From: Candidatus Auribacterota bacterium
GTDB lineage: Bacteria > Auribacterota > JAFGBW01 > JAFGJP01
Length of the DNA stretch: 64,000 nucleotides
Assembly (NCBI GenBank): GCA_023144635.1
Contig: JAGLFH010000062.1
Location: 1-64,000 of the forward strand
Direction of reading: 5' to 3'
In this document: piece after piece, positions 1-64,000 of the stretch
Layout: each line of letters begins with the position of its first letter
Numbering within the stretch: the first letter of the stretch is position 1
Position numbers and translations under genes: made by a program
The notes under the pieces: generated by a model
Databases searched by the model: none
Told to the model about the DNA's origin: nothing
The model's input: the letters and a program-made list of their open reading frames with translations, nothing else

Positions 1-881
1 CTGATTTCGGAAAACAAATATATAAAAATTTATCTGCAGATCTAAACATTACAGAAACACTTCTATATCAAATGACTGCTTTTTATAAAACTTACCCTGT
101 ATTAAAAGCATCTAACACTTTGAAATGGTCTCATTACAGACTTCTTGCGTACGTAAAAGATAAAAAAACAAGAAAAGAACTTGAACAAAAAGTTGCGGCC
201 GAAAAACTTTCCAACCGCAATCTTGCAGTACTTGTTAAAGATTTCAAAACATGGTTTCCGTCCGGTGAAAAGAAAACTCAAATTAAAGGGTCCACAAAAC
301 TTAAAACCACACGTGGAAAACTTTATCATTATCAAATGTTCAAAACACGATTTTCCAAAAATTACTTGATCGATTGCGGGTTTAATATATTTCGTGAAAC
401 AAATATTTCTAGATTCCCCGCCACCTCATCAGGCGGGTCCGCCTTAGGCGGAAAAGGCATGTTTGCTGAATCAATTAAATCTGAGGAAACATATTCATAT
501 AAACCATCAAACGTTAAAAAACAATATATGTATGCTTATATTGCTTATGTAGACAAAATAATTGATGGTGACACGATCTGGTTTCAAATTGATCTTGGAT
601 TCAATACATGGACACGGCAAAATCTAAGATTTCTGGGAATAGAAGCTGAGCCACTCGGAACAACAAAAGGTAAAAATGCTTTTGAATATGTAAAAACTGT
701 TTTAAAAGGTTTAAACTTTGTAATAATTAAAAGTTACTGGAAAGGGAAATTTGGTAGATATTTAACAGATATTTTTTATTTACCAAACGAAAATGATCCT
801 CAAGTAGTTATGGAAAAAGGATATTTCTTAAATCAGGAAATGCTTAATAAAGGGCTGGTAACCCCATTAAGCTTTGATTGA
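1..881 (+). CDS. DUF1016/YhcG N-domain fused to a staphylococcal-nuclease-like domain (5' partial)
   Basis: The frame is open to the left edge of the window (first full codon at 3), so the ATG at 72 is not the true start. The N-terminal part (FGKQIYKNLSADL, MTAFYKTYP, LKWSHYRLLAYVKD) matches the pattern of the DUF1016/YhcG N-terminal domain, a nuclease-associated family. The C-terminal ~110 residues look like an SNase (thermonuclease) fold: IIDGDTIWF, then NLRFLGIEAEP in place of the usual RL-GIDTPE, and KFGRYLTDIF supplying the second catalytic arginine. The two parts are joined by a low-complexity linker encoded by a palindromic repeat (418-451). The Asp and Thr-Pro of the classical SNase active site are not well kept, so nuclease activity is uncertain. 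A tiny AbrB-like gene follows 59 bp downstream. The domain assignment is from motif recognition. Confidence 0.7.
   Translation, partial: DFGKQIYKNLSADLNITETLLYQMTAFYKTYPVLKASNTLKWSHYRLLAYVKDKKTRKELEQKVAAEKLSNRNLAVLVKDFKTWFPSGEKKTQIKGSTKLKTTRGKLYHYQMFKTRFSKNYLIDCGFNIFRETNISRFPATSSGGSALGGKGMFAESIKSEETYSYKPSNVKKQYMYAYIAYVDKIIDGDTIWFQIDLGFNTWTRQNLRFLGIEAEPLGTTKGKNAFEYVKTVLKGLNFVIIKSYWKGKFGRYLTDIFYLPNENDPQVVMEKGYFLNQEMLNKGLVTPLSFD
418..451 (+). repeat. REP-like palindromic element inside a coding sequence
   Basis: The stretch holds two GC-rich hairpins, CCGCC-N9-GGCGG (418-436) and CCGCC-TTA-GGCGG (439-451), in an otherwise AT-rich gene. It translates as a Ser/Gly-rich linker without breaking the frame. 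The reverse complement resembles the intergenic element at 52850-52883, which shares TTTTCCGCCTRAGGC and a second CCGCC...GGCGG. Confidence 0.75.
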
Positions 882-892
882 TGAAAAAACTT

Positions 893-920
893 CCTACTAC
901 GTAGCATGCTACGTAGTAGG
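893..920. repeat. Perfect 28-bp palindrome
   Basis: Each half reads CCTACTACGTAGCA and its exact complement follows with no spacer. It lies 11 bp after the stop of the SNase fusion gene and 20 bp before the AbrB-type gene. As DNA it is a symmetrical protein-binding candidate and as RNA a stable hairpin. No T-run follows, so it is not a classical terminator. Autoregulation by the adjacent AbrB-like protein is possible but unproven. Confidence 0.8.
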
Positions 921-940
921 ATATAAAAAGAGAGGCAATA

Positions 941-1108
941 ATGACAAAACATAATGAAGCTATACGAAAGATCACAAAAACAGGAAACTATACTTATTAC
1001 ATAACCATTCCTAGAGAATATATTAAAGAACTGGGATGGCGAAAAAAACAAAAGGTAGTCGTCAAACTTGAAGGAAAAAGGATTATTATTGAAGATTGGA
1101 AAAAGTAA
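941..1108 (+). CDS. AbrB/SpoVT-type DNA-binding protein (55 aa)
   Basis: This short reading frame encodes 55 residues. The segment KITKTGNYTYYITIPREYIKELGW followed by the basic, beta-rich tail KVVVKLEGKRIIIEDW is the swapped-hairpin AbrB/SpoVT pattern (about residues 9-50): 'tG-Y-ItIPreyikeLgW...V-v-leg..iiIe'. Such proteins act as small dimeric DNA-binding regulators or as antitoxins. An AGAGAGG-like ribosome site lies just upstream. The gene follows the SNase fusion gene on the same strand, separated by a perfect palindrome, so it could be cotranscribed with it or autoregulated. No toxin-like partner lies immediately downstream, where a weak terminator-like hairpin follows. The frame and start are clear; the biological role is inferred. 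Confidence 0.75.
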   Translation: MTKHNEAIRKITKTGNYTYYITIPREYIKELGWRKKQKVVVKLEGKRIIIEDWKK

Positions 1109-1127
1109 GGACAGTTGTCCTGTTTTT
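1108..1127 (+). terminator. Weak terminator-like hairpin
   Basis: AGGACA-GT-TGTCCT overlaps the AbrB-type stop codon and is followed by GTTTTT. The stem is only 5-6 bp, so termination efficiency is doubtful. Confidence 0.4.
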
Positions 1128-1273
1128 ATCATTTGAATTATTCACAGCGGTCTTTATGCTATCATAACACTCAACTTTAAACTGGTACATAGAATGGGGT
1201 AAGCTCACAAATAATAACTATCCAACTAGAGACCTGACCCTATTTTTTCTGTAGGTGTATTTACTATAAAAGC

Positions 1274-2167
1274 TCACTTCTCATAATACTCCATATTGTT
1301 ATTACCTACTTGTTCCCATTCATTACTATTTTGAGGTCTTTGTGATTTTTTATAAGACGATTTATCTTCAACACAATTCAATAAAAATCCAATCAAACAA
1401 AAAGTTGCCCAAATCATATTTGAAATCATCAATACCTTTTTAAAAATTACTTTCTTTTTCCAGCTTTTCTTAAATATTTTATTTATTATAAAAATAAAGG
1501 AAATCAATATTGATGAAGAAAATAAACTTAGTAAAATAAAGATTAGAGGAACCATTAACAGTTCCATTGGATTAATAATTACTCTGCTTTCTGTAAAAAC
1601 ATGAAACTGAGAAAGCAAGTAAGAAGTAAGAATCAGCAAACCAAAACTTATCAAAAAATATGCAGAAGGTATTTTATTGATTTTATTCAATAATATCTTT
1701 AATAAATTATAAATAGATCGTAATACCATTAGCATCTGCAATCTTATTTTTGAGAATATGTTTTTATTGTTAAGTGTTTTAAAATAATTTTTTATTTCCT
1801 CAATATGCTCTCTATTTTTATCTATTTTATCTGCCTTAACTCCTAAAGAATAAAAAGAATAATAAATAACACAACCAGTAAATAAATCAAATATAACCCA
1901 TAATGCCTTTGTTAAATGCACAGGTAAAAACGGATTAAACAAAAAAACCATTATTCCAAATATCCATTTCCACAACTTGCTATTGAATTGATGAGCAATA
2001 TAAAACAAATAACAGCCTGAAGCACATATGACTACCCTTAAAAACATATAATAGCTATAAGGTAATTTAAATATAGCTAAAAAAAGAAAAAACATTGAAA
2101 TGACTCTAAGCCAAAAGAAAACATTTCTCTCTGTATTTGTGATATTAGGCTTCATCCCTTTATTCAT
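1274..2167 (-). CDS. Multi-pass membrane protein, DUF6804-like N-terminal half
   Basis: This 297-aa protein has about six hydrophobic segments. Residues 20-110 (LPYSYYMFLRVVICASGCYLFYIA...WIFGIMVFLFNPFLPVHL) resemble a small family of uncharacterised inner-membrane proteins (DUF6804-type: aromatic LPY-YY-LR motif, then W-FG...LFNP--PVHL). A polar linker (about 115-165) with KIDKNREHIEEIKNYF could be a short cytoplasmic coiled coil. The second half adds further membrane segments that I do not recognise. It ends a leftward run that begins at 5240, with 111 bp separating it from the preceding small ORF, so cotranscription is possible but not shown. No catalytic motif is visible and the function is unknown. 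Confidence 0.65.
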   Translation of the reverse strand: MNKGMKPNITNTERNVFFWLRVISMFFLFLAIFKLPYSYYMFLRVVICASGCYLFYIAHQFNSKLWKWIFGIMVFLFNPFLPVHLTKALWVIFDLFTGCVIYYSFYSLGVKADKIDKNREHIEEIKNYFKTLNNKNIFSKIRLQMLMVLRSIYNLLKILLNKINKIPSAYFLISFGLLILTSYLLSQFHVFTESRVIINPMELLMVPLIFILLSLFSSSILISFIFIINKIFKKSWKKKVIFKKVLMISNMIWATFCLIGFLLNCVEDKSSYKKSQRPQNSNEWEQVGNNNMEYYEK

Positions 2168-2278
2168 CCTTCTTATCTATGTAAAAACTCATATTTTATC
2201 AATTTATAGCCAGATTATGTATTCTTTAGCCCTTTTAATAACATTTTGACTTATTTAATGTATTGAAGTAAATATAAT

Positions 2279-2488
2279 TTAATTTCTACCTACCCAAAAA
2301 TCATGTTTGCTACCAAGTGTTATTTCTCCAGTATGATCAGCGTCAATATCTATTTCTCCAGTATGAAAAAGCATTATTTTCATCTTAGGAGTTTTTGGAC
2401 TCGGGAATTTCAAGACTATACCAAATAGAACAACAAGAAAAGCATAGTAAAACCTATCACTTTTAAAAATGTTTTTTATCATTTTCAC
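2279..2488 (-). CDS. Small single-pass membrane protein with HTGEI repeat
   Basis: The product is 69 aa: a short basic N-terminus, one hydrophobic segment (about residues 13-28), then an internal near-duplication, HTGEIDIDAD and HTGEITLGS. The annotated start is GTG at 2488; an in-frame ATG lies two codons later at 2482. The preceding gene stops at 2500, and its TGA runs directly into AGGAGG, so translation is probably coupled to it. Between the ribosome site and the start lies an ATG-TGA start-stop pair in another frame, which may dampen or reinitiate translation. I recognise no family. The strong ribosome site and the operon position argue that it is real. Confidence 0.55.
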   Translation of the reverse strand: MKMIKNIFKSDRFYYAFLVVLFGIVLKFPSPKTPKMKIMLFHTGEIDIDADHTGEITLGSKHDFWVGRN

Positions 2489-2499
2489 ATTATACCTCC

Positions 2500-3180
2500 T
2501 CAGTTTTCTACGATTTTTATCTGCCCAGGACTACCAACAATAATCTCCGACTTTCCTTCATACTTTTTCACCATACCAGTTATTTGAACTTTCTTGCCTT
2601 TATAAATAACTTCCGGCTTACCATTAAACTTATGATAATTAGAAGCAAATATTACTGCTGTAAAGTATTTCTTATAGTTCCTGTGAAAGTTAAGAAAACA
2701 AGCCTTTCCTGAATTGTATGTAGCTACTATAGTACCTTCTACTGTTATATACTGACCTATGTAGTCATTAGCATCCTTCCAAGAGACAATTTTATCTGTT
2801 TTCTTTGCAGTATCACCACCAACAATCTTTATCTGGTTTGGACTGTTTAGAATAATCTCTGATTTACCTTGATATTCTTTAATCATTCCTGTTACTTCTA
2901 CTTCCTTGCCATAATAATAATCTTCAGGGTTATCAGAAAATTTATTAAACGCTGATTTAAAGATTACAGCAGTAAAATGTTTTTTGTAGTCAGAATGAAA
3001 ATTAAGAAAACAGGCTTTCCCTGAATTAAATGAGCCGACTATCTTTCCAGTTACCGTTTTATTCTGACCAATATAGTTATTTGCATCTTTCCATGAGATC
3101 TTATCTTCAGCATGAGCAAATGTGGTAATTAAAAGAAGTGCAATACAAGATAATATTATCTTATTCCTTACTTTCATCAT
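2500..3180 (-). CDS. Exported protein with two tandem OB-fold-like domains
   Basis: The 226-aa protein begins with a signal peptide (MMKVRNKIILSCIALLLITTFAHA) followed by two copies of a ~95-residue unit (about 27-120 and 131-224). Each copy runs ISWKDANxYIGQ - TGKIVGSFNSGKACFLNFH - FTAVIF - YGKEVEVTGMIKEYQGKSEIIL - P-QIKIV. The beta-strand spacing and the 'TGxI' turns fit an OB-fold, as found in exported nucleic-acid or carbohydrate binding proteins. Its start overlaps the end of the upstream SNase gene by 20 bp, so the two are translationally coupled. This suggests joint action on extracellular or periplasmic nucleic acid, which is inference. Two adjacent ATGs are possible starts, with GGGGGAAA as ribosome site. 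Confidence 0.7.
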   Translation of the reverse strand: MMKVRNKIILSCIALLLITTFAHAEDKISWKDANNYIGQNKTVTGKIVGSFNSGKACFLNFHSDYKKHFTAVIFKSAFNKFSDNPEDYYYGKEVEVTGMIKEYQGKSEIILNSPNQIKIVGGDTAKKTDKIVSWKDANDYIGQYITVEGTIVATYNSGKACFLNFHRNYKKYFTAVIFASNYHKFNGKPEVIYKGKKVQITGMVKKYEGKSEIIVGSPGQIKIVEN

Positions 3181-3931
3181 TTCCCCCTATCTTTTCCCAT
3201 CCTCGCTTTTTAAGTTCTATCCATAGGTCTCTATCTATAAGCTCATTTGTAAACCTGCTTGTTTCTTTTATCTCATTTGCTATTTCTTCTAGAGTTTTCC
3301 TAGTAAAGCAGAAGTTTTTATACTTTAATCCCCATAACTTATTGGTCATCTCATATACTTGGAATGGCTTCTGTTTGTTATACAATACCCATATGATCTC
3401 TGCCTTACCGCCTTCCTTCCATAGCCCTCTACTCGCTTCTCTTGCCTCTGTTTCAGCTTCTACAAACTCTTTCTTATACTTGAAAGGGAATTTGATGTAA
3501 GCAAAGCCATAGCCTTGTCTGATAATTTCTTTATTAACGAATATATCTACTTCATGATCCTCATGCTCATACAGAAAAATATCCCCATGAATTATTTTCC
3601 ATATAAATCTATCATATGCAGTACATGTTCTCTTAACATGGATATAAGCAAGAGTACGTTCATACTTATCTATTTTTTGTTCATCATATTTAAGTTCGAC
3701 TTCTTTTCCTTCTATTAGCTTTCTAAGAAACTCTGTAGCTTCTGCAGAAAAGTATTGAAGCGGTTTTCTAGGATCTGATTTTTCAGTGGTATCTACACCT
3801 ATTAGCCTTACTCTTCTGTCATCTGATAGGATTACGGTGTCACCATCTGATACTTTGGATATGGTTATTGGTTTCGTAGATGAATAAATAGGGCTTGCCA
3901 AAAACATTAACAAAATAAAATATACCTTCAT
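3161..3931 (-). CDS. Exported thermonuclease-family (SNase) nuclease
   Basis: The 256-aa product has a signal peptide (MKVYFILLMFLASPIYSS) and an SNase domain at about residues 20-175. The visible catalytic signature is VSDGDTVIL (metal/turn region), RLIGVDTTEKSD (first Arg and the Glu; TT in place of TP) and DKYERTLAYIHV (second Arg). A ~30-residue insertion rich in Cys, Asp and His (KRTCTAYDRF...YEHEDHEVD) sits between the second Arg strand and the usual VN-E-IRQGYGFAYIKFPFKY segment. A ~70-residue C-terminal extension of unknown function follows EAREASRGLW. The enzyme should cleave DNA or RNA with Ca2+ outside the cytoplasm. It is overlapped by the downstream OB-fold gene, and the TPR gene stops 62 bp upstream. 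Confidence 0.85.
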   Translation of the reverse strand: MKVYFILLMFLASPIYSSTKPITISKVSDGDTVILSDDRRVRLIGVDTTEKSDPRKPLQYFSAEATEFLRKLIEGKEVELKYDEQKIDKYERTLAYIHVKRTCTAYDRFIWKIIHGDIFLYEHEDHEVDIFVNKEIIRQGYGFAYIKFPFKYKKEFVEAETEAREASRGLWKEGGKAEIIWVLYNKQKPFQVYEMTNKLWGLKYKNFCFTRKTLEEIANEIKETSRFTNELIDRDLWIELKKRGWEKIGGNDESKE

Positions 3932-3993
3932 TTTATTACCTTACAAACATCTCGTTTAAAAAAAATTATTTTTCAATATTATTCCGTTATGTA

Positions 3994-4542
3994 TTAATAA
4001 TCTATCTCGATAATTCTGTCATTTAGTTTGTCTGCTAAAACGCTATCAATTTCTTTTAGAATCTCGCACTGTTGAATAGCTAAGTCCCTTTTACCTGTTA
4101 AGAGATAATTCACTCCTAGCTGAAAAAATGCTTTCTTAACTGAAGGAAGAGATTCTTGACTATAAAATTTTACTCCTGCTCCAGAAGGGCGATTAATTAA
4201 TTTACTATAAATTTCAATCGCTTCCTTGTATTGGGAAAGTCTCTCATATATATTACCCAAAATTAAATAAGCTTGAAAAACATCTGACTTTAATTCTATG
4301 ACCTTTTTAAAACACTCTATAGCTTCTTTTAATTTCGATTGTCTCAATAAGTCCTCACCTGTATTGAAAATATCCTCTGATCTTTCTTCATTTTCCGCAC
4401 TTCTTTTTATATATTCTCTAAGTGTTTTTTGCTGATGCTCAAATTTATTCTCAAAATTTCTTTTACTCTCTATATAACTTGATACCATCGAAAAAATAGC
4501 ATATACTGCAAAACCTAACACTATTAGTCCAATTAAAGCCAC
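3994..4542 (-). CDS. Membrane-anchored TPR protein
   Basis: The 182-aa protein starts with one N-terminal transmembrane segment (MALIGLIVLGFAVYAIFSMV). A charged coiled-coil stretch (about 24-55) follows, then two to three tetratricopeptide repeats: A-ECFKKVIELKSDVFQAYLILGNIYE, RLSQYKEAIEIYSKLI and FFQLGVNYLLTGKRDLAIQQ. TPRs mediate protein-protein contacts; the partner is unknown. The gene sits 56 bp downstream of an exported hypothetical gene and 62 bp upstream of the SNase gene, all leftward, so it may anchor or organise the exported proteins encoded around it. No enzymatic motif is visible. Confidence 0.7.
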   Translation of the reverse strand: MALIGLIVLGFAVYAIFSMVSSYIESKRNFENKFEHQQKTLREYIKRSAENEERSEDIFNTGEDLLRQSKLKEAIECFKKVIELKSDVFQAYLILGNIYERLSQYKEAIEIYSKLINRPSGAGVKFYSQESLPSVKKAFFQLGVNYLLTGKRDLAIQQCEILKEIDSVLADKLNDRIIEIDY

Positions 4543-4598
4543 ATTAGACCTCCTTCATTATTCCTATTCTATTTATCAATATTTCGGAAAGCTTTAGT

Positions 4599-5240
4599 TT
4601 ACTTTTTAATATTTATTTCAATGATTCTATTTTTTAAATCATAAGACAAGTCGCCTCCACCTGTCCCTCCTGATTTAGTAAACCAACCTTTATCTTTTCC
4701 TATGTACAACTTGTTGCCTTCAAGTTTCAGGTCACCAAACCACCTGTCACCTAAGGCAACCTCACCAAGTTTTTTTATAAGTAGTCGTTCTTTTGTTGAG
4801 TTTATAGATGAATTATCCCAATCTATTGTAATGCCTTTATCATGTTCAAAAATCACAAACATCAATGATCTAAACGACCCAGATCCTCCTGTATCGTCCT
4901 CAAAATAAAGAACATAAACTCCAGAATCAGTAACACCTACATAACGGTAACCAAAACTCTCACTACCTTTTTCTGTATATACAAATGGACTTTTCCCTTC
5001 TGTTCCATTAACAAAAACATCACCAAAGTAACGGTTTGAACCTTGAGAATCTTTAAGATTTATTGCAACAACTTGATCTCCGCCATCACTAATCCATGTT
5101 GAAAGGTCTTGAATAATTCGTGGGCTAATATAGGGTTTCTTATTGAAAAAATATTCTACTTTTTGTTCAGTAGCAAAGGATTTGTTTTGAATATTTAAGA
5201 GAATAAAGAAGCTTAAAACTATCAGAAGTTTTTTTCTCAT
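4599..5240 (-). CDS. Exported hypothetical protein
   Basis: The 213-aa protein has a clear signal peptide (MRKKLLIVLSFFILLNIQNKSFA). The mature part is rich in beta-strand-like, Gly/Ser/Asp segments (YFEDDTGGSGSFRSLMFVIFEHDKGITIDWD, WFTKSGGTGGGDLSYDLKNRIIEINIKK), consistent with a small secreted beta-sandwich. I do not recognise a family or active-site motif. It is the first gene of the leftward run that continues through the TPR, SNase, OB-fold and membrane genes to about 1274, with short gaps between most members. Its location outside the cytoplasm is well supported; its role is unknown. Confidence 0.6.
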   Translation of the reverse strand: MRKKLLIVLSFFILLNIQNKSFATEQKVEYFFNKKPYISPRIIQDLSTWISDGGDQVVAINLKDSQGSNRYFGDVFVNGTEGKSPFVYTEKGSESFGYRYVGVTDSGVYVLYFEDDTGGSGSFRSLMFVIFEHDKGITIDWDNSSINSTKERLLIKKLGEVALGDRWFGDLKLEGNKLYIGKDKGWFTKSGGTGGGDLSYDLKNRIIEINIKK

Positions 5241-5530
5241 GCCCCACCCCTTTGTGCCTATAAATAGGAATAATACTGCTTTCTACACAACATGTCAAAT
5301 ATAAGCTGATGACGTATTTAAAAATTAAAATGAGCAGGTAATACCACAGCATGGGTAAAGGAAGTTAGGTGATAAATACGCACGTGGTTTGGAATTTATT
5401 GGCTGGAATGGGATGTTTGGGGAAACCAAATATTGTTATAGAAGAAATTAATCATGTTCGAAAAAATAAACAAATCTCTTTAAAAAAACTGTATAGCCAG
5501 AAAAACACATAGCCCTATAGAGAGAATAGA
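5241..5530. other. Intergenic stretch, no gene seen
   Basis: About 290 bp between the exported hypothetical gene and the transposase unit. It should carry the promoter of the leftward run starting at 5240. I see no convincing coding frame, terminator or repeat here. Confidence 0.5.
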
Positions 5531-5562
5531 AGTAAAGGGACGTTGATTGATCCATTAAAGTT
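5531..5562 (+). repeat. Left inverted end of transposase unit
   Basis: It overlaps the last codons of the transposase gene, whose stop lies inside the repeat. It matches the reverse complement of 6566-6597 with two mismatches. Confidence 0.85.
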
Positions 5563-6526
5563 TTTTAATGAGATTTTTCTCTTCAACAATCCTCATCCCT
5601 TTTCCTCTTGCAATGCTTGCTGCTGATTGTTTTATTTTTAGAAGTTGTCCTACTTTCGTAGCTGTACAATTTAAACAAGTACAAGCTAAATATACAAATA
5701 CATTCCTTGCATCTCTTACCTTCATTGTCTTTGTATTCAATAATTCATTTTTTCCTATTTGATAATACTTACTAACTCTTTGTAATAAATCATCAATATT
5801 TCTGAAAAATTTTGCGTATTCATCTGTCTCTTTTAACCGCTTTAAAATTCTCTCAACAAAATAACCATTACCTAAAATCCTATCATCATACATTTGCCTT
5901 TCTTTAGAACTCAATACCTCTTTCACCCCTCCCATGCTACGTATCAAGCCTCCTCCAATAAAATCCTCATTTAAATTCAAACCTTCTTTTACATATTCAT
6001 AATATCCAGATTTAGCTTCTTTTTCTTTATTCCCAAAATATCTTAAAACTTCATCTTTTTCCAACAATCCATCTAATTCTGCATTCATCAACTCTCTATG
6101 CCCTGTCCATTTATATTTTTTCAATTGACCAAATGCTATCAATTTTGCTTTCACAGGATTTAAATGCACATATCTGATTAGCGATAACAAATATTCCTCT
6201 TTATCACATAAAACAGATTTATAACGATTTTGAAACAAATAGCCGTTTCTTTTATGTCTTTTATTGTAATTTATTGCATATCTGGTTAACAGTGATCTCA
6301 TAAATTCTGATAATGTGGTTTTTCCAGTTTGAATAGCTAAATGAAAATGATTACTCATAATACTCCATGCATATATTTGCACGTTACTTACTTTGAGTAA
6401 TTCTTTTAGGCCGGTATATAATTGCTGCTTATCATATTCTTCTTTGAATATGTATTTTCTTTCAATTCCTCGGGCTATTACATGATGAAATGCACCTGGA
6501 TAATCTAATCTTGCTCTTCTTGGCAT
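5555..6526 (-). CDS. REP-associated tyrosine (Y1/HUH) transposase
   Basis: The 323-aa protein carries an N-terminal Y1 transposase domain (about 1-160). It opens with PRRARLDYPGAFHHVIARG, has the HUH metal-binding motif in SIMSNHFHLAI, and has the likely catalytic tyrosine in the YLFQNRYKSVLCDKEEYLL...YVHLNPV region. The C-terminal half (about 200-320) contains a helical region ending in VGQLLKIKQSAASIARGKGMRI, like the DnaA-type helix-turn-helix often found in longer members. The reading frame is intact and full length, so the element may be active. The ATG at 6526 lies about 40 bp inside the right inverted repeat. Confidence 0.9.
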   Translation of the reverse strand: MPRRARLDYPGAFHHVIARGIERKYIFKEEYDKQQLYTGLKELLKVSNVQIYAWSIMSNHFHLAIQTGKTTLSEFMRSLLTRYAINYNKRHKRNGYLFQNRYKSVLCDKEEYLLSLIRYVHLNPVKAKLIAFGQLKKYKWTGHRELMNAELDGLLEKDEVLRYFGNKEKEAKSGYYEYVKEGLNLNEDFIGGGLIRSMGGVKEVLSSKERQMYDDRILGNGYFVERILKRLKETDEYAKFFRNIDDLLQRVSKYYQIGKNELLNTKTMKVRDARNVFVYLACTCLNCTATKVGQLLKIKQSAASIARGKGMRIVEEKNLIKKL

Positions 6527-6565
6527 ATGTTCATTTTAAATATTATCTTCTAATTGTCAAGATAT

Positions 6566-6597
6566 AACTTTAATGAATCAATCAACGTCCCCTTACT
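6566..6597 (-). repeat. Right inverted end of transposase unit
   Basis: This is the upstream partner of 5531-5562. Read on the minus strand it begins AGTAAGGGGACGTTGATTGA. It lies 40-70 bp upstream of the transposase start and may overlap its promoter. Confidence 0.85.
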
Positions 6598-6670
6598 CCC
6601 TCCTTAACTATATGCTATTGGTTAGGTTATGTTATATCTTATTGATTTAAAAAGAAGGAAGTCATAGAAA

Positions 6671-6698
6671 AAGGCTGGAGTTTATTCCCCAGCCTTTT
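6671..6698 (-). terminator. Rho-independent terminator after the lectin-lipase gene
   Basis: On the minus strand the stem AAGGCTGG / CCAGCCTT encloses a 10-nt loop and runs into TTTTTC. It lies 25-50 bp beyond the stop at 6723. Confidence 0.8.
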
Positions 6699-6722
6699 CT
6701 TAAAAATATATAGATAACTTTT

Positions 6723-9700
6723 TTAGTACTTTATTCTAATAGTATCCCTACCATAAAAATATTGACCGTTTGTGAGTTTGCCAATACCTGTTACTTCAAT
6801 TGAATCAACTTCTCCTACAAAACTGCAAAATTCTGCACGATCAAAACGTGCTTCTATTTTGGTTAATCCTTCGTTATTGGTAAAAACATTCATTTCAATC
6901 GAACTAACTCCTAAACCTTGAATCATGATTGGATATGTGTTGTCAATATCTTCAATGCTTATCCCTTCAGGTAAGGTGAAATGCATTTTTACATAATTAC
7001 CTTTACTATCAACGTTAAGGGTTTGAGATGTGAATTTCATTTGGATATCCATTGGTGGGACTATATTTATAACAACCTCATCAGATTCTGAGTACCCAAC
7101 CATATCTCGAACAATTAAAGTTATATTGTGTGTGCCTATTGGTAAAGATAAAGTTGGACTCTGTTCGTTAGAAACAACTTCTTCATCTTTAATCCAAATA
7201 TAATAAAGAGTATCACCATCAGGATCATAAGAATCTATCCCATTTAATATTACTTCTGCATTTCCAGATAAATCAGCATAAATAGTCTGATCTTCACCAG
7301 CTTCTGCAATAGGAATTTCATTCTCTAATCCAGTTTCATCCGAAATGACCAAATCATCAATAACAGCATGAGCCTGCTCTTCAGTACCCTCAACTAACAT
7401 TAAATACAGTTTAACAGTTTCACCTGCATAATCGAGAATATCAATCCATCCAGAATCAAGCATTTGTTCATTTGTAAACTCCGTTGCTGTTGAATACCAA
7501 AGCAATTTATCATTTATAAATAAATATAGCATATCTCCATCAGCAATATCCTCAAATCTATATTTAAAACTCATCACATCTGCTTCTTCTGAAATATCTA
7601 ACTCTGCAAATAAATAAGTTGGCGATGAAGTCTTTATATGCATTTCACCGTTAAGAATATAAGCTAAACCGTCAACATTCCAAAGGCTTGTTAATAAGTC
7701 AAAATGGTCAGAAAATAATGTTATGTAGTTTGGCTGAGGAGTTGAAACAGTTGAAAAAGCTAAAACTTCTTCCTCAAAAAGAAAAGCATGATAGCCTTTA
7801 AATGGTAAAAATTGTGAATACACTGGAAGCCATTTATTAATATTATATAATTCTTCATTCAGACTATAACCAACATCATCAACGCCATTCCAAAAACAAT
7901 TAGGTGGAAGATGACTAAAATATTCTTCAAGTGATTCACCTTCTTTACCATCTGGAGGATTAGTCCAAGGTAATTTCTTTTTTTTCGGATTTATCGTATT
8001 TTCATACCATGCATGTGAAAGACCATGATCATCAAGCCAGCCAAGTATTTTCCATGATGTTCCTTCACCGTCAGCAACATCTTTTAGCCAAAAATTTCTT
8101 GCTAAAGAATAACAACGCCCAAACTCGCTTGGATAATTATCAACAATAACTTCTTCATTATTTAGATTATTTACTAAATTATATAACCTGAGAGGCGGTC
8201 TTGCTGTTCCTAAAATTCGCCAGTCTTCTGGTGGATCAAGTAAGCTTAACCGCATGACATCAATATTCATAGTCTCAAGATAGTTAGCTGTAAATGTTGC
8301 TACTCCTCCTCCAAGACTATGACCAATAAATTTTATGAATGCAGCTTTATTTATATCAGCAAAAAATGGATTTTTTAACGCTGTATATAAAAGTACAGAC
8401 TGACTAGGAACCTGTTCAACAGGTGGAAGTGGTCCAATTGCATTCGAAAGCCAGTTCCAAGCAAAAATGTTGACTGGAAGAGATGGACATGAAACGTCCA
8501 TATATGAATTCCAAGACCATTGCATAACACCATCACTACCCCCAAACTCACCTATAATAGAATTTCCTGAGAGTGTTCCTCTAAAAATTTGATCAACAAT
8601 AGAGGGATCAGCGCTATGCATCCTGTTAAATTCTATTTCATCACCATTGATAATGCCATGAATTTGTGAAATTTCAGTTGGTTTAACATAAAAATAAATC
8701 GTTCCTTCAAAATTACTCCCGTCAGAATAATCAATAGTCATTTGACCGCCAAAATTATTGGCAATAACATTCCACACTCCGCAAAACTTCATACTTTTTT
8801 GCTCAATGGCATCAGCCATCTCATTCATCCAATCTGGAATGGAAAAAGGTGCCAACAAACTCCAACCATGTATAATAACTACAGCAGGTAGATCAGAATC
8901 ATATGAATTTAATGGATTATTCAAATAATCTGATAAATCAACAAATTGTGTCTGATCCCATATCATTAATTTAGGAGGTAATATACTTATCATAAGGCTT
9001 TCTAGTAAATCTGTTATATATCCAGGAAGAGGTTGTTGCGTAACGGGGTTTTCATTCGGATCACTATCCCATTCAACATAATAATTTTCAGGATCTCTGT
9101 GCTCCCACTTGTCAAACCATTTGCCCGAAGCAAAAGTCATCAAGTGATGCTCACCAACATAATAGCCGGGAGAATCATCATCATCATTCGGCTCACCAGA
9201 AAGCCAATTTGTATAACTCCACGGTTCATTCTCTTTGTCCCATTTCCAACCACCGGATGGTTCAGAATAGGCAGGATCGTCTTTGTCCTGATAACCTCCA
9301 AGCCAGCAGTGAGGAGCCCCTGTAAGCGTTCCACCAGGAGTAAACGTATTTTGAATCCAATCGCCTTCTGCCTGCGAAGTAATTGTTGCAAGATATCCGC
9401 CCAGGGCTTCAGCATCAGCTTTTGCCTCAGCCCAGTATTTGGGTGTTGTAATTAATTGATAATAATGACCATTTCCACTCCATTGGATAGGGGAACAATT
9501 CGTAGAAGATATAAGATTTGCATCCCAAGACCATTTCATAATGCCATCACTACCACCGAACTCACCTGCAATGGTATCTCCTGAAAGTGTTCCCCTAAAT
9601 ATTTGGTCAATAACAGATGGGTCTGCACTATGCATCCTGTTAAACTCTATATCATTACCATTAATCACTCCATGAATTTGAGAAACTTCGCTTGGTTTAA

Positions 9701-9896
9701 TATAAAAATAGATTGTACCATCAAAATTAACACTGTCACTTTGAATGATGGTCATTTTTCCACCATAAAAATTAGCAGTTACTTCCCAAACTCCACCAAT
9801 ACACCCAGCATAACCTGAAGTGGCTGCAAAAAATGAATAAATAGAAATGCACGAAAGAAATAAAAAGAAACACTTTACCCGTCTTAAAAAAATCAT
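6723..9896 (-). CDS. Secreted multidomain protein: C-type lectin, split lipase-like hydrolase, PKD
   Basis: The 1057-aa protein has a signal peptide (about 1-31). Module A (34-124) is a compact Gly-rich beta domain. A C-type lectin-like domain (about 142-277) shows WLSGEPNDDD and a WFDK in place of the usual WND, suggesting Ca2+/sugar binding. A lipase/alpha-beta hydrolase follows, with oxyanion strand AVVIIHGW (338-345), nucleophile GHSLGGG (Ser527), candidate Asp554 in LSLLDPPEDW and a downstream DDHGLSHAW His. Between hydrolase segments DWMNEMADAIEQKS and VNIFAWNW sits module B (372-462), about 74% identical to module A, so the hydrolase is physically split. A beta-sandwich region (about 755-885), a PKD-type domain (about 890-975, AEAGEDQTIYAD...NGIDSYDPDGDTLYYIW) and an unrecognised C-terminal tail complete it. 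Probable role: a surface or secreted esterase that binds glycans. Substrate unknown. Confidence 0.8.
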   Translation of the reverse strand: MIFLRRVKCFFLFLSCISIYSFFAATSGYAGCIGGVWEVTANFYGGKMTIIQSDSVNFDGTIYFYIKPSEVSQIHGVINGNDIEFNRMHSADPSVIDQIFRGTLSGDTIAGEFGGSDGIMKWSWDANLISSTNCSPIQWSGNGHYYQLITTPKYWAEAKADAEALGGYLATITSQAEGDWIQNTFTPGGTLTGAPHCWLGGYQDKDDPAYSEPSGGWKWDKENEPWSYTNWLSGEPNDDDDSPGYYVGEHHLMTFASGKWFDKWEHRDPENYYVEWDSDPNENPVTQQPLPGYITDLLESLMISILPPKLMIWDQTQFVDLSDYLNNPLNSYDSDLPAVVIIHGWSLLAPFSIPDWMNEMADAIEQKSMKFCGVWNVIANNFGGQMTIDYSDGSNFEGTIYFYVKPTEISQIHGIINGDEIEFNRMHSADPSIVDQIFRGTLSGNSIIGEFGGSDGVMQWSWNSYMDVSCPSLPVNIFAWNWLSNAIGPLPPVEQVPSQSVLLYTALKNPFFADINKAAFIKFIGHSLGGGVATFTANYLETMNIDVMRLSLLDPPEDWRILGTARPPLRLYNLVNNLNNEEVIVDNYPSEFGRCYSLARNFWLKDVADGEGTSWKILGWLDDHGLSHAWYENTINPKKKKLPWTNPPDGKEGESLEEYFSHLPPNCFWNGVDDVGYSLNEELYNINKWLPVYSQFLPFKGYHAFLFEEEVLAFSTVSTPQPNYITLFSDHFDLLTSLWNVDGLAYILNGEMHIKTSSPTYLFAELDISEEADVMSFKYRFEDIADGDMLYLFINDKLLWYSTATEFTNEQMLDSGWIDILDYAGETVKLYLMLVEGTEEQAHAVIDDLVISDETGLENEIPIAEAGEDQTIYADLSGNAEVILNGIDSYDPDGDTLYYIWIKDEEVVSNEQSPTLSLPIGTHNITLIVRDMVGYSESDEVVINIVPPMDIQMKFTSQTLNVDSKGNYVKMHFTLPEGISIEDIDNTYPIMIQGLGVSSIEMNVFTNNEGLTKIEARFDRAEFCSFVGEVDSIEVTGIGKLTNGQYFYGRDTIRIKY

Positions 9897-9928
9897 AATT
9901 CCCCCTTTTTTTAAATGATCCCCTAAAT

Positions 9929-9955
9929 AAAAAAAGACAGCCTTCTGGCTGCCTT
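9929..9955 (-). terminator. Terminator or attenuator upstream of the lectin-lipase gene
   Basis: On the minus strand GGCAGCC-AGAA-GGCTGTC is followed by seven T. It lies 33-59 nt before the start at 9896 and more than 560 bp after the next upstream gene on this strand (stop at 10520). It could therefore end an unannotated transcript or act as a leader attenuator. Confidence 0.6.
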
Positions 9956-10519
9956 GAAATTACACTAAATTTTTATAGACAATACTACACAACATAATCT
10001 ACCCTTTCCCCCGAAAAAGTAAATAATAATGGGTGGCTTTTAAAATATACAATACGTAATATACTTGTGTCAAATTATATTTGTTTTGCATTTATTTGCA
10101 TGGTTTTAAAATATTAAAGCTGACCTATTTATGGCTCTTTAAGATATATTTAGGCTATTTTCTGCCAAGGAACGGTCATAGAGTAGGTTAAGCTGCTATA
10201 AGATTTTTTATAACTTTGTTTACACACGGACAAGGATTCATTACATGGCTACGGGATATTCTTTGATTACATTTAATGACAACCAGTGACAATGTGTTTT
10301 TATTATAACTACTTTATTTCAAGATAGTTGAAGCATAAGTTGTTGATGTGGCAAAAGTTAGAAAAACAGCCTAAATCGAATCCCTCCCTCTCGCCATTTC
10401 TCTTTATAAAATGGCGGATCCGCCATACTTCGTAATGCGTAATGCGTTTTGCGTTACATTGTATGTTTCGCATATTTTTCTACTTACGGCCATGATTCTT
10501 CTCGCATCACGCACTTCGC
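9956..10519. other. Intergenic stretch with palindrome, no gene seen
   Basis: A perfect 16-bp palindrome ATGGCGGATCCGCCAT lies at 10411-10426. It is followed by short direct repeats (TAATGCG, TGCGTT) and scraps similar to the dispersed repeats elsewhere. I found no coding frame with a ribosome site. Confidence 0.5.
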
Positions 10520-11191
10520 TTAACGCATAACTGATTTTTCACACACATCATTAAGCGGACATTCTTCACATAATGGTTTTGTCTTTTTGCAATGATGCTT
10601 ACCAAGCATTACAAGTTGTGCATGATAGTCCTTATATAATTTTAATTCTAAAGGTAAATTATTTTCAAAAAAAAGGCGCACTTCATCATATTCTTCTTTT
10701 TCATTTTTTAAAAAACCAAGCCGATAGAATATTCTTTTTGTGTAAGCATCGATCACAAATATTTTTTTCCCTAACGCGTACAATAAAATGCTGTCAGAGG
10801 TTTCTTTTCCAATACCATTAACGTTTAGTAAAAGATCTCTTAAAACATATTTTTTTATCTTCTTCATTTTTTTTATATCCATATGAAAAAAATCATGAAA
10901 AAAATTGATAAAATATTTTATTTTTTTTGATTTCTGGTTGTAATAGCCGGAAGGCCTTATTAGACTTGCCAGCTCATGTTCATGAATACTAAATATTTTT
11001 TCAGGTAAAAGCAGATCTTTGTTTTTAAGATTATCAATAGCTTTTTCAACATTAGACCAGTTAGTATTCTGTGTAAGTATAGCCCCTACGATCACTTCAA
11101 ATGGAGACTCCCCTGGCCACCAGTTTTGAAAACCAAAATGTTTCTCAAGCATTTCATAAATAATAGTTAATTTTTTTTTAATTTTTCTCAT
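10520..11191 (-). CDS. Endonuclease III-superfamily DNA glycosylase, MagIII-like, with Fe-S cluster
   Basis: The 223-aa protein is a HhH-GPD base-excision enzyme. The N-terminal WWPGESPFEVIVGAILTQNTNWSNVEKA is typical of the MagIII-like branch (3-methyladenine glycosylases) rather than Nth. The helix-hairpin-helix is LLNVNGIGKETSD (about 118-130), with the catalytic Asp in FVIDAYTKR. The lysine used by bifunctional Nth (RKTAN) is replaced by Glu (KETSD), predicting a monofunctional glycosylase without beta-lyase activity. The C-terminus has CX6CX2CX5C (about 201-217) for a [4Fe-4S] cluster. It should remove alkylated or other damaged bases. It is a leftward single gene, separated from the permease gene by a repeat-filled spacer. 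Confidence 0.85.
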   Translation of the reverse strand: MRKIKKKLTIIYEMLEKHFGFQNWWPGESPFEVIVGAILTQNTNWSNVEKAIDNLKNKDLLLPEKIFSIHEHELASLIRPSGYYNQKSKKIKYFINFFHDFFHMDIKKMKKIKKYVLRDLLLNVNGIGKETSDSILLYALGKKIFVIDAYTKRIFYRLGFLKNEKEEYDEVRLFFENNLPLELKLYKDYHAQLVMLGKHHCKKTKPLCEECPLNDVCEKSVMR

Positions 11192-11579
11192 AATTTAAAA
11201 AAAGAAGTAAATGTAAAAGTCGTCATTGCGAGGAGCTGGTTTATAGCGACGCGGCAACCTCAGTAAAAATGCCAAATGTAAAGTTACTATTCATACAAAC
11301 GAAAACAGAAGCACACTTTAAGCTTTACCGGGAGGAGGCAAGCCCCTCCCCTACAAACTTTCTCTTTTCACTCCTGAAAATCTGCGTTCCTCCCTGCTGT
11401 TTTGCTTCACAAAACAAATATGCAGGGACTAAAGTCTGCATAGCCCCTAATGCTATTTTTTCAAAGAAAACTATAGGGGCGGCTAATTTCTTTTTAAATG
11501 ATTTTTCTTTTCCTTAACTCAACACTCACCACTCAAAACTCAAAACTTTTCATGCAAAGCATGAAATCTCTGTGTCTGT
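11192..11579. repeat. Island of dispersed intergenic repeats
   Basis: It contains CGTCATTGCGAGGAGC...GCGACGCGGCAACCT (11221-11260), whose inverted relative is at 25988-26020. It also holds the hairpin GGGAGG...CCTCCC (11330-11350, relative at 51370-51416), and CTGCTGTTTTGCTTC...GCAGGGAC (about 11395-11435, relative at 26217-26255). No coding frame is credible here. The island sits just after the permease gene, where further transporter genes would be expected. Confidence 0.7.
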
Positions 11580-12542
11580 TCAGTTTTTTGCTGCAGCTGA
11601 AACACGGGGATCCAGTTTAAGATACAAAACATCTACCAACAGGTTCATTGTTATAAAAATAAAAGCTCCCAAGATAACCGTTCCCATAATAACAGGTATA
11701 TCGCGATTCAGTATAGCATTGATAGCATACCTGCCAACACCATCAATACCAAATATTTTTTCTGTTAAAACAGAGCCGTTTAGATAACTTCCAAAATCTA
11801 TACCAATAAGAGTGATAACAGGAATAAGTGAATTTCTAAAAGCATGTTTTATCACAATTTTCCATTTCGAGACTCCTTTTGCTAATGCAGTTTGTATGTA
11901 ATCTGCAGAAAGGGCTTCTATCATGCTTGAGCGAGTAAGACGAGCAATGTATCCCGCAGAACGACTTCCCAAGACTAAAGCTGGGAGTATAAAAGCAGAT
12001 ATGCCTGCATCTCCGATAGCTGAAGCAGGAGTCCAATCAAGTAAAATAGAAAATACGAGAACCAGCATAATAGCAGTCCAAAAGACTGGAGTTGAAATAA
12101 ATAAAACAGCAACTGAAGATAGTATTTTATCCAGTATTCCTCCCCTTTTTAATGATGCAAGTATACCTAGCACTATCCCTAGAAATGTTCCTGTTATCAT
12201 AGAAAAAACAGCTAACATCAAAGTATTGGGAAGTTTACTCAAAAGAGCATTGAAAACATTTTCATTCGTGAAATAAGACCTTCCGAAGTCTCCTGTAAAG
12301 ATCATTTTCATATAATGAAAATACTGAACAAAAAATGGAGCATCAAGATGAAGTTTTTCTTTATATAAAGAGATTACTTCTTCTGATGCTCTCGGACCTA
12401 CAATTATATTTACCGGATCACCTGGGGAAAGTTTTAAAAGTAAAAAAAGAAGTAATGTCACACCAAAAAAAGTTGGTATTATTGACAATAATCTTTTTTT
12501 AAATGCACTGTTTTTCATATAAAAACTCTCAGCGATCAGCAC
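11580..12542 (-). CDS. Peptide/oligopeptide ABC transporter permease, DppB/OppB family
   Basis: The 320-aa inner-membrane protein has six hydrophobic segments. The family N-terminal signature is AFKKRLLSIIPTFFGVTLLLFLLLKLSPGDPVNIIVG. The cytoplasmic EAA loop that contacts the ATPase is IEALSADYIQTALAKGVSKWKIVIKHAFRNSLIPVITLIG (about 225-265). It imports peptides or related solutes together with a DppC-type permease, two ATPases and a binding protein. It lies 18 bp after the binding-protein gene. No dppC, dppD or dppF follows, so this locus encodes only half a permease. The rest must be elsewhere or lost. ATG choice: an in-frame Met at residue 9 is an alternative start. Confidence 0.88.
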   Translation of the reverse strand: MLIAESFYMKNSAFKKRLLSIIPTFFGVTLLLFLLLKLSPGDPVNIIVGPRASEEVISLYKEKLHLDAPFFVQYFHYMKMIFTGDFGRSYFTNENVFNALLSKLPNTLMLAVFSMITGTFLGIVLGILASLKRGGILDKILSSVAVLFISTPVFWTAIMLVLVFSILLDWTPASAIGDAGISAFILPALVLGSRSAGYIARLTRSSMIEALSADYIQTALAKGVSKWKIVIKHAFRNSLIPVITLIGIDFGSYLNGSVLTEKIFGIDGVGRYAINAILNRDIPVIMGTVILGAFIFITMNLLVDVLYLKLDPRVSAAAKN

Positions 12543-12560
12543 TATAGAAAGAATAAATAT

Positions 12561-14147
12561 TTATTTACTAGCAGGGATGATTTTATAGTTTTCACCCTTA
12601 TCTATATTATACATAGGATATACTTTATAGTTTGATATTTTTTTTGAAACACCATAATATGATTTTTTATGCCATAAAAAGATCCATGGACTTTCGCTAA
12701 TAATTATTTGAGCTATTCTTTCATACATCTTATGCCTTTCTTCACTAGATGTGGTCTTTTCTGCCAGATCAATAAGAGAATCGACTTCCTTATTAGAAAA
12801 AAAGGCCCTGTTTCCTGCAGAACCAAAATTTTCTGAATGAAAAACAGGAGAAAGAAAATCTATTCCATCAGGAATATCAGCCCACCACGAAAGGAAAAAA
12901 AGATCTGCTTCTCCTTGATTTATTGACTCAACAAATTTTGCCCAGTCACGAAGTTCAATCTCTACCTTCAGTCCGGCCTTTTGCATATCATTTACTATAG
13001 CACTTACAATATCTGTATTTTGCTGGCTGCTTTTTGCATAAAACTTTAAATTAATATCTTTAATGGAAGATGATGCAAATACACGCCTAGCCTTTTCAGG
13101 ATCATAAGGAATAGTTTCATCACTTACATGTCCATTTAATCCCGGAGGCACAGGACCTTGTGCTTTTTCAACATTATCCTCCATAAGGTATTTTATTAGA
13201 TCATTTTTATTAATACACATACTTAGGGCATTTCTTAAAGTTTTCTCCTTAAAATAAGGCCTTCTGCAGTTTATTCCTATGTAATAAGTAGAAAGCGTAA
13301 CTCCTTCTACAATATCAAATTTCTTTTCTTTCTTTTTTTTCAAACTTCCCAACATAGAAACAGGTATCTCCATAATATCAATTCTTCCTTTTTCAAGCTC
13401 GGCAAGAGCCGTAAAATCTTCAGGAATAATATAATAATCAATATTTTCGACACCTGATGGCCGTTTACCAAAATAATCATTATTAACGATAAGTTTAAGC
13501 GTTCTGTCGTGCTTCCATAAATTAAATATATATGGTCCTGTACCACAGTAGATGCCTTTTTGTTTTCCTCCATGCGTGCATTGCCTACAGGCAATATATG
13601 AAGTCGGCATTGTCAAAAGGGAAATAAAGGGAGCATACGGTTCATCAAGCTTTATAAGAATCGTATATTGATCCTTAATAATGATACCTTCAAGATGCGA
13701 TGTTTTTTTTTCAATAAAATCTTGAGCTTTTTCGATTTTTTTCAACACCCACACACGTGGAGATATTGGTTCCGTCGAGAGGATATATTCAAAAGAGTAC
13801 TTTACATCTTTTGCCGTAAATTCACGGCCACAGTGAAATTTCACACATTTACGAAGATGAAACGTATACTCTTTTCCGTCATCGGAAATTTCATATTCTT
13901 TTGCAAGATCACCGCAAATAGCCATTTTTTCATCATAACGGACAAGACCGTTAAAAAGTTTTGCTGATATATTCCCTCCCATAACATCTACAATATAAGC
14001 AGGATCAAGTGTTTGAGGATCATGTTCAAGTCTTATGCGGATGTTTTTCTTTATCTCCTGTTTTCCAGGTTTTTTGCATCCGGTTATAAAAAATAAAATT
14101 AAAAAAACAGATAAAATATGATATTTATTTATTTTTAAAAATGACAT
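12561..14147 (-). CDS. Peptide-binding lipoprotein of ABC importer (SBP family 5)
   Basis: The frame opens at 14198, but the start is probably the ATG at 14147, which has AAAAGGAGCGGTA just upstream and begins a lipoprotein signal (MSFLKINKYHILSVFLILFFITGC, Cys lipidated). The mature ~505 residues fit the DppA/OppA type: LEHDPQTLDPAYIVDVMGG, DGKEYTFHLRKCVKFHCGREFTAKDVKYSFE and LRNALSMCINKNDLIKYL. It captures peptides in the periplasm for the adjacent permease. Its start overlaps the D-aminoacylase stop by 23 bp, giving translational coupling. The substrate could be D-amino-acid-containing peptides or N-acylated amino acids, judged from the neighbour. Confidence 0.9.
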   Translation of the reverse strand: MSFLKINKYHILSVFLILFFITGCKKPGKQEIKKNIRIRLEHDPQTLDPAYIVDVMGGNISAKLFNGLVRYDEKMAICGDLAKEYEISDDGKEYTFHLRKCVKFHCGREFTAKDVKYSFEYILSTEPISPRVWVLKKIEKAQDFIEKKTSHLEGIIIKDQYTILIKLDEPYAPFISLLTMPTSYIACRQCTHGGKQKGIYCGTGPYIFNLWKHDRTLKLIVNNDYFGKRPSGVENIDYYIIPEDFTALAELEKGRIDIMEIPVSMLGSLKKKKEKKFDIVEGVTLSTYYIGINCRRPYFKEKTLRNALSMCINKNDLIKYLMEDNVEKAQGPVPPGLNGHVSDETIPYDPEKARRVFASSSIKDINLKFYAKSSQQNTDIVSAIVNDMQKAGLKVEIELRDWAKFVESINQGEADLFFLSWWADIPDGIDFLSPVFHSENFGSAGNRAFFSNKEVDSLIDLAEKTTSSEERHKMYERIAQIIISESPWIFLWHKKSYYGVSKKISNYKVYPMYNIDKGENYKIIPASK

Positions 14148-15750
14148 TACCGCTCCTTTTACCCGTAAGTTCTCCATGCACATATACACAGATCCCATTT
14201 ACTATTACATATTCTATACCCAAAGGTTTTGAGACAGGATCCATATAAGTTGATGTATCTTCGATACTATCAATATCAAATATAACCAGATCAGCATTAT
14301 ACCCTGAGGATATATATCCTCGATTTTTTAGCCCTATTATATCTGCAGTAAGTCCGGTACACTTCCTGACACCTTTTTCAAGAGACATCTTTCCATTCCT
14401 TACAAAATGCTGAAAGAAACGAGGAAAAGTCCCAAATGATCTTGGATGAGGCCTTCCGGATGATCTCGCAAATATTTTTGCAGAGCTGTCTGTTCCGATA
14501 ACCGTATAAGGCTCACCTATTATCTTTTCCATATTACGTTCATCCATTCCAAAGAAAACTGCTGAAACCATAAGCTTTGAAGCAACAAGAAGATCGAACA
14601 CAACATCTATCGGATCTTTTTTTTCGATTAATGATATCTCATAAAGAGTCTTTCCTTCATATTTTTTATTCTCGCTGCCACGTATCTGCGATATTAGTAT
14701 TGATTTAAAGTATTCTATATTTTTGTAAAGTTTATTTTCATAAAATATCTTTTTAATCTTTTCACGTTCTTCCTTTTTTTTAAGCAACTTGATTTCATTA
14801 ACATGCCCCTTTGAATAGACAAAATCGGGTAAGATAGTATCTAGATCTGTCCAGGACGCTATATATGGATATCTGTCAGCAGTTACTGCTATACCTTTCT
14901 TTCTTACTTCACGGATTTTTTTAAGTAAACTCGTTATCTTCTTCCAGTTATTTTTTCCAAATACTTTTAAATGGGATATGTGTAAACGCGCTTTCGTATT
15001 GCAGGCAATATTGAGACATTCATCAAGAGCCTGTTCGACATGATCACCTTCATCTCTCATATGTACAGCTACAATTACATCTTGTTTTGAAGCTTCTTTA
15101 AAAAGTGCAGTCATCTCCTCTTTTTTTGTAAAACAACCCGGCGGATAAATAAGTCCAAACGACACGCCCCATGCACCGGATAAAAATGAACGCATTGCTT
15201 TTCCCCTCATTCTTTCAATAATATTTTCAGATACATCTTTTTCCTTATACCCTAAGTAAAATGAATGTATAGTCCCGTGTCCTACCAGAGGAATAATATT
15301 AAGGCATGTTTCTGTATTGTTCATATTATTTAAATAAGAGCCAAAATCTTTCCAATTTTTCAAAAAATCTTTTATATGATATATATCCTCAAGATGATTT
15401 CTATTCTTTTCGCTTGCAGGAGCCGGCGTGAGCCCGCAATTGCCAATGACTTCAGAAGTTATTCCCTGAAAAACCTTTGATTCCATTGAAGGTGTTTTAA
15501 ATGAAGAAACATCAGAGTGAGCATGCATATCTATAAAACCAGGCGCTATAACTTTTTTTTTCTTAAGATCTATCACTTTTGCATAGGGTACAGATAAACA
15601 GTCTCCTTTATTTATCGAAACGATCTTTTTCCCTTTAATATAAATATTACCCAAAAAAGGTTTTTTCCCTGTTCCGTCAACAATAAGACCATTTTTTATA
15701 ATAATATCGTTATTAAGATGTTTTTTATGACCATTTTTCATTATTATCAC
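14125..15750 (-). CDS. N-acyl-D-amino-acid deacylase (D-aminoacylase) family amidohydrolase
   Basis: The 541-aa protein belongs to the amidohydrolase superfamily. It shows DIIIKNGLIVDGTGKKPFLGNIYIKG at the N-terminus, APGFIDMHAHSD (metal HxH), GITSEVIGNCGLTPAP (metal-bridging Cys of D-aminoacylase), VAVHMRDEGDHVEQALDE and LHISHLKVFG (further His ligands), and VIGTDSSAK (catalytic Asp). It should hydrolyse N-acyl-D-amino acids to a D-amino acid and a carboxylate in the cytoplasm. The initiation codon is GTG at 15750 with AGGA six bases upstream, or ATG at 15741. It heads the operon with the peptide-binding protein and permease, suggesting import and salvage of D-amino-acid compounds. Confidence 0.88.
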   Translation of the reverse strand: MIIMKNGHKKHLNNDIIIKNGLIVDGTGKKPFLGNIYIKGKKIVSINKGDCLSVPYAKVIDLKKKKVIAPGFIDMHAHSDVSSFKTPSMESKVFQGITSEVIGNCGLTPAPASEKNRNHLEDIYHIKDFLKNWKDFGSYLNNMNNTETCLNIIPLVGHGTIHSFYLGYKEKDVSENIIERMRGKAMRSFLSGAWGVSFGLIYPPGCFTKKEEMTALFKEASKQDVIVAVHMRDEGDHVEQALDECLNIACNTKARLHISHLKVFGKNNWKKITSLLKKIREVRKKGIAVTADRYPYIASWTDLDTILPDFVYSKGHVNEIKLLKKKEEREKIKKIFYENKLYKNIEYFKSILISQIRGSENKKYEGKTLYEISLIEKKDPIDVVFDLLVASKLMVSAVFFGMDERNMEKIIGEPYTVIGTDSSAKIFARSSGRPHPRSFGTFPRFFQHFVRNGKMSLEKGVRKCTGLTADIIGLKNRGYISSGYNADLVIFDIDSIEDTSTYMDPVSKPLGIEYVIVNGICVYVHGELTGKRSGNVIFKNK

Positions 15751-15948
15751 TTCTTATCCTATAAAGTACATTTTATAAAATATTTCTGATTAATACTTAT
15801 GTTTTTTAACTATTAATCAAAATAATATTAAAAACCAAAAGCTTCTTTAAGATAATTCTTATCTTTTGATCATCAAAAAATCAACTTTGTAATTTTTTCG
15901 AGATCTGAGTTCTTTATAAAATATCATAAATTTAGCCTAAGGCCTTAT

Positions 15949-15967
15949 GTGTAAAATTATTTTACAC
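15949..15967. promoter_or_regulatory. Operator-like inverted repeat, copy 1
   Basis: GTGTAAAAT-T-ATTTTACAC has 9-bp perfect arms around one base. The core TGTAAAATTATTTTACA recurs at 16043. Confidence 0.65.
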
Positions 15968-16042
15968 TTCCTTTAAAAGCTACACTACAGTCAACAAACA
16001 TACTCTAAAATTAAGAACTTTTGCCCAAAAGCATAAATGTAC

Positions 16043-16059
16043 TGTAAAATTATTTTACA
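16043..16059. promoter_or_regulatory. Operator-like inverted repeat, copy 2
   Basis: TGTAAAAT-T-ATTTTACA is identical over 17 bp to the core of the site at 15949-15967, with centres 93 bp apart. It lies 120 bp before the receiver gene start. Another half-site, ACTGTAAAT, follows at 16064. Confidence 0.65.
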
Positions 16060-16178
16060 ATATACTGTAAATAAATCACATAAAATTCAGCCTCTAACTT
16101 ATAACTCTTTGATTACCAGACAGTAACACAACATGGCATTATATATGCTAAACACTGACTCAGTTATTAGGAGCATAG

Positions 16179-16598
16179 ATGACCAAATTGATACTCGAAA
16201 AGAAAAATCTAAACATCAGTGCAACTAAAATGATGAAAAGAGCTGCTTTAATAGATGACGAGCCTATTATAAACAGACTGAATAAAAAAATATTACATTC
16301 TTTTCACATGGAAAGCGAGTGCTTCAACAATCTTGACTGCTTAAAAAAGGATTACAATAAAAGTATCGGAACTTTTGACATTTTAATAATAGATTTTAAT
16401 CTTATACAAAATGATAATAACAGTATTCCTGATACACTTAAAAAAATAAATGAAAAAATACCGGTTTTAATAACATCAGGACATTTAAAGAATACAGCAA
16501 ATAAATTTTTAAAAAATTATAAAAAAATAGAATATATTCAAAAACCTTATACGTTAGAGGAGTTTCATTCTAAGATAAAAAAACTGCTGGAGGTCTAG
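16179..16598 (+). CDS. Stand-alone response-regulator receiver protein
   Basis: The 139-aa protein is a single receiver domain: acid pair IDDE (Asp26/27), phospho-acceptor Asp72 in LIIDFNL, Thr99 in LITSGH and Lys122 in IQKPYTL, all present, so it should be phosphorylatable. There is no output domain. TTAGGAGCATAG precedes the ATG. An ATG at residue 18 would give a more typical receiver start, but the upstream ribosome site favours 16179. It may act with the histidine kinase encoded 360 bp downstream on the same strand, as a phosphorelay or CheY-like partner. Confidence 0.85.
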   Translation: MTKLILEKKNLNISATKMMKRAALIDDEPIINRLNKKILHSFHMESECFNNLDCLKKDYNKSIGTFDILIIDFNLIQNDNNSIPDTLKKINEKIPVLITSGHLKNTANKFLKNYKKIEYIQKPYTLEEFHSKIKKLLEV

Positions 16599-16957
16599 AG
16601 GAAATCCCCCTTTTCATACCCAATCCTCACTGGCCCTACCTTTAGGCCTCCTATTTTATTACATAAAAACAGATGACAGAACTCAAGATAGACCGGCAAA
16701 ATCCTTTAAACTTCATTTTTAAATAACTTTTTAACCTCGTAAAATCATTCACTCAAAAAAAACACAAATATTTTTTCTTTCCCAAATTAATATTTTAATA
16801 TAAAAACAGAATTCAATTAATATTGAAGAATACTTTTTTAAAGATAAAATCTCCTTTATTTGTTATAATTCATTTAATTCTGTGCTCTTTAAGCAAAATT
16901 AACTTGATAAATAAAGCTATTTTTTTTAAACTTACTTAACTAATAAAATTTACGCCT
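16599..16957. other. AT-rich intergenic stretch
   Basis: A short hairpin GGCC-N9-GGCC near 16633-16650, followed by TCCTATTTTATT, may be a weak terminator for the receiver gene. The rest should hold the promoter for the kinase gene; I cannot assign it. No coding frame seen. Confidence 0.4.
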
Positions 16958-18433
16958 ATGACTAATACAAAACCACTTATTTCACTTGTAGGTCTTTCAG
17001 AAGACCTTAGCAGCAGATTTATTGATATCCTTTCCGCTAATGGATACAGATCAGCTATCTATGAGGACTCAAAGGATATCGCTGCAAACATAAAAGATGA
17101 GAACCCTGAAGTATTGATATTCGATTACAACTCTAAAAGCATAGATACAATCGCTGCTACAATACTCCTTAAAGGCAGCTCAAAGACTAAAAGAATACCA
17201 ATACTTATGCTTATTGATATTGAAAAACCCGAACAGACAGAGCATGGTATTGAGATAGGCTGTGATGATTTCTTCAGTTATAATGTGGAAGAACAAGAAC
17301 TTCTTACACGCATAAAAACTTTTATAAAAATAAACACTTATCGTCTTCTTCTAGATGAAAAAGAAAAATTTGAAGAAATTCTGAATGAGATCTCTGATGG
17401 TGTAATCGTATTACAGCCTGACTGGACTATTGAAAAATATAATAAAAATGCCATAAATCTTATAAATCTCCCACAATTTGTGGTAGGAATTGATTTTATA
17501 GAACACTGCAGACAACATTTTTCTATTACAAAAAACCTTTATGATTATCTTGATTCTTCTGACCGCGAGCTAAGTTTTGAACTGATCCGAGAAGATAAAA
17601 CAAGCGTTAATCCACTTTTTATTCTTGTTAAATGTAATTTCATAAAATCGCCTTTTGGTAAAAACCTTCGCATAATATTAACTCTTCGTAACATTACAGA
17701 AAGCAAAATAGAGGAAATGCTTAAGCAGGATTTCCTATCCTTGATATCCCACAAGCTCCGAACACCAATAGTAGCTCTTACCTACTCTATGCGTCTAGTT
17801 ATGAAAAGAAATGAGCTTAATTATTCTGAAGAGGAACTTGATGGCTTCATAATAAATGCTTATAAAAAAGCAAAAGAAGTAAATGACCTTATAGAAAAAC
17901 TCCTTGTATTTTCTACTGTAGTAAACGATAAGATGTTTATAAAATTGGAATCGCTCGGGCTTGCATCAACAATTCGCGAGATACTGGATGCTTATAAGAC
18001 CAGCCGTCAACAAGAAACCAGTAAAAATATAGAATTTGATTTTAAATTTCCTGAAGATTCAAATGAAAAAACCATTTTTACTTTTGAATACCTTAAGATC
18101 ATTCTTGAGAACCTTGCAGACAATGCCATTAAATTCAGCGATAAAGAAAATTTGAAGATTACTGTTGCAATAGAAAAGAAAGAAGATGATTTCTTCCAAA
18201 TTTCCTTTAATGATAATGGGCCTGGCATACCTCATGAGGAATTTGAAAATATCTTTAAAAAATTCTATCAGGTAGAGAGGTATTTCACAGGATCCATTGA
18301 AGGCATAGGAATAGGCCTTTCTCTGATAGAACATATTTTGAATACATATAATTGTAAAGTTTGGGTTGAATCCATTATTGGCCAAGGCTCCACTTTCTTT
18401 TTTACTATCCCTGCTTTTATTAAAGATAAATAA
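16958..18433 (+). CDS. Cytoplasmic hybrid sensor histidine kinase (receiver-PAS-HisKA-HATPase)
   Basis: The 491-aa protein has no membrane segment. Residues 1-125 are a receiver-like domain with Asp56 (LIFDYN). The conserved Thr/Ser and Lys-Pro positions are missing (LMLIDIE; FFSYNVEE), so it is probably a degenerate or atypical receiver. Residues about 135-250 are PAS-like (ILNEISDGVIVLQPDWTIEKYN...RNITESK). HisKA follows with His265 in LSLISHKLRTPI. The ATPase domain shows LADNAIKFS, DNGPGIP and GIGIGLSLIEHIL. It autophosphorylates on His and passes phosphate to a receiver. The ATG lacks a clear Shine-Dalgarno sequence. The likely partner is the receiver at 16179. Confidence 0.9.
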   Translation: MTNTKPLISLVGLSEDLSSRFIDILSANGYRSAIYEDSKDIAANIKDENPEVLIFDYNSKSIDTIAATILLKGSSKTKRIPILMLIDIEKPEQTEHGIEIGCDDFFSYNVEEQELLTRIKTFIKINTYRLLLDEKEKFEEILNEISDGVIVLQPDWTIEKYNKNAINLINLPQFVVGIDFIEHCRQHFSITKNLYDYLDSSDRELSFELIREDKTSVNPLFILVKCNFIKSPFGKNLRIILTLRNITESKIEEMLKQDFLSLISHKLRTPIVALTYSMRLVMKRNELNYSEEELDGFIINAYKKAKEVNDLIEKLLVFSTVVNDKMFIKLESLGLASTIREILDAYKTSRQQETSKNIEFDFKFPEDSNEKTIFTFEYLKIILENLADNAIKFSDKENLKITVAIEKKEDDFFQISFNDNGPGIPHEEFENIFKKFYQVERYFTGSIEGIGIGLSLIEHILNTYNCKVWVESIIGQGSTFFFTIPAFIKDK

Positions 18434-18648
18434 TATTAATCCCTATTTCTTGCACTAAACCCCATAAAAGTTTTGCCTGTATTATTGTAGATTAATTCAA
18501 CAAATATAATAATTATTGTCAATTAAAGTTTTGTTATACTTTTCATAAACTTATTTATGTATCATCTGACAACTTTTTCAATAAACTTAAGCTCCTATAT
18601 ACTAATACGTTATGTGTTATTAAATACTTGACAAATATCATTTTGCTC

Positions 18649-18678
18649 TTGACCTTATATATAAAGAAAGATTATAAT
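18649..18678 (+). promoter_or_regulatory. Sigma70-type promoter for the STN-like gene
   Basis: TTGACC - 18 bp - TATAAT, ending 63 bp before the ATG at 18742. A second TTGACA at 18629 has no well-spaced -10. Confidence 0.55.
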
Positions 18679-18706
18679 ATAACAGAATCTAACTAAACTA
18701 ATAATT

Positions 18707-18730
18707 ATTATTGGTTGGTCAGCCAATAAT
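18707..18730 (+). promoter_or_regulatory. Inverted repeat in leader of STN-like gene
   Basis: ATTATTGGTTG-GT-CAGCCAATAAT: 11-bp arms with one G-T wobble, ending 11 bp before the start codon and lying downstream of the predicted -10. It could be an operator or an mRNA hairpin affecting translation. Confidence 0.5.
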
Positions 18731-18741
18731 GAGATATTATT

Positions 18742-19326
18742 ATGAAAATTATTTTTTTTACATTTTTGATGATCGCTATTTTTGCATTACCGGTCTCTGT
18801 TTTACCGGAATCTGATGCTAATTCTGTACCTGATGATTTTCTTGAAATAATAAACCCTAAATTTCGCAGCAAGCTAGAATCAATTCTTAATAAAAAAATT
18901 TCTGTTAATGTTGATAATACACATATAAGGGAAATTATTCAGCACATAAGCATTTCAAGCTCTCTAAGTATTGTGATAGATGAAACACCTTTTGAATATG
19001 ATTTAAAGACGTCGGTAACCGCTCCGACAACTGGCGCCTCAGAAAAAGAACTTTCTAAATATTCAAAAGATATGAAAACTTCTAAATTCATCCTGACAAT
19101 TCATCTTAACGATATACCTCTAAAAAACATGTTATGGTATCTCTGCCAGAAATCAGATCTAATGGCTTTTTGGGACGAAGATATAGATGACAATATCCCC
19201 GGCCCTGTATTTTTCACATCAAAAGAAATGGCAGATAAGATAATAAAAAAACGCATTGTAACAGAGGAAAGAAAGTTAAAGTTCAAAAGAGCATTCAGAA
19301 ACGTAAAGCAACCCTGGATGCAATAA
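18742..19326 (+). CDS. Exported protein with secretin/TonB short N-terminal (STN)-like domain
   Basis: The 194-aa product has a signal peptide (MKIIFFTFLMIAIFALPVSVLPES). Residues about 48-140 fit the STN pattern: ISVNVDNTHIREIIQHISISSSLSIVID..., then LTIHLNDIPLKNMLWYLCQKSDLMAFWDED. A Lys/Ser-rich insertion lies between the two halves. STN domains normally start secretins or TonB receptors, but here there is no beta-barrel or secretin part, so it is a free periplasmic STN-like protein. Similar stand-alone proteins are common in Planctomycetes and candidate phyla. It is followed 146 bp later by the YihY gene. Partner and role are unknown. Confidence 0.7.
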   Translation: MKIIFFTFLMIAIFALPVSVLPESDANSVPDDFLEIINPKFRSKLESILNKKISVNVDNTHIREIIQHISISSSLSIVIDETPFEYDLKTSVTAPTTGASEKELSKYSKDMKTSKFILTIHLNDIPLKNMLWYLCQKSDLMAFWDEDIDDNIPGPVFFTSKEMADKIIKKRIVTEERKLKFKRAFRNVKQPWMQ

Positions 19327-19472
19327 ATAGTCGATAGACCATAGACGATGGTCCATTGATAAAATCAAGAGCAAAGCTTTATATCCTCATATTCAAAATT
19401 TCCTTTTTATAATTATAATAAAAGATTAAAATATTCTTACTCATATTTCAAAACCAAGGAGGAAAGGATATT

Positions 19473-20792
19473 ATGCTAAGCAGAGTAAAACAATTTTTTG
19501 AAAAAGATATCTGGCAGGTAAAACCAAAAACCCTTCCTCGACTAAAATCTATCGGTATTGTATATGCACGCGTTCTTATTTTATCAATTCGGGGGTTTTT
19601 AGCAGATAAATGTCAAATAAGAGCTTCAGCGCTTACTTTTTTTACTCTAATTTCAATGGTCCCTGTTCTGGCTATGAGTTTTGGATTTGCAAAGGGATTC
19701 GGACTTGAAAAATTTTTAGAAAAACAGATCCTTACTAAACTTAGCGCATATCCTGAAATAGCCGAAAAGCTCATAGAATTCTCCAAAAATGCACTTCAAA
19801 ATACACAAGGAGGACTTATTGTCGGAATTGGAATGATAGTTCTTTTTTGGAGTGTTATAAAAGTATTAAACAATATTGAGACTTCTTTTAATGAAATATG
19901 GGGATTAAAGACACAGCGACAGTTCATTCAAAAAGTTAAAAATTATCTTTTAATCCTAGTTTTCTGTCCACTTTTTTTTATTGCGGCACAAGCTCTTAAT
20001 ATTTACATTAAAACTATAATAGTTAACATTGCAAATAACGTGGAGTTCTTTTCAAACATAAGCGCACCCATGTTTTTTCTTTTAAAATTCTTGCCGTTTA
20101 TACTTCTCTGGACAGCTTTTATATTTGCTTATCTTTTCATTCCAAACACAAAAGTAAGATTAATTCCAGCTGTAATGGGAGGTATAATAGGTGGTACAAT
20201 ATTTCAATTACTCCAAAAGCTTTATTTATATTTTCAAGTAGGAGTAGCAAACTATAGCACCATTTATGGAAGCCTTGCATCACTTCCTCTTTTTCTTGTT
20301 TTAATACAAATGAGCTGGCTTGTTGTCCTATACGGAGGAGAGATCTCTTTCGCATTGCAGAACCATGAAAGATATGAGTTTGAAATAGAGCCAGACGAGA
20401 TCAGCTCAAAACTCAAGGAACTTTTAGCACTCCGCATAACACTTGCATGCATTGAAAATTTCTGTAATGAATTAAAGCCATGGAGCATAAAAGAATTATG
20501 TGATGAGCTGTTTATTCCGGTCAAACTTACACAATCCCTTGTTTTTCAACTTTGCGAATGCAACATACTTTCACGCATCTGCAACGGAGATGAAAGATAT
20601 CAGCCTGCAAAAGATGTAAGCCTGCTCTCTATCTCTTCTGTTTTAGAATCCTTTAGATCATTTAACAAAAAAGAAATGGCAATACCGGAAGATAAGAAAA
20701 CCTCTCATTTACTAAGATCTCTGGAGGAGTTTTCTCAAATAATAGACAAGAGCAATTCCAACATAATCTTAAAATCACTGGTATCTAAGTAA
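19473..20792 (+). CDS. YihY/BrkB-family inner-membrane protein
   Basis: The 439-aa protein has six predicted membrane spans between about residues 45 and 295. Family hallmarks: LADKCQIRASALTFFTLISMVPVLAMSF, ILFWSVIKVLNNIETSFNEIWGLKTQR, FIPNTKVRLIPAVMGGIIGGTIFQLLQ and YGSLASLPLFLVLIQMSWLVVLYGGEISFALQN. The family was once called RNase BN, but nuclease activity is not supported; transport or envelope roles are proposed. The ~140-residue C-terminal part resembles a winged-helix-like region (LALRITLACIENFCNELKPWSIKELCDEL), as in longer homologues. The start is supported by AGGAGGAAAGG. Confidence 0.92.
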   Translation: MLSRVKQFFEKDIWQVKPKTLPRLKSIGIVYARVLILSIRGFLADKCQIRASALTFFTLISMVPVLAMSFGFAKGFGLEKFLEKQILTKLSAYPEIAEKLIEFSKNALQNTQGGLIVGIGMIVLFWSVIKVLNNIETSFNEIWGLKTQRQFIQKVKNYLLILVFCPLFFIAAQALNIYIKTIIVNIANNVEFFSNISAPMFFLLKFLPFILLWTAFIFAYLFIPNTKVRLIPAVMGGIIGGTIFQLLQKLYLYFQVGVANYSTIYGSLASLPLFLVLIQMSWLVVLYGGEISFALQNHERYEFEIEPDEISSKLKELLALRITLACIENFCNELKPWSIKELCDELFIPVKLTQSLVFQLCECNILSRICNGDERYQPAKDVSLLSISSVLESFRSFNKKEMAIPEDKKTSHLLRSLEEFSQIIDKSNSNIILKSLVSK

Positions 20793-20813
20793 CAGGAGTA
20801 ACAGGAGTAACAA

Positions 20814-21551
20814 TTGAAACAAATCTATTTTTTTCTTTCTTTAGTTATTGTCCTATTTTCTTTTTTAAACAATATATCCTGTAATGAAATAGAATATTTC
20901 AAGTTTGGAAAGGCTCCGACAAAAGAAGTTTTTGAAGTAAAAGAGCGTTTATCAAACACAACAAAAATCACAACTTCACCATTTATTATAAAAGTTTCAA
21001 GATACATAGATGAAGAAGAAAAAGCATTTCTAACTGTGGGGCTCTTTGGTATAGCATCAGCAAACGTCCTTACCATGGTGCAATATGAGAGAATACTTTT
21101 TATTAATCCTCTTAATGAATATACAAATAACCTTTATCTAACAGTCGAATACTATTATTATAAATATCCTGCTCATCAGACTACTTTTCAAAAATCCAGA
21201 TTTAGAAAAAACGACAATGAGACAACTGTCGATCCTATAACAAAATTTTATGATGCAAAGATATATACATTAAAAGCTCTAAAACCTCTTTCAAAAACAG
21301 TTATAGATACACCGGGCAGTAATATTTATTTCGGTGGTCGCAAAACAGCTGCAAAAGAAATAATAGTCGTTAATGATGATGAATCGACATACAAAATAAA
21401 AGCTGTAAAAGAATATGCAGGGTATATTTTAAGCATCTTTTCCGGAAAAAAACTGATATATCAGATAACAAACAATCAAAAACTTAGAAAAAAAGGATTT
21501 AAAAAGTTATCTAAAAAACTGATCGATAAATATAAAAGTTCTGAACAATAA
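20814..21551 (+). CDS. Exported hypothetical protein, TTG start
   Basis: The 245-aa product begins at a TTG codon, preceded by two tandem copies of the ribosome-site segment AACAGGAGT, only the second being well spaced. It has a signal peptide (MKQIYFFLSLVIVLFSFLNNISC); the Cys could be lipidated, though the lipobox is poor. The mature part looks like a beta-rich domain (ITTSPFIIKVSRYIDEEEKAFLTVGLFGI...NLYLTVEYYYY) followed by a lysine-rich tail. No family recognised. It starts 21 bp after the YihY stop, so the pair is probably cotranscribed. Confidence 0.65.
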   Translation: MKQIYFFLSLVIVLFSFLNNISCNEIEYFKFGKAPTKEVFEVKERLSNTTKITTSPFIIKVSRYIDEEEKAFLTVGLFGIASANVLTMVQYERILFINPLNEYTNNLYLTVEYYYYKYPAHQTTFQKSRFRKNDNETTVDPITKFYDAKIYTLKALKPLSKTVIDTPGSNIYFGGRKTAAKEIIVVNDDESTYKIKAVKEYAGYILSIFSGKKLIYQITNNQKLRKKGFKKLSKKLIDKYKSSEQ

Positions 21552-21991
21552 ATGCCTAAAGTTTAAAGTGCCTAAAATGCCTAAAGTTAAGGTGTCTTCG
21601 ACAATTTTAATAATAAAAGCACCAATAGTTCAATTTCACATACCAATTAAATTCCAAAAAGCAAATTTCAAAACAATAAACAAAATTGGGAGTTTTTACA
21701 CGAGCGGGGACAAGCCGCCGCCCCTATCGAAGATCCGCCATCTTGTTGGGAGGACATACATTTTATGTTTTTTTCCTTTAATCCTTTTTTATCCTGTAAA
21801 TCTGCGTCCCATTATTCTTTTCGTGTTTTCTCTGTTTTTTCGTGCTTTCGTGATAGATTTCCCCTCTGTGGCAAATTTCTATATTTACAGTAGCCTGTTT
21901 TCGCGCTTTTTCTTTGATCTTTTTCCGATCCTTTAAATCTGCGTTTATCCGCGTCCCATTTTTATAATCATCTGTTTTGCACAAGCAATCT
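21552..21991. repeat. Island of dispersed intergenic repeats
   Basis: It starts with tandem TGCCTAAAGT-type decamers (also at 25790-25830), then holds CCCCTATCGAAGATCCGCCA...TTGTTGGGAGGAC (21721-21755), with relatives at 39159-39192 (inverted) and 52730-52764. Decayed repeated fragments follow. The frames overlying it encode repeat-derived sequence and are not credible genes. Confidence 0.7.
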
Positions 21992-23008
21992 TCACAGATA
22001 ACCGTTTTCGCGATACCAGTCAATTGTTTCCTTCATGCCTTCAGCTAAAGAATAAATAGGTACATATCCAAGTTCATCTCTTGCTTTAGAAATATCACAA
22101 AATATTGCACTTTTTGCAGCCCACTGCAATGTAGGCCTTGATATAGGAGGCCTTCCCGTCTCTTTGACAAAAAAAGGATAAAACTTAAATATTTTGGAAG
22201 CTGCTTCAAAAAAAACAGCCATAAGCCATGCAACCACATAAGGTATTTTTAGCAAGAAGATCTTTTTATTCATACATTTTGCCATTTCTTTTATCACTTC
22301 TTTAAACTGATAAGAGCGCTCATCGGAAATTATATAGCTTTCCCCGCTTATCCCATTATCTGCAATTAATTTCATACCCATTATCTGATTCTTAATATAG
22401 CAGAACTCTATTAAAGCATCTCCCTTACCAAACAGCACAAAAAAACCTTTGCTTACAGGACGGAATATCCTTTGCATTATAAGGTATTCTCTTGGTCCGT
22501 AAGTTGTGGGTGTAATAACTATTTTTACTTTAATTTTATTTTTCTTCGCGTATTCACGACAGATCACTTCACCTTCATATTTTGTTTTTCCATAAATATT
22601 TCTTGGATTAGAAGGAGACTTTTCTGTTAAAGGTTTTCCATCTGTCGAAAGACCTCTACCTTCAATACTGCTAATATATACAAATGTATCAACACCTGAA
22701 TTTATACTAAGTTCCAACAGATCTTCTGTTGCTTTAGCATTTATCTTGTAATAGACTTCATCGGGAAGACTCGCATCATATCGAGATAGTGCTGCAAGAT
22801 GATACACCCTTTCCATACCATCTACTGCTTTTTTTAATGATGCAGCATCATTTAAATCACCTTTTATAAGTTCGCATCCAAGCGGTGATAAAAAAGAAGT
22901 ATCATCTCCTTCTCGATAAAGGCATCTGACACTATGCCCATTGCTTGCTAGATCTTCTGCAAGATGACTTCCAATAAACCCTGCCGCACCTGTAATTAAT
23001 ACTTTCAT
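21992..23008 (-). CDS. NAD-dependent epimerase/dehydratase (extended SDR)
   Basis: The 338-aa cytoplasmic protein has the Rossmann motif ITGAAGFIGSHLAE (about 5-18), DL at the end of a strand (KGDLNDAASL), HLAALSRYD, and the catalytic YGKTKYEGE (YxxxK) with an upstream Ser pair (YISSIEG). It belongs to the dihydroflavonol-reductase/3-beta-HSD-like branch of extended SDRs and should reduce, dehydrate or epimerise a sugar or lipid substrate with NAD(P). The C-terminus IPYVVAWLMAVFFEAASKIFK is hydrophobic and may lie on the membrane. The substrate is unknown. It is transcribed leftwards and preceded on the same strand by the L,D-transpeptidase gene, 74 bp away. Confidence 0.88.
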   Translation of the reverse strand: MKVLITGAAGFIGSHLAEDLASNGHSVRCLYREGDDTSFLSPLGCELIKGDLNDAASLKKAVDGMERVYHLAALSRYDASLPDEVYYKINAKATEDLLELSINSGVDTFVYISSIEGRGLSTDGKPLTEKSPSNPRNIYGKTKYEGEVICREYAKKNKIKVKIVITPTTYGPREYLIMQRIFRPVSKGFFVLFGKGDALIEFCYIKNQIMGMKLIADNGISGESYIISDERSYQFKEVIKEMAKCMNKKIFLLKIPYVVAWLMAVFFEAASKIFKFYPFFVKETGRPPISRPTLQWAAKSAIFCDISKARDELGYVPIYSLAEGMKETIDWYRENGYL

Positions 23009-23082
23009 TTTTCTCCATATTTCATAAACATTATATTATCATTTCACCCAAGTTAAGTTAAATAAAAAGTACCTTTTTATAG

Positions 23083-23814
23083 TTAATTCTCTGATAAATA
23101 ATTAAGTTCAGATTTAATATTTGAATACAGATTATTACACCATTCCGGCAGGTGAGACAAATCTTCATATGTTAAATGACTTTTTCTAAAGTCAAGCGGA
23201 GATAAAATCACTTTAATATTATCTATACCCGCTTCAGTTGCTAAGACAAAAAAATCTTCTGCAGCCTCATCTCCAATAGCTAAACAACCAATCGAAACTG
23301 CATTACCGTGGATAAATATATCTCCACCTAGATTACTTCTTCCTTCTTTAGATGCAATCTCTTTGTCAAAAGAATTCGGGTAATTAATTTTAAGTGACAA
23401 ATGAAAAGAACTATTAGGATTTAAAGATTCTACTTTATAGATTCCTTCTGGAACCTGAAGATCACCTTCTTTCAATTTTGGTCCAATTTTACCGCTTGCA
23501 GCTAAAATAGGATAAGACCTAATAAATTTAAATTCATTTCCGCTATTAGAAGCCCATATTTCAAAATTAGCTTCTTTCTTTAAACCAACAAATATGAGTT
23601 TTTGGGGAGGATATTTAATATTTTGCTTGTCGAAATAAGGGATCAGTCTTTTTTTAACAACTTCTGAAAATTCATTTAGTCTATCTTCTACTGTTTTTCC
23701 TTCTTTTAAATATTGTTTTACTGAGAAAGCTTTTCTTTGAATAAATGGCCAACAAATAAACAAGCATATTGCAGATATAAACAATAAGAGTAAAATATAT
23801 TTTCTTTTCATCAT
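23083..23814 (-). CDS. L,D-transpeptidase, YkuD/YafK type
   Basis: The 243-aa protein has an N-terminal signal/anchor (YILLLLFISAICLFICWPF) and a periplasmic YkuD domain. The active-site motif is GGDIFIHGNAVSIGCLAIGD (about 185-205: HGxxxSxGC with catalytic Cys). The preceding segment (KIGPKLKEGDLQVPEGIYKVESLNPNSSFHLSLKINYP) is typical of the YafK-like subgroup. Such enzymes make or cut L,D-crosslinks in peptidoglycan, or release lipoproteins from it. This supports a peptidoglycan layer. A 29-bp hairpin (23863-23891) lies just upstream of its start. Confidence 0.9.
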   Translation of the reverse strand: MMKRKYILLLLFISAICLFICWPFIQRKAFSVKQYLKEGKTVEDRLNEFSEVVKKRLIPYFDKQNIKYPPQKLIFVGLKKEANFEIWASNSGNEFKFIRSYPILAASGKIGPKLKEGDLQVPEGIYKVESLNPNSSFHLSLKINYPNSFDKEIASKEGRSNLGGDIFIHGNAVSIGCLAIGDEAAEDFFVLATEAGIDNIKVILSPLDFRKSHLTYEDLSHLPEWCNNLYSNIKSELNYLSEN

Positions 23815-23862
23815 TTATTTAACGTAGTAATTTGTATTTTGACGAATAAAGTGTGCCGTAGA

Positions 23863-23891
23863 TGACGTAAATCACGTTAGTGTTTACGTCA
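23863..23891. promoter_or_regulatory. Interrupted palindrome between two leftward genes
   Basis: TGACGTAAA - t - CAC-GTTA-GTG - TTTACGTCA: 9-bp outer arms and 3-bp inner arms. It lies 49 bp upstream of the L,D-transpeptidase start and 94 bp downstream of the symporter stop. No T-run, so operator rather than terminator is favoured. Confidence 0.5.
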
Positions 23892-23984
23892 CTTGTGCGA
23901 GGCATCAAAGATGAAGCTGTATATCATACTGCGAATATTTGATAACGAAGCAAATACGGTGCAATTGTTCTATCAAAATACAAA

Positions 23985-25712
23985 TTATTTTTTACGTCCG
24001 ATAACCAATCCAATAACAAAAGTGGTAAGTACGCCTATCGGGAAATTCCACGGCCATGCAAGACTGAAAAAGACCGGCTTAAACACATCAAAAGTATACG
24101 TCCACGGTAGCGCCAAATCAAAAACGATATTTTTGCTGTTAGGCAATATATAAAAATAACCTGCATGAGATATTAAAATTATTGCTGAAATACCAAGAAG
24201 GAAAATTGTCTTTAAAATAATATTCTTCTCTTTATTCTTGATCGAGCTGAATATCCAAGTACTTAAAAGGATGATCATAAATAGATATACAACAATGCGT
24301 GAATAGACATTGTGCCAGGAAAGAGAAAAAATAAAAAGCATTGAAAAAGGAATTCCCCATAAAAGACCGTAATCATCTCTTTTTGTATTAAAAAACCCAA
24401 GAAAAAAAGTTCCTAAAAGTGCACCATAAGTATATCCTGTCATAGCAAGAGCAAGCTGTACAATATCCTTATAATTCTTAGAAAGAGGCTCGCAAACAAA
24501 AGCCATCAATGAAAGAGCTATTCCCCAGAAGACAACGAACATCCTTGAAACAAACAAATAATGTTTTTCATCCCTAAGAGGCGCAAAATAAGGTTTATAA
24601 AAACCGGTTACCGTTGTCTGCGAAAGAGCAGCTAAAGCTGAATCAAGACTTGATATCGCAGCAGCAAGAACAGCCGATATGAGAAGACCAGAAAAAACAG
24701 GTGGAAGCTCGGTTACTATAAAAACCGGAAAAATCTGGCGGGCATCTTCCGCAATTACTGACTGCCAAATATGTGATAAAGGAAAGTGCTTATAATAAGC
24801 AACTAATCCAACTCCTACAAAAAGCATAATAAATGTCACTAAAACTCCCAAGCTAGACCAAATTATTGCCTTTCTTGCATCACTTACATTTTTACAGCAA
24901 AAAAGTCTCTGCGTGTTCATCTGGTCAATACCATGGCTGGAAAGCGTTAAAAAACTCGTTCCAAAAAGCCCGCACCATAATGTAAAAGCTTCTGCAGTCG
25001 AAAACGAAAAATTCCAAAATTTAAATTTATCAGCCTGCATCCCCAGCTCAATGATTTCGCCCATATTACCCGGAACCTTCAATGCAATAAAAACAAAAAC
25101 AGATATGGCTCCACCAATAAAAACAATAAATTGAACTACATCTGTCCATATAACCGTTGTAATACCACCCATCCATGTCCATATAATAGCAAAAATGCCT
25201 ATTATAATAATTGCATACGTTAAAGGTATTTTTAAAACAACCTGAAGGACAATAGCTATTACAAAAACTCTTACACCCTGCCCAAGAATTGATCCTATCA
25301 TAAAAAGTATACTTGTCATTTTATCTACTCGAACACCAAGTTTATTTCCCATATATTGATACGGACTGTAGACCTCTTTTTCAAAATAGACAGGCAAGAA
25401 CCAGTAGCCAATAATAAACCGTGCCAGAATAGTTCCAAAGGCAAGCATAAGATAGGTAAAGTTGCCTCCTTCAGTAAAAATCATCATCGGAACAATAATA
25501 AACGTGACAGCACTTATCTCAGTTGCAATTATAGAACCGCACACAGCACCCCATGGTAATTTTTTACCTCCAAGAAAAAAGTCACGGATCGTGTGCTGAC
25601 GTTTACTAAATATCTTACCTATCAATGTAGTTAGAAAAAGATAAAGGATAATAACGACAAAATTTGACCAGTGCCAATAGCCATCAGTAAAATATTCTGT
25701 TAATCTTTCCAT
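23985..25712 (-). CDS. Sodium:solute symporter (SSS family)
   Basis: The 575-aa inner-membrane protein has about 13-14 hydrophobic segments. Family signatures include RDFFLGGKKLPWGAVCGSIIATEISAVTFI (helix 1-2 region with the broken helix), WTWMGGITTVIWTDVVQF, SSHGIDQMNTQRLFCCKNVSDARKA, and LISAVLAAAISSLDSALAALSQTTVTGFY, the last supplying the Na2-site serines. It couples Na+ entry to uptake of a sugar, amino acid, sialic acid or organic acid. The subgroup with TEISAVTF often moves sialic acid, glucose or other monosaccharides, but the substrate cannot be assigned. It appears monocistronic, with a repeat-filled upstream region. Confidence 0.9.
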   Translation of the reverse strand: MERLTEYFTDGYWHWSNFVVIILYLFLTTLIGKIFSKRQHTIRDFFLGGKKLPWGAVCGSIIATEISAVTFIIVPMMIFTEGGNFTYLMLAFGTILARFIIGYWFLPVYFEKEVYSPYQYMGNKLGVRVDKMTSILFMIGSILGQGVRVFVIAIVLQVVLKIPLTYAIIIIGIFAIIWTWMGGITTVIWTDVVQFIVFIGGAISVFVFIALKVPGNMGEIIELGMQADKFKFWNFSFSTAEAFTLWCGLFGTSFLTLSSHGIDQMNTQRLFCCKNVSDARKAIIWSSLGVLVTFIMLFVGVGLVAYYKHFPLSHIWQSVIAEDARQIFPVFIVTELPPVFSGLLISAVLAAAISSLDSALAALSQTTVTGFYKPYFAPLRDEKHYLFVSRMFVVFWGIALSLMAFVCEPLSKNYKDIVQLALAMTGYTYGALLGTFFLGFFNTKRDDYGLLWGIPFSMLFIFSLSWHNVYSRIVVYLFMIILLSTWIFSSIKNKEKNIILKTIFLLGISAIILISHAGYFYILPNSKNIVFDLALPWTYTFDVFKPVFFSLAWPWNFPIGVLTTFVIGLVIGRKK

Positions 25713-26292
25713 AGTTTTCCCAAATTGGGCCCATCATAGACAGACTGACTTCTGCTTCAACGCAAAGGACACGAATATCTAATTAAAATGCCTAAAGTGC
25801 GCTAAAATACTTAAAGTGCCTAAAGTTAAAGGTGTGCCTTACAGCACAATATATTTTAAAATCTCAACCTTCAAGCACCAAAAGAACAAATAGTTCGACT
25901 TTTTTCAGTATCATATATCTTGAGTGTAATCGAAGGATAAATACCAATAATCAAATTTTTATTTTCAAACAAAAACATTTACGTAGTTTGCCGCGTCACT
26001 TCGTTCCTCGCAATGACGACGTTTTACGTTTTATTAATACTATCATCCGCCGAAGGCTCCTTGAACCAGTTAACTTTTTAACCAGTTAACTCTTCCCCTC
26101 TGTGTACTTCGTGATTAATTTTTTGCTTTATTCTTTTTACTTCTTACACGGGCGGTTCACGAACCGCCCCTACTTATGTTTTACTTTTTCTGATCCTTTT
26201 CTATCCGCGTTAATCCCCTGCTGTTTTGCTTCGCATAACAAAGATGCGGGGACAATAGTCTGCGTCCCATTTTTCTTCTGTCATTTTTTGTT
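25713..26292. repeat. Island of dispersed intergenic repeats
   Basis: About 580 bp without a credible gene. Recognisable pieces: TGCCTAAAGT decamers (25788-25830), the inverted copy of the GTCATTGCGAGG element (25988-26020), CCTTGAACCAGTTAAC (26060 region, also at 51570), a perfect hairpin GGGCGGTTC-AC-GAACCGCCC (26150-26169), and CTGCTGTTTTGCTTCGC (26219 region, also at 11397). Confidence 0.7.
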
Positions 26293-27261
26293 TTATTTAA
26301 AACTTTTGTGAAAAGCCAGATGATAAAATGCAACTTCTGCCCCTAATCTCTGCCAGACCTTTTGAACTGCAATAGTAGAACTTTGTGTTCTAACAGAGAC
26401 AACATCTACACCTTGATCTTTAAACCACTGAAGCCCCGCAGCAACAAGACTTTTATATATTCCCTTTTTTTGATGCTTGCGACTTACAGCATTTAGCGGT
26501 ACATTCCCGTATTTTAATTGAAAAAAAGGTGTTTTGTCTTTTTCAAGCTTTAAAGTTATAAAACCAACAGGCTCATCATCTTCAACTGCTGCAAGCACAC
26601 AATCTGCCTGATCACCTCTAAAAGAATTTAAAAGCCATTCTTTATATAACAGATCACTTTTTTCTTTACTGAAAAAAGTATCTGCATGAAATCGATCATA
26701 CCAGTCTTCTTCCCTTGAAAAAGATTCATGTGCTATCTCGGCAATCTTATCAATATCTTTTTCTATAGCAGGAAAAATTTTTATTGTTGAAGGGAATTTT
26801 GTTAAATCAAAGTTCTTCAGCTGAATATAATAATCAACGAGTACGCCTTTTAAGAAAAAACCGTTTTTCTCAAAAGCTTCTGCAAGGTGCATCGCACGCG
26901 GATCTATAACACAGCTTAAATGTTCTAATCCCTTTTCCTTTGCATTAACACAAACAGCGTTAACCATTTTTCCAAGCAAATCACTATTTTTACTCGAAGA
27001 CTCTTTGTAAATGAGATGAGATATCTTACCCATTTTAACACCAAATAGATCAGTATCCCATGGAAGATCATGAAGCACAGCTACTTCGCTCTTTTGGGGG
27101 CCAAAAAAAACTTCTGTTTTCTTTTTTTCAATAACGTCTTTAAGATCGTTGGCTAAGTAATCCTTGATCTTATCTTGCGGATATAATTTGCAACCTTTAT
27201 ATGGTATAAGAGGATAATCATTAATAATTTCTTCAATATCCTGCAAGATCATATTATCCAT
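26293..27261 (-). CDS. GNAT-family N-acetyltransferase, WecD-like
   Basis: The 322-aa protein has LPWDTDLFGVKMGKISHLIY near residues 65-84, the start pattern of WecD/FdtC-type sugar amine acetyltransferases. A GNAT core sits at about 180-320: IAEIAHESFSREEDWYDRFHAD, CVLAAVEDDEPVGFITLKL, VNAVSRKHQKKGIYKSLVAAGLQWF (acetyl-CoA loop, Q-x-x-G-I/L-Y) and VQKVWQRLGAEVAFYHLAFHK. It should acetylate an amino sugar or similar amine with acetyl-CoA. Its start overlaps the stop of the upstream epimerase by one base, so it acts after that enzyme in a sugar-modification step, probably for surface polysaccharide. The nucleotide-sugar substrate is unknown. Confidence 0.82.
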   Translation of the reverse strand: MDNMILQDIEEIINDYPLIPYKGCKLYPQDKIKDYLANDLKDVIEKKKTEVFFGPQKSEVAVLHDLPWDTDLFGVKMGKISHLIYKESSSKNSDLLGKMVNAVCVNAKEKGLEHLSCVIDPRAMHLAEAFEKNGFFLKGVLVDYYIQLKNFDLTKFPSTIKIFPAIEKDIDKIAEIAHESFSREEDWYDRFHADTFFSKEKSDLLYKEWLLNSFRGDQADCVLAAVEDDEPVGFITLKLEKDKTPFFQLKYGNVPLNAVSRKHQKKGIYKSLVAAGLQWFKDQGVDVVSVRTQSSTIAVQKVWQRLGAEVAFYHLAFHKSFK

Positions 27262-28229
27262 TATAGACCATGCCTTGAACTATAATAATCTATAGTAAGC
27301 TTCAATCCTTTTTCCAGACTTGTAGTTGCTTCCCAGTTTAAGTATTTCTTTATTTTGCTGACATCAGGAACTCTTCTTGGAATATCTTCATAGCTTTTTC
27401 CAAATACTTTCTTATGAGGAATAAATTTTATCTCTGATTTAAAACCACCTACTTTCCTCATTATTTTAGCAAGCTCAAGAATGCTCATTTCACGTTCTGT
27501 TCCAATATTAAAGATCTCTCCTTCGGATTTCTTGCTGAATGTAAGATCATATAAAGCATCCGCTACATCCGAAATATATACAAATGTCCTTGTTTGCTTT
27601 CCATCACCATGAATATACACAGGATCACCTGATAGAAAATGTTTTAAAAAAATAGGAATAACACGGCCACTTCCAAGGTCATCTAGCTTTGGCCCGTAAG
27701 CATTAAAAAACCTTACTCCTACAAAAGGAAGATTTTCTTGTTGAGCATAAGCAAAAAGGTAATGTTCACATGCTGCTTTTGCTGTTGAATAACACCAGCG
27801 GTTTATTTTTGAAGATCCGAGGACCCTATCATCATCTTCTTTCCATGGAACATTCATATTTTTTCCAAATACTTCTGAAGTAGAAGCAAAAAATATTTTT
27901 TTCTTTTTTTCTGCAGCATAGCTAAATATGTTTAAACTGGCCCTAAGATCTATATCAAGTACGTTCAAAGGTGAATCTACATATTTTTTAGGGTCAGCTA
28001 TTGCAGCAAGATGGACGACAATATCACTTTTATCTATTTCAGAATGCATAAGATGATGATCAAGCACTGAACCCTGAATAAATTGAAAATTATCATGCCC
28101 AGTTAGATACTCAACTTTTTTACCATCTGACATATCAAGAGCAACAACACTATGACCTTTTTTAATATATCTTTCACATAAATGAGATCCTATAAAACCG
28201 GCTCCGCCTGTTACAAGTATATGTGCCAT
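27261..28229 (-). CDS. NAD-dependent nucleotide-sugar epimerase/dehydratase
   Basis: The 322-aa extended SDR shows VTGGAGFIGSHLCERYIKKGH (about 5-25), HLAAIADPKKYVDSPLNVLDID, the catalytic triad ASTSEVFG and YSTAKAACEHY (YxxxK), and the C-terminal GDGKQTRTFVYISDVADAL...FNIGTEREMSILELAK. This resembles GalE, UDP-glucuronate decarboxylase and dTDP-glucose dehydratase. DDDRVLGSSKINRWCYSTAKA is typical of the UDP-glucuronate decarboxylase/GalE branch, but the product cannot be fixed. It is directly overlapped by the GNAT gene and lies 94 bp downstream of the histidine-kinase gene. Confidence 0.88.
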   Translation of the reverse strand: MAHILVTGGAGFIGSHLCERYIKKGHSVVALDMSDGKKVEYLTGHDNFQFIQGSVLDHHLMHSEIDKSDIVVHLAAIADPKKYVDSPLNVLDIDLRASLNIFSYAAEKKKKIFFASTSEVFGKNMNVPWKEDDDRVLGSSKINRWCYSTAKAACEHYLFAYAQQENLPFVGVRFFNAYGPKLDDLGSGRVIPIFLKHFLSGDPVYIHGDGKQTRTFVYISDVADALYDLTFSKKSEGEIFNIGTEREMSILELAKIMRKVGGFKSEIKFIPHKKVFGKSYEDIPRRVPDVSKIKKYLNWEATTSLEKGLKLTIDYYSSRHGL

Positions 28230-28323
28230 TTATTCTCTCCTCTTTCAATTAACTAATTTAAAAATTTTTTAATAAAATAGCATATAGATACTTTATAGTC
28301 AACTAGTGAAGAAAAGTATCCTA

Positions 28324-29841
28324 TTATTCCTCTTCTATAGGCATCCACACTGAGACTATGCAACCGCTGCCTTCTTCACTTTCAATTGTTATTTTACCGC
28401 TATGTATTTTGATAAGTTCTGAAGACACATTTAAACCCAGTCCTGTTCCCGGTATTTTGCTTTTTCCATAATCTGATTTAGTAGTGTAAAAAGGCTCAAA
28501 AACTTTCTTTTTTACTTCATTGCTCATTCCATGTCCGGAATCCTCAAAAGAAATCACCACAAAATTTTCTTCTTTTCTAATATCGACCTTTAAGCTTCCA
28601 CCATTTCTCATAGAATCTCTTGCATTTGTAAGTATATTAATAAAAACAAGCTGTATTTGCCTTGGATCTATAAAACAAAAATATATTTCATTACTATCAT
28701 TAATAGACGTCTTAATACCAAAGTTATTAAGTTCCTGCTTTACAAGATCGATTGACTTTTCAACAACATCTTTAATGTTTATCTTTTCTTTCTTTGGTTT
28801 TACAGGCTTAGCAAAATTTAACAGGTTCGCAGTAACTGTGGATGCAACATAAGCCGATTCAAGTATATTTTCCATGGAACTTCTGTAATATTCAGAATCA
28901 TTAATATCAAGAGAAGCTTCTGCTTCTGTCTTAATAGAGGTCAATATATTATTAAACTCATGCGCAACACCTCCTGAAAGTCTTCCAAGCGATACGATTT
29001 TTTCCATAGAAAACACCTTTTCTTCCAACTCTCTTTTTTCCTTAATACTTTTAGCCATCTCAAAAAAAGAATCTGTTAGAAGTCCTATCTCATTTTTCGG
29101 AGTATTTTTTATAGTAACATCCAAATTCCCTTCCGCAACCTCACGGGTTGCGTCAATGAGATCATGAACAGGCCTTACTATTCTTTTAGAAAAAATAATT
29201 GCTAGAAGATAAAAGATCAAAAAAAGGAAAAGACTTATCAGAAACGCGTCTTTTTTTGACTGCATAAGCATGTTATCAATTTCCTGCATAGAAAAGACCA
29301 CATGCACATAACCTAATATCAAGGATTGTTTGTGAGGCAAGCCATCTATAAAAGATCTGCTGGCAGCCTCCTTTTCAACCTTGACCGGAGTGATAAAAGA
29401 AACAAATTTTTTATTACCGATCTTTATTGAAGAAAAAGATTCTTTATTCTCACCGTTTTCCTTATCCTGTATTCCCTGCTTTGCCTGACTTTCACGTATT
29501 ATATTTTTATAAAGGGCAGCATTATTGCCCTCGTCTTTTATTTTGACAAGAAGATTCTTTCTTTTTATATCTTCAATAAAAATAAGATACACGTTCCTGC
29601 TTGCTAAAATACCTGATACATAACTCTCTAAACTTTTGCGATTACCTGTAAGAACTCCATACCGACTGTCTTTGGCAAGCTTAACAGATAACTTCTTTCC
29701 GTTTTCTTTTAAATTAGATAAAAAGTAATCTTCCTGTTTATTCAAGAAAATATAAGTAGTTAAAAAAACCGAAAGACTTATTATTAAGAATAAAATTATA
29801 TGGATCTTAAAATTTAACCTTTGATAAAATTTTAGATACAT
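28324..29841 (-). CDS. Membrane sensor histidine kinase with HAMP domain
   Basis: The 505-aa protein has TM1 (about 12-32), an extracytoplasmic sensor of ~165 residues (33-198), TM2 (199-218), HAMP (220-270) and an NtrB-like HisKA with His294 (GRLSGGVAHEFNNILT). The ATPase domain follows, with LTNARDSM, DSGHGMS and GTGLGLNVSSELI. The sensor contains VSFITPVKVEKEA...ILGYVHVVFSMQEID, resembling a double-strand sensor with a final strand before TM2. The receiver gene at 29879-30454 lies immediately upstream on the same strand, so the two form a two-component system, probably one operon. The signal is unknown. Confidence 0.92.
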   Translation of the reverse strand: MYLKFYQRLNFKIHIILFLIISLSVFLTTYIFLNKQEDYFLSNLKENGKKLSVKLAKDSRYGVLTGNRKSLESYVSGILASRNVYLIFIEDIKRKNLLVKIKDEGNNAALYKNIIRESQAKQGIQDKENGENKESFSSIKIGNKKFVSFITPVKVEKEAASRSFIDGLPHKQSLILGYVHVVFSMQEIDNMLMQSKKDAFLISLFLFLIFYLLAIIFSKRIVRPVHDLIDATREVAEGNLDVTIKNTPKNEIGLLTDSFFEMAKSIKEKRELEEKVFSMEKIVSLGRLSGGVAHEFNNILTSIKTEAEASLDINDSEYYRSSMENILESAYVASTVTANLLNFAKPVKPKKEKINIKDVVEKSIDLVKQELNNFGIKTSINDSNEIYFCFIDPRQIQLVFINILTNARDSMRNGGSLKVDIRKEENFVVISFEDSGHGMSNEVKKKVFEPFYTTKSDYGKSKIPGTGLGLNVSSELIKIHSGKITIESEEGSGCIVSVWMPIEEE

Positions 29842-29878
29842 CTAGAGGATATGCCTTTTATTAATAATTATGAGTGAT

Positions 29879-30454
29879 CTATTTAACAACTTCTTCAAAA
29901 AAACCTTCTATACGATCCATAAGTTCTGATAATTTGAAAGGTTTTGAAAGATAATCATTAAAACCGGCATTAAGAAGCTCATCAATCTCTTCACTTTTTA
30001 TATAACCGGAAATAGCAATAACTTTTACATCTTCGTGCTTTTCATCACTTCTTAATGTTTTTATTACATCTCGTCCATTAATATCACCAAGCATGATATC
30101 AAGCACTATGACCTGAGGCATAAAAGCATTAATAAGAACACCCGCCCTGAATCCTGATGAAGCGGTCTCTATCTCATAATCTGATTTATTCTTTAAGTAT
30201 CTGACGAGCGATCTTACAATTTTTTCATCATCATCAACAATAAGGATCCGCTTTTTTTGTAACCTCATTTCTTCAGGCATAGGAATTCCATTTTCTTTAA
30301 TAAAATTAATAAGATCCTTCTTTGCTATACGGACAGTACGACCGCCTCCAGCACGAAAACTTCTTAGCCCACCTTCCTTTATACGCCTGTGTATAGTCCA
30401 GATAGAAGTCTGGCAAAATCCTGCAACCTGCTCTATTGTATAAGATGCCTTCAT
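29879..30454 (-). CDS. Excisionase-type HTH fused to a receiver domain
   Basis: The 191-aa protein has an N-terminal helix-turn-helix (about 3-55: YTIEQVAGFCQTSIWTIHRRIKEGGLRSFRAGGGRTVRIAKKDL) of the excisionase/MerR-like 'helix_turn_helix DNA-binding' kind. A full receiver follows (68-190) with Asp74-76, phospho-acceptor Asp119 (VIVLDIML), Ser149 and Lys171 (YLSKPFKL). This order, DNA-binding domain before receiver with a BldC/Xis-like HTH, differs from common OmpR or NarL regulators. It is cotranscribed with the histidine kinase downstream (37-bp gap). A cluster of TTGCATTT-like motifs lies immediately upstream, in the region shared with the divergent repeat-protein gene, and could be its binding sites. 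Confidence 0.88.
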   Translation of the reverse strand: MKASYTIEQVAGFCQTSIWTIHRRIKEGGLRSFRAGGGRTVRIAKKDLINFIKENGIPMPEEMRLQKKRILIVDDDEKIVRSLVRYLKNKSDYEIETASSGFRAGVLINAFMPQVIVLDIMLGDINGRDVIKTLRSDEKHEDVKVIAISGYIKSEEIDELLNAGFNDYLSKPFKLSELMDRIEGFFEEVVK

Positions 30455-30590
30455 AACTCTTCTTTTCCTCTAGAACTTTTTAAGATATTAATAATAATCA
30501 GACTAATATAAGTTAAGCTTTACTATAATAAGTGTATAAAAAAAAGGCAACTCTTTTATAGTTTTCAAGATACCATCAACTCCCCCTTAA

Positions 30591-30806
30591 TTTGCATTTA
30601 TTGCATTATTTGCGTTTTTTGCTTGCAATCTAATTATTTTTGAATTATATTGTAATAGCGTTGTTTGCATTTATTGCTATTATTGCGTTTGTAAACTCAT
30701 AAATAATATAGCAGGAGGTGATGAAAACTGATGGAAATCATGATTTCGGAATACTATTCAGGATACCAATTTTAAAAAAAGCAAACTCATGCAAACGCTT
30801 GCATTT
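30591..30806. promoter_or_regulatory. Cluster of iterated TTGCATTT/TTTGCG motifs
   Basis: In the divergent spacer 30455-30880, TTTGCATTTATTGC occurs at 30591. TTTGCGTTTTTTGC, TTTGCATTTATTGC (30664) and TTGCGTTTG follow, then the inverted forms GCAAACTCATGCAAACGC and a final TTGCATTTAT. Spacing is about 8-12 bp within sub-clusters, suggestive of cooperative binding. The rest of the spacer is AT-rich. Confidence 0.5.
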
Positions 30807-30810
30807 ATAG
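30721..30810 (+). CDS. Possible 29-aa leader peptide
   Basis: An ATG directly follows CAGGAGGTG, a full match to the anti-Shine-Dalgarno, and opens 29 codons ending with TAG at 30808. The peptide is basic (MKTDGNHDFGILFRIPILKK...). Spacing from AGGAGG to this ATG is only 2 nt. A second ATG at 30731, in another frame, encodes 14 aa at 12-nt spacing. Neither is ideal. The 3' end overlaps the TTGC motif cluster, and the frame ends 70 bp before the repeat-protein start, so a translated leader is conceivable. No homology is recognised. Confidence 0.3.
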   Translation: MKTDGNHDFGILFRIPILKKANSCKRLHL

Positions 30811-30880
30811 GAACCAGTGAGGTTAATGAATAGTTAATTTTAAAGTACTTTTTTAACAACTTATAAACAGGAGAGTTAAG

Positions 30881-32869
30881 ATGAAAAAGCTTTTAGTAGT
30901 TCTATTTATATTATCATTGCTCATTCCATCCATGAGTTTTGCACGAGACTTTAACTTTGGCGACGGTACTTCTAAAACACTTGTAACTAAATCATGGAAC
31001 GCGCTTCAGACAAAGGACTTTGAGGCAGTAATGGCATATGTTGATAAATGCCTTTCCAGATATTCAAAAAAAGCCTTAAAGCAGCAAAGTTCATTAACTG
31101 AATTTGCTCCTAAGGAGGAAGCAAACAATTACTGGGCGCTTAATGATGTTGCTACCTGTCTTTTTATAAAAGGAAAAGCTTTGCGCGAACAAGGTAAAAA
31201 AGACGAATCTATAAAAACATTTGAAGACATTATCAAAAACTATACTTATTCTCAATGCTGGGATCCTAATGGATGGTTCTGGAAGCAATCAGAAGGAGCA
31301 AAAGACCAGATCCTAGGAATTCAAAAAAATGTAGATTTCGGAAATTACTCATCAGAAACATTGACAAAAAAATGTTGGAATTCATTACAGTCAGAACAGT
31401 ATGAAGAAGTTCTCATATATACAGATAAATGTGTTTCTCTTTTTGGAAAAACAGCTAATGAACAGCAAGCATCTTTAAAGGACTTTGCTTCTAATGAAAA
31501 AGCTTTTGATTACTGGGCACTTAATGATGTTGCTACCTGTCTTTATATAAAAGCAAGCGCACTAAAAAAACTTGGTAAAAAAGATGAAGCTAAAAAAGTT
31601 CTACAAGAAATAATCGATGATTATTCATTTGCACAATGCTGGGACACGCAAGGGTGGTTCTGGAAAGTATCAAGCGGAGCAAAAAACGAAATAGTGGCAA
31701 TAGACATGAACGTAAATTTTGGAAACTCCTCATCAGAAACACTTACAGTTAAAGCATGGGATCAATTAGGGATTGGCCAACATGAAAAAGTAGCGATCTA
31801 CGTTGATAAATGCCTTGAACTTTATGAAAAAAAAGCAAGGGATATGCAGGCATCCTTAAGCGATTACGCAGGAAGCGGAAAAGAATTTGATTACTGGGCA
31901 CTTAATGATGTTGCTACCTGTCTTTTTGTAAAAGGAAAATCTTTAAAGGAACAGAATAAAAAAGATGAGGCTAAAAAGATCTTTAACGAAATAATCGATA
32001 ATTATTCATATGCGCAATGCTGGGATACAAGAGGATGGTTCTGGAAACCGGCTCAAGGAGCTAAAAACGAGCTGGATTCAATTGATCTTGCTGTAAATTT
32101 TGGGAATTTTACATCTGAAGAGCTAACAGGAAAAGCATGGGAAGCACTCGGGCTGGGAAAGTATAATGATGTTGATAAATATGTAAATAAATGCCTTGAG
32201 CTTTACGGAAAAAAAGCACGGGATATGCAGGCATCTTTAAAAGACTATGCAGAAGATGGAAAAGAATTTGATTACTGGGCGCTTAATGATGTTGCTACGT
32301 GTCTTTTCGTTCAGGGAAGAGCATATTATATACAGGGAAAAAACGATGAAGCCAAAAAAGTCTACAATAATATTATCAAAAACTACTCTTTTGCACAAAC
32401 ATGGGATACTCAAGGATGGTTCTGGAGACCAATAGATGGAGCAAAAGATCAAGTCCTTCTTATGGATACTGGTATTGATTTTGGCGATTACACATCTCAG
32501 ACACTTACAACTAGAGCTTGGCAGGCTCTTGATGCAGGAAGCTACGATGAAGTCCTTGTTTATACCAGAAAATGCATTCAATTGTACGGTAAAACAGCTA
32601 TTGATATGCAGACAAAACTTGACAGTTATCTTCCTAAAGATAATGCTTTTGATGTATGGGCATTAAACGATGTAGGAACCTGTCACTTTATAATGGGCGA
32701 AGCATATTTAGGAAAAAAAGAGTTTAAAAGAGCAATAGATACCTATAAAACACTAGTTGAAACTTATTTTTACGCTCAATGCTGGGATACTAAAGGATGG
32801 TTCTGGAAACCGGCTGTTGCTGCAAGAGGCAAGATCAACAAAATAGCCGCAGAGCATGGCTTAATGTAG
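30881..32869 (+). CDS. Exported protein of five ~128-residue TPR-like repeats
   Basis: The 662-aa protein has a signal peptide (MKKLLVVLFILSLLIPSMSFA) followed by five tandem units of 127-128 residues, starting near residues 24, 152, 279, 406 and 533. Each unit runs FGxxxSxTLTxxAWxxL, a helix ending in YVDKCLxLYxKKA, QASLxDY, YWALNDVATCLFVKG, GKKDEAKK...II-NYS, and QCWDTQGWFWKPxxGA. Two or three helical hairpins per unit fit a TPR-type superhelix, with invariant Trp and Cys residues. Repeats three and four share long near-identical stretches, evidence of recent duplication. The last unit ends AARGKINKIAAEHGLM, nearly as in the paralogue at 61466-62689. It is probably periplasmic or surface scaffolding; no enzyme motif. 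AGGAGAG precedes the ATG. Confidence 0.85.
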   Translation: MKKLLVVLFILSLLIPSMSFARDFNFGDGTSKTLVTKSWNALQTKDFEAVMAYVDKCLSRYSKKALKQQSSLTEFAPKEEANNYWALNDVATCLFIKGKALREQGKKDESIKTFEDIIKNYTYSQCWDPNGWFWKQSEGAKDQILGIQKNVDFGNYSSETLTKKCWNSLQSEQYEEVLIYTDKCVSLFGKTANEQQASLKDFASNEKAFDYWALNDVATCLYIKASALKKLGKKDEAKKVLQEIIDDYSFAQCWDTQGWFWKVSSGAKNEIVAIDMNVNFGNSSSETLTVKAWDQLGIGQHEKVAIYVDKCLELYEKKARDMQASLSDYAGSGKEFDYWALNDVATCLFVKGKSLKEQNKKDEAKKIFNEIIDNYSYAQCWDTRGWFWKPAQGAKNELDSIDLAVNFGNFTSEELTGKAWEALGLGKYNDVDKYVNKCLELYGKKARDMQASLKDYAEDGKEFDYWALNDVATCLFVQGRAYYIQGKNDEAKKVYNNIIKNYSFAQTWDTQGWFWRPIDGAKDQVLLMDTGIDFGDYTSQTLTTRAWQALDAGSYDEVLVYTRKCIQLYGKTAIDMQTKLDSYLPKDNAFDVWALNDVGTCHFIMGEAYLGKKEFKRAIDTYKTLVETYFYAQCWDTKGWFWKPAVAARGKINKIAAEHGLM

Positions 32870-32901
32870 ATTTTACCTACATATTTCATAAAAACAGCAC
32901 G

Positions 32902-32940
32902 AAGCGAAGCAGGCATTTAATCTCTATGCCTGCTTCGCTT
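32902..32940 (+). terminator. Long perfect hairpin after the five-repeat gene
   Basis: AAGCGAAGCAGGCAT / ATGCCTGCTTCGCTT, 15 bp perfect arms with a 9-nt loop, starts 32 bp after the stop. There is no U-tract, so it may protect the 3' end or terminate weakly rather than act as a classical terminator. Confidence 0.6.
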
Positions 32941-33020
32941 GCCTAAAAGACAAAAGAATATCCCCATTTTTACATTATCATCCCACTTCTTTTAATTTGT
33001 TATTTATTTACTATAAAATT

Positions 33021-33049
33021 TTGACAAATAAAATCTATTGATGTATACT
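33021..33049 (+). promoter_or_regulatory. Sigma70-type promoter of the PFOR gene
   Basis: TTGACA - 17 bp - TATACT, ending 70 bp before the ATG at 33120; the ribosome site CAGGAGGTC lies at the start. Spacing is ideal. Confidence 0.75.
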
Positions 33050-33119
33050 GCACTTCTTTATTTTAATAGTTATTGTTTATTAGTTTTTACTTTAATACCA
33101 ATCATCAGGAGGTCTAAAT

Positions 33120-36100
33120 ATGTCTAGACAAATGGTCCCGCACGATGGAAACAGCGCTGTGGCTCATGTAGCCCATTCAATAAATGAAGTCATTGCTATT
33201 TATCCTATTACCCCTTCTTCACCCATGGGTGAAATTGCGGATGCAAAATCAGCTGCAGGACAAAAAAATATTTGGGGAACTATTCCAGTTGTTGCCGAAC
33301 TTCAATCAGAAGGCGGTGCCTCGGGTGCCGTACATGGAGCACTTACTACAGGTGCACTTGCAACAACATTCACAGCTTCACAGGGTCTTCTTCTTATGCT
33401 TCCAAATATGTACAAGATCGCGGGAGAGTTGACTTCTGCTGTTTTTCATGTTTCAGCCCGCTCTCTTGCATGTCAGGCTTTATCTATCTTTGGAGATCAT
33501 TCTGATGTCATGGCTGCAAGGCAAACAGGTTTTGGTCTTCTGGCTTCAAACAGTGTTCAGCAAGCTATGGATTTTGCCCTAATATCTCAAGCAATTACAC
33601 TAGAATCACGCATTCCCTTTATTCACTTTTTTGAAGGGTTCAGAGTCTCTCATGAAATTCAGAAAATTGAAGAACTTACTTACGAAGATATGAAAGAAAT
33701 GATTGATGACAATCTCGTTAGAGAACATAGAAAAAGAGGCCTAAACCCGGATAGTCCTGCTATTAGAGGCACATCTCAGAACCCGGATGTATATTTTCAA
33801 GGTCGTGAAACAGTAAATAAATATTACAAGGCATGTCCTGCCATTGTTCAAAAACAAATGGATAAATTTGCCAAGCTTACAGGAAGACAGTATCACCTTT
33901 TTGATTATTACGGACACGAACAAGCAGAAAAAATTATTATTATTATCGGTTGCGGAGGAGAAACTGTACAGGAAACCGTTGAATATCTCAATGCCAAGGG
34001 AGAAAAACTAGGTGTTATTAAAGTACATCTCTATCGTCCTTTTGATGTAGAAGCTTTTTCAAAAGCCGTTCCTGCCACAGCGACAAAAATAGCTGTCCTT
34101 GATAGGACTAAGGAACCGGGCAGCATAGGCGAGCCACTATATGGAGACATAAGAACAGCTGTCGGTGAAGCTATGCACAACAAATGGATAGCCTTTAAAG
34201 ATTGGCCTGTCATAGTAGGCGGCAGATATGGACTGGGATCATCTGAATTCACACCTGCCATGGTCAAAGGTGTTTTTGATAACCTAAATCAGGATAACCC
34301 AAAGAATCATTTCGTTGTCGGAATTGTTGATGACGTCACAGATTCCACACTTGATTTTGACCCTGCTTTTAGCGTTGAAGACGAAGGAACGTACCGTGCA
34401 ATGTTCTATGGGCTAGGATCTGACGGAACAGTAGGCGCAAACAAAAATTCTATCAAGATAATTGGAGAAAAAACAGACAACTATGCTCAAGGATATTTTG
34501 TCTATGATTCAAAAAAAGCCGGTGCTATAACAATATCTCACTTAAGATTCGGGAAGAAAAATATTCAGAGACCTTATCTCATATCAACAGCTCAGTTTCT
34601 GGCGTGCCACAACTGGTCTTTCCTTGAAAAATATAATATGTTGAAAAACGTCATACATGAAGGTATCTTCCTTCTCAATTCTCCTTATGATAAGGAAACT
34701 GTATGGAAGGAACTCCCATGCAAAGTACAGAAACAGATAATCGATAAAAAATTAAAGTTTTATGTCATCGATGCCATAAAAATAGCTGAGGAGATCGGAC
34801 TCGGTGCACGTATTAATACAATAATGCAGACAGCTTTTTTCAAAATTTCACAGATAATGGATGAAAATACAGCTATTGACTACATCAAAGAAGCTATTAA
34901 AAAAACTTATGGCAAAAAAGGTGACAAAATCGTTCAGATGAACTTTGAATCTGTTGATAAAACTATAGAGAATATTCAGGAAGTATCTATTGGTTCAACA
35001 TCTGAAGGCTGCATAGAAAAGAAATCTGTTGTTCCGGACGATGCACCGGAATTTGTCAAAAATGTTACTGCAACTCTCATGCGCAACGAAGGAGACACTA
35101 TCAAAGTCTCTCAGATGCCTGCAGACGGAACATGGCCTACAGGAACAACACAGTATGAAAAGCGCAATATTGCTGTTAATGTTCCTGTGTGGAATCAGGA
35201 TACATGTATTCAGTGCGGAAGATGTTCTGTAGCCTGTCCTCATGCTGTCATACGGGTCAAGATGTATAAAGAAGACGCTCTTAATAATGCACCGAAAGAT
35301 TTTAAATCTACAGCACCAAAAGGCGTAAAAGGAGCAGAAGGATTAAAATATACGCTTCAGATCTCACCGGAAGACTGTACCGGCTGCGGCGCATGCGTAG
35401 AATCTTGTCCTGCAAAGCAGAAAGAAGCTCTTAAAATGGAAGTAAAGCTTCCCATACTGGAAAGAGAAAAAACGAATTTTCAGTTTTTTAACAGCCTGGA
35501 ATGGACTGACGCACCACTTGTCAATAAAACAACTATCAAAGGCATGCAGTTTGTAAAACCGCTTTTTGAGTTCAGCGGTGCATGTGCAGGATGCGGTGAA
35601 ACTCCTAACGTAAAACTGCTTACAGGTCTTTTTGGCGATAGAGCTCTTATAGCTAATGCTACAGGCTGCTCTTCTATTTACGGAGGAAATCTTCCTACTA
35701 CACCTTACACAACTCGTAAAGACGGACGCGGCCCTGTATGGAACAACAGTCTTTTTGAAGATGCTGCTGAACTTGCTTACGGCATGAAGCTGACTGTTGA
35801 TAAATTCACGGAATATGCTTTTGAACTTTTGGAAAAACTAGGAAAAGATGCAGATGAGAATGCAAAAGGACTCATAGCAGAAATAAAGTCCTCCGAGCAA
35901 TTAGATCAAGACGAGATAGAAAAACAAAGAGAAAGAGTTGCAAAACTGATCGAGTATGTAAAATCAAGCAGCTTTTCCGATAAAGAAAATTTCTTAAGCG
36001 TAACAGATTATCTTGTAAAAAAATCTGTCTGGGGTCTTGGTGGTGACGGCTGGGCTTACGATATCGGCTACGGCGGTCTTGATCATGTGCTTGCCAGCGG

Positions 36101-36680
36101 AAAGAACATCAACCTCATGGTTCTTGATACAGAAGTCTATTCCAACACAGGTGGACAGGCTTCTAAAGCGACCCCTCGAGGCGCTGTAGCAAAATTTGCC
36201 GCATCTGGTAAAACTATTGCTAAAAAAGATCTCGGAATGATCTACATAACTTACGGTTATGTTTATGTTGCACGCATTGCCATGGGTGCAGATCCTAACC
36301 AGGCTTTAAAAGCAATAATTGAAGCAGAAAGATATAATGGTCCTTCTCTTATTATCACATACACACACTGTATTGCTCATGGTTATAATCTTGTAAATGG
36401 AGCAGATCAGCAGAAAAAAGCAGTTGCATCAGGTTACTGGCCTCTTTACAGGTACAATCCAGACCTTGCTGATCAGGGAAAAAATCCTCTACAGCTTGAC
36501 AGCAAAGATCCATCAATATCTCTAATGGAATATATAGAAATTGAAAACCGTTATAAGGTTCTTCAGAAGACACAGCCGGAAGTAGCTGAAAAGCTTATGA
36601 AAGAAGCACAAAATGATGTAACAAAAAGGTTTAATCTTTATAAACAGCTTGCAAGTCTGGATTACACTAAAACAAGCTGA
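33120..36680 (+). CDS. nifJ: Pyruvate:ferredoxin (flavodoxin) oxidoreductase
   Basis: The 1186-aa protein is the single-chain homodimeric PFOR, about the normal length. It opens with HVAHSINEVIAIYPITPSSPMGE. The 2[4Fe-4S] ferredoxin-like domain has CIQCGRCSVACP (about 695) and CTGCGACVESCP (about 752). The third cluster and TPP domain are seen in CAGCGETP (about 821), GDGWAYDIGYGGLDHVLASG (about 974) and VYSNTGGQ (about 1006). It oxidises pyruvate with CoA to acetyl-CoA, CO2 and reduced ferredoxin or flavodoxin in the cytoplasm, the central entry of anaerobic pyruvate metabolism. It is monocistronic with its own promoter and a strong terminator. Codon-level composition matches the surroundings. 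It could also serve pyruvate synthesis in the reverse direction. Confidence 0.97.
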   Translation: MSRQMVPHDGNSAVAHVAHSINEVIAIYPITPSSPMGEIADAKSAAGQKNIWGTIPVVAELQSEGGASGAVHGALTTGALATTFTASQGLLLMLPNMYKIAGELTSAVFHVSARSLACQALSIFGDHSDVMAARQTGFGLLASNSVQQAMDFALISQAITLESRIPFIHFFEGFRVSHEIQKIEELTYEDMKEMIDDNLVREHRKRGLNPDSPAIRGTSQNPDVYFQGRETVNKYYKACPAIVQKQMDKFAKLTGRQYHLFDYYGHEQAEKIIIIIGCGGETVQETVEYLNAKGEKLGVIKVHLYRPFDVEAFSKAVPATATKIAVLDRTKEPGSIGEPLYGDIRTAVGEAMHNKWIAFKDWPVIVGGRYGLGSSEFTPAMVKGVFDNLNQDNPKNHFVVGIVDDVTDSTLDFDPAFSVEDEGTYRAMFYGLGSDGTVGANKNSIKIIGEKTDNYAQGYFVYDSKKAGAITISHLRFGKKNIQRPYLISTAQFLACHNWSFLEKYNMLKNVIHEGIFLLNSPYDKETVWKELPCKVQKQIIDKKLKFYVIDAIKIAEEIGLGARINTIMQTAFFKISQIMDENTAIDYIKEAIKKTYGKKGDKIVQMNFESVDKTIENIQEVSIGSTSEGCIEKKSVVPDDAPEFVKNVTATLMRNEGDTIKVSQMPADGTWPTGTTQYEKRNIAVNVPVWNQDTCIQCGRCSVACPHAVIRVKMYKEDALNNAPKDFKSTAPKGVKGAEGLKYTLQISPEDCTGCGACVESCPAKQKEALKMEVKLPILEREKTNFQFFNSLEWTDAPLVNKTTIKGMQFVKPLFEFSGACAGCGETPNVKLLTGLFGDRALIANATGCSSIYGGNLPTTPYTTRKDGRGPVWNNSLFEDAAELAYGMKLTVDKFTEYAFELLEKLGKDADENAKGLIAEIKSSEQLDQDEIEKQRERVAKLIEYVKSSSFSDKENFLSVTDYLVKKSVWGLGGDGWAYDIGYGGLDHVLASGKNINLMVLDTEVYSNTGGQASKATPRGAVAKFAASGKTIAKKDLGMIYITYGYVYVARIAMGADPNQALKAIIEAERYNGPSLIITYTHCIAHGYNLVNGADQQKKAVASGYWPLYRYNPDLADQGKNPLQLDSKDPSISLMEYIEIENRYKVLQKTQPEVAEKLMKEAQNDVTKRFNLYKQLASLDYTKTS

Positions 36681-36700
36681 TCTAAAAAACGCATAAAAAA

Positions 36701-36734
36701 AGGCAGAAAGTTTTTACTTTCTGCCTTTTTTTTT
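36701..36734 (+). terminator. Rho-independent terminator of PFOR
   Basis: GGCAGAAAG - 6-nt loop - CTTTCTGCC followed by nine T, 21 bp after the stop codon. Confidence 0.92.
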
Positions 36735-36892
36735 ACTACCTATACCGTCAATTCTTTAAAATTCATATTATAATATTATGCTCTCTTTTAGATGATTATA
36801 AGTACTTCTGAAGTCATCAGATAAGGTTTAGCCTAAGATATATTTTTTTGAGGATAAAGGATGAGGTTATTTGAGTGTGTTTTAAAACCTAA

Positions 36893-37270
36893 CTACATAA
36901 CAGTTGTAATTAATAATGCTATTAGTGAAACTATACCTGTAAAAAATAAGATCTTGTGTGTCTTTATATAAATGCCCTTATAAGGTTCTTCAGTTATCCT
37001 TTTCTTTTTGTATGCGGTAATAACAGCCCCTTCAAAACTAAGCAGAAAAATAAAGAACAGTAATATTTGTCTTGAAAAATAATACTCTCCGCATTCAAGC
37101 TCTATACCATAATAAACAGCTTCGGGATAAAAAATAGATATTAAAAGAAAAAACATATAAAAGACCGTGAGATATATCATGTTCTGAGGTCTTCTTTTGC
37201 AAATGGGGCAAACCATTAGATATATAAATGGACTGATTATTAACAACAATATAAATAATATTATTATCAT
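36893..37270 (-). CDS. Small multi-pass membrane protein
   Basis: The 125-aa protein has four hydrophobic segments (about 1-20, 32-48, 66-86, 105-123) and a short N-terminal cysteine pair, CPICKRRP, just after the first segment. I recognise no family. It begins 5 bp after the stop of the acyltransferase-like gene, so it is the third gene of a leftward group with that gene and the TerB gene. A membrane-embedded accessory role in lipid or envelope metabolism is possible from context only. No terminator is evident after it. Confidence 0.55.
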   Translation of the reverse strand: MIIILFILLLIISPFIYLMVCPICKRRPQNMIYLTVFYMFFLLISIFYPEAVYYGIELECGEYYFSRQILLFFIFLLSFEGAVITAYKKKRITEEPYKGIYIKTHKILFFTGIVSLIALLITTVM

Positions 37271-37275
37271 CTTAT

Positions 37276-37989
37276 TTATTTTTCACTATTTCTTAGAATA
37301 ATTCTATCAGACTCTTTGGTCCATTCCAATAATATACGGTCTAATTCTTCACTAGTAAGCTTTTTATCTTCTTCTTTAAAAATAATTGGTTTACCAATTG
37401 AAACCATACATTTTGAAAAAGGTTTCGGGAAAATATATTTGCACCATGTCTTTTCAATTATCCATACATTTTTTGCTGTTGTTGCTACAGGTACTACCGG
37501 ATATCCTAATTTTTCTGATAAAAAAAGTATACCCGGCTTTGACCTATATATCGGCCCTCTTGGGCCGTCAACGGCAAAAGCTCCGGAATGTCCATCGGCA
37601 ATCGCTTTTTTCATGTGAAGTAACGCTTCAACACCTTTTCTTTTACTTGACCCTCTAACTATCTTATATCCAAACCTTTTAAGTATTTTTGTCTGTATTT
37701 CACCTGCCCAGCTAACATCTGTCATAATACAAATTTTCCAATCACTAAAATTTACGTTGAGAAGAAATTGCCTGCCATGCCAGAATGCATAACAGACCTT
37801 TGTGCGATCTATTTTTAAAAAATCCGGATGATAGTATACTTTTATTTTTAGCGTCTTATTATAAATATAGATTATAAGATAAGCTAACAAGGAAACAATA
37901 TATGTAAAAAATGACGAATAAGTTATCTTACGTCTAATTTTTTTAAGTTTTAAACGTAACGTTTCTTTTTTTTCCTGATTGTTTTCCAT
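37276..37989 (-). CDS. Lysophospholipid acyltransferase-like protein (DUF374)
   Basis: The 237-aa protein has one N-terminal membrane segment (FTYIVSLLAYLIIYIYN) and then the DUF374/LPLAT pattern: VCYAFWHGRQFLL (the H in the HX4D-like catalytic region), MTDVSWAGEIQTKILKRFGYKIVRGSSKRKGVEALLHM, AFAVDGPRGPIYRSKPGILFLSEKLGYPVVPVATTA and SIGKPI. DUF374 members are related to LpxL/PlsC acyltransferases and are thought to acylate lipid A or other envelope lipids. It is cotranscribed with the TerB-like gene upstream (12-bp gap) and the small membrane protein downstream (5-bp gap). The acyl acceptor is unknown. Confidence 0.85.
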   Translation of the reverse strand: MENNQEKKETLRLKLKKIRRKITYSSFFTYIVSLLAYLIIYIYNKTLKIKVYYHPDFLKIDRTKVCYAFWHGRQFLLNVNFSDWKICIMTDVSWAGEIQTKILKRFGYKIVRGSSKRKGVEALLHMKKAIADGHSGAFAVDGPRGPIYRSKPGILFLSEKLGYPVVPVATTAKNVWIIEKTWCKYIFPKPFSKCMVSIGKPIIFKEEDKKLTSEELDRILLEWTKESDRIILRNSEK

Positions 37990-38001
37990 AATATAAACTT
38001 T

Positions 38002-38910
38002 TTATTTATCAATAACGAGAAGTTTTGCTGCTATAAAATCTTTATGGCTGAGTTTTAATGCATTAGATATTTTTCTTATTTCTTCTGTTTCATCGTATGA
38101 AACTTCATCTGCAGCTGCAACTAAAAAAAGGATTTCCAAAAAAAGGATTCTCTCCTCTACAGTTGTAACTTCATAAAAGCTTCTGGTCAATCTGTAATAA
38201 TCAAGTCCAATAATTACGTTTGAAAGACTAATTTGGGTTATCAATAATGCTTCTTCATCAGATAATTTATAATGATCGATCAAAATCTTATTTATTATCT
38301 TTTTTTCATCATCTGTTATATCCTTGTCGACCCAGGCAATTCTTGCCATTAAACCTGCTGTAAGACAAAGCTTTTTTATTTTACTTTCAGGAATATTTAT
38401 TTTAATTCCTTTAGATGCAAGATCTGTCACAAGGGAATAATAAATCTTGTTCTTTATAAAATCTTCTATTCTCTCTTCTCTGTTAGGTCCTGACATAACA
38501 CTTTTTCTGCGGCTATTTACTGCTTTTTTCATGATATCTGTTATAAAAGGAATTATGCCCGTTTGTTTTTTATCTAGAACTGATCTGACATCATTAAGAA
38601 GTTTTGATTCATTATCAGTCACTTTTCCATCGGCATTAACAAGAGAGTCAAGTGCACCTATAACGATATCTTTATCCTTTTCTGATTTTATATTATCCAC
38701 AAGAGCCTTTATCAGCCTTTCACGCTCCTCTGCTTCCACAGGAGAATCAATATAAATGGATAATTGGGTCCAATCTTTACCTGTTATACCTGGCAGATTA
38801 AAAATAAGATCTTTTAGAGAATTTATTTCATCATTGCTGATATTTCCATCAACCCAGGAAGCTGCAATTATTACTTTTGCCAAGTTTATCATAAAATCTT
38901 TTTCTGACAT
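38002..38910 (-). CDS. Double TerB-domain protein
   Basis: The 302-aa soluble helical protein holds two TerB-like domains. The first (about 5-125) has IIAASWVDGNISNDEINSLKDLI and SLVNADGKVTDNESKLLNDVRSVL. The second (about 180-300) has ARIAWVDKDITDDEKKIINKIL and LVAAADEVSYDETEEIRKIS. The acidic 'A-DG-i---E' loops bind metal in TerB structures. TerB domains occur in membrane-associated stress and phage-defence contexts and in lipid-linked operons. Here the gene leads a group with an LPLAT-like acyltransferase and a membrane protein, favouring an envelope role. No other ter genes are present in the window. Confidence 0.8.
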   Translation of the reverse strand: MSEKDFMINLAKVIIAASWVDGNISNDEINSLKDLIFNLPGITGKDWTQLSIYIDSPVEAEERERLIKALVDNIKSEKDKDIVIGALDSLVNADGKVTDNESKLLNDVRSVLDKKQTGIIPFITDIMKKAVNSRRKSVMSGPNREERIEDFIKNKIYYSLVTDLASKGIKINIPESKIKKLCLTAGLMARIAWVDKDITDDEKKIINKILIDHYKLSDEEALLITQISLSNVIIGLDYYRLTRSFYEVTTVEERILFLEILFLVAAADEVSYDETEEIRKISNALKLSHKDFIAAKLLVIDK

Positions 38911-39437
38911 TATAAGTCCTTTGCTTTTATCTATTATTGTTTTTAAAGGTAAATAAATTTATTATAACGCTTATTGTGCTATAGTCAAGCACCCGCATAT
39001 TTCGCAGCGCTTTGAAATATTAAGTAATTTGATAACTCAGTATTGGCCAATGAATCAAAAACTAATAAAGAAAATTATATACTTCATAAACACAGCCACA
39101 AAGAGAAACAGACAGTTCTCTTATTTTCAAAAAAAGAAAATAAGAAAATAAAAAATGAGTCCTCCCAACAATATGGCGGATCTTCGATAGGGTACAGCGC
39201 CGCTTGACTGCGCCCTTCTAAAACGTAAAATATTTGTAATTTTGCTTTTATTTGATTTTTTGAATATATAAAATCCACCCCGTAGGTGAAACTTGTTTTT
39301 CTCCTGCGGGGTGGCATCATCCGTCGTCCATCATCACTCGTCTTCTTACTCTGTTTTTTATCTGAATGGACTATCGATTCTCATGCTTTTTACTCACCTA
39401 TCACAACCCACCATCACAACTGCTTTTCCCTTCCGTG
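38911..39437. repeat. Intergenic repeat island
   Basis: About 530 bp without a credible gene. It carries the inverted copy of the CCCTATCGAAGATCCGCCAT...TTGTTGGGAGGAC element (39159-39192), a hairpin CCACCCCG-N24-CGGGGTGG (39275-39314), and TTTTTCCGTGGTTAATTTTAT-like sequence that runs into the 3' end of the lipase gene. Confidence 0.65.
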
Positions 39438-40232
39438 TCATTTCTGTGTTTTTCCGTGGTTAATTTTATCTTTTTTATTTTTTTTAAACATTCCATTTCT
39501 AAAAAAGTGATCAACCTGATCCTGTACTTTTTTATCATTCATAATAAATGTGTGGGTGCTGTGCACTTTAATAAAATCTTTCATACCGCTTACTTTTGCT
39601 CTTTCTACAGATACTGCACCATCATCCTCGCCAGGTATCTTTGAAGAAAGAAAAGGTAAAACGCTTTTATTTCCTGCTATAACACCAAGGTCAAACTGGA
39701 CATTACCTAATGCCATAGGAATACTGTCCGGATCCGTTCCAAGCTGCCATGCAGTTGGTCCGGCAATCCATTTACAGAAAGTTTTATTTTTCAGCCAGTC
39801 GGCTATTTCACTTCCCTTATTCGGCGGCGCGAGCATTACAACACGACCCGTTCTTTTATTTTTTTTGTCCTTTAAATAATATCTTACAACAATGCCTCCA
39901 AGAGAATGAGTTACAAAGTTTATTTTTTTATTTGTATCTTTACACTCATCTTTTATTACTTTGTCTAATTTTATAGATACTTTATCAATATCATGAATGA
40001 CAGAAGCATAACCAAAATTTATAACAATATATCCTTTTTCATTAAGATACTTCTCCATTTTTTTCATAGAAATAGATGTTCTTCCAAGACCATGAAGTAA
40101 AACAACATATTCCTTTGATTCGCTATTTGCATTTTTGCTCGTTTGACTGCATGAAGAATATTTCCATACAGATAATGAAAAAACCGCGATTATTGTAATA
40201 GTTAACAATATTAGTTTTTTATTTCTTTTCAT
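39438..40232 (-). CDS. Lipase-like alpha/beta hydrolase, exported
   Basis: The 264-aa protein has an N-terminal signal or anchor (LILLTITIIAVFSLSVWKYSSC). The catalytic Ser lies in FVTHSLGGIVVRYYL (THSLGG), with the oxyanion strand VVLLHGLGRTS, an Asp in EDDGAVSVERAK and a His in KVHSTHTFIM. It resembles PGAP1/EstA-like triacylglycerol lipases. The final residues (KDKINHGKTQK) are encoded by the edge of a dispersed repeat, so the original C-terminus may have differed. It starts 41 bp after the epimerase gene with GGAGAG upstream. There is no terminator between them, so it may be the ninth gene of the MarR-headed operon and act on the lipid made there. Confidence 0.82.
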   Translation of the reverse strand: MKRNKKLILLTITIIAVFSLSVWKYSSCSQTSKNANSESKEYVVLLHGLGRTSISMKKMEKYLNEKGYIVINFGYASVIHDIDKVSIKLDKVIKDECKDTNKKINFVTHSLGGIVVRYYLKDKKNKRTGRVVMLAPPNKGSEIADWLKNKTFCKWIAGPTAWQLGTDPDSIPMALGNVQFDLGVIAGNKSVLPFLSSKIPGEDDGAVSVERAKVSGMKDFIKVHSTHTFIMNDKKVQDQVDHFFRNGMFKKNKKDKINHGKTQK

Positions 40233-40273
40233 TTTTCTCTCCTAAATTAATAATCACCTATTCTAGTCCTTTT

Positions 40274-41308
40274 TTAAACACAATGTTGTTTCATTAAAAG
40301 AACAGCCTGCTTGCGTGTTACAATATTCTCATTGTTTTTTTGAAAAATATCCTCCATTTTTTTACTGCTGAAATCAAGGTTTTTAGAAACTGAAAACAAT
40401 CCATAAAAAGAAGGCTCGTAAATCGGATACATCATGTTAAATATATTTGAGATCAAAGAACTTATTGTTCCCGCAAACCATCCTAAAATAAAAGGAAGTG
40501 TGACGCTTTTAATATTAGATCTCTTCGGAATAAATATATCTATTATCATCCTGTAATATTCATCGATCCCAGTTTTTTCTCTGTCAATAATATTAAAGGA
40601 TTCCCCGAGAGCATCTTCATCTTTTACAGCAAGATAGATCATGCGACTGACATTTTCTATATAAGCAAGAGGCCATCTGTTCTGTCCCCTCCATTTTCCA
40701 AAATGTATTATGAAAGGAGAACTGTTCAAATATTTTATAACCCTCGGCAAAATAGTTCTATCATCAGGCCCCCAAACGGCCGCAGGCCTAATAATTACAT
40801 ACCTATTCTTTTGAAGCTTTGATCTTATATAAGCCTCAGCTTTGATCTTATATTCCGGATAGGGATTTTTAAGATTATTCTCTAACGCTTCTGTTTCATC
40901 AGCATTTTCAAAATCCTTTATCCCATAGACATCCGTTGTAGAAATAAAAATAAGTTTATCTATTGAAAACCTCTCCAAACATTCCACAATGTTTTTTAAA
41001 CCGTTATAATTAGTCTTTTGGAATTCCCTATTATGCCCTATATCAGATGCACGTCCTGCGCAATGGACTACAGCCTTTATTTGTTTTTTATTAACATAAT
41101 GCTCAAGCACTGCTATTAATCCTTCTCTGCTTTCAATATCTCCATAAATAAGATCCATCTCATTATTCTTTCTAAATTTTTTAAATTCTTCAGGAACTTT
41201 CTTGTGTATTAAAGAGACTACTTTCCAGCCTCTCTTTATAAATTCTTTTGCACAGTTCTTTCCTATAAAGCCTGATGCCCCTGTAATAAGTACTCTTTTT
41301 TTATCCAT
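40274..41308 (-). CDS. NAD-dependent epimerase/dehydratase-type reductase in the amino-lipid cluster
   Basis: The 344-aa extended SDR has VLITGASGFIGKNCA (G10-G16), AVVHCAGRASDIG, LIFISTTDVYG and YPEYKIKAE (YxxxK catalytic pair). RPAAVWGPDDRTILPRV and RWPLAYIENV follow. A hydrophobic C-terminal stretch (LPFILGWFAGTISSLISNIF) suggests membrane contact, as in steroid/sphingoid-type dehydrogenases. It lies 26 bp after an alpha-oxoamine synthase. In known bacterial ceramide pathways (for example Caulobacter CerR) a reductase of this superfamily acts with serine palmitoyltransferase, so 3-keto reduction is a reasonable guess. Sugar epimerisation is the alternative. Confidence 0.85.
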   Translation of the reverse strand: MDKKRVLITGASGFIGKNCAKEFIKRGWKVVSLIHKKVPEEFKKFRKNNEMDLIYGDIESREGLIAVLEHYVNKKQIKAVVHCAGRASDIGHNREFQKTNYNGLKNIVECLERFSIDKLIFISTTDVYGIKDFENADETEALENNLKNPYPEYKIKAEAYIRSKLQKNRYVIIRPAAVWGPDDRTILPRVIKYLNSSPFIIHFGKWRGQNRWPLAYIENVSRMIYLAVKDEDALGESFNIIDREKTGIDEYYRMIIDIFIPKRSNIKSVTLPFILGWFAGTISSLISNIFNMMYPIYEPSFYGLFSVSKNLDFSSKKMEDIFQKNNENIVTRKQAVLLMKQHCV

Positions 41309-41334
41309 AACTTTTAACCGATCATAATTGTATG

Positions 41335-42612
41335 TTAAACTATTACTTTTTCTATTCTTCCTATATCTGCCAAAACTCTTAACACATAATCAAGGTCTTC
41401 TATAGAATGTCCCGCCATCATACTCATCCTCAAACGGCATCTTTTTTTTGCAACAGCAGGATAAGCAACAAAGTTCATAAAAATCCCTTTCTGATGAAGA
41501 TATTTTGTAATATTTTTCAATTTTGACTCATTTCCTATCATAATAGGAATTATTGCAGATCGTGTATCTCCTATATCAAACCCCAGAGCTTTTAGGTTTT
41601 TAATCATATAATTAATTTTTATCCACAGCTCTTTTCGAAGAGCCACATCTTTTTCAAGAATATTAAATACTTCAATAAGTCCTGCTATTACAGGAGCAGG
41701 GATAGATGTAGAAAAAAAATATGGTCTTGCATAATACCTTAAATAATCTATCATCTCTTTCGAACCTACTGCATATCCCCCTATAGCACCCGGAGCTTTA
41801 CTAAGAGTCCCTATAGTAATATCAATCTTTCCTTCCAGATCAAAATATTCTGCTGTACCTCTTCCATTAGGCCCTATAACACCAAGCGAATGTGCTTCAT
41901 CTACCATAACTCTTGCACCATAAAATCTGGCCAGTTCAAATATTTTATCAAGCGGAGCTATATCGCCATCCATAGAAAAAACCCCGTCTGTAATTATTAG
42001 CATCCCTCTTTGCTTATTTGAAAGTTTTTTTAAGATTTTCTCTAGATGATACATATTTCTGTGTGCATAATTATACATTTCTGCTTTAGATAGAAAACAG
42101 CCGTCAAATATAGATGCATGGTTAAACATATCATTAATGATCACATCTTTTTCCCTTACAATTCCTGAAATTGTACCTATGTTTGCAGCATAACCAGTTG
42201 GAAAGAGTATTGCATCTTCTGCTCTATAATATTTGGCTATTAACTCTTCGAGTTTCAAATGGAGATCTGTTGTTCCGGCAAAAAGAGATACTGCACCTGT
42301 TCCATATCCGTATTTTTTAGCAGCTTTAATGCTTGCTTTCACAACACGAGGGTTATATGTAAGTCCTAGATATGAATTTGAACCTAACATGATCATTTCC
42401 TTTTCAAGTCCGCTTAAAGGGTCAGCAATAGGAACACGCGTTTTACTTGCCGATAATAAAGGACGCCTGAAAAAGAAATTGCCATCACTCTCTTCTTTTT
42501 TTAGTACTGCCTGAAACTCTTTTGTCTTATGAAAAAGATCTGCGCTTGAAGTTTCATAACAATCTATCCAAGTTTTCTCTTTTTTTTCCATCAACAGTGT
42601 CTGATATGTCAT
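41335..42612 (-). CDS. Alpha-oxoamine synthase (serine palmitoyltransferase/KBL/BioF family)
   Basis: The 425-aa PLP enzyme shows GSNSYLGLTYNPRV (78-90), YGTGAVSLFAGTTDLHLKLEE, FPTGYAANIG, NDMFNHASIFDGCFLS (His165 stacks on PLP), MVDEAHSLGVIG (Asp238, His241) and IGTLSKAPGAIGGYAVG (Lys272, Schiff base). The family condenses an amino acid (Ser, Gly or Ala) with an acyl-CoA or acyl-ACP, releasing CO2. The ~45-residue N-terminal extension and the TLSKAPGAIGGY loop fit serine palmitoyltransferase-like or polyketide-type members better than BioF, and no biotin genes are nearby. Neighbouring lipid kinase and SDR genes support a lipid product. A good ribosome site (AAAAGGAG) precedes the ATG. Confidence 0.88.
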   Translation of the reverse strand: MTYQTLLMEKKEKTWIDCYETSSADLFHKTKEFQAVLKKEESDGNFFFRRPLLSASKTRVPIADPLSGLEKEMIMLGSNSYLGLTYNPRVVKASIKAAKKYGYGTGAVSLFAGTTDLHLKLEELIAKYYRAEDAILFPTGYAANIGTISGIVREKDVIINDMFNHASIFDGCFLSKAEMYNYAHRNMYHLEKILKKLSNKQRGMLIITDGVFSMDGDIAPLDKIFELARFYGARVMVDEAHSLGVIGPNGRGTAEYFDLEGKIDITIGTLSKAPGAIGGYAVGSKEMIDYLRYYARPYFFSTSIPAPVIAGLIEVFNILEKDVALRKELWIKINYMIKNLKALGFDIGDTRSAIIPIMIGNESKLKNITKYLHQKGIFMNFVAYPAVAKKRCRLRMSMMAGHSIEDLDYVLRVLADIGRIEKVIV

Positions 42613-42635
42613 AATAATTTCTCCTTTTAAGTTAG

Positions 42636-43826
42636 CTATAAAGCTTTTCCATAGCAGTTCAAACTATTTTCGCTGTCACACATTACAATACATTCATTAC
42701 AATTTCTGCAAATTGACCTTACGTTAATATTTTCTTTTAATTTTTTTCCAAGATCAGGTTCACATATTAAAGGACGGCTTAGAGAAATAGCATCAGCATG
42801 ATCGTTTCTTAAAATATCATCCATGACTTTCTTCTCGCGTAATCCGCCTACAAGAATAATAGGTATATTTGTGTTTCTCTTTATTTCTTTTGCAAAAGGA
42901 AGATTATAGTTATCTTTATATGTTATAAATCCTTTTTTCCACTGTGGAAAAATAAAATATTGCCAGAATTTTCTTTTTAAAAGATTGTAATTTTTGAAAA
43001 GAATATTGTGCTCAAATACTTTTTGTATAGGAACGGTTCCTCTAAAAATATTAAAAGCAGCATCCATTGTCCCATAACTTATTTCAAAAGCTTCAATCCC
43101 TACATTTTCCAGTTTTTTAATATAATCAAAAGTATTTTCTATTTTTAAACCATATTTATCATCATCTGCAGCACTTATTTTCACAAACACCGGAAAAGAA
43201 TTACCGCATTTGTCTTTTATATTTAAAATTGTTTCTCTTAAAAATTCTGATCTGTTCTTTCCCCATCTATCGTTGCGTTTATTAATATGGGGTGACAAAA
43301 ACTGATGTATAAGATAACCGTGTGCAGCATGAATCTGTATACCGTCAAAACCTGCTTTTTGAGCACGTTTTGCTGCATCACCAAACTCATTAATAATCTG
43401 CTTTATTTTTTCATCATTTAAAGCAACAGGTTTTTCTTTAAAATAGAGCGACCTTTTTGTTGATGGTGAAACAACCGGTAGACCTGTAACTTTTTTTAAG
43501 GTCTGTCTTCCCGCGTGAGCTATTTGCATGACGAGTAAGGTTTCCATAGAAATGGATTTCACATAAGATACGATATCTTTCCAGTAATCTATTTTATCAT
43601 CACTATCAATACCACATTGATGTGGCTGCATAGCACGACCTTCTTGACTTATAAAACAAAAACCGGTAATTATCATACCCACATCATTAGTCGCAAGATC
43701 CTTATAGATATCTTTCAAACCTTTTAATGGATTTCCATTTATATCGCCCATACCTTCGTATGTTGCTGATCTTACCAACCGGTTCTTCGAAGTAATGTTT
43801 TTCAATTTCCATTCATTAAAAAGCAT
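42636..43826 (-). CDS. Old-yellow-enzyme family NADH:flavin oxidoreductase with terminal Cys cluster
   Basis: The ~396-aa FMN TIM barrel has LKNITSKNRLVRSATYEGMGD, VMQIAHAGRQT, KAGFDGIQIHAAHGYLIHQFLSPHINKRNDRWG (His-His substrate residues), VFVKISAADDDKYG, PIILVGGLREK and ADAISLSRPLICEPDLGKKL. The C-terminus ends in SICRNCNECIVMCDSENSLNC, the place of the [4Fe-4S] cluster in 2,4-dienoyl-CoA reductase-like enzymes. The FAD/NADPH domains that usually follow are absent. It should reduce an activated C=C bond. The start is ATG at 43826 with AAAGGTGAT upstream; a GTG at 43835 is possible. It sits between the ThiL-like and oxoamine synthase genes. Confidence 0.88.
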   Translation of the reverse strand: MLFNEWKLKNITSKNRLVRSATYEGMGDINGNPLKGLKDIYKDLATNDVGMIITGFCFISQEGRAMQPHQCGIDSDDKIDYWKDIVSYVKSISMETLLVMQIAHAGRQTLKKVTGLPVVSPSTKRSLYFKEKPVALNDEKIKQIINEFGDAAKRAQKAGFDGIQIHAAHGYLIHQFLSPHINKRNDRWGKNRSEFLRETILNIKDKCGNSFPVFVKISAADDDKYGLKIENTFDYIKKLENVGIEAFEISYGTMDAAFNIFRGTVPIQKVFEHNILFKNYNLLKRKFWQYFIFPQWKKGFITYKDNYNLPFAKEIKRNTNIPIILVGGLREKKVMDDILRNDHADAISLSRPLICEPDLGKKLKENINVRSICRNCNECIVMCDSENSLNCYGKAL

Positions 43827-43837
43827 AATAATCACCT

Positions 43838-44818
43838 TTATAAAAACAACTTCTCTGTAAGAGTTATAATGTCTTTAATATAAAGTTTTATATCTTTGAC
43901 TTCTCTTGGATCAGTAAGCACGCTTTCATGCATTATTAAGTTATCTCTATTTCTTTTTTTATACAGAATATTGCCATCTGCTGATTTTCTAAAACATCCT
44001 ATCTTTTTAAAGGTGCCTTTTTTGAATTCGTCCTCAAAGTCATAGGGAACAAAAAAAAGCAGTTCATATTCTCCAGCAGAACCAAAAAGAAAGGCTTCTT
44101 TCAAAATATTTTTTCTGTTTGATATTTCCAGGACCTTTTTGTCATACGGGATAGCATCAAGATCAATTACTATTTCAGTATTTTTATTAATACTGCTTAG
44201 TGTTTCTATCGCATTTATAAGACCATCACTGGTATCAATACATGCTGGAACATATTTTTTTAATATTTCTGTTTCCTTTATCCTGCATTCAAGTAAAACC
44301 TCTGGTTTTTCATAAAAAAAAGAAGCATTTACATCACCAATTGTACCTGTTATTCCAACAAAACCTTCTTTATACGGTATAACTCTTGTCATCAATTTAT
44401 TTATATCATCCAGTATTCCTATTGCAGTACAGGTGTATCTCCAATCTTTGCCGTAGCCTACATCTCCTCCAATACAGTAGCAGCCAAAAGCATCAAGAGA
44501 CTTTTGTATGCCAACTGACAGGTCTTTAAGAAATATTTCTGACATAATATCTGTTGAAACAAAAGAATGAGTTATAAATTTAGGTAACGCACCGACCGCT
44601 AAAAGATCACTCATTGCAGCAGTTATAAGATTTCTTCCCAGATCCTTTGGATTTAATACAGGAAAATGATCTTCACTTGAAAAATCATCCATGTTAACAG
44701 CTATAATTGTACCGTTAATATTTATTATCTCTGCATCTGTTTGATTAAATTCATTTATTTGAAAACTGCTCTTTTTTAATCCACTTTTTAGAGCAAATAT
44801 AATATCTCTTTCCTTCAT
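43838..44818 (-). CDS. ThiL-like (AIR synthase-related) ATP-binding enzyme
   Basis: The 326-aa protein has the ThiL/PurM two-domain signature: AVNMDDFSSEDHF in place of GDDAA, AAMSDLLAVGALPKFI, GCYCIGGDVGYGKDW (GGD), VPACIDTSDGLINAIETL (IDxSDGL) and FGSAGEYELLFFVPYD (usual GGEDYELLF, with Asp replaced). ThiL phosphorylates thiamine phosphate, but altered metal-ligand positions and the absence of thiamine genes suggest a different, perhaps cluster-specific ATP-dependent reaction. It overlaps the lipid kinase gene by 4 bp and lies 2 bp before the next gene's GTG/ATG region, so it is firmly within the operon. Confidence 0.78.
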   Translation of the reverse strand: MKERDIIFALKSGLKKSSFQINEFNQTDAEIININGTIIAVNMDDFSSEDHFPVLNPKDLGRNLITAAMSDLLAVGALPKFITHSFVSTDIMSEIFLKDLSVGIQKSLDAFGCYCIGGDVGYGKDWRYTCTAIGILDDINKLMTRVIPYKEGFVGITGTIGDVNASFFYEKPEVLLECRIKETEILKKYVPACIDTSDGLINAIETLSSINKNTEIVIDLDAIPYDKKVLEISNRKNILKEAFLFGSAGEYELLFFVPYDFEDEFKKGTFKKIGCFRKSADGNILYKKRNRDNLIMHESVLTDPREVKDIKLYIKDIITLTEKLFL

Positions 44819-45732
44819 GATACTGCTCCTATCAAATTAACAGCCCTTTCTTTAATATTTATTTCAACTGGAAAAAGCCCTGTTGGATCACCATCACATT
44901 CAGCTTCAACTAAGTCAGAAGAATTAAAATTCAGTTGAGATATCATTTCACCGGTAAAGCACTTCTCATTAATGATCTTTCCGCTATATATTTTTGGAAG
45001 CATAAAAAGCAATTTGAAACGGTTTATCCCTGAAAAAGAAAAAAGAAGAAGTTTTCCGTCACTAGAAGAAATAGAACTATTTAATTTCAGACCAGAAGCA
45101 AGATAAGGGTTTTTAGCAATTGTTATATTAAATACATCTTTTAAATCACAAATTTTACCATTATGAGATAATGTACATGAAAACGGCTTATACGTAAGAA
45201 TACTAATAACTGAAGCTAATAAAGTACCTGCAAAATCACCTAAATACTTTCTGTATATATTTGCACGGGATGCAACATTTACTCCAAGCCCTAGATTTGT
45301 ACTGCAGCTAAAATAACGTAAATTATTATTATGATCTTTCATGAATCCAACATCTATTTTTTTAACATTACTTCTTAAGAGATGGTCTATCGCTTTTTCG
45401 GGAATTAAAGGCAATTGATGATACTTGCAAAAATCAGGACTTGTTCCTGAATAAAGTATTCCTAATAAAGCATTATGAGCATTACCAAAATTGTCAAAAA
45501 ATCCATTTATGACCTCATTTATGGTCCCGTCTCCTCCTACAGCAACTATTGTATTATAACCGGATGCAAGTGCTTTTTTTGTAATGTGTGTACCATCATA
45601 ACGTTTAAGAGTAAAAGCATGATCAAAATCAATTTTCTTTTTATTAAGAAGTTTCATATAATCAGCTATTTTCTTTTTACTTTGAAAATTATTTGAACTT
45701 GGATTACAAACTAAAAAATATTTTCTTTTCAT
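44815..45732 (-). CDS. Diacylglycerol/sphingosine kinase-like lipid kinase
   Basis: The 305-aa protein has the DAGK catalytic domain: FLVCNPSSNN at the N-terminus, NTIVAVGGDGTINEVINGF (nucleotide loop, about 74-92), LLGILYSGTSPDFCKYH (replacing the usual PxGTxNDFA), KKIDVGFMK and STNLGLGVNVASRA. The C-terminal domain shows VEAECDGDPTGLFPVEI (DGE-like). Enzymes of this fold phosphorylate the hydroxyl of diacylglycerol, ceramide or sphingosine. It overlaps neighbouring genes by 4 bp on both sides (ATGA-type junctions). Together with the oxoamine synthase it points to a phosphorylated lipid product. The substrate is not determined. Confidence 0.88.
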   Translation of the reverse strand: MKRKYFLVCNPSSNNFQSKKKIADYMKLLNKKKIDFDHAFTLKRYDGTHITKKALASGYNTIVAVGGDGTINEVINGFFDNFGNAHNALLGILYSGTSPDFCKYHQLPLIPEKAIDHLLRSNVKKIDVGFMKDHNNNLRYFSCSTNLGLGVNVASRANIYRKYLGDFAGTLLASVISILTYKPFSCTLSHNGKICDLKDVFNITIAKNPYLASGLKLNSSISSSDGKLLLFSFSGINRFKLLFMLPKIYSGKIINEKCFTGEMISQLNFNSSDLVEAECDGDPTGLFPVEINIKERAVNLIGAVS

Positions 45733-47024
45733 CGGTATATTCCAAGTTTTTTGTATAATGCTGTTTCCCTGCCCTTATCCCATTTACTTATAAAAGTCTT
45801 TGTTATTTCCCATGGAACAGGAGTTGTTTCAATGTTATGTTTATTTATTACTTCATTAATAAATGATGCTTTTGTACAGCATAACCAAGAGGAGCCGGGA
45901 ATTTTAAAAAAAGATCTCATCCTGCGAAATATCGTTATAAAATCTTCATCTTTTACGTTTCCAAAAGATATGTTTAAAAACTCACAAGGCTGTACTTCAC
46001 CGGAAGATCCTATATAAAACCTGTCAACACCTCCTGCCGTGCATCCAAATATGTCTTCGCTTTCTTCAAACACCTGTGCGGAAAGTGATGGATGATCTTT
46101 ATATACTCCTTTTCCATTATATTGAATATGATATTTTCTCAATCTTTCTATAAGTGAGGAGTCATTAAATTCATCTTTCTTGCCAAGCCAGGCTCCAGCT
46201 GATTTTCCATGAATGATCTGAACATACGAACAATCAAGCTCATAAGATAGCTCCATCATATCTTTAATACCATTTCCTAAAATATTTTCCGGTGACGGAC
46301 AACAGTTAATAGCTGTAAATATTTTATATTTATTGAAAAGATGTATCGCTTCGCATGCTTCCTCAAAGGAACCCTTTATGCCTGTAAATCTATCATAAGC
46401 CAAAGGATCAGCTATATGTATAGAGACCATTACTCCGCTTATTCCTGCGCTTGCAAGTTTTTTAACAGTAGCCTCCTTCACACCATAACCTGTTGTGTTA
46501 AGCCAGATCTCTGATCTATCATCTATTGAATTCATAAGCCTCAATAAACGCTCAAGCTTAAGCAGCGGCTCCCCGCCTTCAATATCAAACATGCTTACAC
46601 CAATATCCTGCATTGAATGTGCAGTTTTGATCAAAGTCGCTACATCAATCTCATCATTAAGATCTTTTTGCTGATAACAATGGGGACATTTATACATACA
46701 TGCTTTGGTCATTGAAAAAACAACAGTTGCAGGCCCAGGTTCATCACGTAACAATTTTTCCAAAGTATAAAAAAAAGATCTTGTAGGATATGCAGGTATA
46801 TATAAATGGATTTTATACTTTTCACCAAGCCTTACTATTTTGTTATGGCGGACTACTTTAAGAAAAATATATGCCCGGTAAACAAATACAATATATTTTT
46901 TTAGACTTATCTCTCCTTTGAGCATTTTTACAAAAAAATGGATTACAACATGTAATGCTATACGAATATAAAAAATATATTTTTTAAATCCGGTAATAAA
47001 AACATTGTTCTTTTTATCTTTCAT
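45729..47024 (-). CDS. Radical-SAM enzyme with SPASM-like C-terminus
   Basis: The 431-aa protein has an N-terminal amphipathic/hydrophobic region (about 10-60) that may contact the membrane, then the radical-SAM motif CMYKCPHC (CxxxCxxC, about 109-116) after PGPATVVFSMTKA. FDIEGGEPLLKLERLL (GGEP) and LNTTGYGV follow. The C-terminal Cys set (FGCTAGGVDRFYIGSSGEVQPCEFLNISFGN, then SWLCCTKA) fits a SPASM/twitch domain binding auxiliary [4Fe-4S]. It uses S-adenosylmethionine radical chemistry, perhaps on the lipid or its head group. It overlaps the lipid-kinase gene and is preceded by the UbiA gene 14 bp away. Confidence 0.88.
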   Translation of the reverse strand: MKDKKNNVFITGFKKYIFYIRIALHVVIHFFVKMLKGEISLKKYIVFVYRAYIFLKVVRHNKIVRLGEKYKIHLYIPAYPTRSFFYTLEKLLRDEPGPATVVFSMTKACMYKCPHCYQQKDLNDEIDVATLIKTAHSMQDIGVSMFDIEGGEPLLKLERLLRLMNSIDDRSEIWLNTTGYGVKEATVKKLASAGISGVMVSIHIADPLAYDRFTGIKGSFEEACEAIHLFNKYKIFTAINCCPSPENILGNGIKDMMELSYELDCSYVQIIHGKSAGAWLGKKDEFNDSSLIERLRKYHIQYNGKGVYKDHPSLSAQVFEESEDIFGCTAGGVDRFYIGSSGEVQPCEFLNISFGNVKDEDFITIFRRMRSFFKIPGSSWLCCTKASFINEVINKHNIETTPVPWEITKTFISKWDKGRETALYKKLGIYR

Positions 47025-47038
47025 ATTTAAAACCCTTT

Positions 47039-48010
47039 TTACATTTTGTTATCTGAATATAAACCAAACAAAAAACCAATAAAGATATATGCTGCTATAT
47101 ATAAATACAAGGCCAGTTCTTTATTAAAAAGAGCTATCATCATAACCTGACCACACGTGCATGCACGAAAATTTGTAACTAATGAAAAATATGCTTTTTT
47201 GCCCTTTGGAAATTTATAAAAAAGCACACCTGTCCATATTTGAAGAAAAAGAGTCATTATAAACAGGAAAATAAAAACTTCGTTAAAAGATGCTTCTATC
47301 AACCCGAATCCTTTTAAAGTCAATAATGCAATTGATGGCAAAAAACTTCCCAATACAGCTGTTTTTCTTGATTTTTCAATGCCCTGAAGAACTACTGCAG
47401 TTACCTTTCCTGATTCCCGATCACCTATATAATCTTTAAAATACGTATAGTAAGTCATAAGTCCGTTTAAAAGAGCTACCATAAAAAGTACACTTAAACG
47501 GCTTGAAGTAAAAAGAACTTCTATTTCAGGACAAAGAGCAAGGTATCCATAGGCAGTGCACATAGATATCATCAGTCCAAAGACTATATTTCCTAAAAAA
47601 GGCACTCCTTTTGCATATTCATATATTATGTTAAGAAGTATTCCTCCGAAAAGAGGGATCAATGCCCATAATGATAAATATGCCGTTATAACAGCAGAAA
47701 AAACCACAAGTACAAATGATAAGAAAAGAGATGCAGGAATATTCAGTTCACCTGTAACCATAGGACGTTTTGGAGCATTGATACTGTCTTCCTTCAGCCC
47801 AAGATAGTCATTTATTATCTGATTAATTCCCCAGCTTAAAAAAAGTATTATAAGTATTATTACTGACTTAATAAGAGATACCGATTCAGGGTAAAGGTAA
47901 CGGCAAAAAGCTACCCCTATCCATCCGGCAATTCCCGTAATAAAGGCATAATAAAGCCTCATTGATTTAATATATGCCTTGATAAACTTATGTAAATCTT
48001 TATAAATCAT
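47039..48010 (-). CDS. UbiA-family prenyltransferase
   Basis: The 323-aa integral membrane protein has eight to nine hydrophobic segments. The first Asp motif is GINQIINDYLGLKEDSINAPKRPMVTGEL (NDxxxxxxD, about 61-90), the second TYFKDYIGDRESGKVTAVVLQG (about 190-212). UbiA enzymes transfer a prenyl group to an aromatic ring or polar lipid acceptor, including geranylgeranyl-glycerol phosphate and chlorophyllide. The acceptor here is unknown and no polyprenyl synthase lies nearby. It is the first biosynthetic gene after MarR (23 bp), with AAGGTG as ribosome site. Because it shares the operon with an oxoamine synthase and lipid kinase, a prenylated or ether-type lipid is possible. Confidence 0.9.
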   Translation of the reverse strand: MIYKDLHKFIKAYIKSMRLYYAFITGIAGWIGVAFCRYLYPESVSLIKSVIILIILFLSWGINQIINDYLGLKEDSINAPKRPMVTGELNIPASLFLSFVLVVFSAVITAYLSLWALIPLFGGILLNIIYEYAKGVPFLGNIVFGLMISMCTAYGYLALCPEIEVLFTSSRLSVLFMVALLNGLMTYYTYFKDYIGDRESGKVTAVVLQGIEKSRKTAVLGSFLPSIALLTLKGFGLIEASFNEVFIFLFIMTLFLQIWTGVLFYKFPKGKKAYFSLVTNFRACTCGQVMMIALFNKELALYLYIAAYIFIGFLFGLYSDNKM

Positions 48011-48033
48011 ATTTTACACCTTTTTATATTTTT

Positions 48034-48501
48034 TTAAGAATCCGCAAAACCAATCCGTAGTTTTTTTGTAAGCCTTATAAGCTCTTTGTATTCTTTTTCT
48101 GAAAATGCTGACATTATCTTCTGAACTTTTTTTTCATATAGTACATCAAATTTATCTATAAGTTTTTTACCTTTTGAAGTACATATTATGTGATAACTTC
48201 TTCTATCATTTTCAACTTTATTTCTCTGTATCAGGCCTCCCTTTTCCATTCTATCCACAAGGCCGGTAATATTTGACTTATCGACAAGCAATCTCTCGCT
48301 TAAATCATTTTGTGTTACAGGAGAATTCGAGTATTTTATTATCATCATTATGTTAAATTGAGCATCTGTTGCAAAATCAGGCTTAAAAAAATATCTGGAT
48401 TCCTTTTTTAACAATACACCTGTCCACCAAACACTTATAAGAGCCTCATGCGCTTTGGAATTAAAACGAAGAGGCAAGTCAAAATCATTCCTTTTCACCA
48501 T
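48034..48501 (-). CDS. MarR-family transcriptional regulator of the lipid cluster
   Basis: The 155-aa protein has the winged-helix MarR fold: TDAQFNIMMIIKYSNSPVTQNDLSERLLVDKSNITGLVDRMEKGGLIQRNKVENDRRSYHIICTSKG (about 52-118), with flanking dimerisation helices. MarR proteins are dimeric repressors released by small ligands. It is the first gene of the leftward operon 48501-39438. Its promoter is overlapped by two inverted repeats of the size MarR proteins bind, indicating autoregulation and control of all downstream genes. The ATG has AAAAGGAG seven bases upstream. The ligand may be a product or substrate of the encoded pathway. Confidence 0.9.
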   Translation of the reverse strand: MVKRNDFDLPLRFNSKAHEALISVWWTGVLLKKESRYFFKPDFATDAQFNIMMIIKYSNSPVTQNDLSERLLVDKSNITGLVDRMEKGGLIQRNKVENDRRSYHIICTSKGKKLIDKFDVLYEKKVQKIMSAFSEKEYKELIRLTKKLRIGFADS

Positions 48502-48516
48502 AAATCATCTCCTTTT

Positions 48517-48533
48517 AGTTGACTCATACAACT
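48517..48533 (-). promoter_or_regulatory. MarR operator candidate, downstream of -10
   Basis: On the minus strand AGTTGTATGAGTCAACT, inverted arms AGTTG/CAACT. It covers the expected transcription start, between the -10 box and the marR ribosome site. It matches the arms of the site at 48549-48564. Confidence 0.6.
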
Positions 48534-48562
48534 ATTATAATTCACAACAGTTGAGATGTCAA
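48534..48562 (-). promoter_or_regulatory. Consensus sigma70 promoter of the MarR-lipid operon
   Basis: Minus strand: TTGACA (48562-48557), exactly 17 bp, TATAAT (48539-48534). The marR ATG is 33 bp downstream of the -10, giving a leader of about 26 nt. Confidence 0.88.
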
Positions 48563-48564
48563 CT
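48549..48564 (-). promoter_or_regulatory. MarR operator candidate overlapping -35
   Basis: AGTTGA-N4-TCAACT, a perfect 6-bp inverted repeat that includes the TTGACA box. A repressor bound here would block RNA polymerase. Confidence 0.68.
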
Positions 48565-48614
48565 AATATTTAATAAAATTTTCAAGATAGCTTTATCATA
48601 AAATATCTCAGACA

Positions 48615-48647
48615 TAAAAAAACCGGCGTCTATTTAAAGACGCCGGT
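48615..48647 (-). terminator. Rho-independent terminator of the beta-barrel gene
   Basis: Minus strand ACCGGCGTC - 8-nt loop - GACGCCGGT followed by seven T, 27 bp beyond the stop at 48674. It insulates the MarR promoter from upstream transcription. Confidence 0.92.
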
Positions 48648-48673
48648 AAGATTTTTAACCATCTTTGCCTGTA

Positions 48674-49735
48674 TCAGAAGCTTACTACTATTTCTCCGCG
48701 TATTTCAAAGACATTTTCATCACCTGATGATTCTTCATATGCCTCACCTGGATTATACCAACCGGCAAGCAATGTAGAATAGATGCCTGAATTCATCTGA
48801 AGATCTGCAGATACATTGATCTCGCTTCCAAGCTCAGTATTATAACCATTAGTAACACGATTTGCCCATAAACTGCCATTACTATTACCTCCGATATAAT
48901 TTGAAGGATCGTAACGACCTATTTTGGCTTTATTCTGTGAGTAATGGTAATAATTTAAAGAAAGCTTTAAATTTCTGAAAGGATAACATTTTACCTTGGC
49001 ATTCAAAACTGAAAGGTTATCACTTGCATTTGCATGTACTGTATAATCATTAGAAGCATTTGCAAGTGAAGACACCGATGATGTATATTCTTCATCGGAG
49101 CTTCCAAAAACATTCCAGCCAAGCTCAAGATTCGAATTCCACCTATCTCCAAGACTGTATTCACTTTTTAATTGAAAATCCATACGTGAAGAGGCGGAAA
49201 CATTATTAAGATCACTAATATAATTTGCTTTTCCAATAATGCCAAGATCAAAAACTTCACTTTCACTTTCTACTCCCATAACAATGGGAACATCCTCTGT
49301 CATTTTATTATCGTCTGCCCCAGCAGTTATATAACTTGTTGCTGAGAAATATTCTGTGATCCATTTTGCTTTTACTCCGAGCCAACGTTCTTTTTTGTTT
49401 GAATTAACAAAAAGAGGTCTTGTTTCACTTGCTTCTATTGACATTTTAAATGAAGCAATAGAAATCGGACGGACAGCACTATAAAGATCAAAATGCTTTA
49501 ACATAAGAGTAGCTTCTGCGCGGCTGTCATCCTCTAAATTTGCAAAAGGAAGATCAGACGATAAAAAATGTTTTACATTCTTTCTCCAGTATATCCTTTC
49601 AGCTACTCCTTCCCTACTCTTTGCGTTCAGACAAACCTCTTCATCACGCAAACTATCCGTTGGAAGTTCCGCATAAAGCACACCTGTAAAAGAAAGGCAA
49701 AGTATGGCCGTTAAACTAAATATTAACGACTTCAT
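48674..49735 (-). CDS. Predicted outer-membrane beta-barrel protein
   Basis: The frame opens at 49765, but the ATG at 49735 has TATGGAGT just upstream and begins a signal peptide (MKSLIFSLTAILCLSFTGVLYA), so it is chosen; length 353 aa. The mature protein alternates short polar/hydrophobic strands (SATSYITAGADDN, LKLSLNYYHYSQNKA, DLQMNSGIYSTLLAGWYNPGEAYEES) and ends in EIRGEIVVSF, with the terminal Phe typical of barrels inserted by BAM. The strand repeats and TWxxEY-like segments resemble alginate-export-type porins. It probably acts as a channel or structural barrel. It is a single gene with its own terminator. Confidence 0.75.
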   Translation of the reverse strand: MKSLIFSLTAILCLSFTGVLYAELPTDSLRDEEVCLNAKSREGVAERIYWRKNVKHFLSSDLPFANLEDDSRAEATLMLKHFDLYSAVRPISIASFKMSIEASETRPLFVNSNKKERWLGVKAKWITEYFSATSYITAGADDNKMTEDVPIVMGVESESEVFDLGIIGKANYISDLNNVSASSRMDFQLKSEYSLGDRWNSNLELGWNVFGSSDEEYTSSVSSLANASNDYTVHANASDNLSVLNAKVKCYPFRNLKLSLNYYHYSQNKAKIGRYDPSNYIGGNSNGSLWANRVTNGYNTELGSEINVSADLQMNSGIYSTLLAGWYNPGEAYEESSGDENVFEIRGEIVVSF

Positions 49736-49927
49736 AAAAACTCCATAATTGGAAAACTGTTTCATTTTATTTATTATTAATAATCGTCAGCTTGTAGCTC
49801 CCTCCATATTATAACTTCACTTCACCTCCTTTCTGGATGAATTAAAGCTACATCTAACGTAGTTTTCGTGTTTAGACACAGTTATATACATTAATTATTT
49901 ATCTTTTATAGGCTTTTGTCAATATCT

Positions 49928-51247
49928 TTATTTAAGAGGGTATTTTATCTTAATTAGCTGGAGCAAGGCAAGTTTGGTTGTTTTTTTGTCCTCCAGCTGT
50001 TCATTGTAGGCAAAATCAAGTATTTTTTTAAACTTTGGCCCAGGAACAAAACCAAGGCTAATAAGATCTTTTCCCTTTATCTTCGAATCCGGCTTAAGAT
50101 CATTTCTACTAAGAGTTTTTAATTTATTGTTACAAAAGTCATAGTTTTCAATGTTTTTGTGAGAAGCAAGGCAATCTGCCTTATGAAGCTCTATTTCTTC
50201 CTTAAAATTTTCCTGCCCGAGAAATTTTTTTAGCGTACTTTCACGCATTTTTGTAACTTCAATGAACTTCATATGATTTTTAATATATCTGACTATCAGC
50301 TTAATATCATCATTAGGAAACCTGAGACCTTTTAATATATCTTTCGCCATAGAAGCTCCAACATTATCATGGTTGTTAAAACGGATCCTATCTGTTTTTG
50401 TCATAGTTTTTGCTTTACCTATATCATGAAGCAATGCAGCCATAGCAACACGCGGTGTTGGATCTTTCAAATATTTAAACAATAATCGTGTATGCTCAAA
50501 TGCATTAGGGGTCGGATGGAATTGAGGAGGCTGCTTGATCGTCTTTAAATCTTCTACACTGGGAAGAATTATCTTTAAAAGACCAGTTTCATCTAATATT
50601 TTCAATCCTTCATATGCATAAGGCCCTGTCATCATCTTTACAAGCTCATCTCTTATTCGTTCACTGCTTACGACACTCACCTGTGAAGCTTTTTTACTTA
50701 TCGCTTTAAGTGTTTCCTTTTCTATAGTAAAACCAAGAGTAGATGCAAACCTGACAGCTCTTAACATCCTTAGCTTATCTTCCTCAAAACGTCTTGAAGG
50801 ATCACCTATAGCTTTTATCACCTTTTTTTTGATATCAGCAGCACCATCTATATAATCTATGATCTCATCTTTTATAGGATCGTACAGTAGTCCATTAATA
50901 GTAAAATCACGTCTCAAAGCATCCATCTGGGCAGTTCCAAAAACAACCTTATCAGGACGCCGACCATCAGAATATCCTTCATCCACACGAAATGTTGCAA
51001 CCTCAAATGGTATTTTGTTATGGATAACCAAAATAACGCCAAATTGCTTCCCTATGGGGCGCGTATTTTTAAAGATCTCTTCTGTCTGCTCAGCAAGAGC
51101 ATCGGTTGCAATATCAAAATCTTTAGCTTCACGCTTCATCAGAAGATCACGCACGCAACCTCCTACAAAATATGCGCTAAACCCGTGTTTGCGCAAACGT
51201 TTTACTATTTCTACAGCACTTTTAAAATTTTTATCTTTAACATTCAT
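49928..51247 (-). CDS. CCA-adding enzyme / poly(A) polymerase with HD domain
   Basis: The 439-aa class II nucleotidyltransferase has FSAYFVGGCVRDLLMKREAKDFDIATDALAEQ (about 20-50; DxD metal ligands), FEVATFRVDEGYSDGRRPDKVVFG, DALRRDFTINGLLYDPI (RRDFTIN), VRFASTLGFTIEKET and SSERIRDELVKM. An HD hydrolase domain follows (about 250-345, RVAMAALLHDIGKAKTM). It adds CCA to tRNA 3' ends, or A-tails to RNA, in the cytoplasm; the HD domain gives 2',3'-cyclic phosphodiesterase/phosphatase activity in homologues. CCA and poly(A) versions cannot be separated reliably by eye. It is transcribed leftwards between two spacers. Confidence 0.93.
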   Translation of the reverse strand: MNVKDKNFKSAVEIVKRLRKHGFSAYFVGGCVRDLLMKREAKDFDIATDALAEQTEEIFKNTRPIGKQFGVILVIHNKIPFEVATFRVDEGYSDGRRPDKVVFGTAQMDALRRDFTINGLLYDPIKDEIIDYIDGAADIKKKVIKAIGDPSRRFEEDKLRMLRAVRFASTLGFTIEKETLKAISKKASQVSVVSSERIRDELVKMMTGPYAYEGLKILDETGLLKIILPSVEDLKTIKQPPQFHPTPNAFEHTRLLFKYLKDPTPRVAMAALLHDIGKAKTMTKTDRIRFNNHDNVGASMAKDILKGLRFPNDDIKLIVRYIKNHMKFIEVTKMRESTLKKFLGQENFKEEIELHKADCLASHKNIENYDFCNNKLKTLSRNDLKPDSKIKGKDLISLGFVPGPKFKKILDFAYNEQLEDKKTTKLALLQLIKIKYPLK

Positions 51248-51600
51248 AATATAATAGCGGTCAGCGGTCGGTTACAAGCCAAACTTATAAGCAAAAGCCA
51301 AAACTAAAAAAGCAAAAACCTTATTTTATATAGATTCCTGCGTCACAATTTATGTTTTACACTTTACACGGGAGGAGGCACTTCGACTTTGCTCAGCACA
51401 GGGCAAGCCCTCTCCCACATACGTTTTATTGTTTATGTTTTACACGGTCGCAGCTTGGCTGCGACCCTACTACTTTTTACCTTTTATCTTTTACGTTTTT
51501 CTATATCGCGTCACGTTCCGCTCCTTACGCGGTCACGTGATCAGCGCTTTTTAATCCTGAGCTTGTCGAAGGACCTTGAACCAGTTAACGAGTTAACCAA
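51248..51600. repeat. Intergenic repeat island with nested element
   Basis: It contains GGGAGGAGGCA...AGCCCTCTCCC (51370-51416) interrupted by CTTCGACTTTGCTCAGCACA. A perfect hairpin GGTCGCAGC-TTG-GCTGCGACC (51446-51466), CCTGAGCTTGTCGAAGG (51557 region) and CCTTGAACCAGTTAAC (51571 region) follow. No gene is credible. Confidence 0.72.
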
Positions 51601-52692
51601 TTAACTTCTTTGTTCTCTATCTTCTGATTTATCTAAAAGAACAATTATTTTATCATAGACATGATTAACTGTAATAGACCTCATGCACTGCATGTTATCT
51701 TCACCTTTTAGAGGGCATTTTTTTTTGAAACAAGGAGAACAAGGAACATCCGATTTTATAACGCTACTGCTCCAATAAGGACCTGTCCTATCGGGACTTG
51801 TCGCACTAAAAACAGCAATAGTCTTTATACCTGAGGCTGAAGCGAGATGCATAGGACCAGAATCATTAGTAAATATCAGTTGGGCTTTTTTAATCAAACT
51901 AAAAAGTTCCAGTATATCTGTCTCCCCAGCAAAGTTATGAAATTTATTATCTATTATCTTCAAACCTTCAATACCCAGCCTTTCCTCTTTTGTCCCTATA
52001 ACACCTATATGTAAATCTGTTTTATGTAGAAGTCTCTCAATAAGTTCTTTAAAATTAGATTCACCCCATTTTTTGCTTTGCCATCTGGAATTAGGATTAA
52101 TAAGGATAAATTGTTTCCGAGGGATATTTCTCTTTTTTAGCAACTCTTCAACTTTTTTTTCTTTTTCTTCGGGAATATTAAAACTAATTTTAATATCACC
52201 TGGTAATGGTATTTCATCAATATTAAAAGCATGTAATATTGCAGCCAAGTTTTCTTCAACAGCATGTACGTTCTTTTTGTTTGTAAGCGCTATATCGTTT
52301 AAAAAAAAGTGCGCGCCTTCTCTTGTTCTTTCAAAACCCACTCTTCTAGGTATTTTGGCAAGAAATGGAATTATCGAACTTCTAAAAAGACATTGAAGAT
52401 CTATCGCTATATCATATTTTTCCATTTTTAGTAAGCGGATAAGCCCTAAAAAATCTTTTATACTGGAAAAAATATTCCCTGTTTTTTTCCAAATCTTCCT
52501 GTTAAATGGAATTATACGTTTCGCAACACCACTTGCTTTAACAAGCGGTATAAGTTCTTCATTTACCAGCCAATGGATATCGACTTGATCATCTTTAATA
52601 CTTTTCAGATATTTTAGAGAAGCTGCAGCATGAACAATATCACCCAACGAACTTAGTTTTACTATTAATATTTTCTGTCTTTCTTTTTTCAT
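51601..52692 (-). CDS. Heptosyltransferase-like glycosyltransferase family 9 protein
   Basis: The 363-aa GT-B enzyme begins with ILIVKLSSLGDIVHAAASLKYLK, the family N-terminal signature. YDIAIDLQCLFRSSIIPFLAKIPRRVGF and QFILINPNSRWQSKKWGESNFKELIERL follow, and the nucleotide-sugar region is LFSLIKKAQLIFTNDSGPMHLASASGIKTIAVFSATSPDRTGPYWSS. It should add heptose (or a related sugar) from ADP-heptose to the LPS inner core at the cytoplasmic face. A terminal CSPCFKKKCPL/MQC motif is typical of the family. Nearby glycosyltransferase/kinase and radical-SAM genes suggest a surface-glycan locus, although a repeat-containing spacer separates them. Confidence 0.92.
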   Translation of the reverse strand: MKKERQKILIVKLSSLGDIVHAAASLKYLKSIKDDQVDIHWLVNEELIPLVKASGVAKRIIPFNRKIWKKTGNIFSSIKDFLGLIRLLKMEKYDIAIDLQCLFRSSIIPFLAKIPRRVGFERTREGAHFFLNDIALTNKKNVHAVEENLAAILHAFNIDEIPLPGDIKISFNIPEEKEKKVEELLKKRNIPRKQFILINPNSRWQSKKWGESNFKELIERLLHKTDLHIGVIGTKEERLGIEGLKIIDNKFHNFAGETDILELFSLIKKAQLIFTNDSGPMHLASASGIKTIAVFSATSPDRTGPYWSSSVIKSDVPCSPCFKKKCPLKGEDNMQCMRSITVNHVYDKIIVLLDKSEDREQRS

Positions 52693-52895
52693 ATAGCCTT
52701 ATGTTTACACGGGTAGACGCATAGGTCTGCCCCTATCGTAGATCCGCCATATTGTTGGGAGGATTACTTTCATTTTTATTCCCGTGGTTAATTTTATAAT
52801 GTCGCGCTTTAGCGCTCATTTAACTCAACATTCAACACTCAACACTTTTTTCCGCCTGAGGCTGATCCGCCTATGGCGGAAATTTCTAATTCTAA
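52693..52895. repeat. Short repeat island
   Basis: It holds CCCCTATCGTAGATCCGCCA...TTGTTGGGAGGAT (52730-52764), relatives of 21721 and 39159, then CGTGGTTAATTTTATAA as at 39460, and the palindromic TTTCCGCCTGAGGC...CCGCCTATGGCGGAAA (about 52850-52883), related to the element inside the first gene. Confidence 0.72.
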
Positions 52896-53777
52896 TTACA
52901 GTCTTCCAATAGTACAATTTTGGCAAAGTTTCATGCTTTTCTGATTACCATCAACATGCAGTCTTCGTAATTGCTTATATGATTTTCCCTGCCAGATATC
53001 TGAAAGCGCTTCTTTTGTAGAATCACCAAGTATCACTTCTCCATCATAATCAAGACAGCAAAGCGCTACCCTTCCATCCATTAGAACAGTCATTGTCCTC
53101 CATAATCTTGCGCAAGGTATTTTAGCCTGAACTTTTTCAAGAAATGTTTTTTTGTTCATTTCCTCATTTGCCCAGTTATGATAACAGGTTATATGTATTG
53201 AATCTACCCGTGCTTTCCATTTTTCTTTTAACATCTCTGCTTCATGCCGGTTTTTTTCTAATGCCACAAAAACAAGAGATACCTTAGGTGATTTTAAATC
53301 ACCCCGTGCTTTTATAAGGTTTTCTATGCCCTGAATGACTTCCTCAAAGATAAGTTTTTTTCTTATGGATTCAAAAGTCTCTTTGGTTACTCCATCCATA
53401 CTGATCTTTACTTCATCAATACCTGCCTCTATTATTTTCCTTGATATTTCCTCTGTCATCAATGCAGCATTTGTAAATATTTTAGGCTTCATTTCTTTTT
53501 CTTTTGCATATGCGATCTTCTCAATAAGAGTTTTGTCTAAAAGAGGTTCTCCGTAGTTATGAAGATGAACCTTTGTCACTCCCATGTCATATGCCTGATC
53601 AATTAGACTTTTGTATAATTCCATTTCCATCACACCGGTCTTACGCTTCATCTTTGACCGGGGACACGTTGTACAATTTGCATTACACAAGTTTGTTGTC
53701 TCTATCCTCAACACTGGAGGTTTCTTTTGTATCCTGCTTTTTAAGTAACACGATATAACTGAATTAATTATTTTCAT
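52896..53777 (-). CDS. Radical-SAM/SPASM enzyme in the glycan locus
   Basis: The 293-aa protein has LRIETTNLCNANCTTCPRSKMKRKTG (CxxxCxxC, about 31-38), VTKVHLHNYGEPLLD (GEP), KIFTNAALM, DEVKISMDGVTKETFESIRK and a C-terminal SPASM set (CARLWRTMTVLMDGRVALCCLDYDGEVILGD...LCQNC). It carries two or more [4Fe-4S] clusters and performs S-adenosylmethionine radical chemistry, perhaps on a sugar or peptide. The gene starts one base beyond the stop of the upstream glycosyltransferase-kinase fusion, so the two products are made together. The substrate is unknown. Similar enzymes occur in many LPS/surface-glycan clusters. Confidence 0.9.
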   Translation of the reverse strand: MKIINSVISCYLKSRIQKKPPVLRIETTNLCNANCTTCPRSKMKRKTGVMEMELYKSLIDQAYDMGVTKVHLHNYGEPLLDKTLIEKIAYAKEKEMKPKIFTNAALMTEEISRKIIEAGIDEVKISMDGVTKETFESIRKKLIFEEVIQGIENLIKARGDLKSPKVSLVFVALEKNRHEAEMLKEKWKARVDSIHITCYHNWANEEMNKKTFLEKVQAKIPCARLWRTMTVLMDGRVALCCLDYDGEVILGDSTKEALSDIWQGKSYKQLRRLHVDGNQKSMKLCQNCTIGRL

Positions 53778-53778
53778 T

Positions 53779-55542
53779 TTACCTTACCGAATAATAAAAT
53801 TTTAGGTTTTTCTTTTTGAACATCTTTTTTGTCATAAGATTAATACGCTTTATCCTTTTTTTCGCTTTTCTGTCCAACTTGTCAATATTCATACATTTCT
53901 TAAAAAAATAGATCCTTTCTTTAAGAGAAATGATCGAAAGATCAGGAAAAGATTTATTTAACTGTGCAAGACCTTTTAATATACATCGTTCAAATAAAGG
54001 AGGATCAATTACTACATTTTCAAAATCTATCAAATTAATACTAAAAGGTGTTTTAGTATCTGACCAGTCAATTTTTACAAGGATATTACTTGCTTTAAGG
54101 TCCCGGTGAATAACACGTGATGAATAAAGCTTCCTGAAAACTTCAGCAATTGAATCAAAGATCTTTTTCTTCATCTCTTTATAAAGCAATAGATTGTTTC
54201 CGCATTTTTTCCTGATCTCATCAAAAATAAAATTAAGCACTTTCAATTTTTTATCATGTAAGGTAAACAATCTGCCAAGCTCCTTTGATCTTGCCTTAAC
54301 AGAATAACCTAATATTTCAGGAATAGGAATTTTAAGACTTTTAAGAACAAAAGCACCATAAAATGCTCTTTCCGCTATGGGTGGTAAAAATGGTATTCTT
54401 CTTTTATTTCTGTAAAGTTTTATATTTACAGGAATGCCACCTGCTATAACTACTGATGTAAGCGAAAAAGACGTATCCTTAATTATCTCAGCTTCTTTTT
54501 TCAAAATTTCGGCAGAAGATGTAAAATTTTCCTGACAATCTTTAAGATCTTTTCTAATAAACCGGTATCCGAAATCACTTTTTACCTTCACAAAAAAATC
54601 CTGTCCCTTAAAAACACCTGTAAACAATTTATCTGTTTTTTTCCATCCTTTATCGGAAATAAAACTTTTGTAAAGCTTTGATTTAAAACGAAGTTTAGGC
54701 AAAACAAAAAAAGTGATCATATTTAAAAAAGAATATACGGCTGCTTTTCTGTAAAAACGGATTATCATTTTTCTTCGGATCGGATAATATAAAAACTCCG
54801 GTAAATGTTTTTTTAAAAAAAGAAGCTGTGAAGTAAGAAATATCTTACGGTATTTTAAAAGGTCGTTTTTCGTACTCTTTCCTTTAAGATGTATACATCT
54901 TGCATCTTTAATAACAATGATCCGGTACCCCTGTTTCCTACATCGAAGACAAAAATCAGTTTCTTCCAAAAAAAAGAAAAAATCTTCATCAAAGCCTCCC
55001 ATTTTTTCAAAAATCGACCCGTTTACCATCATACATGCCCCTGTTACAGCATCTGTTTCTTGTATTGTTTCAGGGAAAACATTCATTTTTTTCTTTTCAT
55101 AATATAAGGGTATAAAAGTAAATTTACCAGACATACGGTCTGTTACATAGACTGGAAAACGTGAAAAGGTCCTCTGCAAGCTACCGTTTTTATTTACAAG
55201 CTGAGGAGATGCAAGAGATATCTCGTTTGATGCAATAATAATATCATATAGCTTCTCAACGCATCCTTTTTCAGGGAAAGCATCTGTATTTAAAAAGAGA
55301 TAAGCCTTCGCAGTAAATTCTCCGGCAGCTAAATTGCATGCAGCCCCAAATCCAATATTACTGGTATTAAGGATTTTTCTTCCCATAAACCTGGAAGTTA
55401 AAAATTCGCGGCTTCCGTCAGTAGATGCGTTATCAACTACAATTATTTCAAATGGTACTTTAATACTAATACCATTCAAATTCTCTATGCATCGTTTAAG
55501 AAGGTCTTTTGTATTCCAATTAATTATAATAATAGCAAGCAT
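53779..55542 (-). CDS. GT2 glycosyltransferase fused to a lipopolysaccharide-kinase-like domain
   Basis: The 587-aa protein has an N-terminal GT-A domain (about 1-235): LAIIIINWNTKDLLKRCIENL, IIVVDNASTDGS, LFLNTDAFPEKGCVEKL (DxD-like), AVTGACMMVNGSIFEKMGGFDEDFFFFLEETDFCLRCRKQGY. This is the rhamnosyltransferase-like GT2 group. A linker (about 240-310) follows. The C-terminal kinase domain (about 320-560) resembles the WaaP/InaA/Rio family: FVKVKSDFGYRF, VIHRDLKASNILVKIDW (HRDLKxSN) and INLIDFENVVI (DFE for DFG). One chain could thus transfer a sugar and phosphorylate the core. The downstream radical-SAM gene is 1 bp away. Confidence 0.88.
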   Translation of the reverse strand: MLAIIIINWNTKDLLKRCIENLNGISIKVPFEIIVVDNASTDGSREFLTSRFMGRKILNTSNIGFGAACNLAAGEFTAKAYLFLNTDAFPEKGCVEKLYDIIIASNEISLASPQLVNKNGSLQRTFSRFPVYVTDRMSGKFTFIPLYYEKKKMNVFPETIQETDAVTGACMMVNGSIFEKMGGFDEDFFFFLEETDFCLRCRKQGYRIIVIKDARCIHLKGKSTKNDLLKYRKIFLTSQLLFLKKHLPEFLYYPIRRKMIIRFYRKAAVYSFLNMITFFVLPKLRFKSKLYKSFISDKGWKKTDKLFTGVFKGQDFFVKVKSDFGYRFIRKDLKDCQENFTSSAEILKKEAEIIKDTSFSLTSVVIAGGIPVNIKLYRNKRRIPFLPPIAERAFYGAFVLKSLKIPIPEILGYSVKARSKELGRLFTLHDKKLKVLNFIFDEIRKKCGNNLLLYKEMKKKIFDSIAEVFRKLYSSRVIHRDLKASNILVKIDWSDTKTPFSINLIDFENVVIDPPLFERCILKGLAQLNKSFPDLSIISLKERIYFFKKCMNIDKLDRKAKKRIKRINLMTKKMFKKKNLKFYYSVR

Positions 55543-55611
55543 AATTTCTAATATCTTTATTTAAATTAAGCCTACACACAAGCAGGCTGACTCATATTTC
55601 ACCACGAAGAT

Positions 55612-55628
55612 CACGAAGGACACGAAGA
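55612..55628 (+). repeat. Inverted repeat flanking the GxxExxY gene (left)
   Basis: CACGAAGGACACGAAGA, exact inverse of 56012-56028. Confidence 0.75.
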
Positions 55629-55631
55629 AAT

Positions 55632-56061
55632 TCATAAAACATATCTTTTGAGTCCTTCTTTTAATCTTAAAACATTAAAATTCATCAATAATCCAATTTT
55701 TATTTTTGCTAACCTCATATACGTAAGAAGCCAAAGCCTCATGAATTGGAAGAACTTTTTCGCAACTTTTCAATTCTACAATCAATTTATTTTCAATGTA
55801 AACATCAACTCTATAACCACAATCTAACTTAATTCCTTTGTATTTAACTGGAAGAGGATGCTGTAATGTAAAAGCTATTCCTTTTTGATTTAATTCATAA
55901 GCTAAACACTGTTCATAAGTTGATTCAAGTAATCCAGCACCAAGTGCTCGATGTACATTTATAGCACATTCAATTACTTTATTTGATAATCTATCAAATT
56001 TTACTTCGCGCTCTTCGTGTCCTTCGTGGTTATGTTTTCTCTTTTTTATACTTTCATACAT
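55632..56061 (-). pseudogene. Frameshifted GxxExxY-family gene
   Basis: The open frame 56061-55675 encodes LSNKVIECAINVHRALGAGLLESTYEQCL (the GxxExxY motif is GLLESTY), then IAFTLQHPLPVKYKGIKLDCGYRVDVYIENKLIVELKSCEKVLPIHEA, which fits the family. After HEALAS it departs from it. In another frame the same DNA then reads LTYMRLAKIKIGLLMNFN followed by VLRLKEGLKR and stops at 55632, exactly the expected family C-terminus. A single indel near 55738 therefore breaks the gene. The family is predicted PD-(D/E)XK-like nuclease and is often present in multiple genomic copies. The N-terminal codons (HEGHEE) come from the right inverted repeat. Confidence 0.85.
56012..56028 (-). repeat. Inverted repeat flanking the GxxExxY gene (right)
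   Basis: TCTTCGTGTCCTTCGTG on the plus strand; it lies inside the first codons of the GxxExxY gene. Confidence 0.75.
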
Positions 56062-56066
56062 TTCTT

Positions 56067-56813
56067 TCAGTCACCTTTTTCAAGCTTTCTAAGCCTTGCG
56101 ACAAGAGAACCTATAACAAGTTTACCTGTTACAAGATAAGGAAGCGAAGATCTCTTTTCTAAAAAATAAAGCGTTACTTTTTCTTTCACCTTTGTAACAC
56201 CTTTCATATCTACATCCTTAAGAACCGGTTTTACTATGTAAGCTTGCTCCCATCCCCAGATCGTAGCAATTTTTTTCTTTTTTTTAACATTTGCTTCGAC
56301 AGTCTGAACACCCCTTCCATCACAAATTTGCCTTTTTATACTTTTATTCTTTTCAAGATCCATAATTCGTATAAAAACAAGTGCACCTAAAGGATCAAGT
56401 ATATTATCATTTATCTTTACATTACCTTCTCCTGATATACATTCGTTTTTTTCATAATCAAATTTATATTTAGTCTTTCTCCTGTAAGAGCCTTCTTCAT
56501 AATCCACGTTATGCTCCAACGGCTTCAATGTTTTTGCATCCACAATAGATTCCATTACATCATCAACACGGTAAAACATTGAAAATAGCTTTGTTGTCTT
56601 TACTTTTGCAGTTATTTTTATAGCTTCGCGTCCTTTATAATCAATCTTTTCTATTTTTATAGAACTGTTGCCTGCCTTGACACCAAAATAAGAAATAGAA
56701 TAATGGGCTGTTTCCGGAAGCTTCATCCCCTGCCACTCATCAGCCTGCAAAAAAGGTTGTTTTAAAAGAAACAAAATAAAAAACATTATCAAGTAATTAT
56801 TCATCTTACGCAT
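56067..56813 (-). CDS. Exported DUF3108 protein
   Basis: The frame opens at 56849; the ATG at 56813 starts a clean signal peptide (MRKMNNYLIMFFILFLLKQPFLQADEW), so it is preferred (56804 is another choice). The ~225-residue mature part fits DUF3108: AHYSISYFGVKAGNSSIKIE, VKTTKLFSMFYRVDDVMESIVDAKTLKPLEHNVDYEEGSYRRKTKYKFD and LPYLVTGKLVIGSLVARL. DUF3108 proteins are periplasmic beta-sheet proteins of unknown function, sometimes linked to lipoprotein or LPS transport. The gene lies 5 bp upstream of the GxxExxY pseudogene and 55 bp downstream of the FHA-sigma54 gene on the same strand. No catalytic motif is seen. Confidence 0.78.
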   Translation of the reverse strand: MRKMNNYLIMFFILFLLKQPFLQADEWQGMKLPETAHYSISYFGVKAGNSSIKIEKIDYKGREAIKITAKVKTTKLFSMFYRVDDVMESIVDAKTLKPLEHNVDYEEGSYRRKTKYKFDYEKNECISGEGNVKINDNILDPLGALVFIRIMDLEKNKSIKRQICDGRGVQTVEANVKKKKKIATIWGWEQAYIVKPVLKDVDMKGVTKVKEKVTLYFLEKRSSLPYLVTGKLVIGSLVARLRKLEKGD

Positions 56814-56868
56814 TTTTTCATTCCGATCGTTTTTATAAAAACACAACATATCTTTCTAAAAAATATAA

Positions 56869-58710
56869 TTAATCTATTATCTTATATTCTTTGAGTTTTG
56901 AATAAAGTGTCTTTCTGGTTATACCAAGGATATTTGATGTTTTTGCTTTATTATTTTCACATTTTTTTAAGATATTTAATATATATCTTCTTTCTACTTC
57001 ATCAAGAGTAATAGAATCTTCATTACTGATCTCCTCCAAAATAAAATCTGATCTTCCTTCTTTTACATCCTTAGGTAAAAGATCAGGAGTCAACTCTAGG
57101 CCGTCACCTATGACACATGCCCGTTCTATAATATTTTTTAACTCTCTTATATTTCCATACCACGGATAATTCTTAAGTATTTTTTCTGCATCACCGGAGA
57201 TCTTAAACATATTCTTTCCCATTGAAGTTGAAAATTTCTGTAGGTAATACTGTGCTATCTTAAGAATATCATTTCCTCTTGCTCTTAAAGGAGGACATTC
57301 AATTTGAAAAACAGAAAGCCTATAATAAAGATCATTCCTGAACGTCTTGGACTTTATTGCTGATTTAAGATCTCTGTTTGTAGCAGAAATGACTCTTACA
57401 TCAGTATATTTTGTCTCATTGCTTCCCAAAGGCTGCAGCTCGCCTGATTCAAGGAATCTTAAAAGCCTTGTTTGTAGGTCATATCCCATATCACCTATTT
57501 CATCTAAAAACACTGTGCCACCGTCAGCAGCCTCTAACTTCCCTATACGAGTTTTAGTCGCTCCGGTAAAGGCCCCTTTTACATGCCCGAAAAGTTCGCT
57601 TTCTATAAGGTTCTGCGCTATAGCACTGCAGTTAATTACCAGATAAGGCTTGTTTTTGCGGCGGCTGTTAAAGTGAATAGATTTTGCTACAAGCTCTTTA
57701 CCGCAACCGCTTTCACCTGTTACAAAAACTGTCGTATTTGTTTTTGCAACCTTTTTTATGGTCTCCTTTAGAGAAAGTGTCTTTTTGTCATCACCGATCA
57801 TTTCAATTTTATTATCTATCTGCTCTCTATAAACTTTGTTCTCTCTTTTAACTTCGCTCAATGTCCTTACACCTTTTAAAAAACCGCTTATGATCTGACA
57901 AAGGATGCACATTATATAAAGATCTTTATCCTGAAACTGTTTCTGAAATTGAAAATATTCAACCTGAAGTATACCTGTAATGCTGTCCCCAACGATCAAA
58001 GGCACTGCTATAAGAGAATTAACTCCAAGTGTGCGGATACTTTTTCCACTATCAGGTACTTCCTGCATAACATTTCTAAGAAAAACAGCTTCTCTGTTAT
58101 TCAATATATCCTGTATAACAGAACTTGCGAAAGATTTTCTCTCATCAACAAATCTTGCATCTTTTAACTTTCTTACAACAACATCTTTTCTTTTTTTCAC
58201 CACATCAAATAAAATAACTCTGTCTAATTTAAAAGCACTTAACAGCTCTTCAAAAAGATCTTCAAGCATCGAATCTTCATTCTGATACTTTCCGATTTTA
58301 GTTGATATATTATAAAGAAAAGCAAGTGCATCATCTGCTTCATAGCCAGATATATCTTTTTTCATTTTTTTTAAGATCTTATCATCCAGAACAACCGTTT
58401 TTTTTATCTCTTTAAACGGCACTTTTGAAAAAACGATCGCACAATTACCCATAAAGATCTTTTTCTCAAAAGGTATTTTTACTTCTTTTATTCTTTTACC
58501 ATCAATAAAAATGCCATTCTTACTTTTAAGATCCGTTAGATAAGCATTATTCCCCTCAAAAGTAACTTTTGCATGATTACTGGAAACTATATCATCAAAG
58601 GCAAGAGGAATATCACATGACTCATCGCGCCCAAGTATTAATTGTTCTGTCTCTTTATTATACTTAACTGTTTTTATAAATTCATTTTTGTTAAAAATAT
58701 GTATAAACAT
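56869..58710 (-). CDS. FHA-GAF-sigma54 activator with Fis-type HTH
   Basis: The frame opens at 58752, but the ATG at 58710 (AAGGAG ten bases upstream, after the kinase stop) gives a natural FHA start; length 613 aa. It comprises FHA (about 15-90, LILGRDESCDIPL...SSNHAKVTFE...LKSKNGIFIDG), GAF (about 130-280), AAA+ (about 310-540: GESGCGKELVAKS Walker A, GAFTGA sigma54 contact, GGTVFLDEIGDM Walker B) and a Fis-like HTH (about 585-610, NILGITRKTLYSKLKEY). FHA binds phospho-threonine, so the regulator is probably controlled by the Ser/Thr kinase encoded just upstream and overlapping its first possible start. It activates sigma54 promoters; one candidate is at 61401-61416. Confidence 0.92.
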   Translation of the reverse strand: MFIHIFNKNEFIKTVKYNKETEQLILGRDESCDIPLAFDDIVSSNHAKVTFEGNNAYLTDLKSKNGIFIDGKRIKEVKIPFEKKIFMGNCAIVFSKVPFKEIKKTVVLDDKILKKMKKDISGYEADDALAFLYNISTKIGKYQNEDSMLEDLFEELLSAFKLDRVILFDVVKKRKDVVVRKLKDARFVDERKSFASSVIQDILNNREAVFLRNVMQEVPDSGKSIRTLGVNSLIAVPLIVGDSITGILQVEYFQFQKQFQDKDLYIMCILCQIISGFLKGVRTLSEVKRENKVYREQIDNKIEMIGDDKKTLSLKETIKKVAKTNTTVFVTGESGCGKELVAKSIHFNSRRKNKPYLVINCSAIAQNLIESELFGHVKGAFTGATKTRIGKLEAADGGTVFLDEIGDMGYDLQTRLLRFLESGELQPLGSNETKYTDVRVISATNRDLKSAIKSKTFRNDLYYRLSVFQIECPPLRARGNDILKIAQYYLQKFSTSMGKNMFKISGDAEKILKNYPWYGNIRELKNIIERACVIGDGLELTPDLLPKDVKEGRSDFILEEISNEDSITLDEVERRYILNILKKCENNKAKTSNILGITRKTLYSKLKEYKIID

Positions 58711-58714
58711 AAAT

Positions 58715-61189
58715 TTAATTCTCCTTCTCAGTTTTACTAATAATACTTTCAAGCCGCTTTATTTTTAGATTAGCCTCTTTGGTAAATTCTCTCTGTTCGC
58801 TATAATCATGTAATATGTTTTTGTATAGCTCTTGTGCTTTAGTATATTTTTTTTGTTCAAAATAAAGGTCAGCAAGCTTTATTTTAGCTTGCGCTTCATA
58901 AACTGTAAGCCCATGATAATTTTTAATAACAGCTATAAAAGCTTTTTCAGCATTTTCATGATCTTTCTGGCTAAAATATATTTCACCTTTTTTTATTCCT
59001 CCCCATGCAAGAGTCGCCGCATGGTTAGGAAAATAGTAAGAAAGCAGTTCAATATTATAAAGTGCTTTTTTAAACATTCTATTTTTAATAAGTATATTTA
59101 TAAACGTTCGTGTGTTTGTTGTTAAAAGAGGCCTCTGGTAGGAAAAATGATCCATCATAAAACGATATCTTTTTTCTATGCGAGAGATATCGCTGACCGA
59201 AATATCTTTTTGCATATTGCTATTAAGCATGTCATATAAGAACATAAAAATATTTAAGGTTACATCAGGTTTTTTAAATTCAGTACTGGTTTTCAAAAAA
59301 ATATCTTCAGCCCATTCTTCATTACCCATTAAAAAAAGACAAATACCTTTTTGAAAGTAAACTTCAGAAATAATGTCTGTCCCTTTTTCTGTTTGAATAA
59401 TTTCATCAAAGATCTCAACGGCCTTTTTTAACTTTCCGAGCTTTTTAAAAGACATCCCTACTTTAAATCTGGCAATAAGAGAAACATTCTCTTCAGGATA
59501 TTCAACTATTATCTTTTCATATTCCTTTATAGCATTTTCAAACTGTCCAAGTTCATAAAACCTTTGGCCAAGAATTAAAGGTGAAACCATAAGGCCCTGA
59601 CGGGGAGCAAAAACATCCAAGTCATTTAATTTCCTAAAACCTTTATTAAAGAAAAAACCAAAGGTATTGCTTTTTTCACCTACAATAGGATTGTAGTCAA
59701 TAAAGTGAAGGACATTGGCATCGTTATATATTACATTAAGTTCAGCACCAACGCGTTCAAAAATATATCTTCCATTTTCTGCTGAATTATTTACTTTATA
59801 TGTTTTTATAATGTTCTCATAATAGTTTCTGCAAATACTTAAATTATCTTTTTCAATTCTCAATATATAACCTGAAACCCCTCCATCTGAATTTATATAC
59901 AGGCCAAAGCTTTCTCCTTTTTTAAGAGGAGAGGTCTTAAATGATATTTTAATATCACCGGGATATGAATCATTTAAAAGAATATAGCCGGGTGCATTTC
60001 TCAGCCATGTAATAGATCTTTTAGGAATATCTAAAGAAACGAACTGTTCCTTTGCTTTTACTTCTATTTCTCCCTCTATTCCTTTAAATACACGCAAGCT
60101 CTTTTGGAAGTCCGCAAAAACCAAAATATTCTTCCACACTATTTCCTGATCCATAACATTTATTCTAGAACTATCCAAGAACATGTTTACGAAAACAAAA
60201 GATAAAATAATAATAACTGCGGTAAAAATAATTTTTAGGGCAATATAATAATATGTTTTTAAATAACGGAAAAGCACTAACGATCTTTTGCTCTTTATTG
60301 GTTTTTTTAAGCTATAAAGCTCCAGATCATCATAAAAAGCCCGGGCGCTTCCATACCTGTCCTCAGGCTCCCTTGCCATGCACTTTAATATGATGGTATC
60401 AAGTTCTTTTGATATTTGAGAATTTATCTTTCGCGGATAAGAGAATTCAGCCTTAAGTATCTTTTCTATAATCTCATAATATGATAAAGTCTCATCTCCA
60501 AAAGGAAGAGTGCCAGTTGCTATCTCATAAAGCATTACACCAAGAGAATATATATCTGACCTTTCATCTGATGCCCTTCCGCTTGATCTTATAAATTCAG
60601 GAGGCATATATGCAGGAGTTCCAATCGGTTCATGAGTTAACTTGTGCATGCTCTCATCATCAAGACATTTTGATATTCCAAAATCAAGCAGGACAATACT
60701 GCCGTCTTTTTTTAACATTATGTTTGAAGGCTTTATATCCCTATGCAGGATAGCTTTTTTGTGAAGATCACTTAAAATAAGTGCTACTTTTTTAACAATA
60801 TCTATGGCTTCATCTAAAGATACGGATTTGAGACGCATCTTTTTCTCTAACGTCTCTCCTTCAACATATTCCATAACAATAAAGTAACAATTCTCGTCCT
60901 TTCCAGAATCAAATACCTGCGCAACACCGCTATGTCGTATACGGGCAACTGTTAGAGCTTCTCTTTTAAAACGCTCCGCACTTGATGCAGAATGACATGC
61001 TGAAAGAGGAAGTACTTTTATTGCGACTTTTCTTTTCAGCTCCTCCTGAAAAGATTCAAAGACAATTCCCATACCACCACGGCTGATCTCTTTTACTATC
61101 TTGTATTTTCCAACAGTTGCTTTTTTATAACTGTACTCAAAGCTATCCGTTGAACCTGCCTGAGTCTTTGTACTATTTTTTCCAGACAT
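58715..61189 (-). CDS. Membrane Ser/Thr protein kinase with TPR sensor region
   Basis: The 824-aa protein has a Hanks-type kinase domain (about 28-290): GRGGMGIVFE-like loop, Lys58 (VAIKVL), HRDIKPSN (His149-Asn156), DFG (169-171) and GTPAYMPPEFI. A transmembrane segment lies at about 310-332 (IALKIIFTAVIIILSFVFV). Outside is a region with a beta-sandwich-like part (about 340-520) and then TPR repeats (about 545-815: FYELGQFENAIKEYEKII, KKLGKLKKAVEIFDEII, HENAEKAFIAVIKNY, KKYTKAQELYKNIL). It senses an envelope cue and phosphorylates cytoplasmic targets. The sigma54 regulator downstream, which has an FHA domain, is the probable partner: stop and start are 4 bp apart. Confidence 0.92.
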   Translation of the reverse strand: MSGKNSTKTQAGSTDSFEYSYKKATVGKYKIVKEISRGGMGIVFESFQEELKRKVAIKVLPLSACHSASSAERFKREALTVARIRHSGVAQVFDSGKDENCYFIVMEYVEGETLEKKMRLKSVSLDEAIDIVKKVALILSDLHKKAILHRDIKPSNIMLKKDGSIVLLDFGISKCLDDESMHKLTHEPIGTPAYMPPEFIRSSGRASDERSDIYSLGVMLYEIATGTLPFGDETLSYYEIIEKILKAEFSYPRKINSQISKELDTIILKCMAREPEDRYGSARAFYDDLELYSLKKPIKSKRSLVLFRYLKTYYYIALKIIFTAVIIILSFVFVNMFLDSSRINVMDQEIVWKNILVFADFQKSLRVFKGIEGEIEVKAKEQFVSLDIPKRSITWLRNAPGYILLNDSYPGDIKISFKTSPLKKGESFGLYINSDGGVSGYILRIEKDNLSICRNYYENIIKTYKVNNSAENGRYIFERVGAELNVIYNDANVLHFIDYNPIVGEKSNTFGFFFNKGFRKLNDLDVFAPRQGLMVSPLILGQRFYELGQFENAIKEYEKIIVEYPEENVSLIARFKVGMSFKKLGKLKKAVEIFDEIIQTEKGTDIISEVYFQKGICLFLMGNEEWAEDIFLKTSTEFKKPDVTLNIFMFLYDMLNSNMQKDISVSDISRIEKRYRFMMDHFSYQRPLLTTNTRTFINILIKNRMFKKALYNIELLSYYFPNHAATLAWGGIKKGEIYFSQKDHENAEKAFIAVIKNYHGLTVYEAQAKIKLADLYFEQKKYTKAQELYKNILHDYSEQREFTKEANLKIKRLESIISKTEKEN

Positions 61190-61308
61190 ATTTTACCTAT
61201 ATATATATATTAAATATAAATGTTTATTTTTTACTCATGGATAAATTATATACATTATAAGCATATATATTATTTAGTAAATCATTAATATGGATATTTT
61301 TGACACAA

Positions 61309-61327
61309 GTGTATATTATATATACAC
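61309..61327. promoter_or_regulatory. Inverted repeat between divergent kinase and repeat-protein genes
   Basis: GTGTATAT-TAT-ATATACAC, 8-bp arms. It overlaps the segment just after TTGACA (61300-61305) and could bind a regulator of either divergent gene. Confidence 0.45.
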
Positions 61328-61400
61328 AATATCCAAAAGTCAGCTTCTGACATTATTCCACATCATGCTGCCGTTGCGAGTGTTATACAATCAATCAATT

Positions 61401-61416
61401 TGGTATGTTTTTTGTA
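61401..61416 (+). promoter_or_regulatory. Candidate sigma54 promoter of the three-repeat protein gene
   Basis: TGGTATG-TTTT-TTGTA matches the -24/-12 pattern TGGCACG-N4-TTGCA with T for C in both elements and correct spacing. It ends 50 bp before the ATG at 61466. The adjacent divergent locus encodes a sigma54 activator. Confidence 0.45.
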
Positions 61417-61465
61417 TATGCATTATAGAAAACAGAACGAAACAAAACCAAGGAGGAAGTGAATT

Positions 61466-62689
61466 ATGTATAAAAGAATAAGTGTAATTCTTGCCGTAAT
61501 ATTTTTTTCCTGCAGCATCATTGGATTTGCTGAAGAAAAAGGGAAATCCTCTAAAGAGCTGACTGCAGCATGTTGGAATTCTCTGCAGACAAAAGGCTAT
61601 GATGATGCCATAACGTCAGCAGATAAGTGTGTTAAGAGCTTTTCTAAAAAAGCTCTTGAACAACAGGCATCACTTACAGATTTTGCGCCCAAAGATGACG
61701 CCAGCAATTATTGGGCACTTAATGATGTAGCAACATGCCTTTTTATTAAAGGAAGCTCATTAAAAGAACTAGGGAAAAAAGAAGAAGCAAAAAAAGCATT
61801 TGAAGATATAATAAACAATTATAATTTTGCTCAATGCTTTGATCAAAAAGGATTTTTCTGGAAAGTAGCTGAAGCTGCTACAGATGAACTTACCGAACTT
61901 AAGCAGGGTGTAAATTTTGGAAACCAAAAATCAGAGACTTTTGCAAAAAATGCATGGGAAGCTCTTGGCGCAAGCGAATACAAAAAAGTAGATATCTATG
62001 TAAACAAATGCATAAAGATGTATGGGAAAAAGGCAAAAAAACAGCAGGCATCTTTAAAAGAATTTCCATCAAAGGAAAAAACATTTGATTACTGGGCACT
62101 TAATGATGTAGGAACATGCCTTTATATTAAAGCAAAATCTCTCCTGAAGCAGGATAAGCAGGAAGCAGCAAAAAAAGTATTTAAAAAGATAATTGATGAA
62201 TTTGGTTATACACAATGCTGGGATCCTCAAGGGTGGTTCTGGAAAGTAGCTGAGGCGTCACAAGACCAGATATTGATAGTTGATGCAGGAATAGATTTCG
62301 GAGACTATACATCAGAAACATTAGCAGGAAAAGCATGGCAGGCATTAGGCTCAGGTGATAATGATGCTGCAATCGTCTATGCTAGAAAATGCATACAGCT
62401 TTATCGTAAGAAAGCAGCTGAAGACCAGGCAAAATTAGACGGATATGCACCAAAGGAAAAAGCATTTGATTACTGGGCTCTTAATGATGTTGGGTCATGT
62501 TTTTTTATAATGGGTGATGCTTATGTACTAAAAAAAGATTCTAAAAAAGCACTGGAAGCCTACAAAAAACTTGTAGAAGAATTTTCTTATGCTCAATGCT
62601 GGGACCCTAAAGGATGGTTCTGGAAACCAGCTGTTGCAGCACGCGGAAAAATAAATAAAATAGCAGCTGAGGCAGGACTTATGTATTAA
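61466..62689 (+). CDS. Exported protein of three TPR-like repeats, paralogue of the five-repeat protein
   Basis: The 407-aa protein has a signal peptide (MYKRISVILAVIFFSCSIIGFA) and three ~127-residue units starting near residues 27, 152 and 278. All carry the same signature as the protein at 30881: AWEALGxxEYKKVxIYVNKCI, YWALNDVATCLFIKG and QCWDPQGWFWKxAEA. In the first unit the Trp motif is altered (QCFDQKGFFWK). The last unit ends AARGKINKIAAEAGLMY, nearly the paralogue's end. ACCAAGGAGGAAGTGA is a strong ribosome site. It is divergent from the Ser/Thr kinase gene and ends in a terminator. It is probably periplasmic or surface, structural or binding; function unknown. Confidence 0.85.
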   Translation: MYKRISVILAVIFFSCSIIGFAEEKGKSSKELTAACWNSLQTKGYDDAITSADKCVKSFSKKALEQQASLTDFAPKDDASNYWALNDVATCLFIKGSSLKELGKKEEAKKAFEDIINNYNFAQCFDQKGFFWKVAEAATDELTELKQGVNFGNQKSETFAKNAWEALGASEYKKVDIYVNKCIKMYGKKAKKQQASLKEFPSKEKTFDYWALNDVGTCLYIKAKSLLKQDKQEAAKKVFKKIIDEFGYTQCWDPQGWFWKVAEASQDQILIVDAGIDFGDYTSETLAGKAWQALGSGDNDAAIVYARKCIQLYRKKAAEDQAKLDGYAPKEKAFDYWALNDVGSCFFIMGDAYVLKKDSKKALEAYKKLVEEFSYAQCWDPKGWFWKPAVAARGKINKIAAEAGLMY

Positions 62690-62720
62690 TATCTGCTCCC
62701 CCTTGTCTTTGCAAGTTATA

Positions 62721-62749
62721 GGCGTCCGGTTAATTCCGGACGCCTTTTT
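62721..62749 (+). terminator. Rho-independent terminator of the three-repeat gene
   Basis: GGCGTCCGG - 6 nt - CCGGACGCC followed by TTTTT, 31 bp after the stop. Confidence 0.92.
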
Positions 62750-62800
62750 ATATATATATATTTTTTGACAGGATAGACGAGATAAATTGGAAATTCAAGT

Positions 62801-62860
62801 ACGGGTTTGATTCATCAAACCCGTTTAATAATCACAAAGGGCATGATAAATCATGCCCTT
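62801..62860. repeat. Two tandem perfect hairpins
   Basis: ACGGGTTTGAT-TC-ATCAAACCCGT (62801-62824) and AAGGGCATGAT-AA-ATCATGCCCTT (62837-62860), each with 11-bp perfect arms and a 2-nt centre. They lie between convergent genes and resemble dispersed REP-type elements. Confidence 0.8.
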
Positions 62861-62898
62861 ACAATGTTCACACATTGAATCACGAACCACTTTTTTTA

Positions 62899-63609
62899 TT
62901 ATTGCTGCGGTAAAGGAGCCTTTGGAGAAAATGTCTTGATCATCTCATAAAAATAGAAATTCGAAAAATCTTTCATTGAGTTAAGAATAAACTCCCATTT
63001 AAGAGATGGATTCAAAGAAGTATCATAATTTTCATAATAATACGCACGGGCAAGATTTTTAATATCATCACGAGCTGCATCAAAAATCTCATCAACAGCC
63101 CACACTATGGTTCCTCTTCTTATATGTATCAAATTAATCTTTACACCAAGAAGTATTGGTTTTTTCGGATTATATTCAGATATTGAGCCAAAAAGAATAC
63201 CCTGAACATTTACCTTACGCCCTATTTCATAAAGAGTATCTGCATCATAACTTCCCTTACGCTCTATATCCATAGAATCAATAAATTTTTTCTGTTCTTC
63301 ATTGAGGACCTGTTCATAGGGAACAATATCAAATTTTTTTGATCTTCTAAGCTGTTTTAAAAAAACTGAATCAATCTCAGATAAAAAATCTTCAGACTGA
63401 TAACCGGAGATATCTTTACAAGGCACAAAAAGTACTCTTCTTACAACACCCTCTACCAAAACATCATCAACATAATAATTATCAACAACATACTTTTTGC
63501 TGAGTGCGCCTGCAACCCTGTCACGAATATGAAAGTCTCCACAACCGGAAATACATAAGCAAATTATTAATAAAAGGCATGAAGCAAAAGATTTATTAAG
63601 GCTTTTCAT
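62899..63609 (-). CDS. CsgG/LpoB/FlgO-like lipoprotein
   Basis: The 236-aa protein has a lipoprotein signal (FASCLLLIICLCISGC, Cys22 or so lipidated) and a periplasmic domain: VVRRVLFVPCKDISGYQSEDFLSEIDSVFLKQLRRSKKFDIVPYEQVL, YEIGRKVNVQGILFGSISEYN and VKINLIHIRRGTIVWAVDEIFDA. This is the ABD/CsgG-like alpha-beta fold of LpoB, FlgO and GNA1162-type proteins, which act in cell-wall synthesis, flagella or secretion at the outer membrane. It is cotranscribed with the CheX-like gene upstream (12-bp gap), hinting at a motility or surface-behaviour link. The exact role is not assigned. Confidence 0.78.
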   Translation of the reverse strand: MKSLNKSFASCLLLIICLCISGCGDFHIRDRVAGALSKKYVVDNYYVDDVLVEGVVRRVLFVPCKDISGYQSEDFLSEIDSVFLKQLRRSKKFDIVPYEQVLNEEQKKFIDSMDIERKGSYDADTLYEIGRKVNVQGILFGSISEYNPKKPILLGVKINLIHIRRGTIVWAVDEIFDAARDDIKNLARAYYYENYDTSLNPSLKWEFILNSMKDFSNFYFYEMIKTFSPKAPLPQQ

Positions 63610-63621
63610 AATAGTTTTTTA

Positions 63622-64000
63622 TTATTCGCCATTTTTTAAACAGATTTCAAGATAAAATTTTTGATCATCAATAATAAACGGAATTGCTTTTACTGTAATA
63701 CCCGTCGGATAAGAAAGGGTATGGTCACTTCCTAAGATTACAGTTGGGATCGCCAATTTATAACTTATTTCATGTAATTGTATTAGAATACCTTTTGCCC
63801 CACCTGTAACCATATTTGCTATTTCACCAATGGCATCCTTAACAACATTATTTATTTCATGTATTTCCGTTCCCATCATAAGGGAAGCAATTCGGCAGGC
63901 GAGAGCCCTGGGAAAGCGAACAGAAGCCGTCCCTGTAATATCTCCAATAACACCTATTGTACCTGTTATATCTGATGTAATCTCTCTTTCCAATACATTG
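63622..64000 (-). CDS. CheX-like chemotaxis phosphatase domain (5' partial)
   Basis: The frame is open to the right edge of the window (the codons before TTG at 63993 are sense), so the N-terminus lies outside. The visible ~125 residues contain GVIGDITGTASVRFPRALACRIASLMMG and EINNVVKDAIGEIANMVTGGAKGILIQLHEISYKLAIPTVILG. Together these give the E-x2-N signature (GEIANMVTG) and double beta-sheet of CheX, a CheY-P phosphatase. CheC/FliY-type proteins are alternatives, but length and layout fit CheX. It acts in chemotaxis or other receiver signalling, possibly on single-domain receivers such as that at 16179. It is followed by the CsgG/LpoB-like lipoprotein gene. Confidence 0.82.
   Translation of the reverse strand, partial: NVLEREITSDITGTIGVIGDITGTASVRFPRALACRIASLMMGTEIHEINNVVKDAIGEIANMVTGGAKGILIQLHEISYKLAIPTVILGSDHTLSYPTGITVKAIPFIIDDQKFYLEICLKNGE

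Follow-up and report, generated by a model that had tools for sequence, protein, structure and literature searches.

Allylic diphosphates are the usual substrates cleaved by UbiA enzymes, and ThiL is a kinase that converts a phosphate to a diphosphate. In AfUbiA, residue D72 binds the first Mg2+, and the Ala mutant at this position lost GPP binding (PMC4106721). Phytol salvage joins an alcohol kinase, a phosphate kinase, and a prenyl-type transferase in a single chain (VTE5, VTE6, VTE2; PMC11926002). By analogy, the operon described here may follow the logic of phytol salvage to tocopherol, in which two successive kinases feed a prenyl-type transferase (PMC11926002). Its kinases, however, belong to other families (DAGK and ThiL-like), and its chain apparently comes from an oxoamine synthase. 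With the bacterial ceramide pathway (Spt, CerR, and bCerS), the operon has in common an SPT-affine oxoamine synthase and an extended SDR. In contrast to that pathway, bCerS is missing from the locus, where no acyltransferase was found among the nine operon genes, and UbiA, ThiL-like, OYE, and radical-SAM enzymes are present in addition. The operon represents the type C form of a widespread, apparently undescribed lipid-biosynthesis cluster, whose product is most likely an undescribed membrane lipid that combines an amino acid with a fatty acid.

The operon lies on the minus strand of the window, the whole 64,000-nucleotide stretch of DNA that was analysed, and belongs to a genome of 3.14 Mb that is 93% complete (Table 1). 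An earlier sequence-only reading had described nine leftward genes with gaps of at most 41 bp and two 4-bp overlaps, and had assigned a family to each. An ORF check of the window recovered all nine at the positions noted, with a spacing, counted from MarR, of 23, 14, -4, -4, 2, 23, 26, and 41 bp, and a Pfam search upheld the family call for each protein. Against the NCBIfam models listed, all nine operon proteins scored below the cut-offs.

Table 1. Features of the operon and of its upstream region (positions are those of the window).
Feature	Position	Strand	Basis
Promoter, TTGACA-17-TATAAT	48534..48562	-	12/12 sigma-70-type consensus match, predicted
Palindrome AGTTGACATCTCAACT covering the -35 box, candidate MarR operator 1	48549..48564	-	putative
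Palindrome TAGTTGTATGAGTCAACTA immediately 3' of the -10 box, candidate MarR operator 2	48516..48534	-	putative
MarR-family regulator, operon head	48034..48501	-	PF01047 (5.5e-14); related MarR genes at four Omnitrophota clusters
UbiA-superfamily membrane enzyme	47039..48010	-	PF01040; AF2 model; motif alignment
Radical SAM/SPASM-like enzyme	45729..47024	-	PF04055, PF13186; conserved columns
DAGK-family lipid kinase	44815..45732	-	PF00781 (6e-23); PDB DgkB match; motifs GGDGT, GTSPDFC
ThiL-like kinase	43838..44818	-	AF2 model, fold match to AaThiL 3c9u; kept acidic residues
Short OYE-family oxidoreductase	42636..43835	-	PF00724; C-terminal CxxCxxCxxxC
PLP-dependent alpha-oxoamine synthase, SPT-side type C clade	41335..42612	-	K272 and R395 conserved; tree, family models
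Extended SDR (Epimerase/3Beta_HSD), probable ketone reductase, type C subfamily	40274..41308	-	PF01370, PF01073
Alpha/beta-hydrolase (lipase-like), probably co-transcribed, outside the conserved unit	39438..40232	-	PF05057, PF24096

The conservation of the cluster was assessed by scanning GTDB species genomes with the UbiA protein as probe, which gave 80 loci, a UbiA-probed sample rather than a census. Profiles of the nine recurrent families (UbiA, OYE, ACP, oxoamine synthase, DAGK-type kinase, ThiL-like kinase, beta-ketoacyl synthase, SDR, and radical SAM) were built from these loci, with DNA taken at most 10 kb on each side. Within this range, at least five of the nine families occur at about 70 of the 80 loci and all nine at 35, and UbiA, the synthase, both kinases, the SDR, and the radical-SAM enzyme are found together at 53; many loci short of the full set are cut by contig ends. 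As the loci were retrieved through UbiA alone, finding the other eight families close by counts as independent evidence; the linkage goes well beyond chance, and the genes almost certainly form a conserved biosynthetic unit. About 18 phyla include a locus with at least five families. The carriers, many of them strict anaerobes, include Desulfosporosinus, Bacteroidales, Ignavibacteria, and members of candidate phyla; among those in culture are Desulfosporosinus hippei, D. lacus, D. nitroreducens, Petroclostridium sp. X23, and Herbivorax sp. ANBcel31.

Seven enzymes are common to the window operon and the conserved cluster, namely UbiA, the radical-SAM enzyme, the DAGK-type and ThiL-like kinases, OYE, the oxoamine synthase, and the SDR. 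The sequence-only reading had called for a search for co-occurrence, and instead of scattered genes this revealed strongly conserved linkage. The ThiL-like, OYE, and radical-SAM genes, which had puzzled that reading, are members of the conserved set. Its remark that ACP is absent applies to the window operon but not to the cluster at large: ACP and beta-ketoacyl synthase are present in most copies elsewhere, and the window copy has neither. The MarR and lipase-like genes are local additions. No homologue of the lipase-like gene adjoins any other cluster copy, for which reason it was rejected as a pathway member and placed outside the conserved unit. Other alpha/beta hydrolases touch loci L101 and L110.

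Gene order within the cluster is recurrent. In type C as in the main order, the DAGK gene is followed by the ThiL-like gene, and in the main type the synthase gene lies directly 5' of the DAGK gene. In one Neomarinimicrobiota genome, UbiA-OYE stands apart and synthase-DAGK-ThiL-KAS-SDR is on another contig; three Riflebacteria genomes retain a ThiL-like relative. Beyond the nine families, only small lineage-specific gene groups recur at the loci, and the flanking genes are variable, with a helix-turn-helix gene recurring in Bacillota and MarR in Omnitrophota. MMPL transporters adjoin four Riflebacteria/Ozemobacteria copies, which fits a lipid product. A synthase-DAGK fusion suspected in Riflebacteria from a neighbour of 761-770 aa was rejected, as this neighbour is an MMPL transporter. 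Locus L101 holds only UbiA, OYE, SDR, and radical SAM; because neither OYE nor SDR has its full length at the junction, a deletion or an assembly fault is likelier there than a minimal system. A plasmid search found no UbiA homologues on plasmids.

Two types of the cluster can be told apart. The window copy is of type C, with UbiA, radical SAM, DAGK, ThiL-like, OYE, synthase, and SDR genes in an order common to the Lentisphaerota and Kiritimatiellota loci; the same order, with OYE missing or broken, is found in Verrucomicrobiota, Armatimonadota, and one Bacteroidota locus. In quick, outgroup-free trees of cluster members, type C forms one side of a branch for six of six genes, with supports of 91 (UbiA), 100 (radical SAM), 99 (DAGK), 100 (ThiL-like), 94 (OYE), and 100 (SDR). 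UbiA proteins of both types are 49 to 60% identical to the window copy. For the SDRs, compared by identity rather than by a reference tree, the values are 38-46% between the window protein and other type C members and about 24% between types, lower than the identity of an unrelated SDR of the window to the main type. The same UbiA, radical-SAM, and kinase core goes together with two separate synthase-reductase pairs. The window genome and G002 belong to the same order, and among 44 genomes of the phylum only these two have close ThiL-like relatives, in agreement with a radical-SAM search. Because they carry different cluster types, the cluster was most likely gained separately in each.

The ThiL-like protein gave an AF2 model (pLDDT 91.1) whose best predicted fold match is AaThiL (3c9u; E 2e-23), ahead of HypE, SelD, and PurM, members of the same superfamily with other ATP chemistry. 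It retains D28, D44, D71, GGD119, D195, and S197, and thus most of the acidic metal-binding residues of ThiL. It shares the ThiL fold but differs in reading GECGEYEL or GSAGEYEL where E. coli ThiL has SGGEDYEL, and its score against the equivalog model TIGR01379 is 110 bits, below the cut-off of 184.15. A second ThiL homologue on another contig of the genome (C51), distinct from the operon copy, is the probable housekeeping ThiL. The DAGK-type kinase keeps GGDGT and also has a GTSPDFC motif. The radical-SAM protein has CxxxCxxC at 109/113/116 and SPASM-like C328 and C347. OYE is a short form whose C-terminal CxxCxxCxxxC (C376, C379, C382, and C386) probably holds a 4Fe-4S cluster, and both redox enzymes would suit anaerobes. 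A kinship of MarR and OYE with the bilirubin system (BilQ and BilR) was rejected, the scores being far below the cut-offs.

The AF2 model of UbiA (pLDDT 94.1) has archaeal DGGGP synthase (6m31; TM 0.63/0.71) as its best predicted fold match, and by fold and sequence the closest relatives are archaeal DGGGP synthase and chlorophyll synthase. The protein shares with 6m31 the fold and the second DxxxD motif, intact as D193 and D197, but differs in the first motif, which reads NDxLGxxED rather than NDxxDxxxD: G71 stands in place of Asp, and this Gly is invariant in 33 sequences. N67, R18, and K134 are retained too and, like D193 and D197, are at positions matching the Mg2+ and diphosphate ligands of AfUbiA (PMC4106721), as transferred via E. 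coli UbiA and the Mj DGGGP synthase rather than from an aligned AfUbiA sequence. The nearly invariant E131, directly after the conserved Tyr130, has S140 as its AfUbiA counterpart. With G71 in place of the D72 equivalent, the enzyme may have altered or lost its diphosphate chemistry; the remaining N67, R18, K134, and DxxxD suggest that diphosphate is probably still bound, in an altered way.

These features bear on the possibility of a prenylated amino-lipid, in which UbiA would move an ordinary polyprenyl group onto an aminoketone-derived lipid and the kinases would work either in prenyl-alcohol salvage or on the head group. The kinship with archaeal DGGGP synthase and chlorophyll synthase and the intact second Asp motif and basic residues agree with it. 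However, the invariant Gly at the first-Mg2+ position in all 33 sequences and the lack of an identified prenyl-diphosphate synthase among the recurrent genes at the loci make it rather unlikely.

The oxoamine synthase was placed in a tree with a small reference set that includes one SPT. Seven type C synthases cluster together (100/99), join an ACP-linked synthase of Thioclava (97/94), and then Sphingobacterium SPT (8guh; 98/85), whose GSNSYLGL motif the window protein bears. Main-type synthases form a separate clade (100/100) on a long stem, not near SPT, and KBL, BioF, and HemA lie elsewhere, in a group of their own (93/97). A single common clade of all cluster synthases was rejected by the AU test (p 0.0041), in the presence of long branches and with the tree known before the test. 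The window synthase scored below the cut-offs of the 8-amino-7-oxononanoate synthase (367 vs 426 bits), glycine C-acetyltransferase (398 vs 460 bits), and SPT (NF047600; 367.8 vs 640 bits) equivalogs; together, tree and equivalog scores rule out a BioF, KBL, or HemA identity. The phylogeny that the sequence-only reading had asked for thus groups the window synthase with SPT and not with BioF or KBL. It is the sole oxoamine synthase detected in the window genome, and quite probably the enzyme that assembles the lipid. Because ACP and beta-ketoacyl synthase genes lie outside the operon in this genome, thioester supply poses no problem.

A sphingolipid pathway proper, in which a sphingoid base and the corresponding phosphate would be made for membranes of the ceramide or lysosphingolipid type, would accord with this placement and motif, and the SDR and DAGK families are in kind those of CerR and sphingosine kinase. 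It would, however, leave no place for UbiA, the ThiL-like enzyme, OYE, or the radical-SAM enzyme, and it does not match the main-type synthase, which is not close to SPT. Moreover, canonical SPT (60 and 61% identity) is present besides the cluster in two Bacteroidota genomes, the Odoribacter-labelled G069 and the Prolixibacteraceae genome G070, where the cluster synthase is located elsewhere (27-28%). Because canonical SPT coexists with it there, the cluster is not simply one for ceramide synthesis, and this reading is improbable. A pyrrole lipid, comparable with the products of the Red/Pig alkylpyrrole routes, is very improbable. Here the synthase would condense beta-ketoacyl-ACP with an amino acid, and cyclisation would give an alkyl-pyrrole or pyrrolyl-methanol, the diphosphate of which would suit UbiA well as a donor. 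In its favour, main-type copies usually include ACP and a beta-ketoacyl synthase with a complete active site (C163, H298, and H335), and a pyrrolyl-methyl diphosphate would be activated carbon for UbiA chemistry. Against it, neither protein is present in type C or in several copies from Ignavibacteria and Spirochaetota, and no pyrrole-specific enzyme was identified. The earlier idea of a sphingoid-like or prenyl lipid is retained in its outline of an oxoamine-synthase-based lipid pathway; a plain sphingoid is disfavoured by the separate SPT of two genomes, and a plain prenyl lipid by a UbiA without the Asp needed for GPP binding in AfUbiA (PMC4106721).

The preferred reading is that a lipid diphosphate made within the pathway serves UbiA as donor. 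A fatty acyl thioester and a small amino acid (serine by SPT analogy) would be condensed by the oxoamine synthase to a long-chain alpha-aminoketone, the ketone reduced by the SDR, the hydroxyl phosphorylated by the DAGK-family kinase, and a second phosphate added by the ThiL-like kinase. The resulting diphosphate would act as alkyl donor for the UbiA-like membrane enzyme, which would transfer the chain to an acceptor with release of PPi. OYE and the radical-SAM enzyme, working anaerobically, would modify the head group or the chain, and MarR would be the repressor of the operon. The two kinases of the cluster suggest the sequence from alcohol to phosphate to diphosphate, and nothing hints more strongly at an aminoketone, probably in reduced form, as entry substrate than the two synthase-reductase pairs around one core. 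Taken whole, with its substrates, step order, and regulation, the model is tentative and has somewhat less than an even chance of being right. Several observations run counter to it: a reduced sphingoid diphosphate lacks allylic character, G71 occupies the place of a metal-binding Asp, the ThiL superfamily has members with other ATP chemistry, and OYE was not found adjoining some copies (L095, L125, and L133).

The cluster is real and conserved, probably lipid-biosynthetic, and apparently undescribed; a search of open-access PubMed Central found no paper on the gene set. A seven-enzyme cluster that is conserved, whose window enzymes reach no curated family model, and on which no such paper was found points to a common but unseen lipid. 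It is possible, although doubtful, that transfer of one cluster has spread an undescribed class of membrane lipids to about 18 phyla, in which an amino-acid-derived long-chain lipid, as a diphosphate made by the DAGK and ThiL-like kinases, is a non-isoprenoid alkyl donor for a UbiA with a rebuilt metal site. As far as is known, neither a UbiA with a non-isoprenoid lipid diphosphate as substrate nor a lipid-directed ThiL relative has a precedent in biochemistry, so that either would be new. Because cultured carriers exist, the product is open to direct search.

Expression of the window copy may be controlled at its head. The predicted sigma-70-type promoter lies 33 to 61 bases upstream of the MarR start and is preceded by a strong terminator. 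The number of palindromes is not significant by itself, being reached in 30 of 300 shuffles. Both candidate operators are built from AGTTG/CAACT half-sites, and through them the MarR protein may repress the operon.

At four Riflebacteria/Ozemobacteria copies of the cluster (L086, L097, L099 and L100), genes for MMPL-family transporters lie immediately 3' of UbiA-OYE, which suggests that the cluster product is exported. Among synthases from outside the cluster, the one nearest to the window synthase in the tree is encoded on a Thioclava plasmid (NZ_CP135444.1, L145), in a neighbourhood of ACP, AMP-binding, ketosynthase and phosphopantetheinyl-transferase genes. The close UbiA homologue of Peptoclostridium litorale DSM 5388 lacks the remainder of the cluster next to it, and no strong ThiL-like relative was found in that genome.

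A DUF374 gene lies downstream of the operon, separated from it by a TerB-domain gene; no linkage of this gene was seen at other cluster copies. The second radical SAM/SPASM gene adjoins the glycosyltransferase gene, without a link to the operon. Elsewhere in the same genome, the stand-alone ACP gene on contig C51 lies between ORFs whose functions were assigned by eye, an adenylate-forming-enzyme-like one before it and two glycosyltransferase-like ones after it; this ACP could possibly serve acyl supply or belong to another cluster.

Positions of individual genes in the window and at other loci
Feature	Position	Source
UbiA homologue, close	L106:9959-10984	Peptoclostridium litorale DSM 5388
Stand-alone ACP	L177:1468-1719	Window genome, contig C51
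DUF374 protein, lysophospholipid-acyltransferase-like	37276-37989	Window
Second radical SAM/SPASM	52896-53777	Window
Glycosyltransferase with Kdo/WaaP-kinase-like domain	53779-55542	Window
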